The position numbers and the translations under genes are program-made. From NCBI RefSeq assembly GCF_900169565.1, contig NZ_LT828648.1, positions 2,296,876 to 2,360,875 on the forward strand: a stretch of DNA of 64,000 nt. Direction: 5' to 3'. Positions 1 to 64,000 of this stretch are shown one piece after another. The DNA comes from Nitrospira japonica. GTDB taxonomy: Bacteria > Nitrospirota > Nitrospiria > Nitrospirales > Nitrospiraceae. Each line of letters opens with the position of its first letter. Position 1 is the stretch's first letter. The notes under the pieces are model-generated. The model was not told where the DNA came from. It did not search any database and saw only the letters and a list, made by a program, of their open reading frames with translations.

Positions 1-22
1 TGTGCGTGTGCGAGCCGGCCAG

Positions 23-28
23 TATAAT
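23..28 (+). promoter_or_regulatory. -10 box of a probable leaderless promoter for the GlnE-like gene
   Basis: A perfect TATAAT lies 8 nt before the ATG at 37, so transcription should start at or next to the start codon. No Shine-Dalgarno sequence precedes the ATG. The -35 position falls at the very edge of the window and cannot be judged. Four other genes here have the same spacing (starts at 5148 minus, 44598 minus, 44687 and 45822). Confidence 0.5.
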
Positions 29-36
29 GCCGCGCC

Positions 37-1767
37 ATGACGCACCGACCTGTCTCATCATCCGCCGGCGCCGGCGATCCTGTGTCGACGCCGCTGCCGG
101 TTCGGCCCGACCCGACGCCGGTCCTGCTGGCGAAAGAACGGAACGTTCAAGAGGTCCGGGCGATCCTGTCCGCCTATGGCCTGGCCGACCCGGATCAAGC
201 CGATCGCAATCTGCAGGCCATGGCCGGAGATCCGCATCAGCGCCGCCAGTTGGCCGAACTCTTGCCGATCTTGCTCGAGTCCGTGGGACGCACCGCCGAT
301 CCCGATCAAGCCCTCAATCATTGGGAACGGTTGCTCGATACTGTCACCCGCTCGTCCTTTCTGGATTATCTGCGCAGCTCTCCCCGGATGCTCGACCTCC
401 TCTGCACGATTTTCGGCAACAGCGACTCGCTGGCGTTCACCCTCATCCGGGATCCGATGCTGATCTATTGGCTCGCGGAGCAGGATATCTTGTCGCGCCC
501 GCCGACCTCTGCCGGTATGCACAAGGGACTTCGGGAGCAACTCGGCCAGCTCACGGTGAAGGAACTGAAGCTCGAGGCGGTGCGCCGATTCCGGAGGCGG
601 GAAATGCTGCGGATCGGGGTGCGCGATTTATTGCGGCTGGCCGACGTGCGGGAGACGACCGGATCGTTGTCCGATCTGGCCGGTTTGCTGATCCATGCCG
701 TCTACGAAATCGTCGACGCCGACCTGCGCCGGCAGTACGGCGTGCCCATGCACCGGGATCGCCGCGGCAAATGGGTCGAGACGGGCTTTGCCGTCATGGG
801 GATGGGTAAGCTCGGCGGGCATGAGTTGAACTACAGCTCCGACGTGGACTTGATCTACGTCTATGAGTCCCATGACGGGGAGACCCGGGCGCCGCGCGGA
901 CGGGTCGCGAGCCGCGCGGCTGCGGCGGGGATCTCCAATGAAGAATACTTTGAGATCCTGGCGCGGGAACTGACCAAGGCCTTGGTGGAACCGAGCAAAG
1001 AAGGACGCATTTTTCGCGTCGATTTGCGTTTGAGGGCCGAAGGTTCGATCGGGCAATTGGCCCGCTCGCTGGACGAGTACCGCTCCTACTATCGAACGAG
1101 AGGACAGGTGTGGGAGCGACTGGCGTTGCTCAAGGCGTGGCCCATCGCCGGCTCGATCGAGGTGGGCAAGGCGTTTCTGCGGCTCGTCAAACCCTTCATT
1201 TTCGGCGCCGCCGCGAGGCTGCGCCGTTCCGAGGCGCTTGCGATCGTGGAGGACGTGCGGGCGGTGAAGGACATGATCGACGCCAAGATCGCGGAACGGG
1301 GACACGAGGGCCGAAACGTCAAGCTCGGCACCGGCGGGATCAGGGAGATCGAATTCCTGGTCCAGACCATTCAAGTCCTGGCCGGCAAGACGGTCCCGGC
1401 CGTACTCGACCGCGGCACGCTCGGCGCGCTGGATCGGCTCGTGGCCAAGACCGTGCTGACGGCGAAGGAACGCGACGCGCTGGCGCAGGCCTATGTCTTC
1501 CTCCGGGACGTGGAACACAAGCTGCAGATGGTGCACGACCTTCAAACTCACGCGCTGCCGCAGGAGGAGGATGAGTTGGAGCGTTGCGCAATCAGGATGG
1601 GATACGAAGAGGGGAGCCGCTCGGCTGCCAGCCGGGCCTTCAGCGCCGACCATCGCCGGCATACGGCATTGGTCAATGGGGTGTTCCGCTCCTTCTTCAA
1701 CGAGCCCAATACGTCGGCGCTCTTGAAGGTGACCCTGAAGATGTCCGGGCTTCGCGCCGTGCGGTGA
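37..1767 (+). CDS. half-length GlnE-like glutamine synthetase adenylyltransferase / deadenylylase
   Basis: This 576-residue protein matches one half of GlnE, the enzyme that attaches and removes AMP on glutamine synthetase in nitrogen control. The nucleotidyltransferase motif GMGKLGGHELNYSSDVDL is near residue 260. It is followed by the GlnE helical stretch RVDLRLRAEGSIGQLARSL and WERLALLKAWPIAG, then KLGTGGIREIEFLVQ near 435 and a helical PII-uridylyltransferase-like region to the end. Normal GlnE has about 950 residues and two such halves in tandem; this resembles the N-terminal (AMP-removing) half with extra N-terminal residues. It stops 12 bp before a convergent gene, so the second half is not simply out of frame downstream. 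A -10 box just before the ATG supports the chosen start. Whether it adenylylates, deadenylylates or does something else cannot be told from sequence. Confidence 0.75.
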   Translation: MTHRPVSSSAGAGDPVSTPLPVRPDPTPVLLAKERNVQEVRAILSAYGLADPDQADRNLQAMAGDPHQRRQLAELLPILLESVGRTADPDQALNHWERLLDTVTRSSFLDYLRSSPRMLDLLCTIFGNSDSLAFTLIRDPMLIYWLAEQDILSRPPTSAGMHKGLREQLGQLTVKELKLEAVRRFRRREMLRIGVRDLLRLADVRETTGSLSDLAGLLIHAVYEIVDADLRRQYGVPMHRDRRGKWVETGFAVMGMGKLGGHELNYSSDVDLIYVYESHDGETRAPRGRVASRAAAAGISNEEYFEILARELTKALVEPSKEGRIFRVDLRLRAEGSIGQLARSLDEYRSYYRTRGQVWERLALLKAWPIAGSIEVGKAFLRLVKPFIFGAAARLRRSEALAIVEDVRAVKDMIDAKIAERGHEGRNVKLGTGGIREIEFLVQTIQVLAGKTVPAVLDRGTLGALDRLVAKTVLTAKERDALAQAYVFLRDVEHKLQMVHDLQTHALPQEEDELERCAIRMGYEEGSRSAASRAFSADHRRHTALVNGVFRSFFNEPNTSALLKVTLKMSGLRAVR

Positions 1768-1779
1768 ACGGCTAGACGG

Positions 1780-2427
1780 TTAGAAGGATGCCCGCACCGT
1801 GTTCGGTGCGCCGGGAGTTCCGCACTTGTTGCAGACTCCCGAGGTGATCTTCGCCTGGAGTTTTTCCTCGAGATAGTCTTCGAGGCGTTGCCAGATCCCG
1901 CCGCCGGTCTTGACCCGCTTGCACTTGGCGCAGAGGCAGAGGGTGCCGCGGAGCGATTTCAACTCCTGGACCGTCTTACCCAACTGCTTGGCCTGCTCGT
2001 CGAGCTCCTTCTCGCGTTCCGTGCGGTTGTCGAGTTCTTCTTTGACGCTCATGGCCATCGAAACCCGTGCGACCAATTCGGCGGGGATGACCGGCTTTCT
2101 GATGTAGTCCGTCGCTCCGGCGGTGTAGGCGGCGGTCAGGTCGGAAGAGTCGGTTTTGGCCGTCACCACGATCACGGGGAGATGCTCCAGCCGTTCGTCC
2201 CCGCGGATGCGCCTGCAGGCTTCCAACCCGTCCATGTCCGGCATGACGATATCCATCAGGACGATGTCCACGTGGTCCGTCGGCGGGGCCGAGGATCCGA
2301 TCCCCAGCCGTTGCAGGGCGTCGGAGGCGGAATCGGCAAACAACAATGACCGATAGCCTGCCTGTTTGAGCGTAAAGGCCAGCAGCTCCCGTTGCTCCTC
2401 GAAGTCGTCGACGATGAGAATGCTCAT
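1780..2427 (-). CDS. response regulator with C-terminal four-cysteine module
   Basis: The 215-residue protein starts with a receiver domain (about 1-125): acidic pair in ILIVDD, phospho-acceptor Asp59 in VLMDIVMPDMDG, Thr in IVVTAKT and Lys in YIRKPV. A charged coiled coil follows (about 130-165). The C-terminus carries CAKCKRV...WQRLEDYLEE...GVCNKCG, a cysteine-pair module seen at the ends of some receiver and PAS proteins, probably metal binding. It has no DNA-binding output domain, so output is likely protein-protein or unknown. It lies 12 bp downstream of the hybrid histidine kinase and is surely co-transcribed with it. The family assignment of the receiver is secure; the role of the Cys module is unknown. 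Confidence 0.88.
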   Translation of the reverse strand: MSILIVDDFEEQRELLAFTLKQAGYRSLLFADSASDALQRLGIGSSAPPTDHVDIVLMDIVMPDMDGLEACRRIRGDERLEHLPVIVVTAKTDSSDLTAAYTAGATDYIRKPVIPAELVARVSMAMSVKEELDNRTEREKELDEQAKQLGKTVQELKSLRGTLCLCAKCKRVKTGGGIWQRLEDYLEEKLQAKITSGVCNKCGTPGAPNTVRASF

Positions 2428-2439
2428 GGCACGGCTCCT

Positions 2440-5148
2440 TTACTGGGTTGTGGGCGATGGTGAACGGTCATGGCCTGACGACGAGAGGGAGTGCTGCGCC
2501 GCTTCGACGGCCGTGCGCAGGTCCGTGATGCCGGCTCTGATGTGTTCGAGATGGCGCCGGACGGCGGCCTCTTCCAAGGCGCCGCCGATGGCTCCGATGG
2601 CATGCAGGCCATAGGTGCCGGCGAGCCCTTTGATGCGGTGACCGATGAGCTTGATCTGATCGAAGTTGCCGCTTTCGACCGCTCGCTGCAGCTCTTCAAT
2701 GTCGAGCCGCCTGTTCTGAAGGAACTTCGGCCTCATCCTGTTCAGTTCGGCATCCAGCAGTCCCGCCTGATCCGATTTCATGCGGCCGGGTGGAGGAGTC
2801 GGCTTGGTCTCGGTCACGAATCGACGGATGGTGCTGAGCACGGTATCCATTTTCACTGGTTTGGTAAGAAAGTCGTCGCAGCCGGCCTCCGCGCTCCTTT
2901 GTCTGGATTCGGCGAAGCCGTCGGCGGTCAGGGCGACGATGGGAGTCCGGGGGAGGTCCCGCTCCGTCTCCCAGGCGCGGATGCGTCTGGTGGCTTCGCA
3001 GCCGTCGATATCAGGCATGTGCAGATCCATGAGTACGAGGTCGTAGCGGCCTGATTTGAAGGTTTCGACGACGCTCGTGCCGCTGTCGGCACAGTCCAAG
3101 CGGTAAGGGGATTTGCTCAGATACAATCGCATGACGTGCTGGGATTCGATGGAATCTTCAGCCAGCAGCACGTGCCATTCTTTGGCTCCGGATTCACGCA
3201 TCGTCGATGGAAATATGCGGCCCCGCGCGGTTGCGGTCGACGGTTCCTGCGTCTCCATCCCGGTCTGCACCAGTCCGAACGGAATCGTGAAGGAGAAGGT
3301 ACTGCCTTGTCCGGGCGCGCTCTCGACCCAAATGCGTCCTCCCATCAGATCAACCAGCTGCCTGCAGATGGCGAGCCCCAATCCGACTCCGCCGTAATGC
3401 CGGTTGGCTCGCGAGTCCGCTTGGGAGAAGCGCTCAAAGAGCCGGTCCCGCAGCTCGTCGATGATGCCGATTCCCGTGTCGGCGACGGCAAACTGTACCT
3501 TGCACTGCGCGTCGTCGATGGCGCGTAGTTTCGCCTGCACGGTGATCGATCCGGCTTCCGTAAACTTGATCGCGTTCCTGACGAGGTTGAGCAGCACTTG
3601 CTGAAACCGATGGGGGTCGCCTTTCATTCGGGCGGGGATCGCCGGGTCGAGGTGAGTGGTGACCGTCAAGCCCTTCCCCTGCGCTTCGGTGCCGAGAAGA
3701 TTGGTGCATTCCAGCATGATCTCGCGCAGAACGAACGGTTCTGAGGTCAACGTCAGGGTGCCGGACTCCGCCTTGGCGGTCAGCAGCAGATCCTCGATCA
3801 TCCGCAGGAGCGCATCGCTGGCCTTGGTGCAGCGTTCCACCAGCGCCAATTGCTGGGGGGACAACGGGGTTCTGGCCAGGTAGTCCGCCATCCCCATGAT
3901 GGCGTTCAACGGCGTGCGCATTTCGTGGCTCATGTTGGCCAGGAAATCGCTCTTGGCCTTGCTGGCCGCCTCGGCCGCCAGTCTGGCCCGCACCAGTTCC
4001 GCTTCCGCCTCCTTGCGTTCCGTCACATCTTCCGAGATGCCCAGCAGATAGCGGGGCGTGCCGTCGTCGTCACAAATCGGGATCTTCTTGGTGTGCAATA
4101 ACCGGACGCCCATATCCTTGGTTTGCACCGGTTCTTCCGGAATGTCGATCAGACATCCGCCGGCGAGCGTTTCGCGGTCCTTGGCGGTAAAAAAATCGGC
4201 TTCCTGCTTCGGGAAGAAATCGTAGTCGTTCTTTCCCAACAAGTCCGATCGGGAGTAGCCGAGCAAGGCTTCGCCGGCTTTGTTGAACCGGACAAACCTC
4301 AGATCTTGAGCATCTTTGACGAACACCATGTCCGGCAGGTGTTCGAACAGGGATTCGATGAACGCGGTGGTCTGCCGGAGCGCGTCCTCGGCCCGCTGTC
4401 GCTCGCTGATGTCGCGGATGAACGATGAAAACAACACGTCCTTGCCGAGCATCAGCGGGATCACGGTCAATTCGGCCGGAAAGCGTGCTCCGTTTTTCCT
4501 GAGCGCGGCCACTTCGATGCGCTGCCGGAGCATCCGTTCGGTGCCGGTGGCGAGATAGCGCTTCAATCCTTCGATGTGGGCGGCACGCTGGTCGCCCGGG
4601 ACGATCAGCTCGACGAGCGGTTTGCCCATGGCCTCCTCGCGGGAGAATCCGAATATTCTCTCGGCCTGCGGATTCCATTCGACCACGGTTCCGTGCCGGT
4701 CCATCGCGACGACGGCATCGAGAGCGCCTTCCACGATCGCCTGAAGCTTGGCTTCGCTGCGTTGCCGCGCGCGCCGGCCTTGGGCGTCGAAATACAGGAA
4801 CGCGGTGAGAATCCACAGGGTGCCGATTCCGACGGACCGGTTGAAAACCGCCAGAGGCAGCGACTCGCCGGAATGCGACGGCAGAAACGGCTCTCCCATG
4901 ATGGCGACGGACCAGAACGCCGTGGCGAACAGGAGGATCCGGGGATCGTAGAGCCGCGCGATGGGAAGGGCCAGAAGGAAATACGGCAACCAGGGAGCAA
5001 AGCCGATAGGGAAATGCACGTCGATCGCGAAGATCAGGACAGTTGCCAAGGCGATGAGGCCTGGAGTCAACGGCCGCAGGCGGGTCCACACGGACCGAGA
5101 GGAGGGTGCATTCTGGCTTGGCGCCGGCGGCGCCCCTGCATCCGTCAT
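2440..5148 (-). CDS. membrane hybrid sensor histidine kinase (PAS-PAS-HisKA-HATPase-REC-HPt)
   Basis: The 902-residue kinase begins with three or four hydrophobic segments (about 25-115), then two PAS domains (about 130-250 and 255-380). The HisKA dimerisation helix has the phospho-accepting His near 408 in SHEMRTPLN. The ATPase domain shows NAIKFTEAG (N box), DTGIGI and GVGLGLAICRQLV. A receiver domain follows (VLMDLHMPDIDG, Asp near 707; LTKPVK), then an HPt domain with His near 836 in IGHRIKG. All relay residues are present, so it can run an internal His-Asp-His phosphorelay and pass phosphate to the response regulator encoded 12 bp downstream. The signal is unknown. The ATG at 5148 follows a good -10 box by 7 nt, so translation may be leaderless. 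Confidence 0.92.
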   Translation of the reverse strand: MTDAGAPPAPSQNAPSSRSVWTRLRPLTPGLIALATVLIFAIDVHFPIGFAPWLPYFLLALPIARLYDPRILLFATAFWSVAIMGEPFLPSHSGESLPLAVFNRSVGIGTLWILTAFLYFDAQGRRARQRSEAKLQAIVEGALDAVVAMDRHGTVVEWNPQAERIFGFSREEAMGKPLVELIVPGDQRAAHIEGLKRYLATGTERMLRQRIEVAALRKNGARFPAELTVIPLMLGKDVLFSSFIRDISERQRAEDALRQTTAFIESLFEHLPDMVFVKDAQDLRFVRFNKAGEALLGYSRSDLLGKNDYDFFPKQEADFFTAKDRETLAGGCLIDIPEEPVQTKDMGVRLLHTKKIPICDDDGTPRYLLGISEDVTERKEAEAELVRARLAAEAASKAKSDFLANMSHEMRTPLNAIMGMADYLARTPLSPQQLALVERCTKASDALLRMIEDLLLTAKAESGTLTLTSEPFVLREIMLECTNLLGTEAQGKGLTVTTHLDPAIPARMKGDPHRFQQVLLNLVRNAIKFTEAGSITVQAKLRAIDDAQCKVQFAVADTGIGIIDELRDRLFERFSQADSRANRHYGGVGLGLAICRQLVDLMGGRIWVESAPGQGSTFSFTIPFGLVQTGMETQEPSTATARGRIFPSTMRESGAKEWHVLLAEDSIESQHVMRLYLSKSPYRLDCADSGTSVVETFKSGRYDLVLMDLHMPDIDGCEATRRIRAWETERDLPRTPIVALTADGFAESRQRSAEAGCDDFLTKPVKMDTVLSTIRRFVTETKPTPPPGRMKSDQAGLLDAELNRMRPKFLQNRRLDIEELQRAVESGNFDQIKLIGHRIKGLAGTYGLHAIGAIGGALEEAAVRRHLEHIRAGITDLRTAVEAAQHSLSSSGHDRSPSPTTQ

Positions 5149-5155
5149 GTCATCC

Positions 5156-5183
5156 AGTATAGGCAGGAGGTGCGGAGTCTCAA
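5156..5183 (-). promoter_or_regulatory. leaderless-type promoter of the hybrid kinase gene
   Basis: On the minus strand TTGAGA (5183-5178), a 16-nt spacer and TATACT (5161-5156) form a good vegetative promoter. Only 7 nt separate the -10 box from the ATG at 5148, so the transcript should begin at the start codon. Confidence 0.6.
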
Positions 5184-5206
5184 ACGCTTTTCACGTTCTT
5201 GACTGG

Positions 5207-5605
5207 TCAGATTTTGGGTGGAACTGCATAGCGGAGGTCGCGGTCGCTGGCGAGGGAAAGATAGGCTTCACCCCACTGATGCGGGCTTGCCAGACTCCAG
5301 GGTTCGGCGCTGCCGGCCGCTTTGAAACGAAGGCCGTAGATCCCGCCATAGACCAGGTACGCCAGACCCGCGCCGGAGTCCTCAATCGGCTGGGCGAAGG
5401 CCTGACAGGCGGGCAGGGCGGGATGTTCGCTCCATCCGGTGACGTCGTACCATTCTCCGGCCGGGTTCCGCTCGAAGAGCCGCACATGCACAATAGGCCT
5501 GGCAGGACCCGTTTCCTTGAAGCGGGCGAAGAAACTGGTTTCGCAGTTTTCGTTGGATTCGACTTCGACGATCATGGGATCACGGATCGAGAATGCGTCC
5601 GCCAT
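5207..5605 (-). CDS. hypothetical protein, 132 aa
   Basis: I do not recognise this protein. It is soluble, with no signal peptide or membrane segment, acidic near the start and rich in aromatic residues (Trp, Tyr, Phe). Predicted strands such as IVHVRLFERNPAGEWYDVTG suggest a small beta-rich fold. It is in the same direction as the hybrid kinase and ends 58 bp before it, but the kinase has its own promoter in that gap. No Shine-Dalgarno sequence precedes the ATG at 5605. It is long enough and has good enough codon use to be accepted as a gene; the function is unknown. Confidence 0.6.
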   Translation of the reverse strand: MADAFSIRDPMIVEVESNENCETSFFARFKETGPARPIVHVRLFERNPAGEWYDVTGWSEHPALPACQAFAQPIEDSGAGLAYLVYGGIYGLRFKAAGSAEPWSLASPHQWGEAYLSLASDRDLRYAVPPKI

Positions 5606-5829
5606 CTCGAGGGCGGGGGATTTCTTGACTGTTTGCGCTCATAAAGTAAGCTTACCAAAGCGATACGTGTCAAAGAAGGGTTCGTGAGGATTGTCATGAC
5701 GCTCCATCGTACCAAACGGATTCTGTGCCGGTTCGCCGTCGTATGGGACCGAATACTCAAGGCCCAGAGAGACCGGTAGAAGCCTGCGGTGAGGAATCCT
5801 CCACAGAGAGACCAGCCTGAAAGCAGAAG
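5606..5829. other. intergenic stretch with a weak minus-strand promoter
   Basis: The gap between the 132-residue hypothetical gene and groEL holds no convincing gene. On the minus strand TTGACA (5673-5668) with TTACTT 18 nt away is a possible promoter for the hypothetical gene. The groEL terminator occupies the other end of the gap. Confidence 0.35.
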
Positions 5830-5855
5830 GGCCCGGCGGGAAACCGCCGGGCCCT
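5830..5855 (-). terminator. groEL terminator (probably bidirectional)
   Basis: An 11-bp perfect GC stem, GGGCCCGGCGG with CCGCCGGGCCC, closes a 4-nt loop. Read on the minus strand after groEL it is followed by TTCTGCTTT. On the plus strand it is followed by TTCGCTTCTT. Confidence 0.8.
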
Positions 5856-5907
5856 TCGCTTCTTCCCTCGAGCTATCGGCTGTACGCCGTCAGCTCGGTT
5901 GCGTCTC

Positions 5908-7578
<1,671 letters not shown>

Positions 7579-7606
7579 TCAATAATGGACGTGTGACGGA
7601 CGATCC

Positions 7607-7906
7607 TCAGTTGGCGAAGATCCCGAGAATGTCCTCTTCCTTCAGGATCAAGCATTCCTCGTCCTCGATCCGGAGCTTACTGCCGGAGTACTTGTCGAAG
7701 AGCACCTGGTCGCCGACCTTGACGTTTTCAACCTTCTTCCCCACGGCCTGCACCACGCCCCGCTGCGGCTTTTCCTTGGCCGAGTCCGGCACGTAAATTC
7801 CGCCCGCGGTCCGTTCCAGTTCCTCGGTGTAGGTGATGAACACCCGATCACCCAGTGGCTGAAAACCCTTGGCGACGTTTTTCTTCTCTTTCGCTGCTGT
7901 GCTCAT
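7607..7906 (-). CDS. groES: 10 kDa co-chaperonin GroES
   Basis: GroES caps the GroEL ring. The 99-residue protein has the family core PLGDRVFITY, the mobile loop ERTAGGIYVPDSAKEKPQ, and VGDQVLFDKYSG. It carries about 12 extra, Lys-rich N-terminal residues compared with typical GroES. The ATG at 7906 follows GGAGGG at good spacing, and the longer open frame upstream is not supported. A sigma70-type promoter lies about 38 nt upstream. First gene of the groES-groEL operon. Confidence 0.96.
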   Translation of the reverse strand: MSTAAKEKKNVAKGFQPLGDRVFITYTEELERTAGGIYVPDSAKEKPQRGVVQAVGKKVENVKVGDQVLFDKYSGSKLRIEDEECLILKEEDILGIFAN

Positions 7907-7943
7907 ATGCAACACCCTCCTCGTGCTGATTAGTGAACCGGTT

Positions 7944-7972
7944 GATATAGTGACGATTTGGTACTGGTTCAA
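7944..7972 (-). promoter_or_regulatory. groESL promoter
   Basis: On the minus strand TTGAAC (7972-7967), a 17-nt spacer and TATATC (7949-7944) lie about 38 nt upstream of groES. No CIRCE inverted repeat (TTAGCACTC-N9-GAGTGCTAA) is visible, so HrcA control is not supported here. Confidence 0.6.
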
Positions 7973-8032
7973 ACTCGACGGCGCATGACTGCGCGCCTCA
8001 AGCAGAAGCCCTGATCTGCAAACTCGGGGGTT

Positions 8033-8060
8033 GAGATAGCCTCAGGTCAGTCCAAGTCAA
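8033..8060 (-). promoter_or_regulatory. possible second promoter upstream of groESL
   Basis: On the minus strand TTGACT (8060-8055), a 16-nt spacer and TATCTC (8038-8033). It lies between the sigma factor gene and groES. The match is moderate, and it could instead be chance. Confidence 0.3.
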
Positions 8061-8182
8061 GGGGGGGATTCAGAATTTCTTTCCAGCCCCACTTCGTCGT
8101 CGGGAAGGCATCATAACCTATTGACATTCCAATATGCCAGGGAGATTTTTGGTGCGGTCGGCGATAGAGAGGCCGGTGGAGG

Positions 8183-9181
8183 TCAGACACGCAAGCGATC
8201 GAAATCCTTGACGTCCTTCTTGATATAGTCGCGAATCCGCTTGATGATGCGAGCTTCCAACTGCCTGGTCCGCTCCTTGGTAATGCCGTACTTCTCACCC
8301 AGATCGTCGAGCGTGAGCGGCGTCTCTGACAAGAGACGATTGCGCAGAATATCCTCGTCCCGCTCGTCCAACGTCTTGACGAACTCCGCCAGCTTTGCCC
8401 GGAACAGCGTCTGCAATTGGTGCTGAGCGAGTTGCTCATCGGCTCCAACCTGCTGAGAGGGCAGCACGTCGAGCAGGGTGCCGTCCTGTTCTTCGCCGAT
8501 CGGCTGGTCGAGGGAGAGTTCCCAGTTCCCCAGACGCTGATCCATTTCGACGACGTCTCGTTCCCGTACGTTCAACCGGTCGGCGAGCAGCTTCGTGTCC
8601 GGCGCAAAGCCCTGCCGTTCGAGCTTCGCTTTCTCCTTCTTCAAATTGTAAAAGAGCTTGCGCTGATCCTGTGTCGTCCCGATTTTGACGAGACGATAGG
8701 TATTGAGCAGGTAGCGCAGGATGTAAGCCCGTGACCACCAGGCGGCATAGGCATAGAAGCGCACGTTCTTCGACGGATCGAATTTCTTGATGGCCTGCAT
8801 CAGGCCCACGTTGCCTTCTTGGATCAGATCCATGTGGTCGGCGCCGGTATGCAGGTACTCGGATGCGATAGCCACGGAAACCCGGAGATTGGCCATGATG
8901 AGCTTCACCGCGGCTTCGCGGCTGCCGTGCGTCCGGTATTCTTCGAATAAACGCTGTTCCTCTTCCTTGGTCAGGTACGGATGCCGCCGGACTTCGGCCA
9001 GGTATTGCTGGAGGGCCGTAACCGGTACGACTGCGGTCGTATCGACGGCCGCCCGCGTCGCGGGCGCGTCGTCCGATCCGGTGTCCGTCTTCGTCTGCTC
9101 TTCGACCGGATCCTCTTCGGAAGGTCCGAGAATTTCCGGTTCCAGCGGTGCCTCGGCCGCCGGTTTATTTTTTCGCTTCAT
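8183..9181 (-). CDS. rpoH: RNA polymerase sigma factor, RpoH (sigma-32) family
   Basis: The protein belongs to the sigma70 family, RpoH branch, which directs RNA polymerase to heat-shock promoters. After an acidic, low-complexity N-terminal stretch (about 1-55) it shows region 1.2 (ALQQYLAEVRRHPYLTKEEE), region 2 (DLIQEGNVGLMQAIKKFDP, FYAYAAWWSRAYI), the RpoH-box-like QRKLFYNLKKEK, and region 4 with the helix-turn-helix LDDLGEKYGITKERTRQLE. It is transcribed toward groES, 276 bp downstream, which fits a heat-shock role. The start is uncertain: ATG 9181 gives 332 residues but lacks a clear ribosome binding site, and GTG codons just upstream are alternatives. An open frame continues to 9454 but would overlap the divergent transporter start. 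Confidence 0.88.
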   Translation of the reverse strand: MKRKNKPAAEAPLEPEILGPSEEDPVEEQTKTDTGSDDAPATRAAVDTTAVVPVTALQQYLAEVRRHPYLTKEEEQRLFEEYRTHGSREAAVKLIMANLRVSVAIASEYLHTGADHMDLIQEGNVGLMQAIKKFDPSKNVRFYAYAAWWSRAYILRYLLNTYRLVKIGTTQDQRKLFYNLKKEKAKLERQGFAPDTKLLADRLNVRERDVVEMDQRLGNWELSLDQPIGEEQDGTLLDVLPSQQVGADEQLAQHQLQTLFRAKLAEFVKTLDERDEDILRNRLLSETPLTLDDLGEKYGITKERTRQLEARIIKRIRDYIKKDVKDFDRLRV

Positions 9182-9308
9182 CAGGGTCGAGACTATCACA
9201 CCGTTCGACGGGGGACCAAGCGCAAGGATCGGAGGGGGCCGCCCGTCGTCGCTTGCACCGGCGAAACCGCGTCCCCTATAGTGACCTGTTTGATCCACGG
9301 GAGGCGGC

Positions 9309-10511
9309 ATGGCGAATGTGCTGTGGGCGCTCAGACGCGGGCATTGGCCTTCGTTGATCGGAGCCTGGTTGCATTTCGAGGTCAGTTTCATGACCTGGCT
9401 GCTGATCGGTTCGCTCGGCGTGTCCATCGCGGAAGAGTTGTCGCTGTCCGCCACCCAGAAGGGATTCCTGGTGGCATGCCCGCTATTGAGCGGAGCGCTG
9501 TTCCGTATCGTCGTCGGACTCGGCAGTGATTATCTGGGACCCAAGACGACGGGACTGTACGTGTTGTTCTGTGAGATGGTGGCGCTGCTCTGGGGATGGA
9601 CGGGTGGAGGGACGTTTTCGCAGATGGTCGGTATCGGGTTCATGCTCGGCATCGCGGGAGCCAGCTTCGCCGTTGCGCTGCCGCTGGCCAGCCGCGCGTA
9701 TCCGCCGGCACATCAAGGCTTGGTGATGGGCCTCGCCGCCTCGGCTAACAGCGGCACGGTACTGGCCATGTTTTTCGCGCCGCGTTTGGCCGAGTGGGTC
9801 GGTTGGCGCGGGGTCTTCGGCGTGATGTTGGCACCGGTGCTGGTGACGGTCGTCCTGTTTGCAGTGCTCGTGCGCCGCGACGACGCCGCGTCGGCGCGCG
9901 AAGTATTTCCAAACTGGCGGCGAAAGCTCGAAGAAAGTCTGGCTCGGCCGGCGATGTACTGGCTCTGTTTGCTGTACAGCGTGACGTTCGGCGGGTTCGT
10001 CGGTGTCTGCAGCGCACTGCCCATCTTCCTGCACGATCAGTATAGGGTGGATCTCGTGACGGCCGGATCGATTACGGCGCTCGGCGGATTGCTCGGCAGC
10101 GTGATCCGGCCGCTGGGAGGGTATGTGGCGGATCGCGTCGGTGGAGCGCTGGTGCTCCCGGCGGTGTTCATGGCGATCGCGGCCAGTATGGTCGCCGTGG
10201 GGACGCTTCCGTCTCTCGTGCCCGCGGTCGTCTGTGTGATGGCGGCCATTACCGCCATGGGGTTCGGGAACGGCGTCCTGTTTCAGGTGGTGTCGGACAA
10301 GTTTCCGAAAGAGATCGGCATGGCCTCAGGCCTGATCGGAGCGGCAGGAGGAATCGGTGGTTTTCTCTTTCCCTTCGGTTTGGGAAGTTTGAAGGATCTG
10401 ACCGGCACGTATGCCGCGGGCTGGTGGGCGTTCGCCGCGGCGGCCGGTTGTGCGTGGGCCACCGTTCGCCTGTATAATCGACGAATGAACCTGCCGCAGC
10501 GAAATGGATGA
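9309..10511 (+). CDS. nitrate/nitrite transporter, MFS NNP (NarK/NasA) family
   Basis: The 400-residue protein has about 12 membrane helices and belongs to the major facilitator superfamily. The N-terminal helix FEVSFMTWLLIGSLG, the loop GLGSDYLGPKTTGLY and GFGNGVLFQVVSDKFPKEIG resemble the nitrate/nitrite porter subfamily. It probably moves nitrate and/or nitrite across the inner membrane; direction and substrate preference cannot be read from sequence. In a nitrite oxidiser this could supply or detoxify nitrite. The ATG follows GGGAGG at good spacing. It is divergent from rpoH and upstream of ribBA in the same direction, with a 105-bp gap. Confidence 0.8.
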   Translation: MANVLWALRRGHWPSLIGAWLHFEVSFMTWLLIGSLGVSIAEELSLSATQKGFLVACPLLSGALFRIVVGLGSDYLGPKTTGLYVLFCEMVALLWGWTGGGTFSQMVGIGFMLGIAGASFAVALPLASRAYPPAHQGLVMGLAASANSGTVLAMFFAPRLAEWVGWRGVFGVMLAPVLVTVVLFAVLVRRDDAASAREVFPNWRRKLEESLARPAMYWLCLLYSVTFGGFVGVCSALPIFLHDQYRVDLVTAGSITALGGLLGSVIRPLGGYVADRVGGALVLPAVFMAIAASMVAVGTLPSLVPAVVCVMAAITAMGFGNGVLFQVVSDKFPKEIGMASGLIGAAGGIGGFLFPFGLGSLKDLTGTYAAGWWAFAAAAGCAWATVRLYNRRMNLPQRNG

Positions 10512-10530
10512 ACCTAGGTCCTTTTTCCCG

Positions 10531-10560
10531 TTGACAGCCGAGACCGAAACGGAGTTAGCT
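10531..10560 (+). promoter_or_regulatory. possible ribBA promoter
   Basis: TTGACA at 10531-10536 is a perfect -35 box, but the matching -10 region 17-18 nt downstream (GTTAGC/TTAGCT) is weak. No FMN riboswitch fits in the 105-bp gap before ribBA. Confidence 0.3.
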
Positions 10561-10616
10561 GAGACCGGCTCGTTCCCCAATTTTCAGTTCAAAATCTGAC
10601 CTTTCGGCGAACATCC

Positions 10617-11828
10617 ATGAGCACCCCGTTCAATACCATCGAGGACGCGATTCGAGACATCAAAAAGGGCCGGTTCGTCATTCTCGTGGACGACGAAGAC
10701 CGCGAAAACGAGGGCGACCTGGTCATTGCGGCGGAGAAAGTGACTCCCCAGGCCATCAATTTTATGGCCAAGCATGCCCGCGGGTTGATCTGCCTTGCGT
10801 TGACGCCGGAGCGGGTGGAAGAGCTGCAGTTGCCTCAGCAGGCGGTCGAGAACACGGCCGCGTTCGGTACCGCGTTCACCGTGTCCATCGATGCGCGCAA
10901 GGACATCACGACCGGTATTTCCGCTGCGGACCGGGCGACTACGATCCATGTCGCGATCGATCCAAAATCCAAGCCGCCCGACCTTGCCCGGCCCGGCCAT
11001 ATTTTCCCGCTGAAGGCGCAGCAGGGCGGGGTGTTGAAGCGGGCGGGTCAGACGGAAGGATCGGTCGATCTGGCGAGGCTGGCCGGCCTCAATCCTTCCG
11101 GCGTGATCTGCGAGATCATGAACGAGGACGGCACGATGGCCCGTGTGCCGGAATTGGCGAAGTTTGCCAAAGCGCACAAGCTCCGGATGATCACGATAAA
11201 GGCCTTGATCGAATACCGCATGCAGCGAGAGACATTTGTGAAACGAGCGGCGAGCGCCCGTTTACCGACCATGTTCGGCGACTTCGAGGCAATAGCCTTC
11301 GAGAATCAGCTCGACGGTGCAACTCATATTGCACTGGTGAAAGGTCGGATAGATGATGGCCAACCCACACTCGTGCGGGTACATTCAGGCTGCCTAACGG
11401 CCGAAGTTTTGGGATCCCTACGCTGTGATTGCCGGGATCAGCTCCACAAGGCGATGGAGATGATTCAGAAGGAGGGGCGGGGCGTAGTGCTCTATCTGAA
11501 TAAGCAGGAGGGGCGCGGCATTGGCCTGCTCAATAAGATCAAAGCCTACGGGCTGCAGGATCAAGGCAGCGATACCGTCGAGGCGAATCTAAAGTTAGGT
11601 TTCAAGCCCGACCTGCGGACTTATGGTGTCGGCGCGCAGATTCTTGTGGATCTGGGACTTCATGCGATCAGGGTCATGACGAACAATCCACGAAAAATTG
11701 TTGGGATCGACGGCTACGGGTTGAACGTGGTCGAGCGCGTGCCCATCGAGATCCAGCCCCGCGAAGCCAATGTCAGGTATCTGCGGACCAAGAAGAAAAA
11801 GTTGGGGCACATCCTGAAAAAAGTTTGA
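10617..11828 (+). CDS. ribBA: bifunctional 3,4-dihydroxy-2-butanone-4-phosphate synthase / GTP cyclohydrolase II
   Basis: This enzyme catalyses the two entry steps of riboflavin synthesis, from ribulose 5-phosphate and from GTP. The N-terminal half (1-205) has [16 protein letters not shown] and [10 protein letters not shown]. The C-terminal half has [17 protein letters not shown] (zinc cysteines), [18 protein letters not shown] and MTNNPRKI. One point is odd: residue 145 is Gln (RAGQTEG, codon 11049-11051) where most RibB domains have a metal-binding His (GHTE). I believe the same substitution occurs in some other RibBA proteins, so activity may persist. The stretch 11270-11700 is less GC-rich than its surroundings. 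Operon with ribH and nusB. Confidence 0.95.
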
Positions 11829-11967
11829 GCAGGGACGACCGGGATGGTGCCCGTGCTCGAGGAACGCGCACCAAAAATCGGCGCTCGCCCAGGTCAACGT
11901 GCATGTGGTGCACTCCTGCCTCTTGTCTTGTGATCGGGATGTCTCGGGAAGGGATCAATACAGAAGG

Positions 11968-12504
11968 ATGAAGCTCAGGAAGGGCTCCCATAACGCGACG
12001 GGGTTGAAGTTTGGGATCGTCGTCGCGAAGTTCAACAAGTTCGTGACGAGCAAACTCTTGTCCTCCTGTCTGGACGGTTTGATGAAACATGGTGTCGTCG
12101 AGCAGGACGTCGAAGTGGTGCGCGTGCCGGGGGCATTCGAAATTCCGTTGATCGCGCGGACGCTCGCGGCGACGAAGCGATTCGACGCGGTGATCTGTCT
12201 CGGCGCGGTGATTCGCGGGGATACGCCGCATTTCGACTACATTAGCGGAGAGGCGAGCCGGGGGATCGGTCAGGCGGCGCTGGATGCCGATGTCCCCATC
12301 ATCTTCGGGGTACTGACCACCGATACGGTGGCGCAGGCGATCGAACGGGCGGACCCGGCCAAGTTCAATCGGGGCGGAGAGGCCGCCAAGTCGGCGATCG
12401 AGATGGCGACGGTGATGCGGGCATTGCGGGTCGGAGACGCACCGTCCGCTGAAAAACTCAAACACGACGGCGTGCGGCGGCCGGCTCGAAGGCGTTCCGC
12501 TTGA
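11968..12504 (+). CDS. ribH: 6,7-dimethyl-8-ribityllumazine synthase
   Basis: Lumazine synthase makes the penultimate riboflavin intermediate from the RibB and RibD products. Family motifs are [43 protein letters not shown] and the catalytic His region FGVLTTDT. The start [16 protein letters not shown] matches the usual length, although the frame is open upstream. A purine-rich GGGAAGGG lies somewhat far from this ATG. The C-terminal tail ([16 protein letters not shown]) is basic and longer than usual. The stop codon overlaps the alternative TTG start of nusB, so the genes are translationally coupled. Riboflavin synthase and ribD are not in this window. Confidence 0.94.
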
Positions 12505-12506
12505 TC

Positions 12507-12947
12507 ATGGGTTCCCGCCATCAATCTCGTGAACGGGCGCTCCAGATCCTGTTCCAATACGATATCCACGGCAAGCCCGGCGTCTGGCTCGACGAGTTCT
12601 GGAACCAGTGCGAGGCGACGGAAGACGTCAGGGCCTTCGCGGAAGAATTAGTCCGCGGGGTGTTGGAGCATCGGGCCGAATTGGACGCGCTGCTCGGCCG
12701 CTATGCGACCAATTGGAAGGTCAGCCGGATGCAGGTCGTCGATCGCAATATTCTGCGTCTGGGGATCTATGAACTCCTGTGGCGCGAGGATGTGCCGGCG
12801 AAGGTCACGATGAACGAAGCGATCGAGTTGGCCAAGGACTTCGGCGATGACGAAGCGGCCAAGTTCGTCAACGGTGTGTTGGACAAGGTCCTGGCCGCTG
12901 AAGCGCGGTTGGAAGCCAAGCGCAAAGCGGCGTCCGGGCGGCCGTGA
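12507..12947 (+). CDS. nusB: transcription antitermination factor NusB
   Basis: NusB binds boxA RNA with S10 during rRNA antitermination. The helical protein (146 residues) has the expected N-terminus [19 protein letters not shown] and the conserved C-terminal [31 protein letters not shown] plus FVNGVLDKV. The ATG at 12507 gives the typical start; a TTG at 12501 overlapping the ribH stop would add two residues. The ribH-nusB pairing is a common bacterial arrangement and supports both calls. Confidence 0.94.
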
Positions 12948-12974
12948 AGGACATATGACAAGGAAGAGGGCATC

Positions 12975-14312
12975 GTGATCGATCGGTATACCCGTCCGGG
13001 GATGAAGGCCATTTGGGATCTCAAACACAAGTATGAGATCTGGCTCGAGGTGGAATTGCAGGCTTGTGCGGCGTTCGAACGGGCCGGCCAGGCACCGCGC
13101 GGTACCGCCGCCAGAATTCGTCGGAAGGCCAGGATCAACGTCAAGCGCATCGCGAAAATCGAGTTGGTGACCAAGCATGACGTCATCGCGTTTCTTGAAT
13201 CGCTGGCGGATGACGTCGGGCCGGAGCATCGGTTCCTGCATATGGGACTGACGTCCTCCGATATCGTGGATACGTCGCTCGCCATGCAGCTGACCGAGGC
13301 ACTCGATCTCATTCTCGACGGGGTGGAAGGATTTCAGAAGGTCTTGAAGGACCAGGCCTTGCGGCACAAGCGGACCGTGACGGTCGGCCGGTCGCACGGC
13401 ATCCATGGGGAGCCCATTTCGTTCGGGTTCAAGCTCGCCATCTGGTACGAAGAGATCGGTCGGCATCTGGAACGGCTGCGCCAGGTGCGCGGCATCATTG
13501 CGGTGGGCAAGCTATCCGGGGCGATGGGGACGTTCGCCCATCAAGGGCCGGAGATCGAGGCCTACGTCTGTTCCAAGCTGGGGCTGTCCGTCGATCCGGT
13601 GTCGAATCAAGTGGTGCAGCGGGACCGGCATGCGGCCTTCGCCACGGCCCTCGCCTTGCTGGCCGCCACGATCGAAAAGATCGCCACGGAGATCCGTCAT
13701 CTTCAGCGGACGGAAGTGCTGGAGGCCGAGGAATATTTTTCCCAGGGTCAAAAGGGTTCGTCCGCGATGCCGCACAAGCGCAACCCCATCGTATCGGAAA
13801 ACCTGTGCGGTCTCGCCCGCCTCGTACGGGCCAACAGCCTGGCCGCGATGGAGAACGTCGCGCTGTGGCACGAGCGGGACATCAGTCATTCGTCCGTCGA
13901 ACGCGTGATCATGCCGGACAGCACGATTCTGGTGGACTACATGCTGGCGAAGGTCACCGATCTGATCGCCCGCCTGGTCGTGTATCCGGAGCGAATGAAA
14001 CGCAATCTGGAGTTGACCGGAGGGTTGGTATATTCGCAGCGCCTGCTGTTGGCACTGGTCGCCAAAGGGGCTCAGCGGAAGGAGTCGTACGAGGCGGTCC
14101 AGCGCAACGCCATGGCGTCATGGCAAGGCGCGGGCATGTTGCAGGACTTGGCGGCCAAAGACCCGTTCATCGCGCGACATTTGAAGAGGAGCGAAATTGC
14201 CGCCTGTTTCGACCCGCGGTATTATCTGCGGCACCTCGACCAAGTATTTCGTCGGGTGTTCAGAGGCCCGGGACGGAGAAGGGGCGCCCAAAGAAAGCGA
14301 GGAGGCCGATGA
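12975..14312 (+). CDS. purB: adenylosuccinate lyase
   Basis: PurB cleaves SAICAR to AICAR and adenylosuccinate to AMP. The 445-residue protein carries the fumarase/aspartase superfamily signature GSSAMPHKRNP near 265, the GLTSSDIVDTSLA motif near 93 and the His-containing TVGRSHGIHGEP near 140. The start is GTG, preceded by AAGGAAGAGGG. The C-terminus ends in a basic tail. Its stop overlaps the ATG of the chlorite dismutase gene (ATGA), so the two are translationally coupled. First gene of the purine block. Confidence 0.95.
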   Translation: MIDRYTRPGMKAIWDLKHKYEIWLEVELQACAAFERAGQAPRGTAARIRRKARINVKRIAKIELVTKHDVIAFLESLADDVGPEHRFLHMGLTSSDIVDTSLAMQLTEALDLILDGVEGFQKVLKDQALRHKRTVTVGRSHGIHGEPISFGFKLAIWYEEIGRHLERLRQVRGIIAVGKLSGAMGTFAHQGPEIEAYVCSKLGLSVDPVSNQVVQRDRHAAFATALALLAATIEKIATEIRHLQRTEVLEAEEYFSQGQKGSSAMPHKRNPIVSENLCGLARLVRANSLAAMENVALWHERDISHSSVERVIMPDSTILVDYMLAKVTDLIARLVVYPERMKRNLELTGGLVYSQRLLLALVAKGAQRKESYEAVQRNAMASWQGAGMLQDLAAKDPFIARHLKRSEIAACFDPRYYLRHLDQVFRRVFRGPGRRRGAQRKRGGR

Positions 14313-15109
14313 GTCGATCACGCTGTGCCGGGCTGTATGCCATTGTGCTGTGTGTCCTATTGGGAGGGTGGGTGTCGGCGTCCTACGCCGCCGCCGATCG
14401 GGACAAGCTGCTCAGTGAACCGGGCATCTACGGGACCTTTGCCGCGTTCGGCTTGACGGAAGAATGGGGCAGGCTGGACGCTCCGGCAAAGATCGCTCAC
14501 CTGACTGCCTTGAAGGGCGTGGTCGAGCAGCATCGCGAAAAGGTCGCGATCGATTTGTATCTCCTCCGAGGGCTGTCCGACCATGCGGACGTTCTCTTCC
14601 GCATTCACGCGGCGGACTTGCGGGATTCGCAGAAGTTCCTGGTCGATCTCCATGCGAGTCCGATGGGACGCTATCTGAAAGGGGCGGGCGTTCTGAACGG
14701 GATGAGCAAAAAGGCGAATTACGTTCCGGGGTTTCCCGACCAGATGAAGGCGGATCTGAAGACTGCCAGTGAGCCGGGCCCCGTTCCCTATGCGATCGTG
14801 ATTCCGATCAGAAAGAGCGCCGAATGGTGGGCGCTCGATCAGGAGAAGCGCGCGGTCATGATGAAGGAACACACCGAAGCGGCGCTGCCCTATCACAAAA
14901 CTGTGAAGCGGAAGCTCTATCACTCCAGCGGGCTGGACGATTTGGACTTCATTACCTATTTCGAGACCTCGAACCTGGAGGATTTCCACAACCTCATTCT
15001 GTCGCTGGAAAAGGTGAAGGAGTTTCAATATACGCGGCGATTCGGCCACCCCACCTTGCTCGGCACGTCGAAGTCCCTCGACCAACTCATCGAAACATTG
15101 GCTCAGTGA
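14309..15109 (+). CDS. cld: chlorite dismutase (secreted, haem b enzyme)
   Basis: Cld converts chlorite to chloride and dioxygen in the periplasm. The 266-residue precursor has a signal peptide (SRCAGLYAIVLCVLLGGW, probable cleavage after SYAAA). The body closely resembles my memory of the pentameric Nitrospira defluvii enzyme: YLLRGLSDHADVLFRIHA, PYAIVIPIRKSAEWWALDQE, EHTEAALPYHKTVKRKLYHS and DDLDFITYFET. Counting from the N. defluvii numbering, the equivalents of Lys141, proximal haem ligand His160 and distal catalytic Arg173 are all present. Unexpectedly it sits inside a purine operon, its ATG overlapping the purB stop. Perchlorate reductase genes are absent, so the natural substrate context (environmental or secondary chlorite, or other peroxides) is open. 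Confidence 0.93.
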   Translation: MSRSRCAGLYAIVLCVLLGGWVSASYAAADRDKLLSEPGIYGTFAAFGLTEEWGRLDAPAKIAHLTALKGVVEQHREKVAIDLYLLRGLSDHADVLFRIHAADLRDSQKFLVDLHASPMGRYLKGAGVLNGMSKKANYVPGFPDQMKADLKTASEPGPVPYAIVIPIRKSAEWWALDQEKRAVMMKEHTEAALPYHKTVKRKLYHSSGLDDLDFITYFETSNLEDFHNLILSLEKVKEFQYTRRFGHPTLLGTSKSLDQLIETLAQ

Positions 15110-15130
15110 CGGGCCTGATTGCGAGGCGCC

Positions 15131-15835
15131 ATGACCAGCGGCACCATGATCTACGAGGGCAAGGCAAAGAAGATTTTCACGACGTCAGATCCCGATCAGG
15201 TCGTCCAGTACTTCAAGGACGACGCGACGGCCTTCAACGCACAGAAGCGCGGGACTATCCTTGAAAAAGGGGTCGTCAACAACAAAGTGTCGGAGCGGCT
15301 GTTCCGGTTGTTGGAACAGAACGGCGTGCCGACGCATTTCGTCGCGCGCACGAGCGACCGCGAGATGCTGACCAAGAAGGTCGCGATCGTGCCGGTCGAG
15401 GTCGTCGTGCGGAACGTCGTCGCGGGCAGCCTGGCCAAGCGCCTGGGGTTGAAGGAAGGCGAACCGATCGAGCCCGCGATCGTCGAGTGGTATTACAAGA
15501 ACGACGCGCTCGGGGATCCGTTGATTGCCGACGATCACGTGCGTCTGCTCAAGCTGGCGACGCCCGAACAGATGGCGGAGATCAGGAAGCTGGCGCTGAA
15601 AGTCAACGGCGTGCTGCAGCCGTTCTTCGGCGAACGGCGGATGATCCTGGTCGACTTCAAGCTGGAGTTCGGCCTGTACAATGCAACGCTCATCCTGGCC
15701 GATGAGATCTCTCCGGATACCTGCCGGTTCTGGGATCAGACGACGAAGGAGTCGATGGACAAGGATCGATTCAGGAAGGACTTGGGTAGGATCGAGGAGG
15801 CGTATCAGGAGGTATTGAAGCGAGTCTGCGGATAG
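15131..15835 (+). CDS. purC: phosphoribosylaminoimidazole-succinocarboxamide synthase
   Basis: PurC joins CAIR and aspartate to give SAICAR. The protein (234 residues) has the family start MIYEGKAKKIF, the ATP-binding DDATAFNAQKRG, VEVVVRNVVAGSLAKRLG and DFKLEFGL, and the signature ILADEISPDTCRFWD. The ATG at 15131 with a nearby GCGAGG is preferred to a TTG four codons upstream. It precedes the first of two structured intergenic repeats. Confidence 0.95.
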   Translation: MTSGTMIYEGKAKKIFTTSDPDQVVQYFKDDATAFNAQKRGTILEKGVVNNKVSERLFRLLEQNGVPTHFVARTSDREMLTKKVAIVPVEVVVRNVVAGSLAKRLGLKEGEPIEPAIVEWYYKNDALGDPLIADDHVRLLKLATPEQMAEIRKLALKVNGVLQPFFGERRMILVDFKLEFGLYNATLILADEISPDTCRFWDQTTKESMDKDRFRKDLGRIEEAYQEVLKRVCG

Positions 15836-15840
15836 GCGCC

Positions 15841-15938
15841 GCGGGTCCTGTCGGCGAACAGCCCCAGCGTGCTCGCACCCCCGCCCGGTGTGGGGACCCC
15901 CGCTGCGTGCGCTAGGGCGCCCGTTCGCCGCCACCCGC
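15841..15938. repeat. structured intergenic element, copy A
   Basis: A 98-bp imperfect palindrome just after purC. The outer stem GCGGGT (15841-15846) pairs with ACCCGC (15933-15938). The private arm GGCGAAC plus GCCC-c-AGCG (15853-15869) pairs with CGCT-a-GGGC plus GTTCGCC (15910-15929). The loop contains GTGCTCG and CCCCCGCCCGGTGTGGGG. Ends and loop core are shared with copies B (16531) and C (37938), while the arms are not. Confidence 0.7.
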
Positions 15939-16058
15939 ACGGGCCACCGAGTCAAGATAAATGTGGTTATCCGAGTTTCCGCTGATGTCGCGGCGCAACA
16001 CTCAGCCTCTCCTAATTAACCTTCGTGAAGGGAGGGAGGAGGGCGAGGAAGAGACAGA

Positions 16059-16277
16059 ATGCTGAAGGGGTTTCTAAATTATGGACTCGTGGCGGCGGTG
16101 TTGGTGTGGGCCGCCGTGGTCGGTCTCATGGCCTATCGGCTGGAGGATTCTCCGTGGCGGTGGGCCTTCATTGCCCTGGTCTTCGCGGGGATTTTGACGA
16201 TCGTTGCCATATTCCGGATCAGGCGGTACATCGACGGGTTGAGCAAGGCAGAACAGGATCGGGGGAGCCAATCGTGA
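16059..16277 (+). CDS. small membrane protein, two helices, 72 aa
   Basis: I do not recognise a family. The protein has two clear hydrophobic helices, LVAAVLVWAAVVGLMAY and WAFIALVFAGILTIVAIF, followed by a charged tail, so it is an inner-membrane protein. The ATG follows a purine-rich GGAGGAGGG region. Its stop overlaps the GTG start of purS (GTGA), which ties its translation to the FGAM synthase subunit. No purine role is known to me for such a protein. It lies between two copies of the structured repeat. Confidence 0.65.
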   Translation: MLKGFLNYGLVAAVLVWAAVVGLMAYRLEDSPWRWAFIALVFAGILTIVAIFRIRRYIDGLSKAEQDRGSQS

Positions 16278-16513
16278 AAGCAAAAGTCCACGTGACATTG
16301 AAGCAGGGGATTCTTGATCCGCAGGGGAAAGCGATTGAGCATGCGCTCCAATCGTTGGGCTTTCAGAGCGCGTCGAACGTCCGTGTCGGGAAGTATATGG
16401 AACTGGACCTGAACGAAACGGACAGGGCCAAGGCGGAAGCTCTGCTGAAGCAGATGTGCGAAAAGCTGCTGGCCAATACGGTCATCGAAGAATATCGGTA
16501 CGAGTTGTCGTGA
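16274..16513 (+). CDS. purS: FGAM synthase subunit PurS
   Basis: PurS is the small subunit that holds PurL and PurQ together in the three-protein formylglycinamidine ribonucleotide synthase. The 79-residue protein has the family pattern KVHVTLKQGILDPQGKAIEHALQ in parts and ends near VIEEYRYEL. It starts with GTG overlapping the stop of the small membrane protein gene. The presence of a separate PurS agrees with the short PurL encoded downstream. Confidence 0.93.
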   Translation: MKAKVHVTLKQGILDPQGKAIEHALQSLGFQSASNVRVGKYMELDLNETDRAKAEALLKQMCEKLLANTVIEEYRYELS

Positions 16514-16530
16514 AATATTTCGGAACAAGA

Positions 16531-16634
16531 GCGCGGGTCCTGTCACCGGCGGAGTCCGCCGTGCTCGTTCCCCCGCCCGGTGTGGGGGACCCCCTCTGCA
16601 CGCGGCGGGCACCCTCTGTCAGTGCCACCCGCGC
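16531..16634. repeat. structured intergenic element, copy B
   Basis: A 104-bp imperfect palindrome between purS and purQ. The outer stem GCGCGGGT (16531-16538) pairs with ACCCGCGC (16627-16634). The inner arm CCGCCGTG (16556-16563) pairs with CAC..GGCGG (16599-16608, two bases bulged). The core repeats GTGCTCG and CCCCCGCCCGGTGTGGGG of copy A exactly. The arm sequence differs from copy A but still pairs, if less well. Confidence 0.68.
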
Positions 16635-16673
16635 AAGGGCATTTACTCAACGGCATGGTAGGAGGGGGGAGAC

Positions 16674-17396
16674 GTGAAGATCGGGATCGTGGTGTTTCCC
16701 GGCAGCAATTGCGATCACGATTGCCGCCATGTCTTTCAAGACGTGCTCGGTCAAACGGTGGCGATGGTCTGGCACAAAGATGCGTTGCCGGCCGGATTGG
16801 ACGCGGTCGTGATTCCCGGAGGGTTCTCGTACGGCGACTATTTACGCACGGGGGCGATCGCACGGTTCTCGCCCGTCATGACGGGGATCAAGGAGTTTGC
16901 CGCAAAGGGCGGGATGGTGTTGGGGATTTGCAACGGGTTCCAAATCCTGCTCGAGGCCGGATTGCTGCCCGGCGCGATGCTGCGGAACCGCGAACTGCAT
17001 TTCGTCTGCCGGGACGTCTTCGTGCGGGTCGAAAATGCGGCCACGCCGTTCACCAACGCCTGTGTCCCCGGACAAGTGCTCAGGATTCCAATCGCACATG
17101 CCGAGGGCAGCTATTATACGGACCCGGTAACGCTCGCGGGATTGCAGGCGAACGCCCAGATCGTCTTTCGGTACTGTGCCGCCGACGGCACGGTCGGCAC
17201 GGAGGCGAATCCGAACGGATCCTTGGACGGGATCGCCGGCATTCGCAATGCCGAAGGCAACGTCTTGGGCATGATGCCCCATCCCGAACGCTGCGCAGAA
17301 GCATTGTTGGGAAATGAAGACGGACGTCTGATCTTTGCGTCCATGTTGGAGACGATGAGAGGAAAGCGGAGCGAGCTGAAAATGGCGGGAGTGTGA
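16674..17396 (+). CDS. purQ: FGAM synthase glutaminase subunit PurQ
   Basis: PurQ releases ammonia from glutamine for FGAM synthesis. It is a class I glutamine amidotransferase: FPGSNCDHD at the start, nucleophile Cys in [11 protein letters not shown] near 87, and His/Glu in MMPHPERC near the end. Length (240) is normal. GTG start with AGGAGGGGGGAG just upstream. It follows repeat copy B and precedes purL by 88 bp. Confidence 0.95.
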
Positions 17397-17484
17397 CGCC
17401 GGGGATCGGCCGTCGAAGCGAAGCATGGCGGATCCCAAGATATCGGGGCGATGCGGCCTGGCATGACGAAGGGACGAGATAACG

Positions 17485-19731
17485 ATGACCGCTGGTGACT
17501 CACGACTGCGCGATCTCATCGCCCAGCACAATCTCACGGACGACGAGTACAAGAAGATCGTCGAGATCCTGGGGCGCGATCCGAATCTCACGGAATTGGG
17601 CATGTTTTCCGTGATGTGGTCAGAACACTGTTCGTATAAGAGCTCGCGCGTGCATTTGAAGAAACTGCCGACGACCGGCCCGCGTGTGGTGCAGGGACCG
17701 GGTGAAAACGCCGGCGCCGTCGACATCGGGGACGGCCTCTGCGTCGTCTTCAAGATGGAGTCGCACAACCATCCGTCGTTCATCGAGCCGTATCAGGGCG
17801 CGGCGACCGGCGTGGGAGGGATCCTGCGCGACATCTTTACGATGGGCGCGCGGCCGATCGCGCTGCTCGATTCGTTACGGTTCGGCGAGCTGAGTTCGGC
17901 TAAAAACCGTCATCTGATGAGAGGTGTGGTGGCCGGGATCGCCGGATACGGGAACTGCATGGGCGTGCCCACCGTCGGCGGCGAAGTCCGGTTCGACGAC
18001 ATTTACTCGATGAATCCGCTGGTGAATGTGTTCTGCCTCGGCGTGGCGCACAAGGACAAGATTTTCAGGGGCACGGCGGCCGGCGTCGGTAACCCCGTCA
18101 TTTATTTCGGCTCGAAGACCGGTCGTGACGGCATTCACGGCGCGACGATGGCGTCCGATTCGTTCGACGACCAGTCGGAGCAGAAGCGTCCTACCGTCCA
18201 GGTCGGAGATCCGTTCCAAGAGAAGCTATTGTTGGAGGCCTGCCTTGAGTTGATGGCGGAGGATCTTCTGGTGGGCATCCAAGACATGGGCGCAGCCGGT
18301 CTGACGAGTTCCTCGTGCGAAATGGCGTCGAGGGCCGGCAATGGGATCGACCTCGACCTGACGAATGTTCCCCGGCGAGAGCCCGGCATGACCCCCTATG
18401 AATTGATGCTTTCTGAGTCGCAGGAACGCATGTTGATGGTGGCGAAGGCCGGTAAGGAGGACGACTGCATCCGGATTTGCAGGAAATGGGACCTGGACGT
18501 CGCGGTCGTGGGACGGGTGACCGGCGATGGCATGCTCCGGGTGAAGGATCAAGGGCAGGTGGTGGCGGAGATTCCCGCCAAGGCACTGGCAGACGACGGA
18601 CCTCGTTATGAACGGCCGCACCAACCGCCCGCCTATCAGGATATGCTGGCCAATCTGAACTACGATGCGGTGCCAGACGTCAAGGACGCGAATGCCGCGT
18701 TGCTGGCCTTGTTGGAGTCGCCCACGATCGCCAGCAAACGATGGGTCTACCAGCAATACGATCACATGGTCCGCACCAATTCCGTCGTTCGGCCGGGCTC
18801 CGATGCCGCAGTGGTTCGGATCAAGGGGACCGGCAAGGCTGTGGCGATGACCGTGGACTGCAACGGGCGCTATTGCCTGCTCCATCCTTATGAAGGCGCG
18901 AGATTGGCCGTCGCGGAAGCGGCCCGCAATCTCGTCTGTTCGGGAGCGGAGCCGATCGGGTTGACGGACTGTCTAAATTTCGGTAACCCGGAGCGGCCGG
19001 AGATCATGTGGCAGTTCGTGCTGGCCATCGAAGGTCTCAAGGACGCCTGCGAATTCCTGCAGGTCCCCATCGTCAGCGGCAACGTGAGTTTCTACAACGA
19101 GACGAACGGACTGTCCATCTATCCGACCCCCATGCTAGGCATGGTGGGGCTGATCGAGGATGCCGACCGCGCCATGACCCAGTGGTTCAAGCAGGACGGC
19201 GACGACATCATTCTGCTCGGTTCGTCGAGGGAAGATCTCGGCGGATCGGAATATCTCAAAGTCGTGCATTCCCGTGAACAGGGGTCTCCGCCTTTTCTGA
19301 ATCTGGAAACCGAACGGCATGTGCAGGATTGTGTCTTGAGCCTGATCCGTGCGGGTCTGGTACAGTCGGCCCACGACTGCTCAGATGGAGGCCTAGCCGT
19401 CGCGCTGGCCGAATGTTGTATCTCCACCGAAGACCGAAGGCTCGGTGCTGTGGTAACATTACCAGTCGGACGATTGAGGCACGATGCGGTGCTGTTCGGA
19501 GAAAGCCAGTCGCGAGTCGTCTTGTCGTCCAAACCCGAAAATCGTGAGGCTGTTTTGGAACATGCGCGGCAGCGCGGCGTGCCGGCCGAGATCATCGGAG
19601 GAGTCGGGGGCGCGCGTTTCGTGGCCTACGTCAGGGACGCGCATTCGACGACGAGGGTGATCGATAGGCCGGTCTCGGAACTGTACGAGGCCTGGGCCCA
19701 CTCGCTGGAACGGACATTGGTACAGGAATAA
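17485..19731 (+). CDS. purL: FGAM synthase large subunit PurL (small type)
   Basis: PurL catalyses ATP-dependent amidation of FGAR. At 748 residues it is the Bacillus-type PurL that needs separate PurS and PurQ, both encoded just upstream. Motifs include [11 protein letters not shown] near 47, [11 protein letters not shown], the glycine-rich [18 protein letters not shown], and the second half [15 protein letters not shown]-like region with [10 protein letters not shown] and [14 protein letters not shown]. No break or missing motif seen. Confidence 0.96.
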
Positions 19732-19763
19732 CCAGGGATCATCCTACCCACGGCAGTGGCATC

Positions 19764-21194
19764 ATGATCAAAGAACTTCCACTGATTTCTCCCGACAAAT
19801 TTCACGACGAATGCGCCGTATTCGGCGTCTACGGCCATGAAGAGGCCGCCAATCTGACCTATCTCGGCCTCTATGCCCTCCAGCATCGCGGGCAAGAAGC
19901 CTCCGGCATCGTCTCCGGGGACGGCGACCAGTTTTTCGTGCAAAAAGGGATGGGGCTCGTCGCGGATATCTACAATAAGTCGGTGCTGGAATCGTTGCCG
20001 GGATACATGGCCATCGGGCACAACCGGTATTCGACCGCGGGCGGGCAGGATCTGAAGAACGTGCAGCCGCTGATCGTGAACTTCGCGTTCGGGAACCTGG
20101 CGCTGGCGCACAATGGGAATTTGATCAATGCCCAAGTGTTGCGGCACGAACTCGAAGCGTACGGCGCGATTTTTCAATCCACCTCCGACAGCGAAGTCAT
20201 CATCCATCTGATCGCCCATTCGCGGGCCAGCACGTTCCTCGCTCGCGTGATCGATGCCTTGAGCCAGGTCCGCGGCGCCTTTTCCGTCGCGCTGATGACG
20301 GACAACGGCCTGATCGCCGCGCGGGACCCGCACGGGCTGCGGCCGCTGTGCATCGGACGGCTGAGAAGCAGCTGGATCGTGGCCTCGGAGACCTGCGCGT
20401 TCGACTTGCTCGACGCGGAATACGTCAGGGAAATCGAGCCGGGCGAACTGATCGTGATCAACGATCAAGGGTTGGAGAGCCATCATCCCTTTCCCCAGGC
20501 GGATCCGGCCATGTGCGTCTTCGAGTACGTGTATTTTGCCAGGCCGGACAGCAGGATTTACGGCGCCAATGCGGTCTACGGCATCAGAAAGGCGTTGGGA
20601 CGGCAACTGGCTCAGGAATCCTGGGTGCCGGCCGACATCGTGATTCCGGTGCCGGACTCCGGTGTGCCGGCCGCCCTGGGATATGCCGAAGGCGGAGGCA
20701 TCCGATTTGAGACGGGGCTGATCCGAAACCATTACGTCGGCCGGACGTTCATCGAGCCCGAACAGTCCATCCGCCATTTCGGCGTGAAGGTCAAATTGAA
20801 TGCCGTCCCCGAGGTTCTGGCGGACAAGCGCGTCGTGGTCGTCGATGATTCGCTCGTACGGGGTACGACCAGCCGCAAGATCGTGAAAATGATCCGGCAG
20901 GCCGGTGCGAAGGAAGTCCACGTGCGGATCAGTTCCCCGCCGATCATCTCTCCGTGCTTTTACGGTATCGATACGCCGACGAAAAAGGAACTAATCGCCT
21001 CGAGTCACTCGATCGAGGAGATCAGAAAATACATTACGGCCGATAGCCTCGCCTACCTGAGCTTGGAGGGCATGTTGAAGTCCGCCCCCGGCTCGCCCAC
21101 CCAGTATTGCAACGCTTGCTTCACCGAAAAGTATCCGATTTCCTTTACCAGGGCAGAAGAACTGCAGCTGGGACTGTTTGAACCATCTGCGTAG
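19764..21194 (+). CDS. purF: amidophosphoribosyltransferase
   Basis: PurF makes phosphoribosylamine from PRPP and glutamine, the committed step of purine synthesis. A propeptide of 15 residues precedes the catalytic Cys16 in [15 protein letters not shown]. The PRPP loop is [14 protein letters not shown]. Cysteines in [24 protein letters not shown] and QYCNACF match the [4Fe-4S]-containing Bacillus-type enzyme. It ends the purine block and is followed at once by a short hairpin (21200-21239). Confidence 0.95.
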
Positions 21195-21199
21195 CCGCC

Positions 21200-21239
21200 G
21201 CGGGTTCCGTCCGGCAGTCGGCTCCGATGTACGACCCGC
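21200..21239. repeat. short hairpin after purF, possible deletion form of the intergenic element
   Basis: GCGGGT (21200-21205) pairs with ACCCGC (21234-21239), and the left side continues TCCGTC, resembling the CCTGTC of the 100-bp elements. The conserved core is missing. It could be a reduced copy or simply a purF terminator; no T-run follows. Confidence 0.4.
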
Positions 21240-21319
21240 CACGTGTTCTTCATCTGACTATTTCTGACCGCCTAGGTATCGCAGACCGCGCGAACACTGG
21301 ATTTCCCCTCCCGCCCTGT

Positions 21320-21325
21320 TACACT
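21320..21325 (+). promoter_or_regulatory. possible -10 box before the B2-like protease gene
   Basis: TACACT lies 9 nt before the ATG at 21335, and no ribosome binding site is visible, so a leaderless start is possible. The -35 region (CTGGAT at 17 nt) is poor. Confidence 0.3.
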
Positions 21326-21334
21326 GAGCCGATC

Positions 21335-21805
21335 ATGATCCAGATGCTATCGAAGTACGGGACGATTGCCCTGGTGGGACTGCTCGTGTGTGCCGTGCGA
21401 TTCTTGTTGAGGTGGAAGAGTCTCCCCAACGTCTTGGGCATGCTCGATCGTGGGGCACTGGCAGCCGGCCGCGATCTCGCCACATTGGAACATCGAGTCT
21501 ACTATCTGGATCGCTGGCTGGAACTCCTTCCCTATAACACCAAGGGCAACTGTTTTCCTCGGGCCGTGACGCTCTATTGGCTGGCCAGACGCGCCGGCTG
21601 TCCCGTGCGATTGCACTGTGGGATCAAGCGAGAGGGGTTGAAGCTCGACGGCCATGCATGGCTCACGCTCGATCGGGAACCGTTTCACGAGCCGAGCGAC
21701 CAATGGCGACAGTACGCTGTGACCTTCTCGTATCCCGAGCTCACGGTGAGTGAGGAGGGCACTCACAGCCGGCCTACTCCGACCGATTCCGCACGCGTGG
21801 CCTGA
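21335..21805 (+). CDS. lasso-peptide B2-type transglutaminase-like cysteine protease
   Basis: B2 proteins are cysteine proteases that remove the leader from lasso-peptide precursors. This 156-residue protein has one N-terminal membrane segment (GTIALVGLLVCAVRFLL) and then the B2 core: catalytic Cys in KGNCFPRAVTLYWLARRAG and His in LDGHAWLTLD, with RLHCGIKREG between. Length and spacing fit the family. It is the first gene of a plus-strand cluster with a PqqD-like protein, a YxxP-leader peptide, ATP-grasp enzymes, an HPr-kinase-like protein and a nucleotidyltransferase. The start at 21335 is chosen over upstream open frame because the protein family begins near its membrane helix. Confidence 0.82.
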   Translation: MIQMLSKYGTIALVGLLVCAVRFLLRWKSLPNVLGMLDRGALAAGRDLATLEHRVYYLDRWLELLPYNTKGNCFPRAVTLYWLARRAGCPVRLHCGIKREGLKLDGHAWLTLDREPFHEPSDQWRQYAVTFSYPELTVSEEGTHSRPTPTDSARVA

Positions 21806-22064
21806 CGGCCGCATCCTCGCCACACTTCTTCAAGATTCTTCTTCCCGAGCAACGTTCGCCACCGTCTCGAACAGCGTCTCCGCATGGTTCGGTGTCTCGC
21901 TCCAAGCAGTACTACTGACCTGCCTAAGTAGGGCCGGATCCCTGCTTCCAGGGAGCTAGGAAATATCAGGATCCTGAACTACTCTGCCAAAAAGTTGGCG
22001 CGGCCTTTCAGGCAGGCGCAGTGGAGCGGAAGGCGATCCGATCTTGAAGGGAGAATCCTCGAGC
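21806..22064. other. gap inside the RiPP-like cluster with a hairpin
   Basis: No convincing gene is seen. The hairpin TCCCTG-cttc-CAGGGA (21939-21954) sits in this gap, and GGATCC occurs twice around it. No T-run follows, so it is more likely a structural or attenuating element than a strong terminator. Confidence 0.35.
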
Positions 22065-23060
22065 GTGGTACTGGTGCTGGCCGATACGACCGATCCCTGG
22101 GCGTCGCTGGTACACGCGGAACTGTGCAGGCGTGGATTGGACGTACTCCTCATCCCCCGGGCCGAACTCCTGGACAGAATCCGGCTGAATTGGCCGATGG
22201 CGGCCGGCTCACCGACCGTGGCGGGTACGATGGTCATCGACGGCCGCTCTTTTGAGTGCGGTGCCCTTCGAGGCGTGTTCGTCCAGTGGGTCCTGCCGCT
22301 TCCGCTGCTTCTCGACGATCTCTCCGTCCAGGATCGTGATTACGTCCTCCGTGAGACCACGGCGGCGTGGATTGCCTTCTTGAACAGCCTTCCTTGCCCG
22401 GTGATCAACCGGCCGGTGCCGGGAGGACGTCCGGCTCTGCTCGGAGGCAGCGCGGTCTCTGCGCAGATCGCACGTGATTGCGGGTTCGATCTTCCGGCTG
22501 CCCGGTACACGTCGAGTGAGGCCGACGCCGTTCTGCAATTTGCGGCCTGGAACGAGCAGGCGTACCTCAAGGCGTTGGGGTCGGCGGAGCCGGGAGTCGT
22601 TCTCAGTCGGCAGAATGGGATCGAGCACATCCGTCAGGTGATGGAGCGCCATGCCGTCTCGCTCCAGGCGATTCCGCAAGGTCAACGCATGACCGTCTAT
22701 GTCGTGGGAGGGGACGCGGCCGCGACGATCCTTCACGCGGATGAAGAATCGTCGCAACGTACCGCCGATCTGCCGGTATTTCCGACCGGGCGTTGCGTGG
22801 ACCTGGTCCGCGCGCTGGGTTTGAGTTTTGCCGAATGCCACGTCGTGGTCGCTGCCGACGGGCGGATCTGTTGTCTCGATGTGAACGGTGCTCCCAATTA
22901 TTGGCGCTGCACCAGGGCGGTGCAGCGCCGGCTCGTGCAGCGTCTTGCCGATTGTTTGTCGGAAGAGAGGAGTATGGCATTTTATGATTCTGCTCGTGGG
23001 ACCCATGGCGGATCCGGTGCTGGCCAACGTCTGTGCCAGACTGGCGGTCCGGAACGCTGA
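22065..23060 (+). CDS. ATP-grasp-fold protein, divergent (RiPP-like cluster)
   Basis: The protein (331 residues) looks like a diverged relative of the ATP-grasp protein encoded next to it. It has a Rossmann-like N-terminus (VVLVLADTTDPWASLVHAEL), a central INRPVPGGRPALLGGS, and a C-terminal CCLDVNGAPNYWRC that corresponds to the metal-binding acidic/Asn strand (EVN in the neighbour, DVN here). The usual ATP-lysines are hard to assign, so it may be a partner or a weak enzyme. GTG 22065 is preferred because AAGGGAGA lies 9 nt upstream; a TTG at 22044 is possible. Its last 77 bases overlap the next gene and the final 25 or so residues look like read-through of that overlap. Confidence 0.65.
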   Translation: MVLVLADTTDPWASLVHAELCRRGLDVLLIPRAELLDRIRLNWPMAAGSPTVAGTMVIDGRSFECGALRGVFVQWVLPLPLLLDDLSVQDRDYVLRETTAAWIAFLNSLPCPVINRPVPGGRPALLGGSAVSAQIARDCGFDLPAARYTSSEADAVLQFAAWNEQAYLKALGSAEPGVVLSRQNGIEHIRQVMERHAVSLQAIPQGQRMTVYVVGGDAAATILHADEESSQRTADLPVFPTGRCVDLVRALGLSFAECHVVVAADGRICCLDVNGAPNYWRCTRAVQRRLVQRLADCLSEERSMAFYDSARGTHGGSGAGQRLCQTGGPER

Positions 23061-23883
23061 CTTGATGCTCGTCCATCCGGATGCCGACGGCGACACGTGG
23101 AATCTGTCGTGGGCGATCGAAGACGGCTGCGTCTCGGACCGGATCGGGCTGGGGAATCGGATCGTCCGTGGGTCCGACATCGAGTCCGTCTACCTTCGCG
23201 CGATGACCAGCCGTGACACCTCCATGCAGGCCGCGCGGATGGCCGTCACGTCGCTGTGGGAGTTCGCGGAGAGCCTTCCGGTCCTCGTCGTGAATCGAAG
23301 GCAGGCCTCGCACACCAACATGTCGAAGCCCTATCAGCTGCAGCTGATCGAACGGTACGGGTTTCGAGTTCCCAAGACCCTGGTCACGATGGTGCCGGAG
23401 CAAGCCCGTGCCTTTTACGATGAGTGTGGCGGCCGTGTCATCTACAAGTCGATCAGCTCCGAGCGATCGATCGTGAAACGGCTGACCCCCGACGATTTCG
23501 CGCGGCTGGACTTGGTGCGGGAATGCCCCACGCAGTTTCAAGAGATGATTCCCGGCACGGACCTGCGGGTGCATACGGTCGGGGACCGACTTTTCGCAAC
23601 CGAGGTGGTCTCCGACGGCGTCGACTATCGGTACGCGGCGGATGAGGGCGGCCGCCGAAGCATGCGCGCCGTCGAGTTGCCTCCGGCGATCCATGCCCGC
23701 TGTCTGGATCTCGTCGGCGGGATCGGGTTGAGCCTCAGCGGAATCGATCTTCGCCGGACGCCTGACGGCTCCTACTATTGCTTCGAAGTGAACACAAGTC
23801 CGGCGTTTACGTTGTTCGAAAATCATACGGGTCAGCGGATCGGCGACGCCCTGGCGGACTTGCTCCTTACGGGAACCGCCTGA
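22984..23883 (+). CDS. RimK/graspetide-ligase-like ATP-grasp enzyme
   Basis: ATP-grasp ligases activate carboxylates as acyl phosphates and join them to amines or hydroxyls; relatives act on ribosomal peptides such as microviridins. This 299-residue protein has the full pattern: NRRQASHTNMSKPYQLQLIE, GGRVIYKSIS with ATP-binding Lys, QFQEMIPGTDLRVHTVG, LSGIDLRRTPDG and the metal-binding CFEVNTSPAF. It should be active. Substrate is not known; the charged 39-residue peptide encoded 565 bp downstream is the natural candidate. GAGAGGAG lies upstream of the ATG, inside the previous gene. Confidence 0.8.
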   Translation: MILLVGPMADPVLANVCARLAVRNADLMLVHPDADGDTWNLSWAIEDGCVSDRIGLGNRIVRGSDIESVYLRAMTSRDTSMQAARMAVTSLWEFAESLPVLVVNRRQASHTNMSKPYQLQLIERYGFRVPKTLVTMVPEQARAFYDECGGRVIYKSISSERSIVKRLTPDDFARLDLVRECPTQFQEMIPGTDLRVHTVGDRLFATEVVSDGVDYRYAADEGGRRSMRAVELPPAIHARCLDLVGGIGLSLSGIDLRRTPDGSYYCFEVNTSPAFTLFENHTGQRIGDALADLLLTGTA

Positions 23884-23985
23884 GGGCGACTGAAGAGACG
23901 GGCACGCGGGGCCGGTGGCAGGAAGGTGAATGGAAGTCCGCCGGCCATGGGATGCGGACGAGACGGAAAAGGAGGAGCGTCGATC

Positions 23986-24441
23986 ATGAGCAGACAACCC
24001 TTCATTACAGCAGACTTGAGGCCGGATGTGTCGGAGGATGACGCGGAGCAGGCGCACGTCGGTGGTTCAGCCGGCACAGAACAATTGGCCGAAGCCGCCC
24101 GCGCCCTGCTCAGCGAAGAGGAGCGGCAGCAAGTCGAACGCGGTGACCAAGGCAAGCGCCAGGAGTTGATGGCCTCGATCCCGCGGGCCAGCACGAACGT
24201 GCAGGGCACGACGCTGGACGGGGAGACCGTGCTGTTGGATTTCACCAGCGGACGGTACTACACGCTCAATCGGGTCGGGTCCGCCGTCTGGGAGCACTGT
24301 ACCGGGAGCGAATCGCTGCAGGACATTCACGAGGGGCTGTGCGCCAGATACGACGCGGCGCCCGAGCGCATTGCCGACGATCTTCTGGCTCTCGTCACCC
24401 AATTGGGTCACGAGGGACTCTTAACACTGGAAAGGAGGTGA
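23986..24441 (+). CDS. PqqD-like peptide-recognition (RRE/B1) protein
   Basis: PqqD-like domains bind the leader of ribosomal peptide precursors and present it to modifying enzymes; in lasso systems they are called B1. The C-terminal 85 residues fit: VLLDFTSGRYYTLNRVGSAV, DIHEGLCARYD, and DDLLALVTQLGHEGLL. An extra N-terminal stretch of about 65 residues is acidic and helical (EQLAEAARALLSEEERQQVE). GGAGGAG precedes the ATG. The stop lies only 6 bp before the precursor peptide gene, and the precursor's ribosome binding site is inside this gene's end. Confidence 0.85.
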   Translation: MSRQPFITADLRPDVSEDDAEQAHVGGSAGTEQLAEAARALLSEEERQQVERGDQGKRQELMASIPRASTNVQGTTLDGETVLLDFTSGRYYTLNRVGSAVWEHCTGSESLQDIHEGLCARYDAAPERIADDLLALVTQLGHEGLLTLERR

Positions 24442-24447
24442 AGAAGA

Positions 24448-24567
24448 ATGGATGCTCAACAGAAGGAATCCTATACGGAGCCTGTGTTGATGGCGCACGA
24501 ATTGCTGCGCGACATCACCGGCAGCAAGTACCGGGAGAAGTATCGCGACAAGGTCAACGATAACTAA
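24448..24567 (+). CDS. candidate RiPP precursor peptide, 39 aa
   Basis: This short gene has the best ribosome binding site in the window (AAAGGAGGTG, 7 nt before the ATG). The N-terminal part follows the lasso leader rule in exact spacing: Tyr9-x-x-Pro12-x-Leu14 and Thr24 fifteen residues after Tyr9 (ESYTEPVLMAHELLRDITG); the usual Gly at position 18 is Glu. If cleavage follows Gly25, as lasso rules predict with Thr at -2, the core is SKYREKYRDKVNDN. The core repeats KYRE, KYRD, K and is highly charged. In that numbering core residue 9 is Asp, a permitted macrolactam acceptor. It lies 6 bp after the PqqD-like gene. Its role as precursor is inference from context and leader pattern. Confidence 0.75.
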   Translation: MDAQQKESYTEPVLMAHELLRDITGSKYREKYRDKVNDN

Positions 24568-24664
24568 TTGTGTTCCGACCTTGCCGTCATTCCATGGCTG
24601 GCCGGTCTCTGAAGATCGGCCAGCTACTGGTGGCATCAGAGCGAGCAACAAGAAGAGGTGCGAG

Positions 24665-25699
24665 ATGATCGAAGCGAAGCCGGTGCAGGACTATCTGTTC
24701 GCATTCCATGGAATCGAATTGCACTATCACGCGTCGTCCGTGACGCTGGCGGAGCCAGTCCTGGCGTTTCTTCGGCACTACCGGAGCGAGTCCGCCTCCG
24801 AGAAAACAGTCCTGACGGTTCGCTTCGAGGAGGTCCGCAGCACGGCGGATATCCCCTATCGCATATCCAAGACGTCGAAAACGTTGTTTTCCGGAACCAG
24901 ACCGGCCATGGGCGATTCCCTGCGGTCGATCTGGCGTTGTGACGTGGTACAGGACAGAGACCGGCTGGTCGCCGATTTCCATGATCAAGGCCTCTTGGTG
25001 ATCGATGGGGTGCTCGGAACGGCCGAAGGCTATTTCATCAATCCAGAGGCCATGCACGCGGACGTCCGCACGAGCTTTTTTCATTTCGCGCTCTCGGAAC
25101 TTCTCAAGCGGCGGGGCTTGTTCACGGTCCATGCCACCGCCTTGGAGTTTCAAGGTCGCGGGGTATTGATTCCCGGTTACAGCGGTCAAGGCAAGACAAC
25201 GGCGTTTCTATCCCTGCTTCGTTCGGGCTTTCATTATTTGTCCGATGATTACCCGTTGATCCGAGACCTCGGCGGTCACATGGAACTCCTGGCGTTTCCG
25301 ATGAAGATCGATGTCACCGACCATAGCGTGGAGTTTTTCCCGGAACTCAGAACGGCGCCGACCGGATTGTTGCAGCAGGGAATCTGCAAGAAATTCTTCC
25401 ATGCCGAAGATCTGTACGAGAATTCCATCGGCACGTCGTGCGTGCCGGCCATCATCATGTTTCCCCACGTCGTCGACATGCCGCACAGCTGCCTCGAACC
25501 CCTGGCAAAAAGCCGCGCCCTGGAGGCGCTCATGCCTCAGGGATTGCTGGTCTACGATCAGGAGGTGGCGCGGCGCGAGTTTCATGCCCTGTCGAAACTG
25601 GTCCAGCAGACGGACTGCTATCGCCTGCATTTCGGGCGCGATATCCTGGATCTGCCGGACTTGATCAAGCCTCTCCTGGAGCTGCGCAAGAGCGCGTAA
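24665..25699 (+). CDS. HPr-kinase-like protein of RiPP clusters
   Basis: The 344-residue protein belongs to the HPr kinase/phosphorylase-like P-loop group often found with PqqD-like proteins; one such homologue phosphorylates the lasso peptide paeninodin. The N-terminal half is unassigned. The kinase half has the Walker A motif IPGYSGQGKTT near 180 and YLSDDYPLI (the acidic strand after it), with FTVHATALEF in front. The predicted core peptide ends in Asn rather than Ser, so a paeninodin-like C-terminal Ser phosphorylation is not possible here. AAGAGGTG lies close before the ATG at 24665. It is 97 bp after the precursor gene and 6 bp before the next one. Confidence 0.8.
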   Translation: MIEAKPVQDYLFAFHGIELHYHASSVTLAEPVLAFLRHYRSESASEKTVLTVRFEEVRSTADIPYRISKTSKTLFSGTRPAMGDSLRSIWRCDVVQDRDRLVADFHDQGLLVIDGVLGTAEGYFINPEAMHADVRTSFFHFALSELLKRRGLFTVHATALEFQGRGVLIPGYSGQGKTTAFLSLLRSGFHYLSDDYPLIRDLGGHMELLAFPMKIDVTDHSVEFFPELRTAPTGLLQQGICKKFFHAEDLYENSIGTSCVPAIIMFPHVVDMPHSCLEPLAKSRALEALMPQGLLVYDQEVARREFHALSKLVQQTDCYRLHFGRDILDLPDLIKPLLELRKSA

Positions 25700-25705
25700 A
25701 CAGCC

Positions 25706-26743
25706 ATGGCGATTGACGCGATCACCTGGTTCGTCGAGCGGGCGGCCGAGTACGGCTTGGAGGCCGTCTCGTCCTGGTCGAATGTCCGGGCCGCGCTTGC
25801 CCAGATTCCCCTGGCGATTCTGGACCTGTCCCACCCGCTGGCCTGGCCCTATCTATTGTCCAGCCTGGTGATCGCTTGGATCCTGTTTCTGGCGGTGAAG
25901 CGGCGCGGTGAGACGGAGTGCCGATCATTCGTAGAGTTTGCGTTTCCCGCGCGGCTGTATCGGCACCCTTCGACGAGGCTGGACTGGAAATTCGGTATCT
26001 GTGACCTGACGCTTCAATTCCTGCTGTACACGCCGGTCATGACTGGCATGGGTCTGCTCGGCGCGAAGGCCATGACGGCGTTGCTCGTCGGGAGTTGGGG
26101 TTGGGAGCCGCCGCACACCCTGTCTGTCACGGGAATCGCGGCTGCGGCGGTGGGATGGTTCGTGCTGCACGACTTCGTCAATTACTGCACTCACGTGTTG
26201 TTTCATCGGATCCCGCTGCTCTGGTCGTTTCATCGGGTTCACCATTCGGCGGAGGTGTTGACGCCGGCCGCGGCGTTCCGAGTGCATCCGGTCGAGCTGC
26301 TCGCCTTCGCGGCGATTCAAGCGCCCGTCTTGGGCACGGCCGCGGTGTTGTACCAGAATATCCTGGGAGAGGAGCAGCGGATCACCATGGTGTTCGGGGT
26401 GAGCGTCTTCACGTTCGTCTCCGGCATCCTGGGCTCGCACTTGCGGCATTCTCACGTGTGGTTTTCCTACGGACCGGTATTGAATCGAGTCTTCATGAGC
26501 CCCGCGCATCATCAGATTCATCATAGCGTGGACGCGCATCATTGGAACAAGAACTTCGCGGTCAAGCTGGCCGTCTGGGATGCGCTGTTCGGCACGTTAT
26601 ACCTACCGGGGAGGCGGGAAGCATTGAGCGTCGGCCTTCCCGATGCCGACCGCCGGGAGTTCACATCCGTATCCGGACTCTATCTGTCGCCGTTCGTGAG
26701 GGCGTTTCAGGCGCTGGTGCCCATAGAAAGCAGGAGGGGATGA
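25706..26743 (+). CDS. fatty acid hydroxylase / sterol desaturase family membrane di-iron enzyme
   Basis: The 345-residue membrane protein has four to six hydrophobic helices and the family's histidine boxes: HDFVNYCTHVLFH, HRVHH and HHQIHH, which bind a non-haem di-iron centre for O2-dependent hydroxylation or desaturation. Such enzymes act on lipids or other hydrophobic substrates; the substrate here is unknown. It sits between the HPr-kinase-like gene (6 bp gap) and the nucleotidyltransferase gene (4-bp overlap), so it belongs to the RiPP-like operon. It might modify the peptide or an attached lipid, or simply be co-transcribed. Confidence 0.85.
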   Translation: MAIDAITWFVERAAEYGLEAVSSWSNVRAALAQIPLAILDLSHPLAWPYLLSSLVIAWILFLAVKRRGETECRSFVEFAFPARLYRHPSTRLDWKFGICDLTLQFLLYTPVMTGMGLLGAKAMTALLVGSWGWEPPHTLSVTGIAAAAVGWFVLHDFVNYCTHVLFHRIPLLWSFHRVHHSAEVLTPAAAFRVHPVELLAFAAIQAPVLGTAAVLYQNILGEEQRITMVFGVSVFTFVSGILGSHLRHSHVWFSYGPVLNRVFMSPAHHQIHHSVDAHHWNKNFAVKLAVWDALFGTLYLPGRREALSVGLPDADRREFTSVSGLYLSPFVRAFQALVPIESRRG

Positions 26744-28035
26744 TGCAGGAATCGTCTGAACAGCTGGTGACCCCGCTCGCTCCAATTTTGGGATTTAAGA
26801 GGACGCCGACTTCGTCCTGGTTTCCCGAGGCGAGATTCATCCTGTTGTGCGCCCGCACATCCCTGAGCGATGCGGTTCGGCAGCGCGTCAGAGAAACGGC
26901 TCTGGAACTGCTCGATTGGTCGCTGGTGCTGGACCTCGCGCGGTTTCACGGGGTCGGTCCGTTGCTGTGGCGGTCGATCTCCGCAACCTGCGCGGATCTG
27001 GTGCCGCCCGCGGCTCTGACGGCGCTTCGCCAAGTGACGCAGGCCGGTACGCTGCTGAACGGTGCGTTGGTCCGCGAGACGGTCCGGATCAGCCGGGCAT
27101 TCGAAGAGCGGGGCCTGCCGGCCATTCCGTTCAAGGGGGCCGCGCTCGCCGCGGTGGCGTACAAGGACGCCAACCTTCGGGATTTCGACGATCTGGATTT
27201 CATCGTGCCGCAAGCCCGTCTGGCCGAGGCGCAGGACATCCTGACGGCTCATGGATATCGGCCCCTGAGTCAGTCCCGCGAGTCCTTTCAGGCTGCGCAC
27301 TACCACGAGCCCTACCATTTGTATGTGCATGAGACGAGCCGTTTGCTGGTGGATCTGCAATGGGTCATGGCCCATGAACAGTTCTCGTTCCGCCTGGACC
27401 GCCCCGACATTTGGGACCGGCGGATGTCCCTGTCGGTCGAGGGAGGGCGGATCAGCACCATCGCTCCCGAGGAACTGTTGATCATCTTGTGCGTGCACGG
27501 ATCGAAGCATGCGTGGGAACGGCTGAAGTGGGTCGTGGACGTGGCCGCGCTGATCCGGGCGCAATCGCCGGACTGGGACCGGGTGCTTTCCACGGCGAAC
27601 CGGTGGAAGTGCCGCCGCATGGTGTTGCTTGGCTTGAGACAGGCGCAGCAGATGATGAATGCGGAGCTGCCTCCTGCGATCTGGACGGCGATCCGGGCAG
27701 ACGCCGACGTGCTGGATTTGGCGGCGCGCATGCCGAAAAGCCTGCTCTTCAACCAGCAGGACGGCATCGACGAGCACGACGGGCCCGCGCTGTACTATGC
27801 GCTGAAAGATACGATACTGGAGCAGTGGCGCTATGCGCTCGAGCTTTGCCGCGACGAACATCGGGTGGTCTATGATGCGCCCGAATGGCTCCGTCATCGC
27901 CGGTTCCTTCGGCAATTGGCGCGCGCGATACAACCGGTCCGGTCGTGGATCGTCAAATTGCCTTTGGCCAAGCAGGCGCGCCGCGGGATGGCCCGTCTTA
28001 CGGGGCGCGTCGGAACCGCCGATCTTCGATGCTGA
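26740..28035 (+). CDS. nucleotidyltransferase family protein (NTP_transf_5-like)
   Basis: The 431-residue protein matches the uncharacterised nucleotidyltransferase family that is frequent in lasso-peptide clusters with HPr-kinase-like genes. The motif FKGAALAAVAYKDANLRDFDDLDFIV near 125-150 gives the Gly-rich loop and the metal-binding D-x-D (shown here in parts). Conserved helices follow (LLIILCVHGSKHAWERLKWVVD). The ATG overlaps the stop of the hydroxylase gene (ATGA). It is the last gene of the cluster; a 156-bp gap with a promoter and hairpins follows. Confidence 0.82.
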   Translation: MMQESSEQLVTPLAPILGFKRTPTSSWFPEARFILLCARTSLSDAVRQRVRETALELLDWSLVLDLARFHGVGPLLWRSISATCADLVPPAALTALRQVTQAGTLLNGALVRETVRISRAFEERGLPAIPFKGAALAAVAYKDANLRDFDDLDFIVPQARLAEAQDILTAHGYRPLSQSRESFQAAHYHEPYHLYVHETSRLLVDLQWVMAHEQFSFRLDRPDIWDRRMSLSVEGGRISTIAPEELLIILCVHGSKHAWERLKWVVDVAALIRAQSPDWDRVLSTANRWKCRRMVLLGLRQAQQMMNAELPPAIWTAIRADADVLDLAARMPKSLLFNQQDGIDEHDGPALYYALKDTILEQWRYALELCRDEHRVVYDAPEWLRHRRFLRQLARAIQPVRSWIVKLPLAKQARRGMARLTGRVGTADLRC

Positions 28036-28056
28036 CCTCCCCCGCATTCTCCGTCG

Positions 28057-28086
28057 TTGCTCCTCAAAAAAACCACGTGGTAGGAT
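28057..28086 (+). promoter_or_regulatory. promoter before the thioredoxin-fold gene
   Basis: TTGCTC (28057-28062), an 18-nt spacer and TAGGAT (28081-28086). It marks a likely transcription start after the RiPP-like cluster. Confidence 0.45.
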
Positions 28087-28126
28087 AGCCGGAACGTGTC
28101 CGAACGACGGTTCGGTGTTCGCGGAC

Positions 28127-28170
28127 GCGGCCGGCATCCGCCGGCCGCTTACCCGCGGGATCGCGCGGGT
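28127..28170 (+). promoter_or_regulatory. two tandem hairpins in the 5' leader of the thioredoxin-fold gene
   Basis: GCGGCCGGC pairs with GCCGGCCGC across ATCC (28127-28148, 9 bp perfect). Two bases later ACCCGCG pairs with CGCGGGT (28151-28170, 7 bp). Both lie between the promoter and the ribosome binding site. They could slow or attenuate transcription, or terminate the upstream operon. Confidence 0.5.
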
Positions 28171-28191
28171 CGACAAGAAGAAGGAGGCGTC

Positions 28192-28728
28192 ATGAAACGG
28201 TCCATCCTTATCGTAGCGGCGGCTTTGGCGGTGCCGATGCTGGTGTCGTATGGCGTGCTGGCGGCGGGATTCTTCAAGGTTGGGGAGAAAGCCCCTGATT
28301 TTACGTTGAACGCGTTGACGGGCGACACGGTGAGTCTCGCGTCCCAAAAGGGCAAGGTCGTCGTGCTGGGGTTGTTCCATATCTGCGATCCTTGCATGAT
28401 GCAGGGGACCAATCTTCAGAAGGTCTACGAATCAACGCAAGGGAAGAACGTGGCGGTGATCGGCGTGAACTCCGCCGGCAATGCGAAAAAGGACGTCGGA
28501 GAATTTCTTTCGGCGTTTCCCGTCAAGGTGACGTATCCGTACCTATTGGATCCCGGGAAGGTGACGGATAAGTTGTACGGAGGGGGGAAATTCATTCCCA
28601 ACGTGTATGTCATCGATCAAGAGGGAGTGATTCGATGGCAGCGCGTGGGGAACATGGACCTTGCGGGTGCCGACGTGATCGTGGCGGAGGTCGAAAAACT
28701 GCTGGCGGCATCGGGAAACAAGATGTAG
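28192..28728 (+). CDS. secreted TlpA/peroxiredoxin-like thioredoxin-fold protein
   Basis: The protein (178 residues) starts with an N-terminal signal or anchor (ILIVAAALAVPMLVSYGVLA), then the redoxin fold: VGEKAPDFTLNALTGDTVSL, VVVLGLFHICDPCMMQGTNL with a CxxC active site (Cys-Asp-Pro-Cys) and the cis-Pro region FIPNVYVIDQEG. It is likely a periplasmic thiol reductase or peroxidase. GAAGGAGG precedes the ATG. It leads a group with a 79-residue hypothetical protein, a metallo-beta-lactamase-like protein and TPR proteins. Confidence 0.85.
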   Translation: MKRSILIVAAALAVPMLVSYGVLAAGFFKVGEKAPDFTLNALTGDTVSLASQKGKVVVLGLFHICDPCMMQGTNLQKVYESTQGKNVAVIGVNSAGNAKKDVGEFLSAFPVKVTYPYLLDPGKVTDKLYGGGKFIPNVYVIDQEGVIRWQRVGNMDLAGADVIVAEVEKLLAASGNKM

Positions 28729-28758
28729 CCATGCGGCCGATGGAAGGCGGAATGTCCC

Positions 28759-28998
28759 ATGGATGAGATCGAAGCCGGGAAACAGAGGTTGTTGGAGATC
28801 GTCAAGGCCATAGACCCCGCGGTGCAGGTCGTCATACCTGTCTCGTCTTCCAACAGCATGTTTTTGATTTCCCTCACGAAAGGGCCGAACCGGAAGTTCA
28901 TCACGCTTCCGGAGGACGACATCATCGATCTGCCCAACGAACCGGGCATCGAGACCAAGGTCACGAAAGTCGTGAAAGACGCGGTTGCGGCGCTATGA
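28759..28998 (+). CDS. hypothetical protein, 79 aa
   Basis: I do not recognise this small soluble protein. It begins with a helix (MDEIEAGKQRLLEIVKAI), then beta-like segments (VQVVIPVSSSNSMFLISL) and an acidic middle (LPEDDIIDLPNEPG). It sits 30 bp after the thioredoxin-fold gene in the same direction, which suggests co-transcription. There is only a weak GGCGGA-type ribosome binding site before the ATG. Confidence 0.6.
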   Translation: MDEIEAGKQRLLEIVKAIDPAVQVVIPVSSSNSMFLISLTKGPNRKFITLPEDDIIDLPNEPGIETKVTKVVKDAVAAL

Positions 28999-29092
28999 AC
29001 CGACGCGACCCTTCCCTTCCATCTCAGGCGCGGGCGGTCAACCGCCGCTTCCCGCACGAAAGCGCTCCAGGCCGCGCGACGACGGGTCATTC

Positions 29093-29698
29093 ATGAAACA
29101 ACTGTTTCACGGCATCTGGCAATGGTCCTGGTTCTCCGAGGAGAAGCAGCTCGACTTCAACGGGCTGTTTCTGGCGATCGGCGAACACAAGATTCTCGTG
29201 GATCCGCCGCCCCTGACGGCGGAAGCGACCACGTTGATCCGCCGGCAGGGAGGCGTGGAGTACATCGTCGTCACGAATCGCGACCACCGGCGCGAGGCCG
29301 AGACGTGCAGACACGAATTCCGTTGCCAGCTGTGGGTACCACATGAGGATGCCGGCCAGATGGACCTTCAGCCTACGAGAACGTTCAAGGACGGTGAACT
29401 GTTGCCCGGCGGGCTGTGGGTGGTCCGTTTAACCGATCAAAAATCTCCCGGGGAGTCGGCGCTCTTCATTCCGCAGGGCAAGGGCATCCTCGTCGTCGGC
29501 GATGCCTTGATCGGAAAGCCCGCGGGGGCGGTGAGCCTCTTGGCTGCGGAGAAGTATGCCGATGCCGGCAAGGCGCGGGAAGGGCTTCGCCGATTGCTGA
29601 AGTATGCGTTCGACGCACTATTGGTGGGTGATGGGGTTTCGATTCTTACCGGAGCCAAGCCGGTGGTCGAGCTGGCGCTGAAGGATTCGCCGCCGTGA
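29093..29698 (+). CDS. metallo-beta-lactamase-fold protein with degenerate metal site
   Basis: The fold is suggested by FNGLFLAIGEHKILVDPPPL, the strand EYIVVTNRDHRREAE in the place of the usual THxHxDH motif, and GILVVGDALIGKPAG, which resembles the later GD strand. The first His residues of the zinc motif are replaced (TNRDH), so hydrolase activity as in classic members is doubtful. The 201-residue protein has no signal peptide. The ATG at 29093 begins the recognisable fold; the upstream open frame is low quality. Its stop overlaps the ATG of the TPR gene (TGATG). Confidence 0.65.
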   Translation: MKQLFHGIWQWSWFSEEKQLDFNGLFLAIGEHKILVDPPPLTAEATTLIRRQGGVEYIVVTNRDHRREAETCRHEFRCQLWVPHEDAGQMDLQPTRTFKDGELLPGGLWVVRLTDQKSPGESALFIPQGKGILVVGDALIGKPAGAVSLLAAEKYADAGKAREGLRRLLKYAFDALLVGDGVSILTGAKPVVELALKDSPP

Positions 29699-30501
29699 TG
29701 CTCAAGAACGGTTTGTCGGAGGAACTCAATCGGCAGGGGAACGAGCACTTCTCGCTCGGACACTATACCGAGGCCTACACCTGCTATGCCAAAGCCCTCG
29801 AATGCGACCGGATGACCGGCGACCAGCGCGCGTTGGCGGCGACGCTCGGCAATCTCGGCAACATCTGTGCGGTCAGCGGCCGGCGGGACGCGGCGCAGGA
29901 TTATTATCAGGAAGTATTGGAATTGCAAAAAGTCTTCGGCGACGAGAAGGGGATCGGGACGACGCTGGCCAATCTGGGTAATCTGCGCGCGGATGCGGGG
30001 GAGTGGGAACGCGCCCGGGCCTATTACCTGGAAGCATTGGACTTGATGACCAAGACGCATGACGAGGCGGCCAAAGCGGTGCTGTATTCCGATCTCGGCT
30101 TGATTGCGAGAGAGACCGGTCAATTCGAGGAGGCCATCCGGTGTTATGAACGTTCGCTCGTGCTGATGCGTCGCTTGGGAAATCAAGGCGGCACGGCGGA
30201 TGCGTGGCGCATGATGGGACGGACCTTCTTGATGCAGCGTCGTCATGATGACGCGATTGCCTGCTGCCAAACCAGCCAATCCATTGCGGAGCGGGCGCAC
30301 GACGAACTCCGCGCGGGCGGAGCGCGCTATGTATTGGCCCAGTGCTATGAAGAGCTCGGCCGTTTCGACGAGGCGGTTGCGTTGCTCGAACGCGTGGTGG
30401 AGATGGACCGGAAGTATCAGCTGCCGAAATTGGACGAGAACACCAGACGCCTTCAGGATCTCCGTGAGCGAAAAGAACGAGCCATGGGACAATCCGCATG
30501 A
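29698..30501 (+). CDS. tetratricopeptide repeat protein, 267 aa
   Basis: Six or so TPR units cover the protein, with repeated patterns such as LNRQGNEHFSLGHYTEAYTC, LGNLGNICAVSGRRDAAQDY and LSDLG-type turns (YSDLGLIARETGQFEEAIRC). TPR arrays bind partner proteins. No signal peptide. The ATG overlaps the stop of the upstream gene, and its own stop overlaps the next start (ATGA), so the run 29093-31987 is a tightly coupled operon. Confidence 0.85.
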   Translation: MLKNGLSEELNRQGNEHFSLGHYTEAYTCYAKALECDRMTGDQRALAATLGNLGNICAVSGRRDAAQDYYQEVLELQKVFGDEKGIGTTLANLGNLRADAGEWERARAYYLEALDLMTKTHDEAAKAVLYSDLGLIARETGQFEEAIRCYERSLVLMRRLGNQGGTADAWRMMGRTFLMQRRHDDAIACCQTSQSIAERAHDELRAGGARYVLAQCYEELGRFDEAVALLERVVEMDRKYQLPKLDENTRRLQDLRERKERAMGQSA

Positions 30502-30935
30502 GCGCTCCGACGTCGCCCGGCTGGTCTGAAGCCCGGACCAAACTGAACGAAACGTTTCCACAGTTCTACGAACTCGAGCCGGGAGGCGCGTTGGCGCTGG
30601 ACCTGGGGGCCGACGGCTGGCTATTGGAACTCAAGCCGGAAGGAAAGGTGCTGTGCCAGTACGGTGTGGCGATGGACGACATTATGAGCCTGATGTCCGA
30701 CGGCACGCCGGAGGATCTGGGGACCGACGAGATCGCGAAACAAGCCAAGTACTTCATCCAGCCCGCCGTGTCGAAATTCAGGAGCCTCCTTCTGCAGTCG
30801 GGATTCTCCGAGCAGTCCGAGATGAACGACGAATACGTCGCGGTGACGTTCGAGCGGCCGGTCGACTTTCACAATCTTTCCAAGGTTGAAGATCTCATCC
30901 GCTGGTGCCGCCGGCAAATCGGCGGAGCGGCATGA
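30498..30935 (+). CDS. hypothetical protein, 145 aa
   Basis: I do not recognise a family. The protein is soluble and acidic, with beta-like segments around GGALALDLGADGWLLELKPEG and helices near the C-terminus (VEDLIRWCRRQIGG). It overlaps the TPR gene upstream and the methyltransferase gene downstream by 4 bp each, so it is clearly a translated part of the operon. Confidence 0.65.
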   Translation: MSAPTSPGWSEARTKLNETFPQFYELEPGGALALDLGADGWLLELKPEGKVLCQYGVAMDDIMSLMSDGTPEDLGTDEIAKQAKYFIQPAVSKFRSLLLQSGFSEQSEMNDEYVAVTFERPVDFHNLSKVEDLIRWCRRQIGGAA

Positions 30936-31987
30936 CCGGCCCGCCGGAGACCTTTTCGGAATTCCGCGACCTGCTTGCCGGTTATCGCCTCCCGCGAATC
31001 ATCCTCACCGCGCTCGAATTGAAGCTCTTCACCGCCATGGGCACGTCGACGTGGACCCCGTCTCAATTAGCCCGCTTGCTCAAGGTCAGTGAACGGGGCG
31101 TGACGATCCTCTGCCGGAATCTGGCCATGGCCGGGTTGCTCGTCAAGAAGGGGACTCGATACCGGAACGGCCGGCTGGGCTCGACGCTGTTGAATGCCCG
31201 TCATCCTGCGTATCGGGGCCGGTATCTCGATCTGCTCACCAGCCAATGGAACGATTGGGCCGGCTTGACCGAATCGGTGCGGACCGGGAAACCGGTCGAT
31301 CATGACGAGCCCGATCAGCCGGATCATCGTTCGAGATTCACCTGGGCGATGCATCAGCGCACGATGGATCTCGCGCCCCGTCTCGCTGAGAGGATTTCGC
31401 TCCGCGGGGCACGATCCCTGTTGGATCTGGGCGGCGGACCGGGAACGTATGCCCTGGCTTTCCTTGCAAAAAACAGGGAACTGAAGGCGACAGTGTGCGA
31501 TCGTCCCGCCGCGCTCCGGGTGGCGAAGACGATCGCCAAGAACCATCAAGCCGGTGCAAGACTGTGGTATCTCCCGCTGGATCTGTTGGCCGATCCCATT
31601 CCCGGCTCTTATGACGTCGTGTGGTATTCGAACGTCCTGCACATCTATTCTCCCGAGCAGAACCGGTCGATCTTTCGGCGGGTCAGGGCGGCGCTCAATC
31701 CGGGAGGGCGCTTCATCATCCAAGACGCGTTCCTTCATGATCGGGAAGGGCTCCGCCCGGAGGATGCCAGCCTGTTCGCCGTGTCCATGCTCTTGTTCAC
31801 GGAAACCGGCGATACCTATCGTGCGGCCGAGGTCACGGCCTGGTTGAATGCGGCCGGCTTCGAATCCGTCAGGCTGTTGAGGACGAAGAAGGGGCAGGAG
31901 GATTGGGAGGGAGGGGTGTTGGAGGCCCGTCTCCCCAGAGCGATCGCACGAACGCGTGCCAACCGGCGACGGTCAGCGCAAGGTTGA
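30932..31987 (+). CDS. SAM-dependent O-methyltransferase-like protein
   Basis: The architecture is that of small-molecule O-methyltransferases: an N-terminal winged-helix dimerisation domain (ILTALELKLFTAM, LARLLKVSERGVTILCRNL) followed by a Rossmann methyltransferase domain with LLDLGGGPGTYALAF (SAM-binding, near 165), VWYSNVLHIY and LNPGGRFIIQD. The substrate is unknown. The 351-residue protein ends in a basic tail that overlaps a gene on the other strand by 119 bp. ATG overlaps the previous stop. Confidence 0.85.
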   Translation: MTGPPETFSEFRDLLAGYRLPRIILTALELKLFTAMGTSTWTPSQLARLLKVSERGVTILCRNLAMAGLLVKKGTRYRNGRLGSTLLNARHPAYRGRYLDLLTSQWNDWAGLTESVRTGKPVDHDEPDQPDHRSRFTWAMHQRTMDLAPRLAERISLRGARSLLDLGGGPGTYALAFLAKNRELKATVCDRPAALRVAKTIAKNHQAGARLWYLPLDLLADPIPGSYDVVWYSNVLHIYSPEQNRSIFRRVRAALNPGGRFIIQDAFLHDREGLRPEDASLFAVSMLLFTETGDTYRAAEVTAWLNAAGFESVRLLRTKKGQEDWEGGVLEARLPRAIARTRANRRRSAQG

Positions 31988-32279
31988 AGCCTCCGCTCAG
32001 CCAGTTCAACGGTGTGAGGCGGGGCTGGGATTCCCCCGCCGCGCCGGTCAAGCTGGCAAGGTCCAAGGCAAGTCCCACCGTTCCATAGATGACGCAGGCC
32101 ATCCCGGGCCACGTCCATTTGGTCCATACCAATCCGATCAGTGCCAGCGGGATCACGACCAAGAACAGATCCCAGGACGACAGGCCTCGATCAAGCAGAT
32201 TCGCTCCGGTCGTCATAGGACGGGTTTCAAATCCGATCAGAAGCAAGCCGGTCAGGATGATGGTCAGCGCCGCGCGCAT
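31869..32279 (-). CDS. small integral membrane protein, 136 aa
   Basis: Four hydrophobic segments can be seen (LTIILTGLLLIGFE, WDLFLVVIPLALIGLVW, WPGMACVIYGTVGLALDL, LSGGFNLALTVAGWHAFV), so it is an inner-membrane protein of unknown function. The C-terminus is Pro/Ser-rich. Its 3' end overlaps the methyltransferase gene on the opposite strand (31869-31987). Well-formed membrane segments with turns between them argue against a chance frame, but a shorter or absent gene cannot be excluded. Confidence 0.55.
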   Translation of the reverse strand: MRAALTIILTGLLLIGFETRPMTTGANLLDRGLSSWDLFLVVIPLALIGLVWTKWTWPGMACVIYGTVGLALDLASLTGAAGESQPRLTPLNWLSGGFNLALTVAGWHAFVRSLWGDGPPTPLPPNPPAPSSSSTA

Positions 32280-32356
32280 GGGGCATCATACGCATGCCCT
32301 GTTGGAGGGGCAACCGTGCTTGTTCCCGCTCGCACCGGCTGCTAGTGTGAACGAGG

Positions 32357-32803
32357 ATGAAGGACCGTCACGATCATATCGAGCGACCGGCCATTCAGGG
32401 ATCGGCGCCCTGCACCCTAGTATATGACGGCCATTGCCAGCTCTGTGTCACGGCCAAGACTCAGCTTGAACAGAGGACGGCCGGACGGTCGGAAACGCCC
32501 GTGCGAATGGTTCCATACGACGGCGAGGAGGCAAGACGGCTGCTTGGATCGGCCTATCGGCCGGGCCGTCCTGACGTCGCGTTTCTCATTGATTCGACGG
32601 GCACCATCACGACAGGGCTCGATGCGTTTCTGCCGCTGCTTCCCGCCATGAGAGGCGGGGCCGTTCTGGCCCGCTTCTTTCGCCTCCCGTTAATCAGGCC
32701 GATGGCCAGATTGCTGTACCGCATGGTCGCCAAGCACCGGTATCGACTTTTCGGCGAGGCCCGCTTACCACAGGAGCCATCATCCTCTCCTCCTAACGGT
32801 TGA
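32357..32803 (+). CDS. DCC-family thiol-disulfide oxidoreductase (DUF393)
   Basis: The signature LVYDGHCQLCVTAKTQL near 22 gives the DxxCxxC pattern of the DCC family, thioredoxin-fold proteins of largely unknown role. The rest fits the family (PYDGEEARRLLG; DVAFLIDSTGTITTGLDAF; RPMARLLYRMVAKHRYRLFG). The 148-residue protein has no signal peptide. A terminator lies 49 bp downstream. Confidence 0.85.
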   Translation: MKDRHDHIERPAIQGSAPCTLVYDGHCQLCVTAKTQLEQRTAGRSETPVRMVPYDGEEARRLLGSAYRPGRPDVAFLIDSTGTITTGLDAFLPLLPAMRGGAVLARFFRLPLIRPMARLLYRMVAKHRYRLFGEARLPQEPSSSPPNG

Positions 32804-32852
32804 CCATCTCATCTCGTTCCGACCGATCCGTACAAATCCGTTCAAATCCTCA

Positions 32853-32877
32853 CCCCCCTCTTTTCGGGGGTTGTTTG
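32853..32877 (+). terminator. rho-independent terminator after the DCC gene
   Basis: A run CCCCCC (32853-32858), a short loop with TTTT and GGGGG (32866-32870) form a stem, followed by TTGTTT. It separates the DCC gene from the secreted-protein gene at 32944. Confidence 0.6.
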
Positions 32878-32943
32878 CCCATACCGGGGAATTTACCCTG
32901 GGGCCTCTTGCTGGGACACTGCCAGGCAAGGAGGACGAAGCTC

Positions 32944-33849
32944 ATGCTCTTTACATGGTTATGGCTTGCAGTTCGGTCACTCGTCGAATCGCAGTTCAGG
33001 GTCATGGACCCCGTGCCGGTTTCCTATCGGCGAACGGGATCCCGGGGCGCGCGAATCTTCGGGCTGGGGTCGATGATGCTGGCGGCAGTGGCTCTGCTGA
33101 TGGCAGGGCTGCCGTTTCAGGCTGAAGCCGGGGAGCGCAGCCTACCGAACTCATCGAAGCTCAGGAAGACGGTTGCGGCGGGGTTTGGCGTGCAAAACGC
33201 CCAGTCGTCGGTCATTACCGTCAGGACGTATGATGCGGAGTCCGGCGAAATTCTTTCCGATGAATCGTATGAACTCGACATCAAAGACGATCGATCACCA
33301 GCGATGCCACAGCCGCGTGAACGTATCGTTGCCGGAGGAGTCGGAATCGGAGCCGACGGGCTATCCGAGTTCATGCTCCGCGTCTATGACGCGGCGGACG
33401 GGAAATTTCTCTGGGAAGGCCGCCTGAACCTGAATGTCACCGCTTCGGCGGGAGAAGCTGTTCCCGTCGCGGTCGCGGTTCGGCCCCAGGCGACCGTCAC
33501 CCGGGTGGTTGAGAAAACCGACCCAGCAGGGCAGCCGTTTTTCCTGCTCCGGGTCCTCGATCGTGATACCGGCCGGCTGATGTGGTTCGATCAATTCTCG
33601 ACCGAGGGCGCGCGCGTCCGCGCGGAACGTATCGGCGTATTCGGTCCGAACCCGGGACCGATCGATATCCAGGACGTCGATTTTCGTATCCGGATGTTCG
33701 ATGAAAACGGGCGGCAATTGCTCTGGGAAGATCGGATAGCCGAGACGGAGGACGGGAGTCCATCGTCGGAGTTGGCCCAAGACCAGGCCGGAGTCATTCC
33801 GCAATGGTTCGTCGGGCCGAGTGATTCAACCAACAGGGAAGAGATCTGA
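32944..33849 (+). CDS. secreted hypothetical protein, 301 aa
   Basis: The protein has an internal hydrophobic export segment (MMLAAVALLMAGLPFQAEA) after about 40 residues, so it has a long n-region or is anchored. The exported part shows three related stretches of the form (V)TVRTYDAESGEILSDESYEL, LRVYDAADGKFLWEGRLNL and LRVLDRDTGRLMWFDQF, plus IRMFDENGRQLLWEDRI. These are internal beta repeats of about 70 residues, each with RxYD/RxFD...G+xLW. I know no named family. AAGGAGG precedes the ATG at 32944. Confidence 0.7.
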   Translation: MLFTWLWLAVRSLVESQFRVMDPVPVSYRRTGSRGARIFGLGSMMLAAVALLMAGLPFQAEAGERSLPNSSKLRKTVAAGFGVQNAQSSVITVRTYDAESGEILSDESYELDIKDDRSPAMPQPRERIVAGGVGIGADGLSEFMLRVYDAADGKFLWEGRLNLNVTASAGEAVPVAVAVRPQATVTRVVEKTDPAGQPFFLLRVLDRDTGRLMWFDQFSTEGARVRAERIGVFGPNPGPIDIQDVDFRIRMFDENGRQLLWEDRIAETEDGSPSSELAQDQAGVIPQWFVGPSDSTNREEI

Positions 33850-33851
33850 CG

Positions 33852-35282
33852 CTAGCCTTTGGCGAGTTCCCCTTTGAACTGGTCGGCCCAGCGGGATTGA
33901 AACTGTTCGTACGAGAGGGACAATTGGGATTGCATTGCCGCGCTGAGCGACTGTCTGGCCTTGAGATGGCCCAATAGCTGATTGACTCCGTGCAGGCCGT
34001 AGCGATCGATCATGTAGTGGACCGCGGAGTTTGCTTCCAGATACGCGACTGACGCCGCTTCCGGCGTCAGATTGCTCCAGCCTCCTTCCAACGCCGTCAG
34101 CGGAATCAGGGCGACCTCCTGGTGTTTGACCGGTTGGATTTCCGACCAGTGCTCGCCGGCCAGCTGCATGGCGAGCCCTTCGTTCAGCCACGTGGGAATG
34201 GCGCTGCCGCTGTGTCCCTGCATGTCGTGCAGCACGGCATGGGCGAACTCATGCCGGAGCACCTTGGTGAGCCAGGCTCGATCCGTCAGTGCGCCTTGCG
34301 AGGGGACCTGAATGCGGCCCAGAACCGGATCGAACAGTCCGTCCGCCCATACCGGGCTTCCGGTCGCACTTTGGAACGCCGTCTCCGCCTGCAGCACGAC
34401 GACGATCGGTTTCGACGGGAAATGTCCGAGTCGTTGACCGATCTCCCGGTAGGCTTCTTCGAGAATGTCCTGCGCGGTCGTCCAGGTGGTGTGATCCGCC
34501 TGCCCGTCGAATTTGACGATGAAGTGGGCGCTCTCGCGGCTGGTCAACTGTTCCTCCGCTTGATCCGTCTTGCGAACCTTGGCCGTGACGGTTCTCAGAT
34601 AGGACTGCACGGCCGGATCTTTTGCGGCGCGCTCCGTCGCCTGGTCGAGGTGCTGCGCCGCTTCCTTCAGACGATCCCGTTCCTGGAGCAATTCCGCCAT
34701 GGCCAAGTGGGGAAAGGGTTCGTCCGGGGCCAGGGCGATCAGCCTGTCGAGGAACTCCACCGTCATGGCCGGGTCCCGCAATTCCCAATAGGCGTGGGCC
34801 AAATTCAATTGGATTACAGGATTCTTCGGATCCAGCGAGGCGGCTCTCTTGAACGTCTGAACGGACTCCTTGGTTCCGCTGCTCTTTTCTTGTTCGATCC
34901 CGACATTGTTCCACAGGACGGCGAGGTAGGGCCGGACGGCGGGATCGTTGGTGGTCGAGGTGGAGAGATTGTCCAGTTTCGACGTGGCCGCGGCGAGGTC
35001 GCCCTTCTCCAGATCGTCGCGGATGGCGGCCAAGAAGTCCTGATGCTTGCTGCGGGGAACGACGCTGTGATCGATCAGCCTCGTCTGCTTCGGGGGCGGT
35101 TCCACCGCCTCGGCGGGGCGCAGGGTTTCCGGCGGGGCCTTGGTCTCCGCTTCCTGGGCGTCCCGGGTTTGGCCGGGCGGTCGCTGGAGGTACGTAGGCT
35201 TGAACCATGCCCCGTAAATGATGATCAAGGCCACGACGAGCGCGACCTTGTAGAGGAGGTGCGAGATGTTTCGGCGATACAT
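33852..35282 (-). CDS. membrane-anchored TPR protein with peptidase-MA-like metalloprotease domain
   Basis: One N-terminal membrane anchor (LLYKVALVVALIIIYGAWF) is followed by a Pro-rich linker and TPR units (about 95-240). The C-terminal domain has VLRHEFAHAVLHDMQG (a HExxH-like motif, here HEFAH) and WLNEGLAMQLAGEH, giving His, His and Glu ligands of a gluzincin-type peptidase. It probably works outside the membrane. ATG 35282 is chosen because it begins just before the anchor. A promoter (TTGCCG-N16-TAGACT) lies 29 nt upstream. Confidence 0.78.
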   Translation of the reverse strand: MYRRNISHLLYKVALVVALIIIYGAWFKPTYLQRPPGQTRDAQEAETKAPPETLRPAEAVEPPPKQTRLIDHSVVPRSKHQDFLAAIRDDLEKGDLAAATSKLDNLSTSTTNDPAVRPYLAVLWNNVGIEQEKSSGTKESVQTFKRAASLDPKNPVIQLNLAHAYWELRDPAMTVEFLDRLIALAPDEPFPHLAMAELLQERDRLKEAAQHLDQATERAAKDPAVQSYLRTVTAKVRKTDQAEEQLTSRESAHFIVKFDGQADHTTWTTAQDILEEAYREIGQRLGHFPSKPIVVVLQAETAFQSATGSPVWADGLFDPVLGRIQVPSQGALTDRAWLTKVLRHEFAHAVLHDMQGHSGSAIPTWLNEGLAMQLAGEHWSEIQPVKHQEVALIPLTALEGGWSNLTPEAASVAYLEANSAVHYMIDRYGLHGVNQLLGHLKARQSLSAAMQSQLSLSYEQFQSRWADQFKGELAKG

Positions 35283-35311
35283 GAATTGACGGGTCTCTCG
35301 ATGTGCTTTCG

Positions 35312-35339
35312 AGTCTAACACCCAACAATAGTGCGGCAA
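35312..35339 (-). promoter_or_regulatory. promoter of the TPR/peptidase gene
   Basis: On the minus strand TTGCCG (35339-35334), 16-nt spacer, TAGACT (35317-35312), about 29 nt before the start codon. Confidence 0.45.
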
Positions 35340-35343
35340 AGAA

Positions 35344-37932
35344 TTGTCGGCAAATCATCAGACGCCGTCGTTGAGCCCACCTTGGGCCTATGATACGATC
35401 CTCGCCGACATGTGGCGCCCAGCCGAGGCCGAACCTTCCGAGCCCTTCCAGCAATGGCTGGATCGTCTGGCGCGTCCGATCGAGTTCGCCACCCGCGACG
35501 CCGGCGCGCGTCTCCCCCTCATCAAGAATCTCGACAGTTTCGTGACCGATCAGGTCATGCGGACGTTGTCCAGGCAGTCCTATCCCAGGGCGGTCGAGGC
35601 CTCGCTGCTGAAGTTGCGGGATCTGTTCGGTGGGGACCAAGGCACGCTCTCGCCCGCCAACCAGCAGCGGCGGCTCCGTGAGGCTGCCGCAATCGTTCAG
35701 GCGTTGCGGACCATGAATCACCGGCCTCCGCCTGGCGAGGCTCCTACCGCGCCGGCCGGCCTGTCCGGTGGGGAAGGCGGGCCTCGTGCCGCCCTCTGGT
35801 CGATCCCCATTCGGTTTGTGAAGGGGGTCGGCCCCAAGCGCACCGCCCTGCTTCAGCGGATTGGAATCGAAACGGTCGAACAGGCCCTGTGGACCGTTCC
35901 TTGGCGGTACGAGGACCGGTCCGTCATCACGCCGATCGGACGGCTCGCACCCGGGATGGACGCGTCGATTTGCGGCATCATCGTGCGCAGCGAGGCCAGA
36001 CGCGCCCGGCATCGCCGGCTCAGTATCCTGGACATTTTTGTAGAAGACCGGACCGGTCGTATGCAGGCGGTGTTTTTCAATCAATCATTCCTGGAACCGA
36101 TTCTCACCGTCGGAGTCACGGTGTTGTTGACCGGCCGCATCGTCGCCGGGGCGCGGGGGTGGGTGGACATCAGAATGGACGTGTCTCAGTACGAGGTCGT
36201 CGGATCTGACGCGGAAGCTCCCGTGCACGTCGGGCGGATCGTGCCGATCTATCATGAAACGAAGGGCTGGACGTCGAGACACATGCGGGTGCTGACGAAA
36301 GGGTTGCTCGACGCCTATACGACCGGGCTCCAGGAAATCCTTCCGACTGCGATGCGAGCCCGCTATCGGCTGCCGTTGATCGACCAGGCGATCGAAGAGG
36401 TGCATTTCCCGCGTCCGGGTACGCCGATGCCCGCATTGGAGCGCGGGTTGACGGCAGCGCATCGCCGGCTCGCGTTCGAGGAACTACTCCTGTTGCAACT
36501 GGCGCTTGCGGCACGGCAGGGTATGCTCAAGGAAGAACGCAAGCCCATGCGGTTCAATCCCAAGACGGCATTGCTGACCACGTTGTCGCGGCGCATTCCG
36601 TTCACACTGACCACCGCGCAACAGCGGGTCATCGGCGACATCCTGGCCGATATGGCATCGCCGAAGCCGATGAATCGATTGATCCAGGGAGACGTGGGGT
36701 GCGGCAAGACGATGGTGGCGCTGCACGCCATGGTGCTGGCCTGCGGGTCAGGATATCAGGCGGCGCTGATGGCGCCCACGGAGATATTGGCGGAACAACA
36801 CTACCGGAATCTGAAGGGCTTGCTGGACACGCTGGGATTGTCGGTGGCGCTGATCAGCGGAGGCGGGCGCGCGAACGATAGGAAGACGGCGCGCGAACGG
36901 GTCGCATCGGGAGAGGCCAAAGTGGCGATCGGGACCCATGCCTTGATCCAGCAGGGCGTCACCTTCGCCAAGCTCGGACTGGTGGTGATCGATGAGCAGC
37001 ACCGGTTCGGCGTGCTGCAACGAAAGACCCTGGCCGAGAAAGGATATACCCCCGATGTGCTCGTCCTGACGGCCACTCCCATCCCCAGAACTCTGGCCAT
37101 GACCGTCTATGGAGATCTCGACGTTTCGGTCATCGATCAGTTGCCCCCGGGCCGCAAGCCGGTCCGAACCTTTCTCTACCAGGAGTCGCAGCGGCGGCGC
37201 GCCTATCAGATTCTAAAGGACGAAGTGCGCTCGGGCCGCCAGGCCTATGTGGTCTACCCGCTGGTCGAAGAATCGGAGAAAATCGATTTACAGGCGGCCA
37301 TTCAGGGGGCGGAGCGGCTTCGCGCGGAAGAGCTGTCCGAATTTCACGTGGGGGTCCTCCACGGGCGGATGAAGTCGGCGGACAAGGATCGGACGATGGA
37401 GGACTTCAAGAGTGGCAAATTGCAAGTCCTGGTCTCGACCACCGTCGTTGAAGTCGGCGTCGACGTCCCCAATACTACGGTCATCCTGATCGAACATGCC
37501 GAGCGTTTCGGGTTGGCGCAGCTTCATCAATTGAGAGGACGGGTCGGACGCAGCGAGCAGCAGTCGTATTGCCTGCTCATGGCTTCGCGGGGGGGCGGAG
37601 CCAAGAGAGTCAACGGCATGGCGGATACAGCGGGTGTCCCGGCCCGCGATCGGTTGGAAGCGCTGGTGCGATCGACCGACGGATTCGTCATCGCCGAAGA
37701 AGATTTGAAGATCCGCGGCCCAGGGGAATTTTTCGGCTATCGTCAATGGGGGTTGCCGGAATTTCGCGTGGCGGATTTGATCCGTGATGCCGACCTGCTC
37801 CAGCAGGCTCGACAGGAGGCGTTTGCCCTGGTGAAGAACGACGGAACATTGTCCGCCCCGGCGCATCGAGGCTTGCGCGAGGCGATGATCAGACGGTGGG
37901 GCAAGAAATTGGAGTTGGGATCGGTCAGTTAA
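35344..37932 (+). CDS. recG: ATP-dependent DNA helicase RecG
   Basis: RecG remodels stalled replication forks and Holliday junctions. The 862-residue protein has an N-terminal helical extension of about 150 residues, the wedge OB domain starting with VKGVGPKRTALLQRIGI near 160, and the helicase motor: Walker A GDVGCGKTMVAL near 447, APTEILAEQH, DEQHRFGV near 553, LTATPIPRTLA and HQLRGRVGRS. The start is uncertain: TTG 35344 is the longest frame, and ATG 35410 is an alternative with a TATGAT box 15 nt before it. Divergent from the TPR/peptidase gene. Structured repeat copy C follows the stop. Confidence 0.93.
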   Translation: MSANHQTPSLSPPWAYDTILADMWRPAEAEPSEPFQQWLDRLARPIEFATRDAGARLPLIKNLDSFVTDQVMRTLSRQSYPRAVEASLLKLRDLFGGDQGTLSPANQQRRLREAAAIVQALRTMNHRPPPGEAPTAPAGLSGGEGGPRAALWSIPIRFVKGVGPKRTALLQRIGIETVEQALWTVPWRYEDRSVITPIGRLAPGMDASICGIIVRSEARRARHRRLSILDIFVEDRTGRMQAVFFNQSFLEPILTVGVTVLLTGRIVAGARGWVDIRMDVSQYEVVGSDAEAPVHVGRIVPIYHETKGWTSRHMRVLTKGLLDAYTTGLQEILPTAMRARYRLPLIDQAIEEVHFPRPGTPMPALERGLTAAHRRLAFEELLLLQLALAARQGMLKEERKPMRFNPKTALLTTLSRRIPFTLTTAQQRVIGDILADMASPKPMNRLIQGDVGCGKTMVALHAMVLACGSGYQAALMAPTEILAEQHYRNLKGLLDTLGLSVALISGGGRANDRKTARERVASGEAKVAIGTHALIQQGVTFAKLGLVVIDEQHRFGVLQRKTLAEKGYTPDVLVLTATPIPRTLAMTVYGDLDVSVIDQLPPGRKPVRTFLYQESQRRRAYQILKDEVRSGRQAYVVYPLVEESEKIDLQAAIQGAERLRAEELSEFHVGVLHGRMKSADKDRTMEDFKSGKLQVLVSTTVVEVGVDVPNTTVILIEHAERFGLAQLHQLRGRVGRSEQQSYCLLMASRGGGAKRVNGMADTAGVPARDRLEALVRSTDGFVIAEEDLKIRGPGEFFGYRQWGLPEFRVADLIRDADLLQQARQEAFALVKNDGTLSAPAHRGLREAMIRRWGKKLELGSVS

Positions 37933-37937
37933 AAAGC

Positions 37938-38039
37938 GCGGGGCCTGCCCCCGACCAGTGTCTATTTGTCCTCGCTCCACCCATCCCCCAGTGGGTCCCT
38001 TACGCTGCGGGCAAATAGACACCTGGTCGAGGCACCCGC
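37938..38039. repeat. structured intergenic element, copy C
   Basis: A 102-bp element right after recG. The outer stem GCGGG/CCCGC plus GCCT/AGGC closes it. The private arm CGACCAG + TGTCTATTTG (37952-37968) pairs with CAAATAGACA + CTGGTCG (38012-38029): 17 bp with a single bulged base. The loop keeps the CTCGC, CAGTGGGTCCC and CGCTGCG pattern of copy A in diverged form. It is the clearest case of a unique arm in the shared frame. Confidence 0.7.
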
Positions 38040-38091
38040 TGAGTGAAAGACCTTTCCCAAGGGAGAGAAGAGAACGGACAGAGGAAAAAGA

Positions 38092-38415
38092 ATGGGGTTG
38101 CTGCAACGGTTGAAGCATGATTTGAAGGCCGGCCTTGCCACGTTGCGCCTGGGAACGGCCCAGGCCGCCAATCGGGCGTTGGAAGAAACCGAACTCCTGC
38201 GGTTGCGTCTGGAGGCGCGCAAAATCGATCAACGTCTCATCGAGTTCTATCGTGACCTGGGTGAGCGCGCGGTCGATCTCCGCGAGGCGGGCGAGCCGGC
38301 GGAGCGCGTGCTGTATGACGCGGAGGTCGGCCGGCTCGTGGCCGAGATCCATCAACTCAAGCACGCGGGCCGGAAGCTCGAGGCGGAAATGCGCGAAATC
38401 AGAAATTCCGAGTGA
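38092..38415 (+). CDS. coiled-coil protein, 107 aa
   Basis: The protein is almost wholly helical and charged, with heptad-like spacing (ALEETELLRLRLEARKIDQRL in parts; LVAEIHQLKHAGRKLEAEM). No named family. Its stop overlaps the GTG start of the phosphatase gene (GTGA), so it is co-translated with it. It may be a partner of that phosphatase, but nothing in the sequence shows this. The ATG follows a purine-rich AGGAAAAAGA stretch. Confidence 0.65.
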   Translation: MGLLQRLKHDLKAGLATLRLGTAQAANRALEETELLRLRLEARKIDQRLIEFYRDLGERAVDLREAGEPAERVLYDAEVGRLVAEIHQLKHAGRKLEAEMREIRNSE

Positions 38416-39377
38416 GCCCAGTGCGTCTCGCCGGAATCGACATCGGTACGTTGACCTGCCGATTGCTGATCGCGGATCTTCTGCCCGACGGCCGCCTCAA
38501 GGCAGTCCACGCCGAGCGCCGGATCCTGAGGCTGGGTGAGGACGTCGACCGATCGAAACGATTGAGCGTGGCCGCGATGGAGCGCGTCGTGCACTGTCTC
38601 AAGGGATGGCACGAAGCCGTCGGCGAGCATCGGATCGACGGCTGCGCCGTGGTGGCGACGAGCGCCGTGCGCGATGCGGCGAATCGAAGCGAGTTTCTCG
38701 CGCTCGTCACGCGTGAGACCGGACTCACCGTCGATGTCATCTCAGGTGACGAAGAAGCCCGCCGCACGATGCGCGGCATTCGTTCAGGTCTGCCCGCCGG
38801 CGTGACCGGGGTTCTGGGGCTCGACATCGGCGGAGGGAGCACGGAATTCATTCTTGATCGGCCCGGGCGGCAGCCTGTCGTGAAATCGATCGACATCGGC
38901 GTCGTCAGGCTCAGCGAGCGAATCCTGCACCACGATCCGCCCACGGCGGAGGAGATTCAGCGGGCTCGCGAATGGGTCCGGCAAGAAACGGAACGGGCCA
39001 TGGCCGACATGCCCTCACGGGCCGGCCTCACATTCGTCGGCACGGCTGGAACGATCACTGCGCTTGCGGCGATGGCGCAGCGGCTGTCCTCCTACGAGCC
39101 GGCAAGGATCCATAATTATCGGCTGACGTTGGAAATCATCGTCGACCTGGAAAGGCAACTGCTCGGCCGAACCAAAGCGGCTCGTGTCGGCTTGCCTGGA
39201 TTGGAAAAGAACCGCGAAGACGTCATCGCCGCCGGCGCGGTCATCATCCGAACGGTCATGGACGCGTTAGGAGAGAAGGAATGTCTGGTGAGCGATTTGG
39301 GATTGCGCGAAGGGGTGTTACTGACGCTCGCCGACCGACTGGCCGCCGGCCGGACTCCTTTCACGACTCAGTTGTGA
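38412..39377 (+). CDS. exopolyphosphatase / guanosine pentaphosphate phosphohydrolase family (Ppx/GppA)
   Basis: The protein (321 residues) is an ASKHA-fold phosphatase that removes phosphate from polyphosphate and/or pppGpp. Motifs are GIDIGTLTCRLLIAD, VVATSAVRDAANR, ISGDEEARRTMRGI, LGLDIGGGSTEFIL and FVGTAGTITALAAM. It is the short form: only the two ASKHA domains, without the HD-type C-terminal domain of long Ppx proteins. Whether polyphosphate or pppGpp is preferred cannot be told. GTG start overlaps the previous stop. Confidence 0.9.
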   Translation: MSPVRLAGIDIGTLTCRLLIADLLPDGRLKAVHAERRILRLGEDVDRSKRLSVAAMERVVHCLKGWHEAVGEHRIDGCAVVATSAVRDAANRSEFLALVTRETGLTVDVISGDEEARRTMRGIRSGLPAGVTGVLGLDIGGGSTEFILDRPGRQPVVKSIDIGVVRLSERILHHDPPTAEEIQRAREWVRQETERAMADMPSRAGLTFVGTAGTITALAAMAQRLSSYEPARIHNYRLTLEIIVDLERQLLGRTKAARVGLPGLEKNREDVIAAGAVIIRTVMDALGEKECLVSDLGLREGVLLTLADRLAAGRTPFTTQL

Positions 39378-39447
39378 CCGATGAGGCGACCGTACAAGAC
39401 GGATGCACCTGCCGGCCCATGTAGAACGGCGGGCCGATCCGCCACGC

Positions 39448-40938
39448 TCACCGTTGGGCGTACCAGCGGTAACCATTGGTCTCGGTAAAATTGGTCCGCG
39501 GCGCGCCTCCCGGTTTTTCCAATAACAAGACTTTGAAATCGATGAGACCGAACCAGGCCGGGTCTGCCACGTCGTGATAATGGAGGCCCTGCAATCGCGG
39601 GAGCATGTCGCCCAACGCCTCCTGGATCTCACGTTCGGTATAGGCTCGGACGATAAAGGGCCGGTTGATCCCCCGGCAGAATCGCTGGATGGTATAGGCG
39701 GCACCCGTGCACAGCACCTTCACGCTCGGCTTGATCGTCAGGAACTGCGGGAGCGTGAGGAACTGCTCCTGAAAACCGAGCCACCGTACGGCCTGCCGCA
39801 GGTGGGCGTATTGCACCTCGTATTCCGTATGGCCCGGTAATTTCACCGGCGCAGGCCAGCCGTCCTCGATTCCGAACTCCGTCAGGAACGCCCGTCCACC
39901 CGGTTTGAGTACCCGCCAGAGTTCCGCGACAAATCGCAGGGGGCCGAGATTAAAGATGACGTCGTCGGGCGGGTCGTTGCCGATGGGAAGTCGCATGCGC
40001 CTGATCCAGTCAAGCGCTTCCTGATGTTGAGGCGTGTCGCCGCTGCCGGAGGTCAATTCCCGTCTGGACAACTTGACCGGCGTCATGTCGGCCATGTTTT
40101 CATTATCGATGACGAGATCGACGGAATTATCTTTGAAAGGCAGGAATTCACCATTTGCCCGGGCGCCGGTGCAGGACCAGCCTCCTTCGGCCGCACGGAC
40201 CAACTGTCGCTTCAGAAAGGGCTTGGTAATGTCGACGGACAGGTATTTCACGCCCTGCTTTTCAAACGGCAGCAGTTCCTTGCCGAGCTCTCGCGCCACA
40301 TACCCCAGTCCTCCGCCGATCTCCACCAGTACCTTCGGTTTGGGACTGAACCAGCCGAGCCGGCGCAACTTCTGCATGAGCAGCCGTCCGTACGACAGAC
40401 CGTTGAGCGTCTCGTTCGGTTCACGGAACAGGTGGGAGACGGTCGTTTCGATCAGATCGAAATGCCCGTCGTCTTCGCCGCCTTCGGTGAGTTCGTGCGC
40501 GTGAAAATCTTCGAGGTGTTCCTCGCCTTCGAATCCTTCCTGCCCGGACCAGCCTTCCCGGATCTGCTGGAGCAGTACATCCCACTTGGCCTTGTGTCGA
40601 TGTCCTCCCGGCGGCTCGGCTCCGTAGAAACAGAGGGAATAGGTGGGGAGCGACCAGCGTTCCAGGTGCCACCGTCCCGGCTCTCCATCCGGGCCACAGA
40701 CCTTTGATCCGTACTTCTCCAGCAGCGCGCGCACAGTCGTATGCCCGTTCATCGATGTGAGCATTTCAAGCCCGGTCCGGTTGAGCCGGACGATCGGCAG
40801 ATTGTCGTCGAGCGGGGCGAACCACCATTCGTCTTCGCTGTGCTGATAGGCAACCAGGTCGGGGATGTGCCAGGACAGAAGCGAGAGGGTCTCTCCCTCA
40901 AGAGAGCGTGGTTCGTGGAGGGCGACGGCGGGTTTCAT
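39448..40938 (-). CDS. PqqD-like domain fused to a SAM-dependent methyltransferase
   Basis: The N-terminal 85 residues look like a PqqD/RRE winged helix (PLDDNLPIVRLNRTGLEML, then GHTTVRALLEKYG). The C-terminal part is a class I methyltransferase: VLVEIGGGLGYVARELG near 200 for SAM binding, ANGEFLPFKDNSVDLVIDNE, and LKPGGRAFLTEFG near 345. A linker rich in acidic residues and His lies between them. The combination suggests that the methyltransferase might act on a ribosomally made peptide, but no precursor is seen next to it. It is monocistronic, convergent with the phosphatase gene. Confidence 0.7.
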   Translation of the reverse strand: MKPAVALHEPRSLEGETLSLLSWHIPDLVAYQHSEDEWWFAPLDDNLPIVRLNRTGLEMLTSMNGHTTVRALLEKYGSKVCGPDGEPGRWHLERWSLPTYSLCFYGAEPPGGHRHKAKWDVLLQQIREGWSGQEGFEGEEHLEDFHAHELTEGGEDDGHFDLIETTVSHLFREPNETLNGLSYGRLLMQKLRRLGWFSPKPKVLVEIGGGLGYVARELGKELLPFEKQGVKYLSVDITKPFLKRQLVRAAEGGWSCTGARANGEFLPFKDNSVDLVIDNENMADMTPVKLSRRELTSGSGDTPQHQEALDWIRRMRLPIGNDPPDDVIFNLGPLRFVAELWRVLKPGGRAFLTEFGIEDGWPAPVKLPGHTEYEVQYAHLRQAVRWLGFQEQFLTLPQFLTIKPSVKVLCTGAAYTIQRFCRGINRPFIVRAYTEREIQEALGDMLPRLQGLHYHDVADPAWFGLIDFKVLLLEKPGGAPRTNFTETNGYRWYAQR

Positions 40939-41077
40939 GGATAAGAGTTCCGGTTCGAGCGTCGCAGCCTACATGAGGACGAGCGGGTCCCGCAAGATGT
41001 GAAACGACATGCGGCTCGCTGTCGTCAGCGGGAGACAAGGAGCAGAGTCCCGATGGGAGATGGAATGAGTCAGTCGA

Positions 41078-41449
41078 TCACAATTGGGAAGGCTGTTGCG
41101 AGTCGGTCACCGTAAGAATGCCGTACATGATCGGATGCACACGGCAGATGTAGGGGTATTTCCCGGGAGCAAGTCCCTGGATCGTGAAGCTGTCGTTGGG
41201 AAGGACCAGGCCGGAATCAAAGGCACAGGGCGCGCCGTCCTCCATGCATCCGGTATGCGTGATCGTATGTTCGGTCGGGGTCGGATTTTCCCACCTGATG
41301 GTGGACCCGCTGGAGACGGTGGCGGATTTCGGGACAAAGTATGGTGAGCCACTGTCGATGATGATGGACGTATAAGGGGCGGTGGCCGTCGTCGGACCGG
41401 CTCCCACGAGCACAAGTATGGCCAAGGCCATGAAAATGCGGAGTGTCAT
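41078..41449 (-). CDS. secreted cupredoxin (plastocyanin-like blue copper protein)
   Basis: After a signal peptide (RIFMALAILVLVGAG), the cupredoxin fold is clear: VSSGSTIRWENPTPTEHTITH and YPYICRVHPIMYGILTV. Copper ligands are the His in EHTITH, then Cys, His and Met in ICRVHPIM. An inserted loop has two more cysteines (GCMEDGAPC), possibly a disulfide. It is probably a periplasmic electron carrier. ATG 41449 has GAGG 8 nt upstream and is preferred to the ATG two codons earlier. A promoter lies just upstream. Confidence 0.88.
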   Translation of the reverse strand: MTLRIFMALAILVLVGAGPTTATAPYTSIIIDSGSPYFVPKSATVSSGSTIRWENPTPTEHTITHTGCMEDGAPCAFDSGLVLPNDSFTIQGLAPGKYPYICRVHPIMYGILTVTDSQQPSQL

Positions 41450-41474
41450 AAGCATTACCTCAATCCTAACCTAA

Positions 41475-41502
41475 AACATAATCATTGTATCATGCTGATC
41501 AA
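41475..41502 (-). promoter_or_regulatory. cupredoxin gene promoter
   Basis: On the minus strand TTGATC (41502-41497), 16-nt spacer, TATGTT (41480-41475), about 25 nt before the start. The surrounding 50 bp are unusually AT-rich for this window. Confidence 0.45.
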
Positions 41503-41620
41503 GGGGAGACATCCACTCGGGTCCGCACTGAACTTGTGATTCACTACGACCCTTGTCTTGACCCGTGGGGACGAGTATACGATGCTCCTGACCGTTCGCC
41601 CGAAGTGAGATCCAATCAAT

Positions 41621-42619
41621 ATGGTTCAGCCGGTCGTGCATGATGTGGGATGGGTGAGGCTGCTGGCGGGCACGTTGATCGTCGGCGTCTTGGGGGTCGC
41701 CGAGGCCTTTACCCTGACCGAGCCGACGGAACAGGCACTGCTCCGGTCCGGGGCGCGCGTGGCGGTGTCCGTCCAAGTCGGAACCGACGTCAACATCCGA
41801 GCCATCCGCTATTACTGGTATCGCCTCGACGAAGAGCCGGTGGATGCTCATCAGACGTTGCCGGCGCCGTTCAGGACCGCAGACGGCGACGCCCCGCTTT
41901 CCGGGTATGTCGAAGTCCCGACCGAGGCGAACGGGGCGATGCGCCTGCTTGCCATCGGAGAATTGACCAGGGGCCGGTTGGGGACTGCCGAGGACTTCGA
42001 CGAAGTGATCGTGCAGGTGAGACCGGATGCTCCGCTGGGGGCGATCGAGTTTTCCGTTCAGCGGCCCTGGCGGTTCGACACGATCGGAAAACGGATGTCC
42101 GTGCCGGTCGTCGGCCAGTACGACGACGGCGTCTCGCGCCCGCTCACGGGCCCGTCATCCGGGAGCCGGTTCACGTCGTCGGACGACGCGGTGGTCACCG
42201 TGGACGAGGGGGGAATTTTGACGGTCACCGGCAACGGCCGTGCTCAGGTCACGGTCGAAAACCAAGGAAAAATTGGAACCATTCAGGTGGTCGTCAACGG
42301 TGATCCCAGCCCGAACCGTCCGCCGATCGCGGCGGTCGAGAGGGAGTTGCAGGTTCGGTCCGATCATCTCGTCGTGTTGGACGGCCTGGGGAGCCGCGAT
42401 CCCGACGGGGACCCGTTGCGATATGAATGGAGGCAGCTGAGGGGGCCGCGCGTGGCCTTATCGAGCGTGGACGAGGCGAAGGCGACGTTTATGGCGCCCA
42501 AGGTGACCGAGCGCAAGCTCTTCCAATTTTCGTTGACGGTGATCGACATGGCCGGGCCGGACCGCGTGAAGGGCGCCGAAAGTGCTCCGGCCGTCATTTC
42601 CGTTTGGGTCAGTCCGTAG
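41621..42619 (+). CDS. secreted Ig-like/PKD-domain protein, 332 aa
   Basis: An N-terminal signal segment (LLAGTLIVGVLGVAEA) precedes beta-rich domains. The middle resembles a BIG2-type Ig domain (FTSSDDAVVTVDEGGILTVTG in parts; GRAQVTVENQGK), and the end resembles a PKD/REJ domain (LDGLGSRDPDGDPLRYEWRQ). It likely folds on the outside of the inner membrane or the cell surface. No catalytic motif seen. The start lacks a strong ribosome binding site; the ATG at 41621 is one choice. Confidence 0.7.
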   Translation: MVQPVVHDVGWVRLLAGTLIVGVLGVAEAFTLTEPTEQALLRSGARVAVSVQVGTDVNIRAIRYYWYRLDEEPVDAHQTLPAPFRTADGDAPLSGYVEVPTEANGAMRLLAIGELTRGRLGTAEDFDEVIVQVRPDAPLGAIEFSVQRPWRFDTIGKRMSVPVVGQYDDGVSRPLTGPSSGSRFTSSDDAVVTVDEGGILTVTGNGRAQVTVENQGKIGTIQVVVNGDPSPNRPPIAAVERELQVRSDHLVVLDGLGSRDPDGDPLRYEWRQLRGPRVALSSVDEAKATFMAPKVTERKLFQFSLTVIDMAGPDRVKGAESAPAVISVWVSP

Positions 42620-42711
42620 AACGGCTCGAACAAAAAATCCTTAGTCTCAGGAGGTATACCGGGGATATCAGGAATGTGGCGCCCTGCCGGTGCGATGACG
42701 GCAACAGGCCG

Positions 42712-42741
42712 TTGCAAGACGCAGAGCGTTCATGCTAGATG
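42712..42741 (+). promoter_or_regulatory. possible promoter of the Lys/Pro-rich protein gene
   Basis: TTGCAA (42712-42717), 18-nt spacer, TAGATG (42736-42741), about 40 nt before the ATG at 42783. Confidence 0.3.
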
Positions 42742-42782
42742 GAACCACGGTCAGCATTTGGAGTGGGTGAAGGAGTCATTCA

Positions 42783-43229
42783 ATGGCAAAAGCGAAAAAA
42801 CAACCGGCGAAGAAAAAGATGAAAGCAAGCGGCAAGAGAGCGGCGAAGACACCTGCGAAGAAATCGTCCGGGAAGTCTTCCGCGGCAAAAGCGAAGAAGC
42901 CATCCGTGAAAGAGCCTGTGCGCAAAGCGGCTCCCGCCCCCAAACCGGCGGCGCCCTCCGTGAAGAAGCCGGTGAAGCCCGCCGTGGACGACGAAATCAA
43001 AAAGCCGGTGTCCTCCAAACCGACAGCCAAGCCGCCGGTCACTGAGCCGAAAGAGGCGGAACTCGACGAGGACGAGATGGGCGACGAGGAACTCGAAATG
43101 GGCGGCGACGGCGAGATGGAAGAGGACATGGAAGAAGACCTCACGCTCGACGATGACGAAGAGGACGTCGACTATCTCGAGAAGTCGGAAGACCTCTTGG
43201 ACGATTCCGACGATTACCGCACCCATTGA
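42783..43229 (+). CDS. bipartite low-complexity protein: basic Lys/Ala/Pro half, acidic half
   Basis: The first 80 residues are built of Lys, Ala, Pro and Ser (AKKKMKASGKRAAKTPAKK style), like eukaryotic histone H1 tails or bacterial histone-like AlgP/H1 proteins. The last 60 are almost entirely Asp and Glu with few hydrophobics. It is therefore a disordered polyampholyte of 148 residues, perhaps DNA- or RNA-binding at one end. AAGGAG precedes the ATG. Repeated AAG/GCG codons make the frame certain despite low complexity. Confidence 0.75.
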   Translation: MAKAKKQPAKKKMKASGKRAAKTPAKKSSGKSSAAKAKKPSVKEPVRKAAPAPKPAAPSVKKPVKPAVDDEIKKPVSSKPTAKPPVTEPKEAELDEDEMGDEELEMGGDGEMEEDMEEDLTLDDDEEDVDYLEKSEDLLDDSDDYRTH

Positions 43230-43345
43230 TTGGTCTTTGATCACGTCGGCATGAGCGATCGCTCCGGCTTATCGCCGTAGCACGCCGTGCCTGTCTTTAC
43301 CCGCCAGGCCCTCCTTTCAGGCGGTCATCAGACGAGGAGCGTGAG

Positions 43346-43804
43346 GTGAGCCATTTCTTGTTCATCGCCGGCGCCTTGCGCGAGCGCACGTCCCAGGAAA
43401 GCGCGGAGATCCAGCTCTCGAACGGCGTCTGGGGACTCTGCAGTTCGCTGATCCGGACGAACCTCCAAACCTATCTCGAGCCGCATTCCCGCGGACTGGT
43501 CTATGCGCTCAAGATCGGTGTGTGCGCGGAATTCAAGATCTTGCCGCCGGTACGGGACTTCTCCGAACTGGACGATTTCCTCAAGGACGAATTGCGGACG
43601 GAAGCACGCTTCGGCTACGTGCGGATCGGAGAGATTCGCCGGCGTACGTTGCCTTCGACGGTGAGCCAGGCCGTGCTCTTGGACGTGTTGCAGATTCCGG
43701 ATCAGACGGAACTGGCGCGCCGGCTCAGCCTTGGCATGCACCGCGTGACCCAGGCGGAATTCGACGCGATCGCCGCAAAGTTGCCGGCCGATTCCAGCGC
43801 GTAA
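43346..43804 (+). CDS. hypothetical protein, 152 aa
   Basis: I do not recognise a family. The protein is soluble, mixed alpha/beta, with an N-terminal strand (SHFLFIAGALRE) and a C-terminal helical part that reads like a small DNA-binding or capping domain (VSQAVLLDVLQIPDQTELARR). GTG start with GAGGAG upstream. It is isolated: 116 bp from the upstream gene and convergent with the Lon-like gene. Confidence 0.6.
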   Translation: MSHFLFIAGALRERTSQESAEIQLSNGVWGLCSSLIRTNLQTYLEPHSRGLVYALKIGVCAEFKILPPVRDFSELDDFLKDELRTEARFGYVRIGEIRRRTLPSTVSQAVLLDVLQIPDQTELARRLSLGMHRVTQAEFDAIAAKLPADSSA

Positions 43805-43896
43805 CGGCTCTCCGGCGGTGCCGGCACTGCCGTCCTTCCGATCGGCAATTGTTCCTGTTGGCGTCGGAGGCCGGGAGCGGACTTTTCAACATCCTG

Positions 43897-44598
43897 CTAG
43901 AGTCGATTGCCGGTCATGAGGTGGTAGGCATCATCGACCGTGTGCACTTCCTTCACGGCGATGTTGAGGTGAAGCGCCAGTTCGTTAAGATTCCATCCGG
44001 CATCGTGAAGTTGTCCGCCGGGAACCAGGACCGTGTGATACCCTTCCCGCTTTGCGGCGCGGATCTTGTCGGGGATTCCGCCGACGGTGCCGATCCTTCC
44101 GTCATGTTCCAGCGTGCCGGTCATGGCGATGCCGCGCTGGATTCGATCTCCTTTGAAGAGGGCGATGAAACCCACGGCCATGGCCGCACCGCCGCTCGGG
44201 CCGTCGCTTCCCACCGGCCGGTAGGCCGCCCCTCGCACCGTCACGGTGCCCCCGTGCGGGAAGCCGGAAGTCCGTTGCATCGCATAGGTAAAGGCCTGCG
44301 CCATTGCCCCGAGTTGAGTTTGCCCGAATCGCACGCCGCCCATCACGCATTGGAGTTGCGGCGGCGCCGGATCGCTCTTGCCGTCCCACGCCATAAGCAG
44401 CACCTCGAACACGCCCCGATCGTTTGCGTGAATCGCTCCCAACATCGGCAGCTCGACCGTGTGCTCGGCTGCAACGGGTAAAGGAAGTGCGGCCGGCATG
44501 AGGCCCAGACTGATTGCGAGCAGCAGCCCGATCCGGGGTAGTCGAAACGGCAGGTGCGGTGATCTTGATCCATTGAGAACTGCGTCCCGGCCTGTCAT
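43897..44598 (-). CDS. exported Lon-like (S16) serine protease domain protein
   Basis: A signal-type segment (IGLLLAISLGLMPAALPL) precedes a single Lon proteolytic domain: GSDGPSGGAAMAVGFIAL with the catalytic Ser, TGTLEHDGRIGTVGGIPDKI, and the catalytic Lys region PDKIRAAKREGYHTVLVP. There is no AAA+ domain, so it is a stand-alone S16 domain that works outside the cytoplasm. ATG 44598 has no ribosome binding site but a -10 box lies exactly 7 nt upstream, so a leaderless message is likely; the frame stays open further upstream but with poor sequence. Confidence 0.75.
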   Translation of the reverse strand: MTGRDAVLNGSRSPHLPFRLPRIGLLLAISLGLMPAALPLPVAAEHTVELPMLGAIHANDRGVFEVLLMAWDGKSDPAPPQLQCVMGGVRFGQTQLGAMAQAFTYAMQRTSGFPHGGTVTVRGAAYRPVGSDGPSGGAAMAVGFIALFKGDRIQRGIAMTGTLEHDGRIGTVGGIPDKIRAAKREGYHTVLVPGGQLHDAGWNLNELALHLNIAVKEVHTVDDAYHLMTGNRL

Positions 44599-44605
44599 GG
44601 GGGAA

Positions 44606-44633
44606 AGTGTAGCAACTTCCCACGGGGAGTAAA
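44606..44633 (-). promoter_or_regulatory. leaderless-type promoter of the Lon-like gene
   Basis: On the minus strand TTTACT (44633-44628), 16-nt spacer, TACACT (44611-44606), then 7 nt to the ATG at 44598. Confidence 0.5.
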
Positions 44634-44650
44634 GATAAAGGCTCGTCGCC

Positions 44651-44679
44651 TTGCCTTGCTTTCTGGCATCTCGTATAAG
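44651..44679 (+). promoter_or_regulatory. leaderless-type promoter of the pentapeptide-repeat gene
   Basis: TTGCCT (44651-44656), a 17-nt spacer and TATAAG (44674-44679), then 7 nt to the ATG at 44687. The same -10 box and spacing recur before scpA. Confidence 0.6.
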
Positions 44680-44686
44680 GGGCGGC

Positions 44687-45745
44687 ATGTGGATGCGCGC
44701 GCCCGTCGGAGTTCTGGCAGGCTGTCTGCTGTGGGTCTGCATGCCGGCCGTCGTATCGGCGGCATCGTGCCGGATCGATACGGCTTCTGATCGAGCCTCA
44801 TCCACTTTGAAAAAGCGGCTCAGTTCGGACTGCACCGAGCATGACCGTGAACGGTATAAGGTCCAAGCCGTTGAAGTGCTGGCCGCCATCAAGCAAGGGA
44901 AATCGATTGATCTCGCCGGGGTGGTGATCGAGGGCGATCTGCGCTTGGATGAACTCCATCTCGGGGCCCTTCCTCCCGGGAGCGAACGTCAGCCAATCGA
45001 TCCGGCAAGCACTGCGCGCGTGGTTCCCGGTGCTCTGTCGGTGACGCATTCAATCGTTCGCGGGGCGGTGCGGCATGGAACGGAGCGGGACGCGCTGATC
45101 GTCAAGGGAGCCGTCGACCTGAGTGGGACACGGTTCGAACGAACGGTCGATTTGTCCCACGCGGAGTTTCTGCAGCCGGTGACGCTCTCGGATGCCGTGT
45201 GTGTCCGGGAATGTTACTTCGTCCGGGCCGGGTTTCTCCGGGGCCTGACGGCCGAGGGCACGGCGTTCGGTCCTCACACCAGATTTCATCGCGCACGGTT
45301 TCACGACCGGGCGGCGTTCCGGAACGCACGGTTCAACGGGCTCGCGGAGTTCCTCGAGGTCGAATTTCACCCGGACGCCGATTTCACCGGATCGGCATTC
45401 GCATCCGGAACCGGATTTTCCGGGAGTGTCTTTCACGGCGTAGCGGATTTTTCCGGCGCGCGGTTCGAACGGGAGGCATTTTTCACCTTCACGCGCTTCG
45501 AAGGCGACGCCAGGTTTCGGGGCACGGTCTTCCGCGCGATCGCGGATTTCGACGACGCGCGCTTCGCCGGGCGCGACGAATTCTCCGGCACGGTCTTCGA
45601 ACAAGAGGCCAAATTCGCCAGGGTCACGCGCCGGGATCAGCCGCCGGCGCCCGGAGGCCAGGACCGGCCGATGCAGTACGGGATCACCCTGACCTTGCTC
45701 GTCATCAGCGCCGCGCTGATCGCCTATCTGATCCGATCCCGATGA
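44687..45745 (+). CDS. exported pentapeptide-repeat-like protein with C-terminal membrane anchor
   Basis: A signal peptide (VGVLAGCLLWVCMPAVVSA) is followed by an N-terminal helical part. A long array then has Phe or Leu every five residues (FSGARFEREAFFTFTRFEGD style, residues about 165-320), the pattern of pentapeptide right-handed quadrilateral helices. The last 20 residues (ITLTLLVISAALIAYLI) form a membrane anchor. Function unknown; such repeats are usually scaffolds. Divergent from the Lon-like gene, with both promoters in the 88-bp gap. Confidence 0.72.
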   Translation: MWMRAPVGVLAGCLLWVCMPAVVSAASCRIDTASDRASSTLKKRLSSDCTEHDRERYKVQAVEVLAAIKQGKSIDLAGVVIEGDLRLDELHLGALPPGSERQPIDPASTARVVPGALSVTHSIVRGAVRHGTERDALIVKGAVDLSGTRFERTVDLSHAEFLQPVTLSDAVCVRECYFVRAGFLRGLTAEGTAFGPHTRFHRARFHDRAAFRNARFNGLAEFLEVEFHPDADFTGSAFASGTGFSGSVFHGVADFSGARFEREAFFTFTRFEGDARFRGTVFRAIADFDDARFAGRDEFSGTVFEQEAKFARVTRRDQPPAPGGQDRPMQYGITLTLLVISAALIAYLIRSR

Positions 45746-45785
45746 GTGGAATGGCTCCCGCCGACCACAACTAATAGGCAGAGGC

Positions 45786-45814
45786 TTGCTCCAATCTCCC
45801 AAAGCTGGTATAAG
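45786..45814 (+). promoter_or_regulatory. leaderless-type promoter of scpA
   Basis: TTGCTC (45786-45791), 17-nt spacer, TATAAG (45809-45814), then 7 nt to the GTG at 45822. Confidence 0.6.
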
Positions 45815-45821
45815 GCGGCTT

Positions 45822-46619
45822 GTGGATAACCAGCTCGAAGGAGCCGGTCAAACCGAGCTCCCATACCAGGTTCGCATCGAGAATTTCGAGGGGCCGCTCG
45901 ATCTTCTGCTGCATCTCATCAAGAAGAGCGAGATCAATATCTATGACATTCCCATCGCGCTGATCACCGGCCAGTACCTCGACTACCTCGAAACGATGAC
46001 CGAGTTGAATCTCTCCGTTGCGGGGGAGTTTCTGGTCATGGCCGCCACGCTGCTCCAGATCAAGTCGAAGATGCTGCTGCCGGTCGACGAAACCGTGAAG
46101 GACGAGGATGACGGGCCGGATCCGCGCGAGGAACTCGTGCGGCGGTTGCTCGAATACAAGAGCTACAAGGATGCCGCCCGCCAGCTGGACTCGCAGGAGC
46201 GCATGTGGCGGGAAATCTATACCAGGGCTCCGGCGCCGCAGGAAGAAGAAGGGCCCGCGGGAGAAGAGACGCTGGACGACGTGAGCCTGTTCGATCTGGT
46301 GGACGCGCTGCAGGGAATACTCAATCGGAATCCCGGCAAGTCGCTCATGGAAATCATCCCCGACAACCTCACGGTTCGCGACCGGATGAACACGATTCTT
46401 GAGGCGCTGGAGGGACGGGAGTCGGTGAGCTTCGCGGCGCTGTTCGAGGCGTCGTCGCACCGGCTGGTGATCATCGTCACGTTTCTTGCGCTGTTGGAAT
46501 TGATCAGACTGCGGACGGCCCGTGTGTACCAGCCGGAAAATTTCGGGCCGATCCTGGTCTCGCGCAATTTCTCGTTGGTGCCGGAACCGGCGGAACTGGA
46601 CGATTCGGAATGGAGGTAA
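45822..46619 (+). CDS. scpA: segregation and condensation protein A
   Basis: ScpA is the kleisin subunit of the SMC-ScpA-ScpB condensin. The 265-residue protein has the family N-terminus VRIENFEGPLDLLLHLIKK and YDIPIALITGQYLDYLE, and a C-terminal winged helix (FLALLELIRLRTARVYQPE). The start GTG 45822 fits a promoter 7 nt upstream; a TTG at 45786 would lie inside that promoter's -35 box. scpB begins 2 bp after its stop. Confidence 0.93.
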   Translation: MDNQLEGAGQTELPYQVRIENFEGPLDLLLHLIKKSEINIYDIPIALITGQYLDYLETMTELNLSVAGEFLVMAATLLQIKSKMLLPVDETVKDEDDGPDPREELVRRLLEYKSYKDAARQLDSQERMWREIYTRAPAPQEEEGPAGEETLDDVSLFDLVDALQGILNRNPGKSLMEIIPDNLTVRDRMNTILEALEGRESVSFAALFEASSHRLVIIVTFLALLELIRLRTARVYQPENFGPILVSRNFSLVPEPAELDDSEWR

Positions 46620-46621
46620 GC

Positions 46622-47494
46622 ATGAGCGAGACCGAACTGCAGGAAAGCGGGAATATGGAACGGCCGGAGGCGGCCGCTTCCGAGCAGACCGGTCCGAGTA
46701 CGGAGGAGGCGGTCGTTGCGCCGGATGCGGTCGCGGCTCACGCTTCCGATCAGATGGAGCTCACCGCGATTCTTGAAGCCCTGCTGTTCGTTTCCGGCGA
46801 GCCGATGCCGCTCGCCCGTCTGGCGACGACCATCGGGACCGTCTCCAAAGCGGAAGTGCAGCAGGCCCTCAACAATCTCCGGGAGCAATTGGCGCACGAC
46901 GGCAGGGGGATCCAACTGGTCCAAGTCGCCGGAGGCTATCGGCTTGCCACGAAGGCGGATTGCGCGCCCTGGCTCAAACGGTTGGAGAAGGCCAAAACGG
47001 CTCAGCGGCTTTCGCGATCGGCGCTCGAATCGCTGGCGATCATCGCATACAAGCAGCCGCTGGTTCGTGCGGAGGTCGAAGAAATCCGCGGCGTGGAAAC
47101 CTCCGGCGTCATTCGGACGCTGCTGGAGCGGAAACTCGTTCGTATCGTCGGACGGAAGGAAGTGCCGGGCCGGCCGATCATGTACGGCACCACCAAATAT
47201 TTCCTCGAGCATTTCGGCTTGCAGGACCTCAGCCAACTCCCGCCGCTTCGCGAGTTCAAGGAACTGGGTGAGGCGGAGCAGGCCATGTTGCCCATCGAAG
47301 ACGTGACGATCGTCGGCGAGCAGCAAGCGGAACCAGCCGACTCAGAGTCTCCCTCCGAGTCCCTTGCCGAGTCTTCTTCAGATTCGCCTTCCGATTCCAT
47401 GGAACCAGCGCCGTTTCAGTCCGAGGAAGGAGAGATGGCAATGGTCGCCGGAAGCGATCACACGTTCGCGGGTGAATCGGTCGACCAGGTCTAG
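46622..47494 (+). CDS. scpB: segregation and condensation protein B
   Basis: ScpB binds ScpA and helps regulate SMC. Two winged helices are visible: ILEALLFVSGEPMPLARLA near 50 and LSRSALESLAIIAYKQPLVR near 130, with GRPIMYGTTKYFLEHFGL near 190. Acidic, Ser/Glu-rich extensions at both ends (about 45 and 65 residues) make it longer than typical ScpB. GGAGGT inside the scpA stop region selects the ATG at 46622 over an upstream in-frame ATG. Confidence 0.93.
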   Translation: MSETELQESGNMERPEAAASEQTGPSTEEAVVAPDAVAAHASDQMELTAILEALLFVSGEPMPLARLATTIGTVSKAEVQQALNNLREQLAHDGRGIQLVQVAGGYRLATKADCAPWLKRLEKAKTAQRLSRSALESLAIIAYKQPLVRAEVEEIRGVETSGVIRTLLERKLVRIVGRKEVPGRPIMYGTTKYFLEHFGLQDLSQLPPLREFKELGEAEQAMLPIEDVTIVGEQQAEPADSESPSESLAESSSDSPSDSMEPAPFQSEEGEMAMVAGSDHTFAGESVDQV

Positions 47495-47654
47495 CCTTTA
47501 CCCATCTGCCGATTCGACTGCACCCGTCGCGTGAGCACCGTGCCTTCCTTATTTTAGCTTTCTCTGTCTTTCGGACCGTGAACACGGTTAACCCTCGATT
47601 GCGCGGCGTCGAGCGAGGGCCTTCTGAAGCCGTGCGCTCCGCGGGCAGGAGGGT

Positions 47655-47671
47655 GACCGTGTCGCACGGTC
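47655..47671. promoter_or_regulatory. perfect short inverted repeat upstream of the NHL gene promoter
   Basis: GACCGTG-tcg-CACGGTC (7-bp arms) ends 10 bp before the -35 box of the NHL-repeat gene. It could be an operator or a small hairpin terminator for upstream transcription. Confidence 0.4.
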
Positions 47672-47681
47672 GTATCTCGTC

Positions 47682-47711
47682 TTGACTCTCTTTCCGCCGC
47701 TTTGCTAGACT
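47682..47711 (+). promoter_or_regulatory. promoter of the NHL-repeat gene
   Basis: TTGACT (47682-47687), 18-nt spacer, TAGACT (47706-47711). The ATG used is 75 nt downstream. Confidence 0.5.
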
Positions 47712-47786
47712 CCTCAGTCTTCTTCTAAGTTATTGAAAGAGGCTGGTTCTTCGCTTCATGCGCTGCTGTCACACGAGGCAATATTT

Positions 47787-50753
47787 ATGATTAAAGCATG
47801 GCTCTTAGACGAGATGTTCCGGTTTGATCGCGCGCCGCTGTCGGCGGAGGGAAATCCGGGCGAGTGGGGCGCCGGCGATTCGATCGCCGAAGAAGAGGAG
47901 TTGCCGCCGGCACCGGCCAATGTTGCCGTCAAAGCGGGCAACGGACGGCTCACCGTGACCTGGGATCCCGTTCCGGACGCCATGTACTACAACCTGTATT
48001 TCCAAACCACCAAGGGCGTCCAGATCAAGTTTTCGGAGCTCACCAGGCCGATTGCCAGCGCGGACGATTTCAAGGCCGTCATCGGCGTGAAGAAGGACAA
48101 GGGGACTTGTCTTGAAGGCGCGCAATCGCCGTTCGTGCACGACGATCTGGCCAACGGGACCTGCTATCACTACGTCGTGACGGTGGTGACGCCCAAGGGC
48201 GAAAGTCTCGAATCGCAGGAAGTCATGGCGATTCCCGCGCCCTACCTGCTCGCCATGAACATCGGCGCGGAGGGGGTGGACGACGGAGAATTCAGCTCGC
48301 CGACCGGAATCGCGCTGGACAAAGAAGGCAACATCTACGTCGCGGATACCGACAACCATTCGATCCAGAAATTCGACAAGACCGGAAAGTTCATCGCGCG
48401 CTGGGGCGGAGAGCCCTCGTCGCAGGAGGGCAGCTTCTACTACCCGCGCGGGCTCGCGGTCGGCGCGAACGACACCTTATATGTTTCCGACAGCGGCAAT
48501 AACCGGGTGCAGAAGTTCGATCTCGAGGGCAACGCCATGCAGGCCTGGGGCAAGTTCGGCTTTGCCTGGCGCGGCGCCGAGATGGGCGTCTTCGACGTGC
48601 CCTGGGGCGTGGCGACCGACCAGGAGGGCAACCTCTACGTGTCGGACACGAGCAATTCCAGAATCCAGAAGTTCAAGGCCGACGGAACGCCCCTGCTGAA
48701 ATGGGGACGGGACGGCAGCTTCGACGGAGCATTTTTCTTTCCCCGCGGGGTCGCGGTCGATTTCGTCGGCAACATCTTCGTCGCGGACGAGAGCAACAAC
48801 CGCATCCAGAAGTTCGACGCGCGGGGCAGTTTCCTGTCCAAGTGGGGCCGCGAGGGCTCTGGGCCCGGCCAGTTCAAGGCGCCATGGGGCGTGGCCTGCG
48901 ACGCGGTCGGCAACGTCTACGTCGTCGATACCGGCAATCACCGGATCCAAAAGTTCGACGGCAACGGAACGTTCCTCTGCGCATGGGGTAATCGCGGAAA
49001 GACGGAGGGGCAGTTCAATTTCCCCTATGGGATCGCGGTCGACAAGGAAGGGTGCGTCTACGTCGTCGACAGCGGAAACAACCGGGTGCTCAAGTACGTC
49101 CCGACCGACGAGGAACTGAGTCGGGGCAACGAGACTCCCGCCGCACAGGAGTCGGTCGAGGCTCCAGCACCGCACAGCGTCGTGGTCAAGGCCGGTGATA
49201 CGGAAATCTTCGTGAGCTGGATGGAAGTACCGCGGGCCGTGTCCTACAACCTCTACTTCAACACCACGCAAGGGGTGGCCAAACAGACCGGCACGAAGAT
49301 CGAGGGCGTGACCAATCCGTTCACGCACACGGGCCTGACCAACGATACGCCATACTTTTACGCCGTCGCGGCTGTGTTCGAAAACGGAACGGAGAGCGAG
49401 CTGTCGGCTGAAGTCACTGCGATGCCGGTCCTCATCGACGTTACGGCTCCGCAGAACCCCTACGCCGTCATCAACCACGGCGCTTTCATGACGAATTCGC
49501 CGGAAGTGGTGGTGACGATTTCGGCCAACGACGTCGATACGGGCGTCGGCGCCTATTTCATCTCCGAAGCGCCCCTGACTCCCATGGGGGGCACGCCCGG
49601 CTGGGTCGACGTCACGCCGGCGCTGAAGTTCGGAGCGACGATTCCCTTCATTCTCTCGCTGGGCGACGGACCCAAAACGATCTACGTCTGGTTCAAGGAT
49701 ATCGGTGGCAACGTCTCCACGCCGGCCTCGGCCACCATTTTAGTCAATACGTCGGGCTACCTCTGCGTGGCCAAGTGGGGCCGGCCCGGCCGGGGCGCGT
49801 CCTTGCTGCACGGCGGCGAGTTCATGGCGCCGATGTACGGCATGGCGGTGGACCAGCAAGGATCGCTGTTCGTCGTCGACAACGGAAACAACCGGATCCA
49901 AAAATTCGACAACACCGGCAACTTCATCATCCTCTGGGGAAATTTCGGCTCGGCCAACTCGAATTTTCACAATCCCACCGGCATCGCCTGCGACGGCAAG
50001 GGCGATGTCTGGGCGGTGGACACCAACAACCACCGGGTTCAGAAATTCGACGGCAAGCTGGGCGGCTACATTATGAAATTCGGTTCCAGGGGGAACGGCG
50101 AGGGACAGTTCAATTCGCCGTGGGGCATTGCGGTCGACCGGGTGCGCGGCTACGTGTACGTCGTCGACAGCGCCAACTTCCGCGTGCAGAAGTTCGATAT
50201 GGCCGGCGAGTTCGTCATGTCGTGGGGCAGCTTCGGCAACGGCGACGGCCAGTTCTATTTCCCGAGGGGCGTGGCGGTCGATCAATCGGACGGATCGGTC
50301 TACGTCGTCGACATGGGCAACCATCGGGTGCAGAAGTTCGACACCAGCACCAACGTCCTCCCTCAATTGCTGACCAAGTGGGGAGGCAGCTCGGAGCCCG
50401 GGCACGCCAGCAGCCAGTTGGCCCAGGAGGCGGGACAATTGCGGTCGCCCTGGGGCGTGGCCGTCGACGGAGCGGGCGACGTGTACGTCACCGATACGGG
50501 CAACCATCGGGTGGAAAAATTCGATAAGGAAGGCAATTTCATCACCCAGTGGGGCGGGTACGGCAACGGGGACGGGCAGTTCAATTTTCCGTACGGACTT
50601 GCGGTCGACGCGAAAGGCAGTGTGTTCGTCGTGGACAGCGGAAACACGCGGGTGCAGCAGTTCATGCCGTCCGACGAAGGCAGCGAGCGGCTGCAGGAGG
50701 AATCCGAGGCGGCGGCTGAAATTGCGAAGGCGCAGGGCGCCACGAGCGCCTAG
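47787..50753 (+). CDS. large protein with two FN3 domains and twelve NHL repeats
   Basis: The 988-residue protein has an FN3 domain (about 35-150), six NHL repeats (about 165-440), a second FN3 domain (about 460-550), an Ig-like region (about 555-660) and six more NHL repeats (about 665-960). NHL units read like GNIYVADTDNHSIQKFDKTG, GNVYVVDTGNHRIQKFDGNG and GDVYVTDTGNHRVEKFDKEG. Six repeats per block suggest two six-bladed propellers, as in extracellular binding proteins. No signal peptide is visible at the N-terminus, so location is unclear. ATG 47787 is preferred to a TTG at 47733. Repeat blocks are similar enough that gene conversion is possible. Confidence 0.88.
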   Translation: MIKAWLLDEMFRFDRAPLSAEGNPGEWGAGDSIAEEEELPPAPANVAVKAGNGRLTVTWDPVPDAMYYNLYFQTTKGVQIKFSELTRPIASADDFKAVIGVKKDKGTCLEGAQSPFVHDDLANGTCYHYVVTVVTPKGESLESQEVMAIPAPYLLAMNIGAEGVDDGEFSSPTGIALDKEGNIYVADTDNHSIQKFDKTGKFIARWGGEPSSQEGSFYYPRGLAVGANDTLYVSDSGNNRVQKFDLEGNAMQAWGKFGFAWRGAEMGVFDVPWGVATDQEGNLYVSDTSNSRIQKFKADGTPLLKWGRDGSFDGAFFFPRGVAVDFVGNIFVADESNNRIQKFDARGSFLSKWGREGSGPGQFKAPWGVACDAVGNVYVVDTGNHRIQKFDGNGTFLCAWGNRGKTEGQFNFPYGIAVDKEGCVYVVDSGNNRVLKYVPTDEELSRGNETPAAQESVEAPAPHSVVVKAGDTEIFVSWMEVPRAVSYNLYFNTTQGVAKQTGTKIEGVTNPFTHTGLTNDTPYFYAVAAVFENGTESELSAEVTAMPVLIDVTAPQNPYAVINHGAFMTNSPEVVVTISANDVDTGVGAYFISEAPLTPMGGTPGWVDVTPALKFGATIPFILSLGDGPKTIYVWFKDIGGNVSTPASATILVNTSGYLCVAKWGRPGRGASLLHGGEFMAPMYGMAVDQQGSLFVVDNGNNRIQKFDNTGNFIILWGNFGSANSNFHNPTGIACDGKGDVWAVDTNNHRVQKFDGKLGGYIMKFGSRGNGEGQFNSPWGIAVDRVRGYVYVVDSANFRVQKFDMAGEFVMSWGSFGNGDGQFYFPRGVAVDQSDGSVYVVDMGNHRVQKFDTSTNVLPQLLTKWGGSSEPGHASSQLAQEAGQLRSPWGVAVDGAGDVYVTDTGNHRVEKFDKEGNFITQWGGYGNGDGQFNFPYGLAVDAKGSVFVVDSGNTRVQQFMPSDEGSERLQEESEAAAEIAKAQGATSA

Positions 50754-50776
50754 GTCTCGTCGGGGTGCAACCATAG

Positions 50777-52276
<1,500 letters not shown>

Positions 52277-52291
52277 GCACGGGAGCGAATG

Positions 52292-52396
52292 GCGTATAGC
52301 GCATAGCAGATAGCTTAATCGCCGGATATCGATTTCCCTCGCCTGCCCAATGTTTTTCTTTCTGCGACTATCCGCCAATAGCTATAAGCCATACGC
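52292..52396. repeat. palindromic element with 7-nt repeats between guaB and guaA
   Basis: The left arm GCGTATAGCGCATAGCAGATAGCT (given here in two parts: GCGTATAGCGCATAGC and AGATAGCT) has ATAGC every 7 nt. The right arm, AGCTATAAGCCATACGC (52380-52396), is its inverted copy lacking one 7-nt unit. Inner arms CGCCGGATATCG (52320-52331) and CGACTATCCGCC (52365-52376) also pair. The whole forms a 105-bp imperfect palindrome directly before guaA. Confidence 0.65.
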
Positions 52397-52407
52397 TCTT
52401 CTCAATC

Positions 52408-53964
52408 ATGGAACTCTGGCACAATAGGATCCTCGTTCTCGACTTCGGGTCGCAATACACCCAATTGATCGCGCGCCGTATTCGCGAGGCCGAGGTCTAC
52501 TCTCAAATCCTTCCCTGCACGGTGCCGCTGGCGACGATTCTGGCCTATCGCCCTCAAGGGATCGTGTTGTCCGGAGGTCCGTCGAGCGTTTACGAGAAGA
52601 AGGCGCCGACCGTCCAGAAGGAATTGTTCGACCAGGGCATTCCCATCCTCGGCATTTGTTACGGCATGCAGCTGGTCACGCACCTGTCCGGCGGCGAAGT
52701 CGCCCGGTCCAAGCACCGGGAGTTCGGCCGCGCCGATTTGATGATCGACGACCCGGGCGGGCTGTTCCGCGGCATCGGCGGGGACGGGGCGACGACGGTG
52801 TGGATGTCCCACGGCGATCGCATCGAGCGGATGCCGCCCGGCTTCCGGTCCATCGCCCATACGGACAATTCTCCCATCGCGGCGATGAAGCGCGAAGATG
52901 CCACGCGCCGGATCTATTGCCTGCAGTTTCATCCCGAGGTCGCGCACACGCCCGAAGGGGCAACGCTCCTTCGCAACTTCGTCTACGACATCTGCGGCTG
53001 CAAACCGACCTGGACGATGCGGTCTTATGCGGACAGTGCGGTCGAGGACATCCGGCGGCAGGTCGGCACGTCCCGCGTCATCTGCGCGTTGAGCGGAGGC
53101 GTCGATTCGTCGGTGGCGGCCGCGTTGACGCATCGGGCAATCGGCGACCAGTTGACCTGTATCTTCGTCGACAACGGCCTGCTGAGAACGGGCGAGCGGG
53201 ACCAAGTCCAGAAGACGTTCGCCTCGCAGCTGCACCTGGATCTTCGGATTCTCGACCGGACCAAGCCATTTCTGGCCGCGTTGAAGAACGTGACCGATCC
53301 GGAGCGAAAGCGGAAGATCATCGGCCGGTTGTTCATCAAGAGTTTCGAGGCGGAATCCAAGAAGCTGAAGAACATCAAATATCTGGTACAGGGGACGCTG
53401 TACCCGGACGTAATCGAGAGCGTCAGCTTCAAGGGACCGTCCGCGACCATCAAGACTCATCACAACGTCGGCGGCCTGCCCGCGCGCATGCGCCTGAAGT
53501 TGATCGAACCGCTGCGCGAACTCTTCAAGGACGAAGTGCGGGTGCTGGGAAAAGAACTGGGTCTGCCGGACGAGATTATCTGGCGGCAGCCGTTCCCCGG
53601 TCCCGGTCTCGCGATCCGGATTCTGGGATCGGTGACGAAAGAGCGGTTGATGATTCTGCGAGGGGCGGAAACCATCGTCGATCAGGAAATCAGGAGCGCC
53701 GGACTCTACCGCGAAATCTGGCAGGCCTTCGCGGTGTTGCTGCCCATCCGGACGGTCGGCGTCATGGGCGACCAGCGGACTTACGAACATGTCGTGGCGA
53801 TCCGCGCCGTCACCAGTCTCGACGGGATGACAGCCGATTGGGCGAAGATTCCGAACGAGGTGCTGGGCCGCATGTCGAACCGCATCATCAACGAAGTGAA
53901 GGGCGTGAACCGGGTCGTCTACGACATCAGCTCGAAACCTCCCAGCACCATAGAATGGGAGTAA
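52408..53964 (+). CDS. guaA: GMP synthase (glutamine-hydrolysing)
   Basis: GuaA aminates XMP to GMP. The glutaminase domain (1-195) has [11 protein letters not shown] (catalytic Cys) and [10 protein letters not shown] (His, Glu). The ATP pyrophosphatase domain has [16 protein letters not shown] near 230, and the C-terminal dimerisation domain ends with KPPSTIEWE. Length 518 is normal. No ribosome binding site is visible before the ATG, which lies 11 bp after a palindromic element. Another palindromic element follows the stop directly. Confidence 0.96.
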
Positions 53965-54048
53965 CGTGAATCGTGAAGCGTCGCTCGTGAAGCGTGAAGC
54001 ACAATCGTCGTCGATCCTGCGAACGACGAGATGCGAGATACGCTTCAC
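53965..54048. repeat. 7-nt tandem repeats and hairpin after guaA
   Basis: Starting at the base after the guaA stop, five 7-nt units follow: CGTGAAT, CGTGAAG, CGTCGCT, CGTGAAG, CGTGAAG (53965-53999). The end of the array pairs with GCTTCAC (54042-54048), and TCGTCGT (54005-54011) pairs with ACGACGA (54023-54029), giving a branched hairpin. It may also serve as a guaA terminator, though no T-run follows. Confidence 0.65.
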
Positions 54049-54062
54049 AAAGAAGAAGTAAA

Positions 54063-54899
54063 ATGGAAGTCCGTCTACAAAAACTCATCGCGGGAACCGG
54101 TCTCGCCTCCCGTAGGAAATCTGAGGCATTGATCTCGGCCGGCCGGGTGACCGTCAACGGCAAGGTCGTCACGGAACTCGGCACGAAAGTCGATCCCGGC
54201 CGCGACCACGTCAAGGTGGACGGCAAGCATCTCAGCGCGGCGCAACCGTTCGTCTATCTGCTGCTGCACAAACCCAAGAACGTCATGTCCACGCTGGACG
54301 ATCCGGGCGGCCGGACGACGGTGAAGGATTACCTGCACGGAGTCTCGGTGCGGGTGTTTCCGGTCGGACGTCTGGATTTCGACAGCGAAGGGTTGATGCT
54401 CCTGACCAACAACGGCGATCTGTCGCAGGCTTTACTGCACCCCCGGTATCACGTGCCGAAGACCTATCTCATCAAGATCAAAGGGGTGGCGACGGACGAC
54501 GAGATTGTCCAGTTGGAGCGCGGCGTGAAGCTCGAAGACGGCATGACCAGTCCGGCGATCGTCAAAAAAATCAAGAAAGCCGAACAGAACTCCTGGCTGG
54601 AGGTCACGATTCGAGAGGGGCGTAAACATCAAGTCAGGCGGATGCTGGAGACGGTCGGCCATCGGGTGATCAAACTCATGCGGGTGAAAATGGGGCCGCT
54701 CGCGCTGGGCGATCTCGCGCCGGGCGAATTCCGATTCCTCACCGACCGTGAAGCGAACGCGCTTCGCGAGTTGGTCGAGAGGCGGCTGACGTCGGATGAC
54801 GGGCAGGAATCTCCGACGCGTCCGCGCCAGAGACCGGCGAAACGTGAAGGCTGGGCGCGTTCGAGCAGAGGGAAGAAGAGTCGCGGCCGGGCGGCATGA
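54063..54899 (+). CDS. rluB: 23S rRNA pseudouridine synthase, RluB/RsuA family
   Basis: The enzyme isomerises a uridine in rRNA. An S4 RNA-binding domain (about 1-60, RLQKLIAGTGLASRRKSEALI in parts) is followed by the catalytic domain with the family motif VFPVGRLDFDSEGLMLLTN, whose Asp is the nucleophile, and the C-terminal EGRKHQVRRMLETVGH. This is a RluB-like arrangement; RsuA or RluE activity cannot be fully excluded. A basic C-terminal tail ends the protein. The ATG at 54063 has GAAGAAG upstream and begins right after the guaA hairpin. Confidence 0.88.
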   Translation: MEVRLQKLIAGTGLASRRKSEALISAGRVTVNGKVVTELGTKVDPGRDHVKVDGKHLSAAQPFVYLLLHKPKNVMSTLDDPGGRTTVKDYLHGVSVRVFPVGRLDFDSEGLMLLTNNGDLSQALLHPRYHVPKTYLIKIKGVATDDEIVQLERGVKLEDGMTSPAIVKKIKKAEQNSWLEVTIREGRKHQVRRMLETVGHRVIKLMRVKMGPLALGDLAPGEFRFLTDREANALRELVERRLTSDDGQESPTRPRQRPAKREGWARSSRGKKSRGRAA

Positions 54900-54977
54900 G
54901 CTTCGATGTCTTGAGGACGATCAAAGAGGTTCTCCTGTAGAGGCCTTTCATCGTCCGATGAGGAAGGTGAGCGTGAC

Positions 54978-56741
54978 ATGAAAATCCGGACGCATCGTTG
55001 CGGTGAACTGAACGGTTCCCACGTGGGGCAGTCGGTCGTCTTGAACGGCTGGGTCCAGCGGCGCCGGGATCATGGCACCGTCATGTTCATCGACTTGCGC
55101 GACCGCACCGGCATCACGCAGGTGGTGTTCAACGCCGAGCGCAACGAAGCGGTCCACAAATCCGCCCATACGCTACGCAGCGAATGCGTGGTTTCGGTGA
55201 CCGGCCAGGTGATGGCCAGACCGGCGGAATCAAAGAATCCCAACCTGCCGACCGGCGACGTGGAAGTCTTCGTCGACGCCGTCGAGATCCTGAACGAGGC
55301 GAAGACCCCGCCGTTCCTCATCGAAGACGATGCCGACGTCACGGAATCGATCCGGCTCAAGTACCGATACCTGGATTTGCGCCGGCCGAAAATGCAGCGG
55401 CTGTTGAGCCTCCGCCACGGTATCGCGCAGGCGGTGAGGGCATTCCTGAACGCCGAATCGTTCCTCGAAGTCGAGACGCCCATTCTCACCAAGAGTACGC
55501 CGGAAGGGGCTCGGGACTACCTGGTGCCCAGCCGGGTCAACGCGGGACAGTTCTTCGCCCTGCCGCAATCGCCGCAGCTGTTCAAGCAGGTATTGATGGC
55601 AAGCGGCGTGGACCGCTACTACCAGATTGCCCGATGTTTCCGGGACGAGGATCTCCGCAACGACCGCCAGCCGGAGTTCACGCAGATCGACGTGGAGATG
55701 TCATTTGTCGATCGCGAACAGGTCATGAGCCTGATGGAGCGCATGATCGTCTCGGTGTTCCAGGAGGCGGGCGGCGTGCGGCTCCCCGCGCCTTTCCCGC
55801 GCATGACCTATGCCGAGGCCGTGGGGCGGTACGGCTCCGACAAGCCCGATCTCCGGTTCGACATGCCGCTTCATGACGTGACGGCGTTCGGCGCGGCCAG
55901 CGAGTTCAAAGTGTTCAAAGAGGCGGCGACGAAGGGCGGGATCGTCAAGGCGCTGATCGTCGCGGGCGGCGCGACCATGCCCAGGAGCCGCATCGACGCG
56001 CTGGGTGAGATGGCCAAGAGCTTCGGCGCGAAGGGCCTGGCCTGGCTGAAGATCACCGCCGAAGGCCAGCTGGAATCCGTGATCGCCAAGTTTCTCGACG
56101 CCCGCGCGTTTGCAGCGGCGCTGCCTGAGGCCAAGCCGGGCGACCTGATCCTGTTCGGCGCCGACAAACCCGCGATCGTCCATGACGTCCTCGGGCGCAT
56201 CCGGCTCGTGTTGGGCGAAGAATTGGGATTGATCGACAAGGCCGCCTGGAAGCCGCTGTGGGTGACGGAATTCCCTCTGCTCGACTATTCGCCGGAAGAA
56301 AAACGGTACATCTTCATGCACAACCCGTTCGCCGCGCCGATGGACGAGGACGTGCCATTGTTGGATACCGAGCCGCTGAAAGTCCGGGCCAAGGCCTACG
56401 ACATGGTGCTCAACGGCAACGAGATCGGCGGCGGCAGCATCCGCAACCACCGCAGTGAAGTGCAGTTACGGATTCTGGATCTGCTGGGCATCGGCAAGGA
56501 ACAGGCTCAGGCGAAGTTCGGGTTTCTGCTCGAAGCGCTCGACTACGGCGCGCCGCCGCACGGCGGGATCGCCTTCGGTCTGGACCGGCTCATCATGCTG
56601 CTGGGCGCGGCCGAGTCGATCCGCGACGTCATCGCGTTTCCCAAAACGCAGCGCGCTCAGTGCCCGTTGACCGACGCGCCGTCGCCGGTCAGCGCCGAGC
56701 AGCTGAAAGAACTGCGGATCAAGCTTGATCTCGTGGAATAA
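54978..56741 (+). CDS. aspS: aspartyl-tRNA synthetase
   Basis: AspS charges tRNA-Asp (and in many bacteria tRNA-Asn). The 587-residue bacterial-type enzyme has an OB-fold anticodon-binding domain ([20 protein letters not shown]), class II motif 2 ([20 protein letters not shown]), a bacterial insertion domain (about 280-420), and motif 3 [13 protein letters not shown] near 540. AGGAAGGTGAG precedes the ATG. Discriminating versus non-discriminating type was not determined. Confidence 0.96.
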
Positions 56742-56774
56742 CTCCTCTCCTGTCAGCAAGGAGCGCCTCAACCG

Positions 56775-57938
56775 ATGGCCGCCAACACGTTCGGTCGTCT
56801 CTTTACCGTGACTTCGTTCGGCGAAAGCCACGGGCCTGCGATCGGCTGCGTCGTGGACGGGTGCCCCCCCGGGCTGGTGCTCACCACCGAAGACATTCAA
56901 AAGGATCTCGACCGGCGCAAACCCGGTACGTCCCGACACGTGACGCAACGGCAGGAGACCGATGCCGTCGAAATTCTCTCCGGCGTCTTCGAAGGAAAGA
57001 CGACCGGCACGCCGATCGCGTTGTTGATCCGAAACCAGGATGCCCGCAGCAGGGACTACGGCAACCTCATCGACACCTTCCGTCCCGGCCATGCCGACTA
57101 TACCTATTGGCAGAAGTACGGCATCCGCGATCATCGCGGCGGGGGACGCGCGTCGGCGAGGGAAACGGCGGTTCGTGTGGCCGCCGCCGCGATCGCGAGA
57201 AAATGGCTCAACGAAAAGTACGGTGTCGTCATCCGCGGATATCTGAGTCAGCTCGGGCCGCTCCCTATTCCGTTCAAGAATTGGGAGGAGGTGGGAGCCA
57301 ACGCATTCTTCGCGGCGGATCCCGGCATCGTGGACCAGCTCGAAGCCTTCATGGACGAGCTGCGCAAGTCCGGCGATTCCGTCGGCGCGCGAATCACCAC
57401 CGTGGCCGAACATGTCCCGGTCGGTTGGGGCGGGCCGGTCTATGCGAAATTGGACGCCGATCTCGCTGCGGCGATGATGAGCATCAACGCGGTCAAGGCC
57501 GTCGAGATCGGGGCAGGGTTCGCCTCGGTCGCCCAGCGTGGATCGGAGCACGGCGACGAGCTGACGCCCGAAGGCTTCGCCTCCAACCATGCCGGAGGAA
57601 TTCTGGGGGGCATTTCGACCGGCCAGGACATCGTGGTCAGCATCGGGATCAAGCCCACGTCGAGCATCAGACTGCCCCGCCGCTCCATCGACAAGCAGGG
57701 CAACGCGGTGACGGTCGAGACCAACGGGCGCCACGATCCCTGCGTCGGCCTCCGCGCGACGCCGGTCGCCGAAGCGATGCTCGCATTGGTCTTGATGGAT
57801 CATGCGTTGCTGCAGCGCGCGCAGAATGCCGACGTTCGCACCGCCACCCCGAAGATCGCGGGATCGATCGGCCGTTCCCGCCAGCCGGTCCGTCCGTCCT
57901 CAGCATCAAAAGTCGATCCGGAACCCCACGAGGCGTAG
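56775..57938 (+). CDS. aroC: chorismate synthase
   Basis: AroC makes chorismate, the last common step of aromatic amino acid synthesis, using reduced FMN. The 387-residue protein shows [33 protein letters not shown]-like [18 protein letters not shown] (in part), [12 protein letters not shown] near 130, and [11 protein letters not shown]-like [13 protein letters not shown] near 275. All three signature regions are intact. AAGGAGC lies before the ATG. The ABC ATPase gene starts 14 bp after its stop. Confidence 0.95.
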
Positions 57939-57952
57939 TTGGTACATTCCCG

Positions 57953-58753
57953 ATGTCTTTCGCCGACGACGGGATCATCCTCGACATCCGCAACGCGACC
58001 GTCTATCGCGGCGACACCTGCGTCTTCGACGATCTCTCCTTCTCGCTGGAGGAGGACCATCACACGGCCATCCTCGGGCCGAACGGCGCCGGCAAATCCA
58101 CCATCCTCAAGCTCCTGGCCGGCGAAGTACATCCGGTCGCGGACGACCGTATGTCGATCCGCGTATTCGGAGAAGCTCAATGGAGCGTATGGGACGTGCG
58201 CAAGCGGCTCGGCATGGTCTCGCACGATCTCCAACACCGGTACCTGGACGAGGTGACGGGCATGAAAGTCGTCCTATCCGGTTTTTATGCCAGCATCGGT
58301 ATTTATGAGCGGCAGGACTTCAACTACGGCCAGCTTGCGCGGGCCGACGAGATTCTCGCGGATCTGGGCGCGCAGGGACTCAGGGACAAGCCGTTCGGCC
58401 AGATGTCCACGGGAGAGCAGCGCCGCTGTCTACTCGGCCGGGCGCTGGTCCATGATCCGCCCGCGCTCGTACTGGACGAGCCAACCAGCGGCCTTGATTT
58501 GACGGCCACGTTTCACTATCTGGATCTCATCCGGCAGCACATGCAGCATGGCAAAACCGTGTTGCTCGTCACGCACCATATCCATGAAATCCCGCCGGAG
58601 ATCAAACGGGTCGTGCTGCTGAAGCGGGGCAAGATTCTTCAGGATGGAGAAAAGCGCGACGTGCTGACAAACGCGAATTTATCGGAACTCTTCGATTGTC
58701 CCGTGACACTCGCCCAGGCCAACGGCTGGTACCAGGCTTTCCCAGGACGCTGA
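57953..58753 (+). CDS. ABC transporter ATP-binding protein
   Basis: This 266-residue ATPase has Walker A LGPNGAGKSTILKLL near 45, the ABC signature MSTGEQRRCLLGRAL near 155, Walker B ALVLDEPTSGLDL near 175 and the switch His in LLVTHHIHE. It most resembles the ModF/iron-type single-domain ATPases that occur without a transporter partner nearby; no permease gene is adjacent. The C-terminal helix (LSELFDCPVTLAQANGWYQA) fits that group. Only 14 bp separate it from aroC, so it is in the same operon. Confidence 0.85.
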   Translation: MSFADDGIILDIRNATVYRGDTCVFDDLSFSLEEDHHTAILGPNGAGKSTILKLLAGEVHPVADDRMSIRVFGEAQWSVWDVRKRLGMVSHDLQHRYLDEVTGMKVVLSGFYASIGIYERQDFNYGQLARADEILADLGAQGLRDKPFGQMSTGEQRRCLLGRALVHDPPALVLDEPTSGLDLTATFHYLDLIRQHMQHGKTVLLVTHHIHEIPPEIKRVVLLKRGKILQDGEKRDVLTNANLSELFDCPVTLAQANGWYQAFPGR

Positions 58754-58830
58754 AACGACCTGTCAGCGTCGCTCTGTCGTTCAGCGGCTCAACGTAGGAT
58801 GTTCAGTACGATTCGCCCGCTTCTCTCGCT

Positions 58831-58852
58831 GCGGCCTTGCCGAGCAGGCCGC
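58831..58852. terminator. hairpin between convergent genes
   Basis: GCGGCCT-n8-AGGCCGC forms a perfect 7-bp stem midway between the ABC ATPase gene and the convergent protease gene, so it may end transcription from both sides. T-runs are weak. Confidence 0.4.
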
Positions 58853-58914
58853 TTGAACGTTCTGGCGAGAGCACATGGTCGCAGCCCTGAGGACGAGGTC
58901 GACTGTCCCCTTGT

Positions 58915-59925
58915 TTAGCCGCCGCCGAGTACGACGTGGAAGGTGAGGTCGGCATCGATGCGGCGGACTTTGACCGCCACACGCTGGCCCGGCGTCGTCC
59001 GCTCGATCAGATAATTCTTCAACTGGGCCGCGTCCAGAATGTCCGTGTCCTCGATCGCCAGCAGCAGATCATGTTTCTGAATGCCGGCGGATTTGGCCGG
59101 TTCGCCCACGTCCTTGACGGCGATTCGCCATTTGGTGCCGTCCTTCACGGTCGTCATGTGAATGCCGAGCTTCGAGAACGCCAGGGGTTTCCCGCTCAGC
59201 GCGGCGTTGACCATGCGTTCCGCCAGCGTCGTCGGAATGGCGAAGGCCAACCGGCTGCAATGCCCCTGAAGCTCGTCTTTCTCCGTCTGAATGATGGCAT
59301 GCATGACTCCCACGACTTCGCCCGCGCCGTTGAAGAGTGCGCCGCCGGAGTTGCCGCTGCAGACGGACAGGTCGGCTTGCAGGAGGCGGGTATCGACTGT
59401 CTGGAGGAACGTGTTGGCATTGCCGATCCGTCCGAACGCCATCGTCGGGCCCCAGCCCAGCGGATAGCCGATGGTAAATACCTCCGTGCCGGAACCGGCC
59501 TCACTCGCGGCGAAGGAAGCCGAGGTGGTCACTGTCGGCCGGTCCTTTTCGTTCAGTCGATAGACGACGACGTCCAGATAGGCGCTGTCGCCGACCAATT
59601 GGGCGACGAGTTCATGGAGGTCGCTCGTCAGCACATGAATGATCTTGGCGACGGTCGGCCCCGATGGACTGTTCTTCTCGACGGCATGACGGGCCGTGAC
59701 GATGTAGCCGTCGCGCAGATGGAAGCCGGTGCCACGGACGGAGATTCGACCGGGTTTCTCCGGGGTACGGGGATCCTGCGTATCTTCCAACACGCCGACG
59801 GTGGCTCGCTTGGCCTGTTCAAGGATCGCTGCCTGGTCCGATGAACCGGCCGATGATGGAGCAGGCAATAGGGTCATCCAGGCCAGCACGAGACAGACCG
59901 CTGCTTGCAGACGCCACAACCTCAC
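58915..59925 (-). CDS. exported trypsin-like serine protease with PDZ domain (S1C/Deg-like)
   Basis: A signal peptide (LQAAVCLVLAWMTLLPAPSSA) precedes a chymotrypsin-fold domain with the triad His in IVTARHAVEK, Asp in AYLDVVVYRL and Ser in VCSGNSGGALFN. A PDZ domain follows (about 245-330, KSAGIQKHDLLLAIEDTDI in part). This is the arrangement of periplasmic Deg/HtrA-type proteases, although the protein is short (336 residues) with only one PDZ domain. GGAGGGAG precedes the ATG. Confidence 0.88.
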   Translation of the reverse strand: MRLWRLQAAVCLVLAWMTLLPAPSSAGSSDQAAILEQAKRATVGVLEDTQDPRTPEKPGRISVRGTGFHLRDGYIVTARHAVEKNSPSGPTVAKIIHVLTSDLHELVAQLVGDSAYLDVVVYRLNEKDRPTVTTSASFAASEAGSGTEVFTIGYPLGWGPTMAFGRIGNANTFLQTVDTRLLQADLSVCSGNSGGALFNGAGEVVGVMHAIIQTEKDELQGHCSRLAFAIPTTLAERMVNAALSGKPLAFSKLGIHMTTVKDGTKWRIAVKDVGEPAKSAGIQKHDLLLAIEDTDILDAAQLKNYLIERTTPGQRVAVKVRRIDADLTFHVVLGGG

Positions 59926-59989
59926 GTGAATCTCCCTCCTTGAACCTATGCATTCGCGCGCGTGTCTGCGCGTGTGCCAGGTGACATCG

Positions 59990-60445
59990 CTATTTTTTCC
60001 GGAATCCGAAAAACACTCCGGCGGCGCCGGCGCCGGCAGACGGCAGATATCCGGACAGGGTTTGTCTCAATCCCTGCGCCCCTTGGTGGATGGACGCCGC
60101 GGCCTGACCGACCTGGGTTTCCACGGAACCCCAGTCCAAATCGATCCAGCCGGTGTTTTTCAAGAGAGTGACGGCGGCGAGGATGCCGCCGGCGACCAAT
60201 GCCGCGAACCTCAGGAATCGCCGGAACGCCCAGCCGATGAAATAGCCGCCGAGGTAGCTGCCTCCGAAGCGGGCGGCGTCAGGCGAGGAAAAGCTCGTGA
60301 CCCAGGCGACCAGTGCGGCGACGGTGGCGACGGACACCGCGACGAACGACTTGGCCGTCCACGGTCCATCCGCGACCAGCGTTTCGAAGAATCCCCGCGG
60401 CGCAGGCGAGGCTCCTTCCGCGTCGTCGTCCAGCGGTTCCTTCAC
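59990..60445 (-). CDS. FUN14-family membrane protein
   Basis: The 151-residue protein has three hydrophobic segments; the stretch GSYLGGYFIGWAFRRFLRF and LLKNTGWIDLDW matches the FUN14 domain known from mitochondrial and bacterial membrane proteins. Bacterial function is not established. The start overlaps the stop of the metalloprotease gene upstream (4 bp), so the two are co-translated. Gly/Ala-rich C-terminus. Confidence 0.75.
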   Translation of the reverse strand: MKEPLDDDAEGASPAPRGFFETLVADGPWTAKSFVAVSVATVAALVAWVTSFSSPDAARFGGSYLGGYFIGWAFRRFLRFAALVAGGILAAVTLLKNTGWIDLDWGSVETQVGQAAASIHQGAQGLRQTLSGYLPSAGAGAAGVFFGFRKK

Positions 60446-61311
60446 AGGTTCTTACCGGCAAACGTGTCGCACGCCCGTGGATCTCCCGATTCCAGCCCTC
60501 GCCGGAGCCAGGTCATCCGCTGTTCCGACGAGCCGTGGGTCCAGCTCTCCGGACGGACGTGGCCGTGGGACGTTCTCTGCAGTTGATCGTCTCCGATCGC
60601 CCCGGCGGCGCGCAGACCTTCTTCGAAGTCCCCAGGCTCGATGAGGTTGCGTTCCCTATTGGCGTGATGGCCCCAAACACCCGCAAAACAATCGGCCTGA
60701 AGCTCCATCCGCACGGACAGGGCATTGCCCTCGGTTTCCGAGGCCTGCCGCTGCAGCCTGGTGACCCGCTCGGCCGTGCCCAGGAGGTTTTGCACGTGAT
60801 GGCCGACTTCGTGGGCGATCACGTAAGCTTGGGCGAAATCCCCCGGCGCGCCGAGCCGCTGGGACAGTTCGTTGAAAAATGACAAGTCCAGATAGACCTT
60901 GCGATCGCCGGGACAGTAGAAGGGACCAACGGCGGACGAAGCGGTACCGCAGGCGGACTGCACGGCGCCGGTGAACAGCACCAGGCGCGGATCTTCATAA
61001 GAGCGTCCGAGCGCGGGCAACAGTTGCCCCCAGGTCCGTTCGGTGTCCGCCAGCACGACGGACGCGAATTTTCCCAGTTCGTCGGAGGGAGGTCCCGTCG
61101 GCCCTGTCTCCTGGGAGGATTCCGGCGACATGTTCTGAATCCCGCCGAGCATTTCCAAGAGGGCGAGGGGATTCGTGCCGGTAAAGTAACTGACCGCCAA
61201 TACGAGGACGATGCCGCCCAGTCCGAGACCACCGACGCCGCCGATACGCGCCGGTCCCATTCCGCGACGGTCTTCGACGTTCTGGCTATCCTGTTGCCCT
61301 TCCCAGCGCAT
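60442..61311 (-). CDS. neutral zinc metallopeptidase, YpfJ family
   Basis: The 289-residue protein has one N-terminal membrane anchor (GLGGIVLVLAVSYFTG) and the YpfJ-type domain with zinc motif YVIAHEVGHHVQNLLG near 160, FYCPGDRKVYLDLSFF and ELQADCFAGVWGHHA. These features mark the family (DUF2342-like neutral zinc metallopeptidase); substrates are unknown. It is the first gene of a pair with the FUN14 protein. Confidence 0.88.
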   Translation of the reverse strand: MRWEGQQDSQNVEDRRGMGPARIGGVGGLGLGGIVLVLAVSYFTGTNPLALLEMLGGIQNMSPESSQETGPTGPPSDELGKFASVVLADTERTWGQLLPALGRSYEDPRLVLFTGAVQSACGTASSAVGPFYCPGDRKVYLDLSFFNELSQRLGAPGDFAQAYVIAHEVGHHVQNLLGTAERVTRLQRQASETEGNALSVRMELQADCFAGVWGHHANRERNLIEPGDFEEGLRAAGAIGDDQLQRTSHGHVRPESWTHGSSEQRMTWLRRGLESGDPRACDTFAGKNL

Positions 61312-61396
61312 GGGCCTCCGACCGGGTTAGGCTGCCATGGAAGCACATCTGATGGGAAAGGATCAACACCCGGCCGGGCCGGCGCCGGCCCGTATA

Positions 61397-61425
61397 TTGT
61401 CAAGGTATGCCGCAGCGACTATACT
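61397..61425 (+). promoter_or_regulatory. promoter of the lipoprotein gene
   Basis: TTGTCA (61397-61402), 17-nt spacer, TATACT (61420-61425), with the ATG 50 nt downstream and AAGGAGGTG in between. This is one of the best promoter/ribosome-binding-site pairs in the window. Confidence 0.65.
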
Positions 61426-61474
61426 GCCCACGTTGCGAGTGAGATCTGAGATGGTTGTATCAAGGAGGTGGAAC

Positions 61475-61903
61475 ATGGCTGTGCGGAGAACGGAACTCTT
61501 GGGGATCGCCGTCGTCGCCTGCGGGCTCTTCGCCGGCGCTTGTACCGTGACCGAGTCGGTGAAGGGAACCTTGGACAATATCACCGACTTTACGTCCAGC
61601 ACCACGCCCGGTGCCTGGTCCCAAGATGGATTGCTGCGAGCCGAACATCGCCAGATCATTTTTGCCACCTACAACTATGAAAGCGTGAAACGGGATATCG
61701 CCAGAGGAGAGGGGGAGCATCTTGCGTCCCTCGCGACATTGCTGGGAGTGGCCGAGAACCGGAGTCAGGAATTCGGGCTTCTTGCGCAGGCTCGCTATAC
61801 GGAAGTCGAGTCACCCAAGACGTCGCCCGAAGAGATGCTGACCTCCATGCGGGCGATCGTGCGCGATCATCCGGAGTTGGTTCTAGTGGCCGACGCGAGG
61901 TAG
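61475..61903 (+). CDS. lipoprotein, DUF3015-like, 142 aa
   Basis: The N-terminus (LLGIAVVACGLFAGACTVTES) ends in a Cys suitable for lipid attachment. The body resembles DUF3015-type exported proteins: SSTTPGAWSQDGLLRAEHRQ, IIFATYNYESVKRDIARGEG and EHLASLATLLGVAENR. Function is unknown. The strong ribosome binding site AAGGAGGTG selects ATG 61475 over the longer open frame. It has its own promoter. Confidence 0.72.
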   Translation: MAVRRTELLGIAVVACGLFAGACTVTESVKGTLDNITDFTSSTTPGAWSQDGLLRAEHRQIIFATYNYESVKRDIARGEGEHLASLATLLGVAENRSQEFGLLAQARYTEVESPKTSPEEMLTSMRAIVRDHPELVLVADAR

Positions 61904-62010
61904 CGCGGTTCTCGTCGAGCCGCCGTCTCAGTCAGTCTGCCGAAAGATTCCGGTCCAACCGTACAAGGGCGGATCCGCTCTGTCCCGAATCGTCGTCCCG
62001 TCGTGCGCAC

Positions 62011-62622
62011 ATGCCTAAGCAACGTCTCCCGACCGGTAAGCTGCTCACGCTGGCGTTCCACAAGCCGTACGACGTGCTGCCCTGTTTCACCGATCCGGAA
62101 GGAAGACCCACGCTGGCGGATTTCATTCACGTTCCCGGAGTCTATGCCGCCGGTCGCCTGGACAAGGATAGTGAGGGGCTCATGCTCCTCACGGCCGACG
62201 GCGGACTCGCCCATCGCATTACCGATCCGACGGAGAAACTGCCGAAAGTGTATCTGGCCCAGGTCGAACGCATTCCAGACGAGGCGGCGTTGGAGTCGCT
62301 ACGGCGAGGGGTATGGCTCGGTGACAAGCGGACCAGGCCTGCCCAAGTTCGTCTCCTGCCGCAGGCGCCGTCGTTGCCGGAGCGGCCGGTGCCGATCCGC
62401 TACAGAAAGAACGTTCCGACCTCATGGTTGGAACTGACGCTTCGGGAAGGGATGAATCGGCAGGTCAGGCGCATGACCGCCGCCGCCGGCTATCCGACTT
62501 TGAGGCTGATACGGGTCGCGATCGGCCCGATTACGCTCGACGGCCTGCAGGCCGGGCAGTGGCGGATGCTGTCGCCGGAGGAAGTCGCGGCGATTCGACA
62601 ACCGGCGACGTCGCCGGCGTGA
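62011..62622 (+). CDS. rluE: 23S rRNA pseudouridine synthase, RluE-like
   Basis: A short member (203 residues) of the RsuA/RluB/RluE group without the S4 domain, as in RluE. It has LTLAFHKPYDVLPCFTDPEG, AGRLDKDSEGLMLLTADGG (catalytic Asp) and LREGMNRQVRRMTAAAGYPT. It probably modifies a 23S rRNA uridine. Weak ribosome binding site. It is convergent with the downstream hydrolase gene, 19 bp apart. Confidence 0.85.
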   Translation: MPKQRLPTGKLLTLAFHKPYDVLPCFTDPEGRPTLADFIHVPGVYAAGRLDKDSEGLMLLTADGGLAHRITDPTEKLPKVYLAQVERIPDEAALESLRRGVWLGDKRTRPAQVRLLPQAPSLPERPVPIRYRKNVPTSWLELTLREGMNRQVRRMTAAAGYPTLRLIRVAIGPITLDGLQAGQWRMLSPEEVAAIRQPATSPA

Positions 62623-62641
62623 CCGAAACCGGGACGATTCC

Positions 62642-63547
62642 CTATTTCAGGGATCGGAGAAAGTCGCCTAATACCGTCCGGAACCGTTCGGGGTCTTCAG
62701 CCATCATAAAATGTCCCGTCTGGAATTCCACCAGCTTCGATCCGGCGATCTGCGACTGAATCCCGCGGGCGATGGCCGGTGTCGCCACGTCGTCCTTCTC
62801 TCCGACGACGATGAGCGTCGGCGCCGAGATCGCATGCAACCGGCCGTGGACGTTGGCCTGCGCCATGCTGGTCAGCGCCTCTCGCAGTACGGTGCCGTTC
62901 CAGGTTGGAATGCGATCCAGCAACGGCTGATAAAGGGCCGGAGGAGTGCCGGGTGGAAAACTCTCTACGATTATGTTGTGCGAGACGTCCCGGTAGTCCC
63001 GCTGGCGTCCGATCGTCGGCAGGTCCTTGTCCAATACCATTGCGCCGTCGGTCGTGGAGACCAGCACGAGCGCTCCAACCCGTTCCGGATGGTCCAGCGC
63101 CAGTTGCTGGAGAATCATGCCGCCCATCGACACGCCAACCCAGACGGGCTTTTCGATCGACAGTTTATTGGCCAGAGCGATCAGGTCTTCGGAAAACTGT
63201 TTGATCGTAAAGCCGGTGGAGGGTTTCTCCGAATCGCCATATCCCCGGAGATCCACCGCGATCCCTCGATACGCGGGAGAATAGGCCTGCAGATACGTGG
63301 GGAAAATGTTGCTGGTCGTCACGACACCGTGGACGAAGATCACCGGCTTGCCGGTGCCTCCTTCGAGAATGCTCAGCGTGACTCCACCGGCAGGAACCGG
63401 GCGACGACGGACCTCTCCGGCCGTCTTCGCTGCGGTATGATCCGACGCGACAGCCAACTTTGCGGACCCACGATCCGATTGTCCTGTGGACTGACAGCCG
63501 ATCAGGAACAGTGGAAGGGCAAGCAGGAGAAGAGGACGCTGCGTCAT
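62642..63547 (-). CDS. alpha/beta hydrolase lipoprotein
   Basis: The signal peptide LLLLALPLFLIGC ends in a lipobox, so the protein is membrane-anchored outside the cytoplasm. The alpha/beta hydrolase core follows: oxyanion HGVVTTSN, DLRGYGDSEKP, nucleophile Ser in VGVSMGGMIL near 140, and catalytic His in FQTGHFMMAEDPE. Asp is probably in VVGEKDDVATP. Substrate unknown (esterase or haloalkane-type cannot be separated). AGGAGG precedes the ATG. Confidence 0.85.
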   Translation of the reverse strand: MTQRPLLLLALPLFLIGCQSTGQSDRGSAKLAVASDHTAAKTAGEVRRRPVPAGGVTLSILEGGTGKPVIFVHGVVTTSNIFPTYLQAYSPAYRGIAVDLRGYGDSEKPSTGFTIKQFSEDLIALANKLSIEKPVWVGVSMGGMILQQLALDHPERVGALVLVSTTDGAMVLDKDLPTIGRQRDYRDVSHNIIVESFPPGTPPALYQPLLDRIPTWNGTVLREALTSMAQANVHGRLHAISAPTLIVVGEKDDVATPAIARGIQSQIAGSKLVEFQTGHFMMAEDPERFRTVLGDFLRSLK

Positions 63548-63824
63548 GATGCCTCCTGAAGGGTGATGGAGTACGTCTATGCTTCAGTAGCAAACTTGCG
63601 GAGCCGGCGCAAGCCGAATATCTGCCGGTCGTGAATCAGTTTGGCAATCGGAGGTTGTCATTCCGGTAGAAGGAATCCAGTCAAGGCCTTGCCCTCGGCA
63701 TTGGCCGACTATCTATTGGCCCGACTGAGCTGGCATGGTTGCTCCGGCTCCGATACACTGCACCGACTTCAATCGGACGTCGGCATGATTCTGTTCAATT
63801 CGATTCCACCACGAAGGCCATCGC
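63548..63824. other. intergenic gap between divergent genes
   Basis: No gene is supported. A short imperfect hairpin (CTTGC...GCAAG near 63595-63613) and a TACACT hexamer (63754-63759) without a good -35 are all that I see. The gap should hold the promoters of the hydrolase gene and the partial gene at 63825. Confidence 0.3.
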
Positions 63825-64000
63825 ATGTCTGATCGGCGGAGCCGGATCTTCGGCCTTCTATTCTCGGCCGTCGCCGGAGGTCTCCTCGTCACGGGGATCG
63901 ACCTGCTCACCTTCCTGCTGTCGTCGACGCGGACCGGCATGTCCGGTACCTGGGAGCCTGAAAAATTAAGATGGATCGCAGGCCTCTGCCTGTTGACCTC
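63825..64000 (+). CDS. partial membrane protein, cut by the window end
   Basis: The reading frame from ATG 63825 has no stop before the window ends (58 complete codons). A short basic start (MSDRRSR) leads into a hydrophobic segment (IFGLLFSAVAGGLLVTGIDLL) and, after a gap, another begins (WIAGLCLLT). It is thus an inner-membrane protein; the family cannot be judged. ACGAAGG lies before the ATG. Confidence 0.55.
   Translation, partial: MSDRRSRIFGLLFSAVAGGLLVTGIDLLTFLLSSTRTGMSGTWEPEKLRWIAGLCLLT

Follow-up and report, generated by a model that had tools for sequence, protein, structure and literature searches.

Nitrospira gene clusters that appear to join lasso-type leader handling with graspetide-type ATP-grasp ligases

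Closest described systems

Linear polyphosphorylated peptides (LPPs) have been reported from Bacillota (Popov et al. 2026, PMC13381572), with a discrete RRE, an HprK-like kinase, an NTP transferase and an MsbA-like exporter as core set, a YxxP leader and no macrolactam cyclase. The Nitrospira japonica cluster and its relatives share these features, save for the exporter gene, which N. japonica itself lacks at this locus; this would extend cyclase-less LPP-like pathways past Bacillota into Nitrospira. On the other hand, LPP systems use a signal-peptidase-like (SpI-like) leader peptidase and a phosphorylatable Ser near the core start and have no ATP-grasp protein, whereas the Nitrospirota cluster has a B2 protease, an ATP-grasp pair and K-x-x-D/E cores, with no fixed Ser (12 of 30) in the cores from the ATP-grasp side (AG-side cores). 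Lasso peptides of the paeninodin/pseudomycoidin type (reviewed in PMC9266682) resemble the cluster in having an RRE (B1), B2, an HprK-like kinase, an NTP transferase and a YxxPxL leader with Thr at -2; they differ from it in having a lasso cyclase and in lacking tandem K-x-x-D/E cores.

In Carter et al. 2026 (PMC13097080), the corallotide synthetase, a TIGR04187 enzyme, forms Lys-Asp isopeptides in KxxxD repeats and the rosaritide synthetase, also TIGR04187, depends on a partner protein containing a domain that weakly resembles an RRE. The ligase kind, the repeated Lys-Asp units (corallotide) and the dependence on a partner protein (rosaritide) have counterparts here, whereas the lasso-type leader, B2, the PqqD-type RRE with a putative docking motif and the i-to-i+3 spacing set the present cluster apart. 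Groups 33 and 39 of the survey include a transglutaminase-fold protein and may overlap with this cluster. Synthetic lasso-graspetide chimeras have been engineered and described as unseen in nature, and a graspetide leader relocated behind the core was still functional (Johnson et al. 2026, PMC13003496). As in those chimeras, lasso and graspetide enzymes would act on one peptide, but in Nitrospira the two recognition systems seem to have come together in nature, linked by the RRE and with no lasso cyclase. The combination of these parts was not found described in the open literature searched.

Gene content, conservation and the missing cyclase

The window, the whole 64-kb stretch of N. japonica DNA analyzed, holds an eight-gene block at 21335-28035. 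All eight open reading frames were confirmed where the first-pass annotation had placed them, on the plus strand, as are all features given below with coordinates. The first gene (21335..21805) encodes a B2 leader peptidase, a lasso-type Cys-His protease scoring above cut-off with NF033537 (41.2 bits, cut-off 33) and PF13471 (65.5 bits, cut-off 26). It is the sole PF13471 gene of the genome, and its Cys and His motifs, GNCFPR and DGHAWL, show little or no variation among 15 orthologues. Between B2 and the first ATP-grasp gene, AG1, lie 240 bp that contain a non-coding block directly 5' of AG1 (21927..21998), possibly a promoter or operator, with many invariant columns in an alignment of 11 relatives. 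At this place most relatives carry an ABC exporter gene, which the window and locus L024 do not have; the gap was rejected as an exporter remnant, since tblastn gave no match and only the conserved block is there. The block itself was rejected as a structured RNA (a single five-pair hairpin, no covariation). No Rfam match and no tRNA gene was found within the 64-kb window, and a defence-system reading was rejected, six locus proteins having no PADLOC match.

The order AG1-AG2-RRE-precursor was found at 17 loci in the order Nitrospirales, supporting a conserved block. No AsnB-like cyclase lies within the 64 kb, as had been noted from the sequence. The genome is one 4.08 Mb contig with eight full Asn_synthase genes, all outside the window; seven begin MCG and the remaining one has VCG, the glutaminase cysteine, and no B2 or RRE homologue occurs in the stretches examined around the eight. 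The lasso-cyclase model NF033535 stayed under its curated cut-off in all 17 distinct carrier genomes; its two top scores, each about 410 bits, in genomes G418 and G415, belong to complete and distinct lasso clusters, each equipped with an RRE, B2, AsnB and NTP_transf_5 of its own. A cyclase acting in trans was therefore rejected, and the absence of a cyclase serving the block holds for the carrier genomes as well as for the window.

Many RRE-precursor-HprK-NTP_transf_5-B2 cassettes in Nitrospira, mostly with an ABC exporter, contain neither a cyclase nor ATP-grasp proteins and resemble the LPP systems of Bacillota. A missing cyclase is therefore normal in this family and the ATP-grasp pair seems to have been added, which speaks against the earlier proposal that ATP-grasp chemistry replaces or bypasses lasso cyclisation; displacement of a formerly present cyclase was rejected on the same ground.

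Precursor, ligase pair and RRE adaptor

The 39-aa precursor (24448..24567) has a near-perfect ribosome-binding site, AAAGGAGGTGA, and 52 homologues over the 17 loci, and every relative has an orthologue (family HMM E from 1e-15 to 1e-24). Over eight pairs, pooled pN/pS was 0.18 for the leader and 0.36 for the core. The small peptide gene suspected at first pass is thus a real gene under purifying selection. Its leader motif, YTEPVLMAHELLRDIT (24472..24519), follows the lasso rule of YxxPxL plus Thr two residues before the core (PMC6784204), with Y, P at +3, L at +5 and T at +15, and the other precursors have the same frame. The precursor leaders are of this lasso type and do not carry the graspetide ligase-recognition motif (PFFARFL or Phhx(1,2)h type).

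The core consists of tandem K-x-x-D/E units, KYRE-KYRD-KVND (24526..24561), the predicted crosslinking sites, which correspond to the graspetide pattern of an acceptor (Lys, Ser or Thr) paired with Asp/Glu. In the 30 AG-side cores K-x-x-[DE] occurs 59 times against 12.3 expected (at most 23 in 5,000 shuffles), although the shuffle values are not probabilities since the cores share ancestry. At least two units are present in 23 of the 30, compared with 0/21 precursors of the upstream set and 0/19 ATP-grasp-free precursors. In 15 KYxEK cores K, E, K and D/E are invariant and the residues between them vary. Three AG-side cores have no unit, and one is without any acid.

Both ATP-grasp proteins match the graspetide-type family TIGR04187 best, below its cut-off. 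AG1 (22044..23060; E=1e-12), whose TTG start codon is uncertain, has a predicted fold with graspetide ligases as its top 31 PDB matches, and in most orthologues its E-x-N motif reads D-x-S or similar, suggesting that it is a catalytically degraded and probably non-catalytic partner. AG2 (22984..23883) has Lys, Asp and F-E-V-N invariant across 17 orthologues, and its profile matches PsnB at 6e-32 as well as every other graspetide ligase of solved structure, with RimK reached only at 9e-10; it is a predicted ATP-grasp macrocyclase of the MdnB/MdnC/PsnB kind, though under the TIGR04187 cut-off. Both proteins reported at first pass are present, but since AG1 looks degraded only one of them is probably an active ligase.

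The PqqD-like protein (23986..24441) matches PF05402 above cut-off (E=7.7e-19, residues 80-146), as first annotated, but is more than a plain RRE: an N-terminal extension of about 70 residues, modelled as helical ahead of the RRE fold, is conserved in AG-side RREs only. It contains FITADLRPDV (24001..24030), a candidate ligase-recognition motif located on the RRE instead of the precursor leader. The pattern FI-xxx-LRP-x-V was present in 17/17 AG-side RREs and 0/33 other RREs, and a relaxed form lies at the C-terminus of the large K/E-rich protein whose gene directly precedes each of nine related, RRE-less ATP-grasp pairs (9/9). A scan of 863,301 residues gave 32 matches (0.67 in shuffled sequence), all of them AG-side RREs or proteins encoded before ATP-grasp pairs. 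Together with the lasso-type leaders and the K-x-x-D/E cores, this distribution suggests an adaptor with two heads, one holding the lasso-type leader and the other docking on a ligase that would form Lys-Asp/Glu lactams, although the extension could be a substrate instead of a docking tag.

Proposed pathway and alternatives

From these sequences we infer that the RRE would bind the YxxPxL leader while FITADLRPDV docks on the ATP-grasp pair, standing in, in trans, for the graspetide leader motif within a precursor. In KYRE-KYRD-KVND, AG2, with AG1 as degraded partner, would link every Lys at the expense of ATP to the acidic residue (Asp/Glu) at i+3, so that as many as three lactams could form (-18 Da per unit, about -54 Da in all). 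Phosphate and further groups may be added by HprK and NTP_transf_5, and B2 would cleave after the residue next to the leader Thr. That this is a RiPP cluster which in this way joins a lasso/LPP-type leader-handling module with a graspetide-type ligase module seems to us fairly probable, and to that extent the hybrid look noted at first pass stands, apart from the cyclase-replacing role given there to ATP-grasp. We give about an even chance to the full reading, in which a natural two-headed RRE and a catalytic/pseudo ATP-grasp pair build an i-to-i+3 Lys-Asp/Glu lactam ladder on small peptides, while sister pairs in the same phylum recognise this tag at the end of large proteins whose K/E-rich tails they modify. 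If it is right, RiPP recognition and catalysis are separable and can be rewired by moving the ligase-docking tag from substrate to adaptor, which would explain how one leader system can be coupled to different chemistries; the cluster would be a natural case of two peptide-making pathways being combined, as chemists have lately done by engineering, and would offer a blueprint for lasso-graspetide chimeras. It would also yield direct substrate predictions, with Lys linked to Asp/Glu and 18 Da lost for every unit.

The ATP-grasp enzyme might instead stand in for the cyclase and make a lasso-like ring after B2 cleavage, from the N-terminal amine to an acid at core position 8/9. The leader and B2 are both lasso-like, and with the leader Thr numbered -2 an acid occurs at positions 7-9 in 20 of the 30 AG-side cores (13.1 expected by shuffling), including Asp at position 9 in the window. 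However, every core with such an acid also carries K-x-x-[DE], 7 of the 10 cores without it still carry the unit, and the core frequently begins with Q, V, L, N or T. The cores thus point to several side-chain lactams, not to a single N-terminal ring, and solved graspetide ligases join side chains while the leader is still attached; we regard the ring as improbable. A linear LPP-type peptide, phosphorylated and glycosylated or nucleotidylated, to which the ATP-grasp pair adds another group (e.g. an amino acid, RimK-like) or which it only assists, would agree with the LPP core set of RRE, HprK, NTP_transf_5 and exporter (PMC13381572) and with the ATP-grasp-free cassettes of the same family with their conserved Ser. 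It is unlikely given that AG2 is far nearer graspetide ligases than RimK, that K-x-x-[DE] repeats are limited to the ATP-grasp side, and that the Ser fixed in 40/40 upstream-set and ATP-grasp-free precursors is lost from AG-side cores (12/30).

It is highly improbable that the tag-bearing RRE is what the ATP-grasp pair mainly modifies, with the small peptides made independently by RRE, HprK and B2. At the nine RRE-less loci one protein does bear both the tag and a K/E-rich segment, but the RRE extension has no core-like K-x-x-[DE] repeats, which precursors have only alongside the pair. Decay of a non-functional cluster kept by chance, which would fit the absence of the exporter gene from the window and L024 and a decayed precursor copy in L096, can hardly be reconciled with gene order kept at 17 loci, intact AG2, B2 and HprK motifs and a precursor under purifying selection.

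Three further genes follow the precursor. The FA_hydroxylase-family membrane enzyme (25706..26743; PF04116, 80 bits), a putative tailoring enzyme, is missing from L026, L046 and L100 and is thus not essential. The last gene (26740..28035) encodes a nucleotidyltransferase-like NTP_transf_5 tailoring enzyme (PF14907, 210 bits), of which none was found near L046 and L100. The HprK-like protein (24665..25699), a predicted peptide kinase, matches HprK_rel_A (TIGR04352, 1e-13) and Hpr_kinase_C (1e-5), both under cut-off, with P-loop and His/Asp motifs kept. This kinase is retained even though Ser is not fixed in the AG-side cores, which, like the cores without a unit and the AG2 score under cut-off, counts against the proposed pathway. 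The AG-side kinases form one clade (support 100/99).

Conservation of the block and search for a lasso cyclase

The eight genes annotated on the plus strand at 21335-28035 of the window were all present (8/8 ORFs), and family searches agreed with their annotation. B2, the lasso-type leader peptidase, matched its family above the curated cut-off. The best NCBIfam match of both ATP-grasp proteins, AG1 and AG2, was the graspetide-type TIGR04187, under its cut-off, and the remaining matches were PqqD (the leader-recognition protein, RRE), HPr-kinase-like (HprK), FA_hydroxylase and NTP_transf_5. The precursor gene has a ribosome-binding site, GGAAAGGAGGTGAAGAAGA, ahead of its ATG, and its pooled pN/pS values (eight pairs) are 0.18 for the leader and 0.36 for the core. 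It thus evolves like a genuine gene.

A search of relatives, of named genomes and of 396 phylum genomes revealed AG1-AG2-RRE with lasso-leader precursors at 17 distinct loci (the window and, in other genomes, L024-L026, L039-L046, L092, L093, L096, L098 and L100), confirming conservation as a block. B2 was in cis at 15 of these loci and on another contig in the other two genomes. Among the 396 phylum genomes, B2 occurred in 15/15 with the ATP-grasp block versus 65/381 without it (Fisher p ~1e-11). In several Nitrospira the block is flanked by purF and a thioredoxin-like gene, and upstream of it many relatives carry another set of RRE, precursor, HprK and NTP_transf_5. Neither FA_hydroxylase nor NTP_transf_5 is present at every locus. 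In most relatives an ABC exporter gene, absent from the window, separates B2 from AG1.

Only about 240 bp remain in the exporter gap of the window (21806-22043) and of L024 (11052-11295). A non-coding block just 5' of AG1 (window 21927-21998), conserved in 11 relatives, contains a CTAC...GTAG dyad and is a possible promoter or operator; RNA covariation was looked for there and none was seen. Two more distant relatives have a GMC-type oxidoreductase, accompanied by a small partner, between B2 and AG1 (L026 6160-8628; L046 5615-7918), possibly an alternative oxidative tailoring step; FA_hydroxylase was not found at either locus.

The claim that no lasso cyclase serves the block held when extended to whole genomes, since the cyclase model NF033535 stayed under its cut-off in 17/17 distinct carrier genomes. 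A genuine cyclase would have been detected, because the top two scores (~410 bits) came from separate complete lasso clusters (L101, L102) with their own RRE, B2 and NTP_transf_5. The window genome has eight full AsnB-like genes, seven starting MCG and the eighth containing VCG (glutaminase cysteine), and no B2 or RRE homologue was found in the stretches examined around them. It has no second B2, and its only other PqqD match adjoins a radical-SAM gene at a site resembling a PQQ locus.

Precursor cores and the ATP-grasp ligases

The 52 precursors follow the lasso leader rule (PMC6784204) in a common frame: Tyr, or in rare cases Cys, then Pro at +3, a hydrophobic residue at +5 and Thr at +15, two residues ahead of the predicted core. 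On the AG side, the set with the ATP-grasp pair, the +5 residue is mostly Leu. In 30 AG-side cores 59 K-x-x-[DE] units were observed versus 12.3 expected (maximum 23 in 5,000 shuffles, values that are not probabilities because the cores share ancestry), and in 21 upstream-set cores 4 versus 3.0. The stronger evidence is the contrast between groups and the variability within units. At least two units were present in 23/30 AG-side cores, 0/21 upstream-set cores and 0/19 cores of ATP-grasp-free cassettes; the 15 KYxEK cores keep K, E, K and D/E unchanged, whereas the residues in between vary. The window core reads GS-KYRE-KYRD-KVND-N. The unit is missing from three AG-side cores, and one core has no acid. 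Locus L096 (7419-7559; 9121-9258) shows a precursor with decayed leader and core, and an AG-side core, GGASGVSGGQCQSTSALNCVL, without Lys or acid.

Corallotide, the product of a TIGR04187 synthetase, carries Lys-Asp isopeptides in KxxxD repeats (PMC13097080). It resembles the present system in ligase type and Lys/Asp repeats, although the spacing here is K-x-x-[DE]. From these cores and this precedent, ATP-grasp chemistry is predicted to form Lys-Asp/Glu lactams. Alternatively, a lasso-like ring could be closed via an acid at core positions 7-9, which 20/30 AG-side cores possess; however, K-x-x-[DE] occurs in all 20 of these and also in 7 of the 10 without such an acid.

The AG2 profile matched PsnB (6e-32) and also MdnC, PruB (9bou), CdnC, AMdnB and MdnB, versus only ~1e-9 for RimK-like ligases. 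All 17 orthologues retain its Lys, Asp and F-E-V-N residues. AG1 is predicted to share this graspetide-ligase fold (pLDDT 83; top 31 PDB matches all graspetide ligases). In most orthologues, however, its E-x-N metal motif has given way to D-x-S, G-x-S or the like, the window's D-V-N being among the least degraded copies, and the ATP-binding Lys is absent in three. AG1 is probably a non-catalytic partner, judging from these residues.

A putative docking motif on the RRE

AG-side RREs have an N-terminal extension that upstream-set RREs lack. Within it, FI-xxx-LRP-x-[VLM] was found in 17/17 AG-side RREs, and in 0/33 upstream-set, ATP-grasp-free and lasso RREs. In Nitrospirota, nine related ATP-grasp pairs lack a neighbouring RRE. 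In 9/9 the gene directly ahead encodes a protein, mostly of 600-900 residues (one is interrupted by a run of N), in which a C-terminal K/E-rich segment is followed by the same motif 31-89 residues from the end (L027 11156-12952; L028 11146-13863; L029 6701-8599; L103 10742-13471; L104 11417-13249; L105 6698-8497; L106 8639-10564; L107 11274-11831; L108 11194-13926). These proteins are possible large substrates of graspetide-type ligases; they are of several unrelated kinds, and the motif there reads [FY]I...[ELR]RP.[VL].

The relaxed motif [FY]I...[ELR]RP.[VLM], defined on these same sequences after inspecting them, occurred 32 times (some loci in duplicate) in 863,301 residues of six-frame ORFs versus 0.67 on shuffling, only in AG-side RREs or in proteins ahead of RRE-less pairs. 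We infer from its distribution that it may be a docking tag of the ATP-grasp pair. In the large substrates the putative tag would lie C-terminal to the K/E segment; in the window system it would have shifted onto the RRE, which would bring the small precursor. Such an RRE-borne tag is plausible, since a graspetide leader functions even when positioned after the core (PMC13003496) and rosaritide synthetase requires a partner protein with a weakly RRE-like domain (PMC13097080). The RRE extension could possibly itself be a substrate.

No description of this hybrid system was found in the open literature searched. Graspetide groups 33 and 39 of PMC13097080 include a transglutaminase-fold protein, and possible overlap with them may make the combination of genes less novel. 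What is new here lies above all in the K-x-x-D/E core and in the putative docking motif carried by the RRE.

Cyclase-less cassettes and the likely origin of the ligase pair

Sampling of other B2 genes within the same family revealed many cassettes of RRE, precursor, HprK, NTP_transf_5 and B2, in most cases accompanied by an ABC exporter gene, without AsnB and without ATP-grasp (L116-L118, L120, L122-L128, L130). Such cassettes are common in Nitrospiraceae. In a midpoint-rooted HprK tree the upstream-set kinases clustered with the ATP-grasp-free kinases (support 100/100), and ten AG-side kinases, including that of the window, formed a separate clade (100/99). From these cassettes and this grouping, addition of the ATP-grasp pair to a cyclase-less cassette is inferred to be more likely than replacement of a cyclase. 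The block is a genuine, conserved hybrid RiPP system without a lasso cyclase, as the first-pass annotation had proposed, but its reading that ATP-grasp chemistry took over from the cyclase is not supported.

A Ser lies within six residues after the leader Thr in 40/40 precursors of the ATP-grasp-free cassettes and upstream sets. Linear polyphosphorylated peptides of Bacillota combine an RRE, HprK-like kinase, NTP transferase, exporter, signal-peptidase-like leader peptidase and YxxP leader with a polyphosphorylated Ser (PMC13381572). The ATP-grasp-free cassettes share the RRE, kinase, transferase, exporter and Ser near the leader end, whereas their leader peptidase is B2. In pseudomycoidin, homologues of the block's kinase and nucleotidyltransferase phosphorylate and glycosylate the peptide (PMC9266682). 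The HprK-like kinase is retained on the AG side although the cores there have no fixed Ser.
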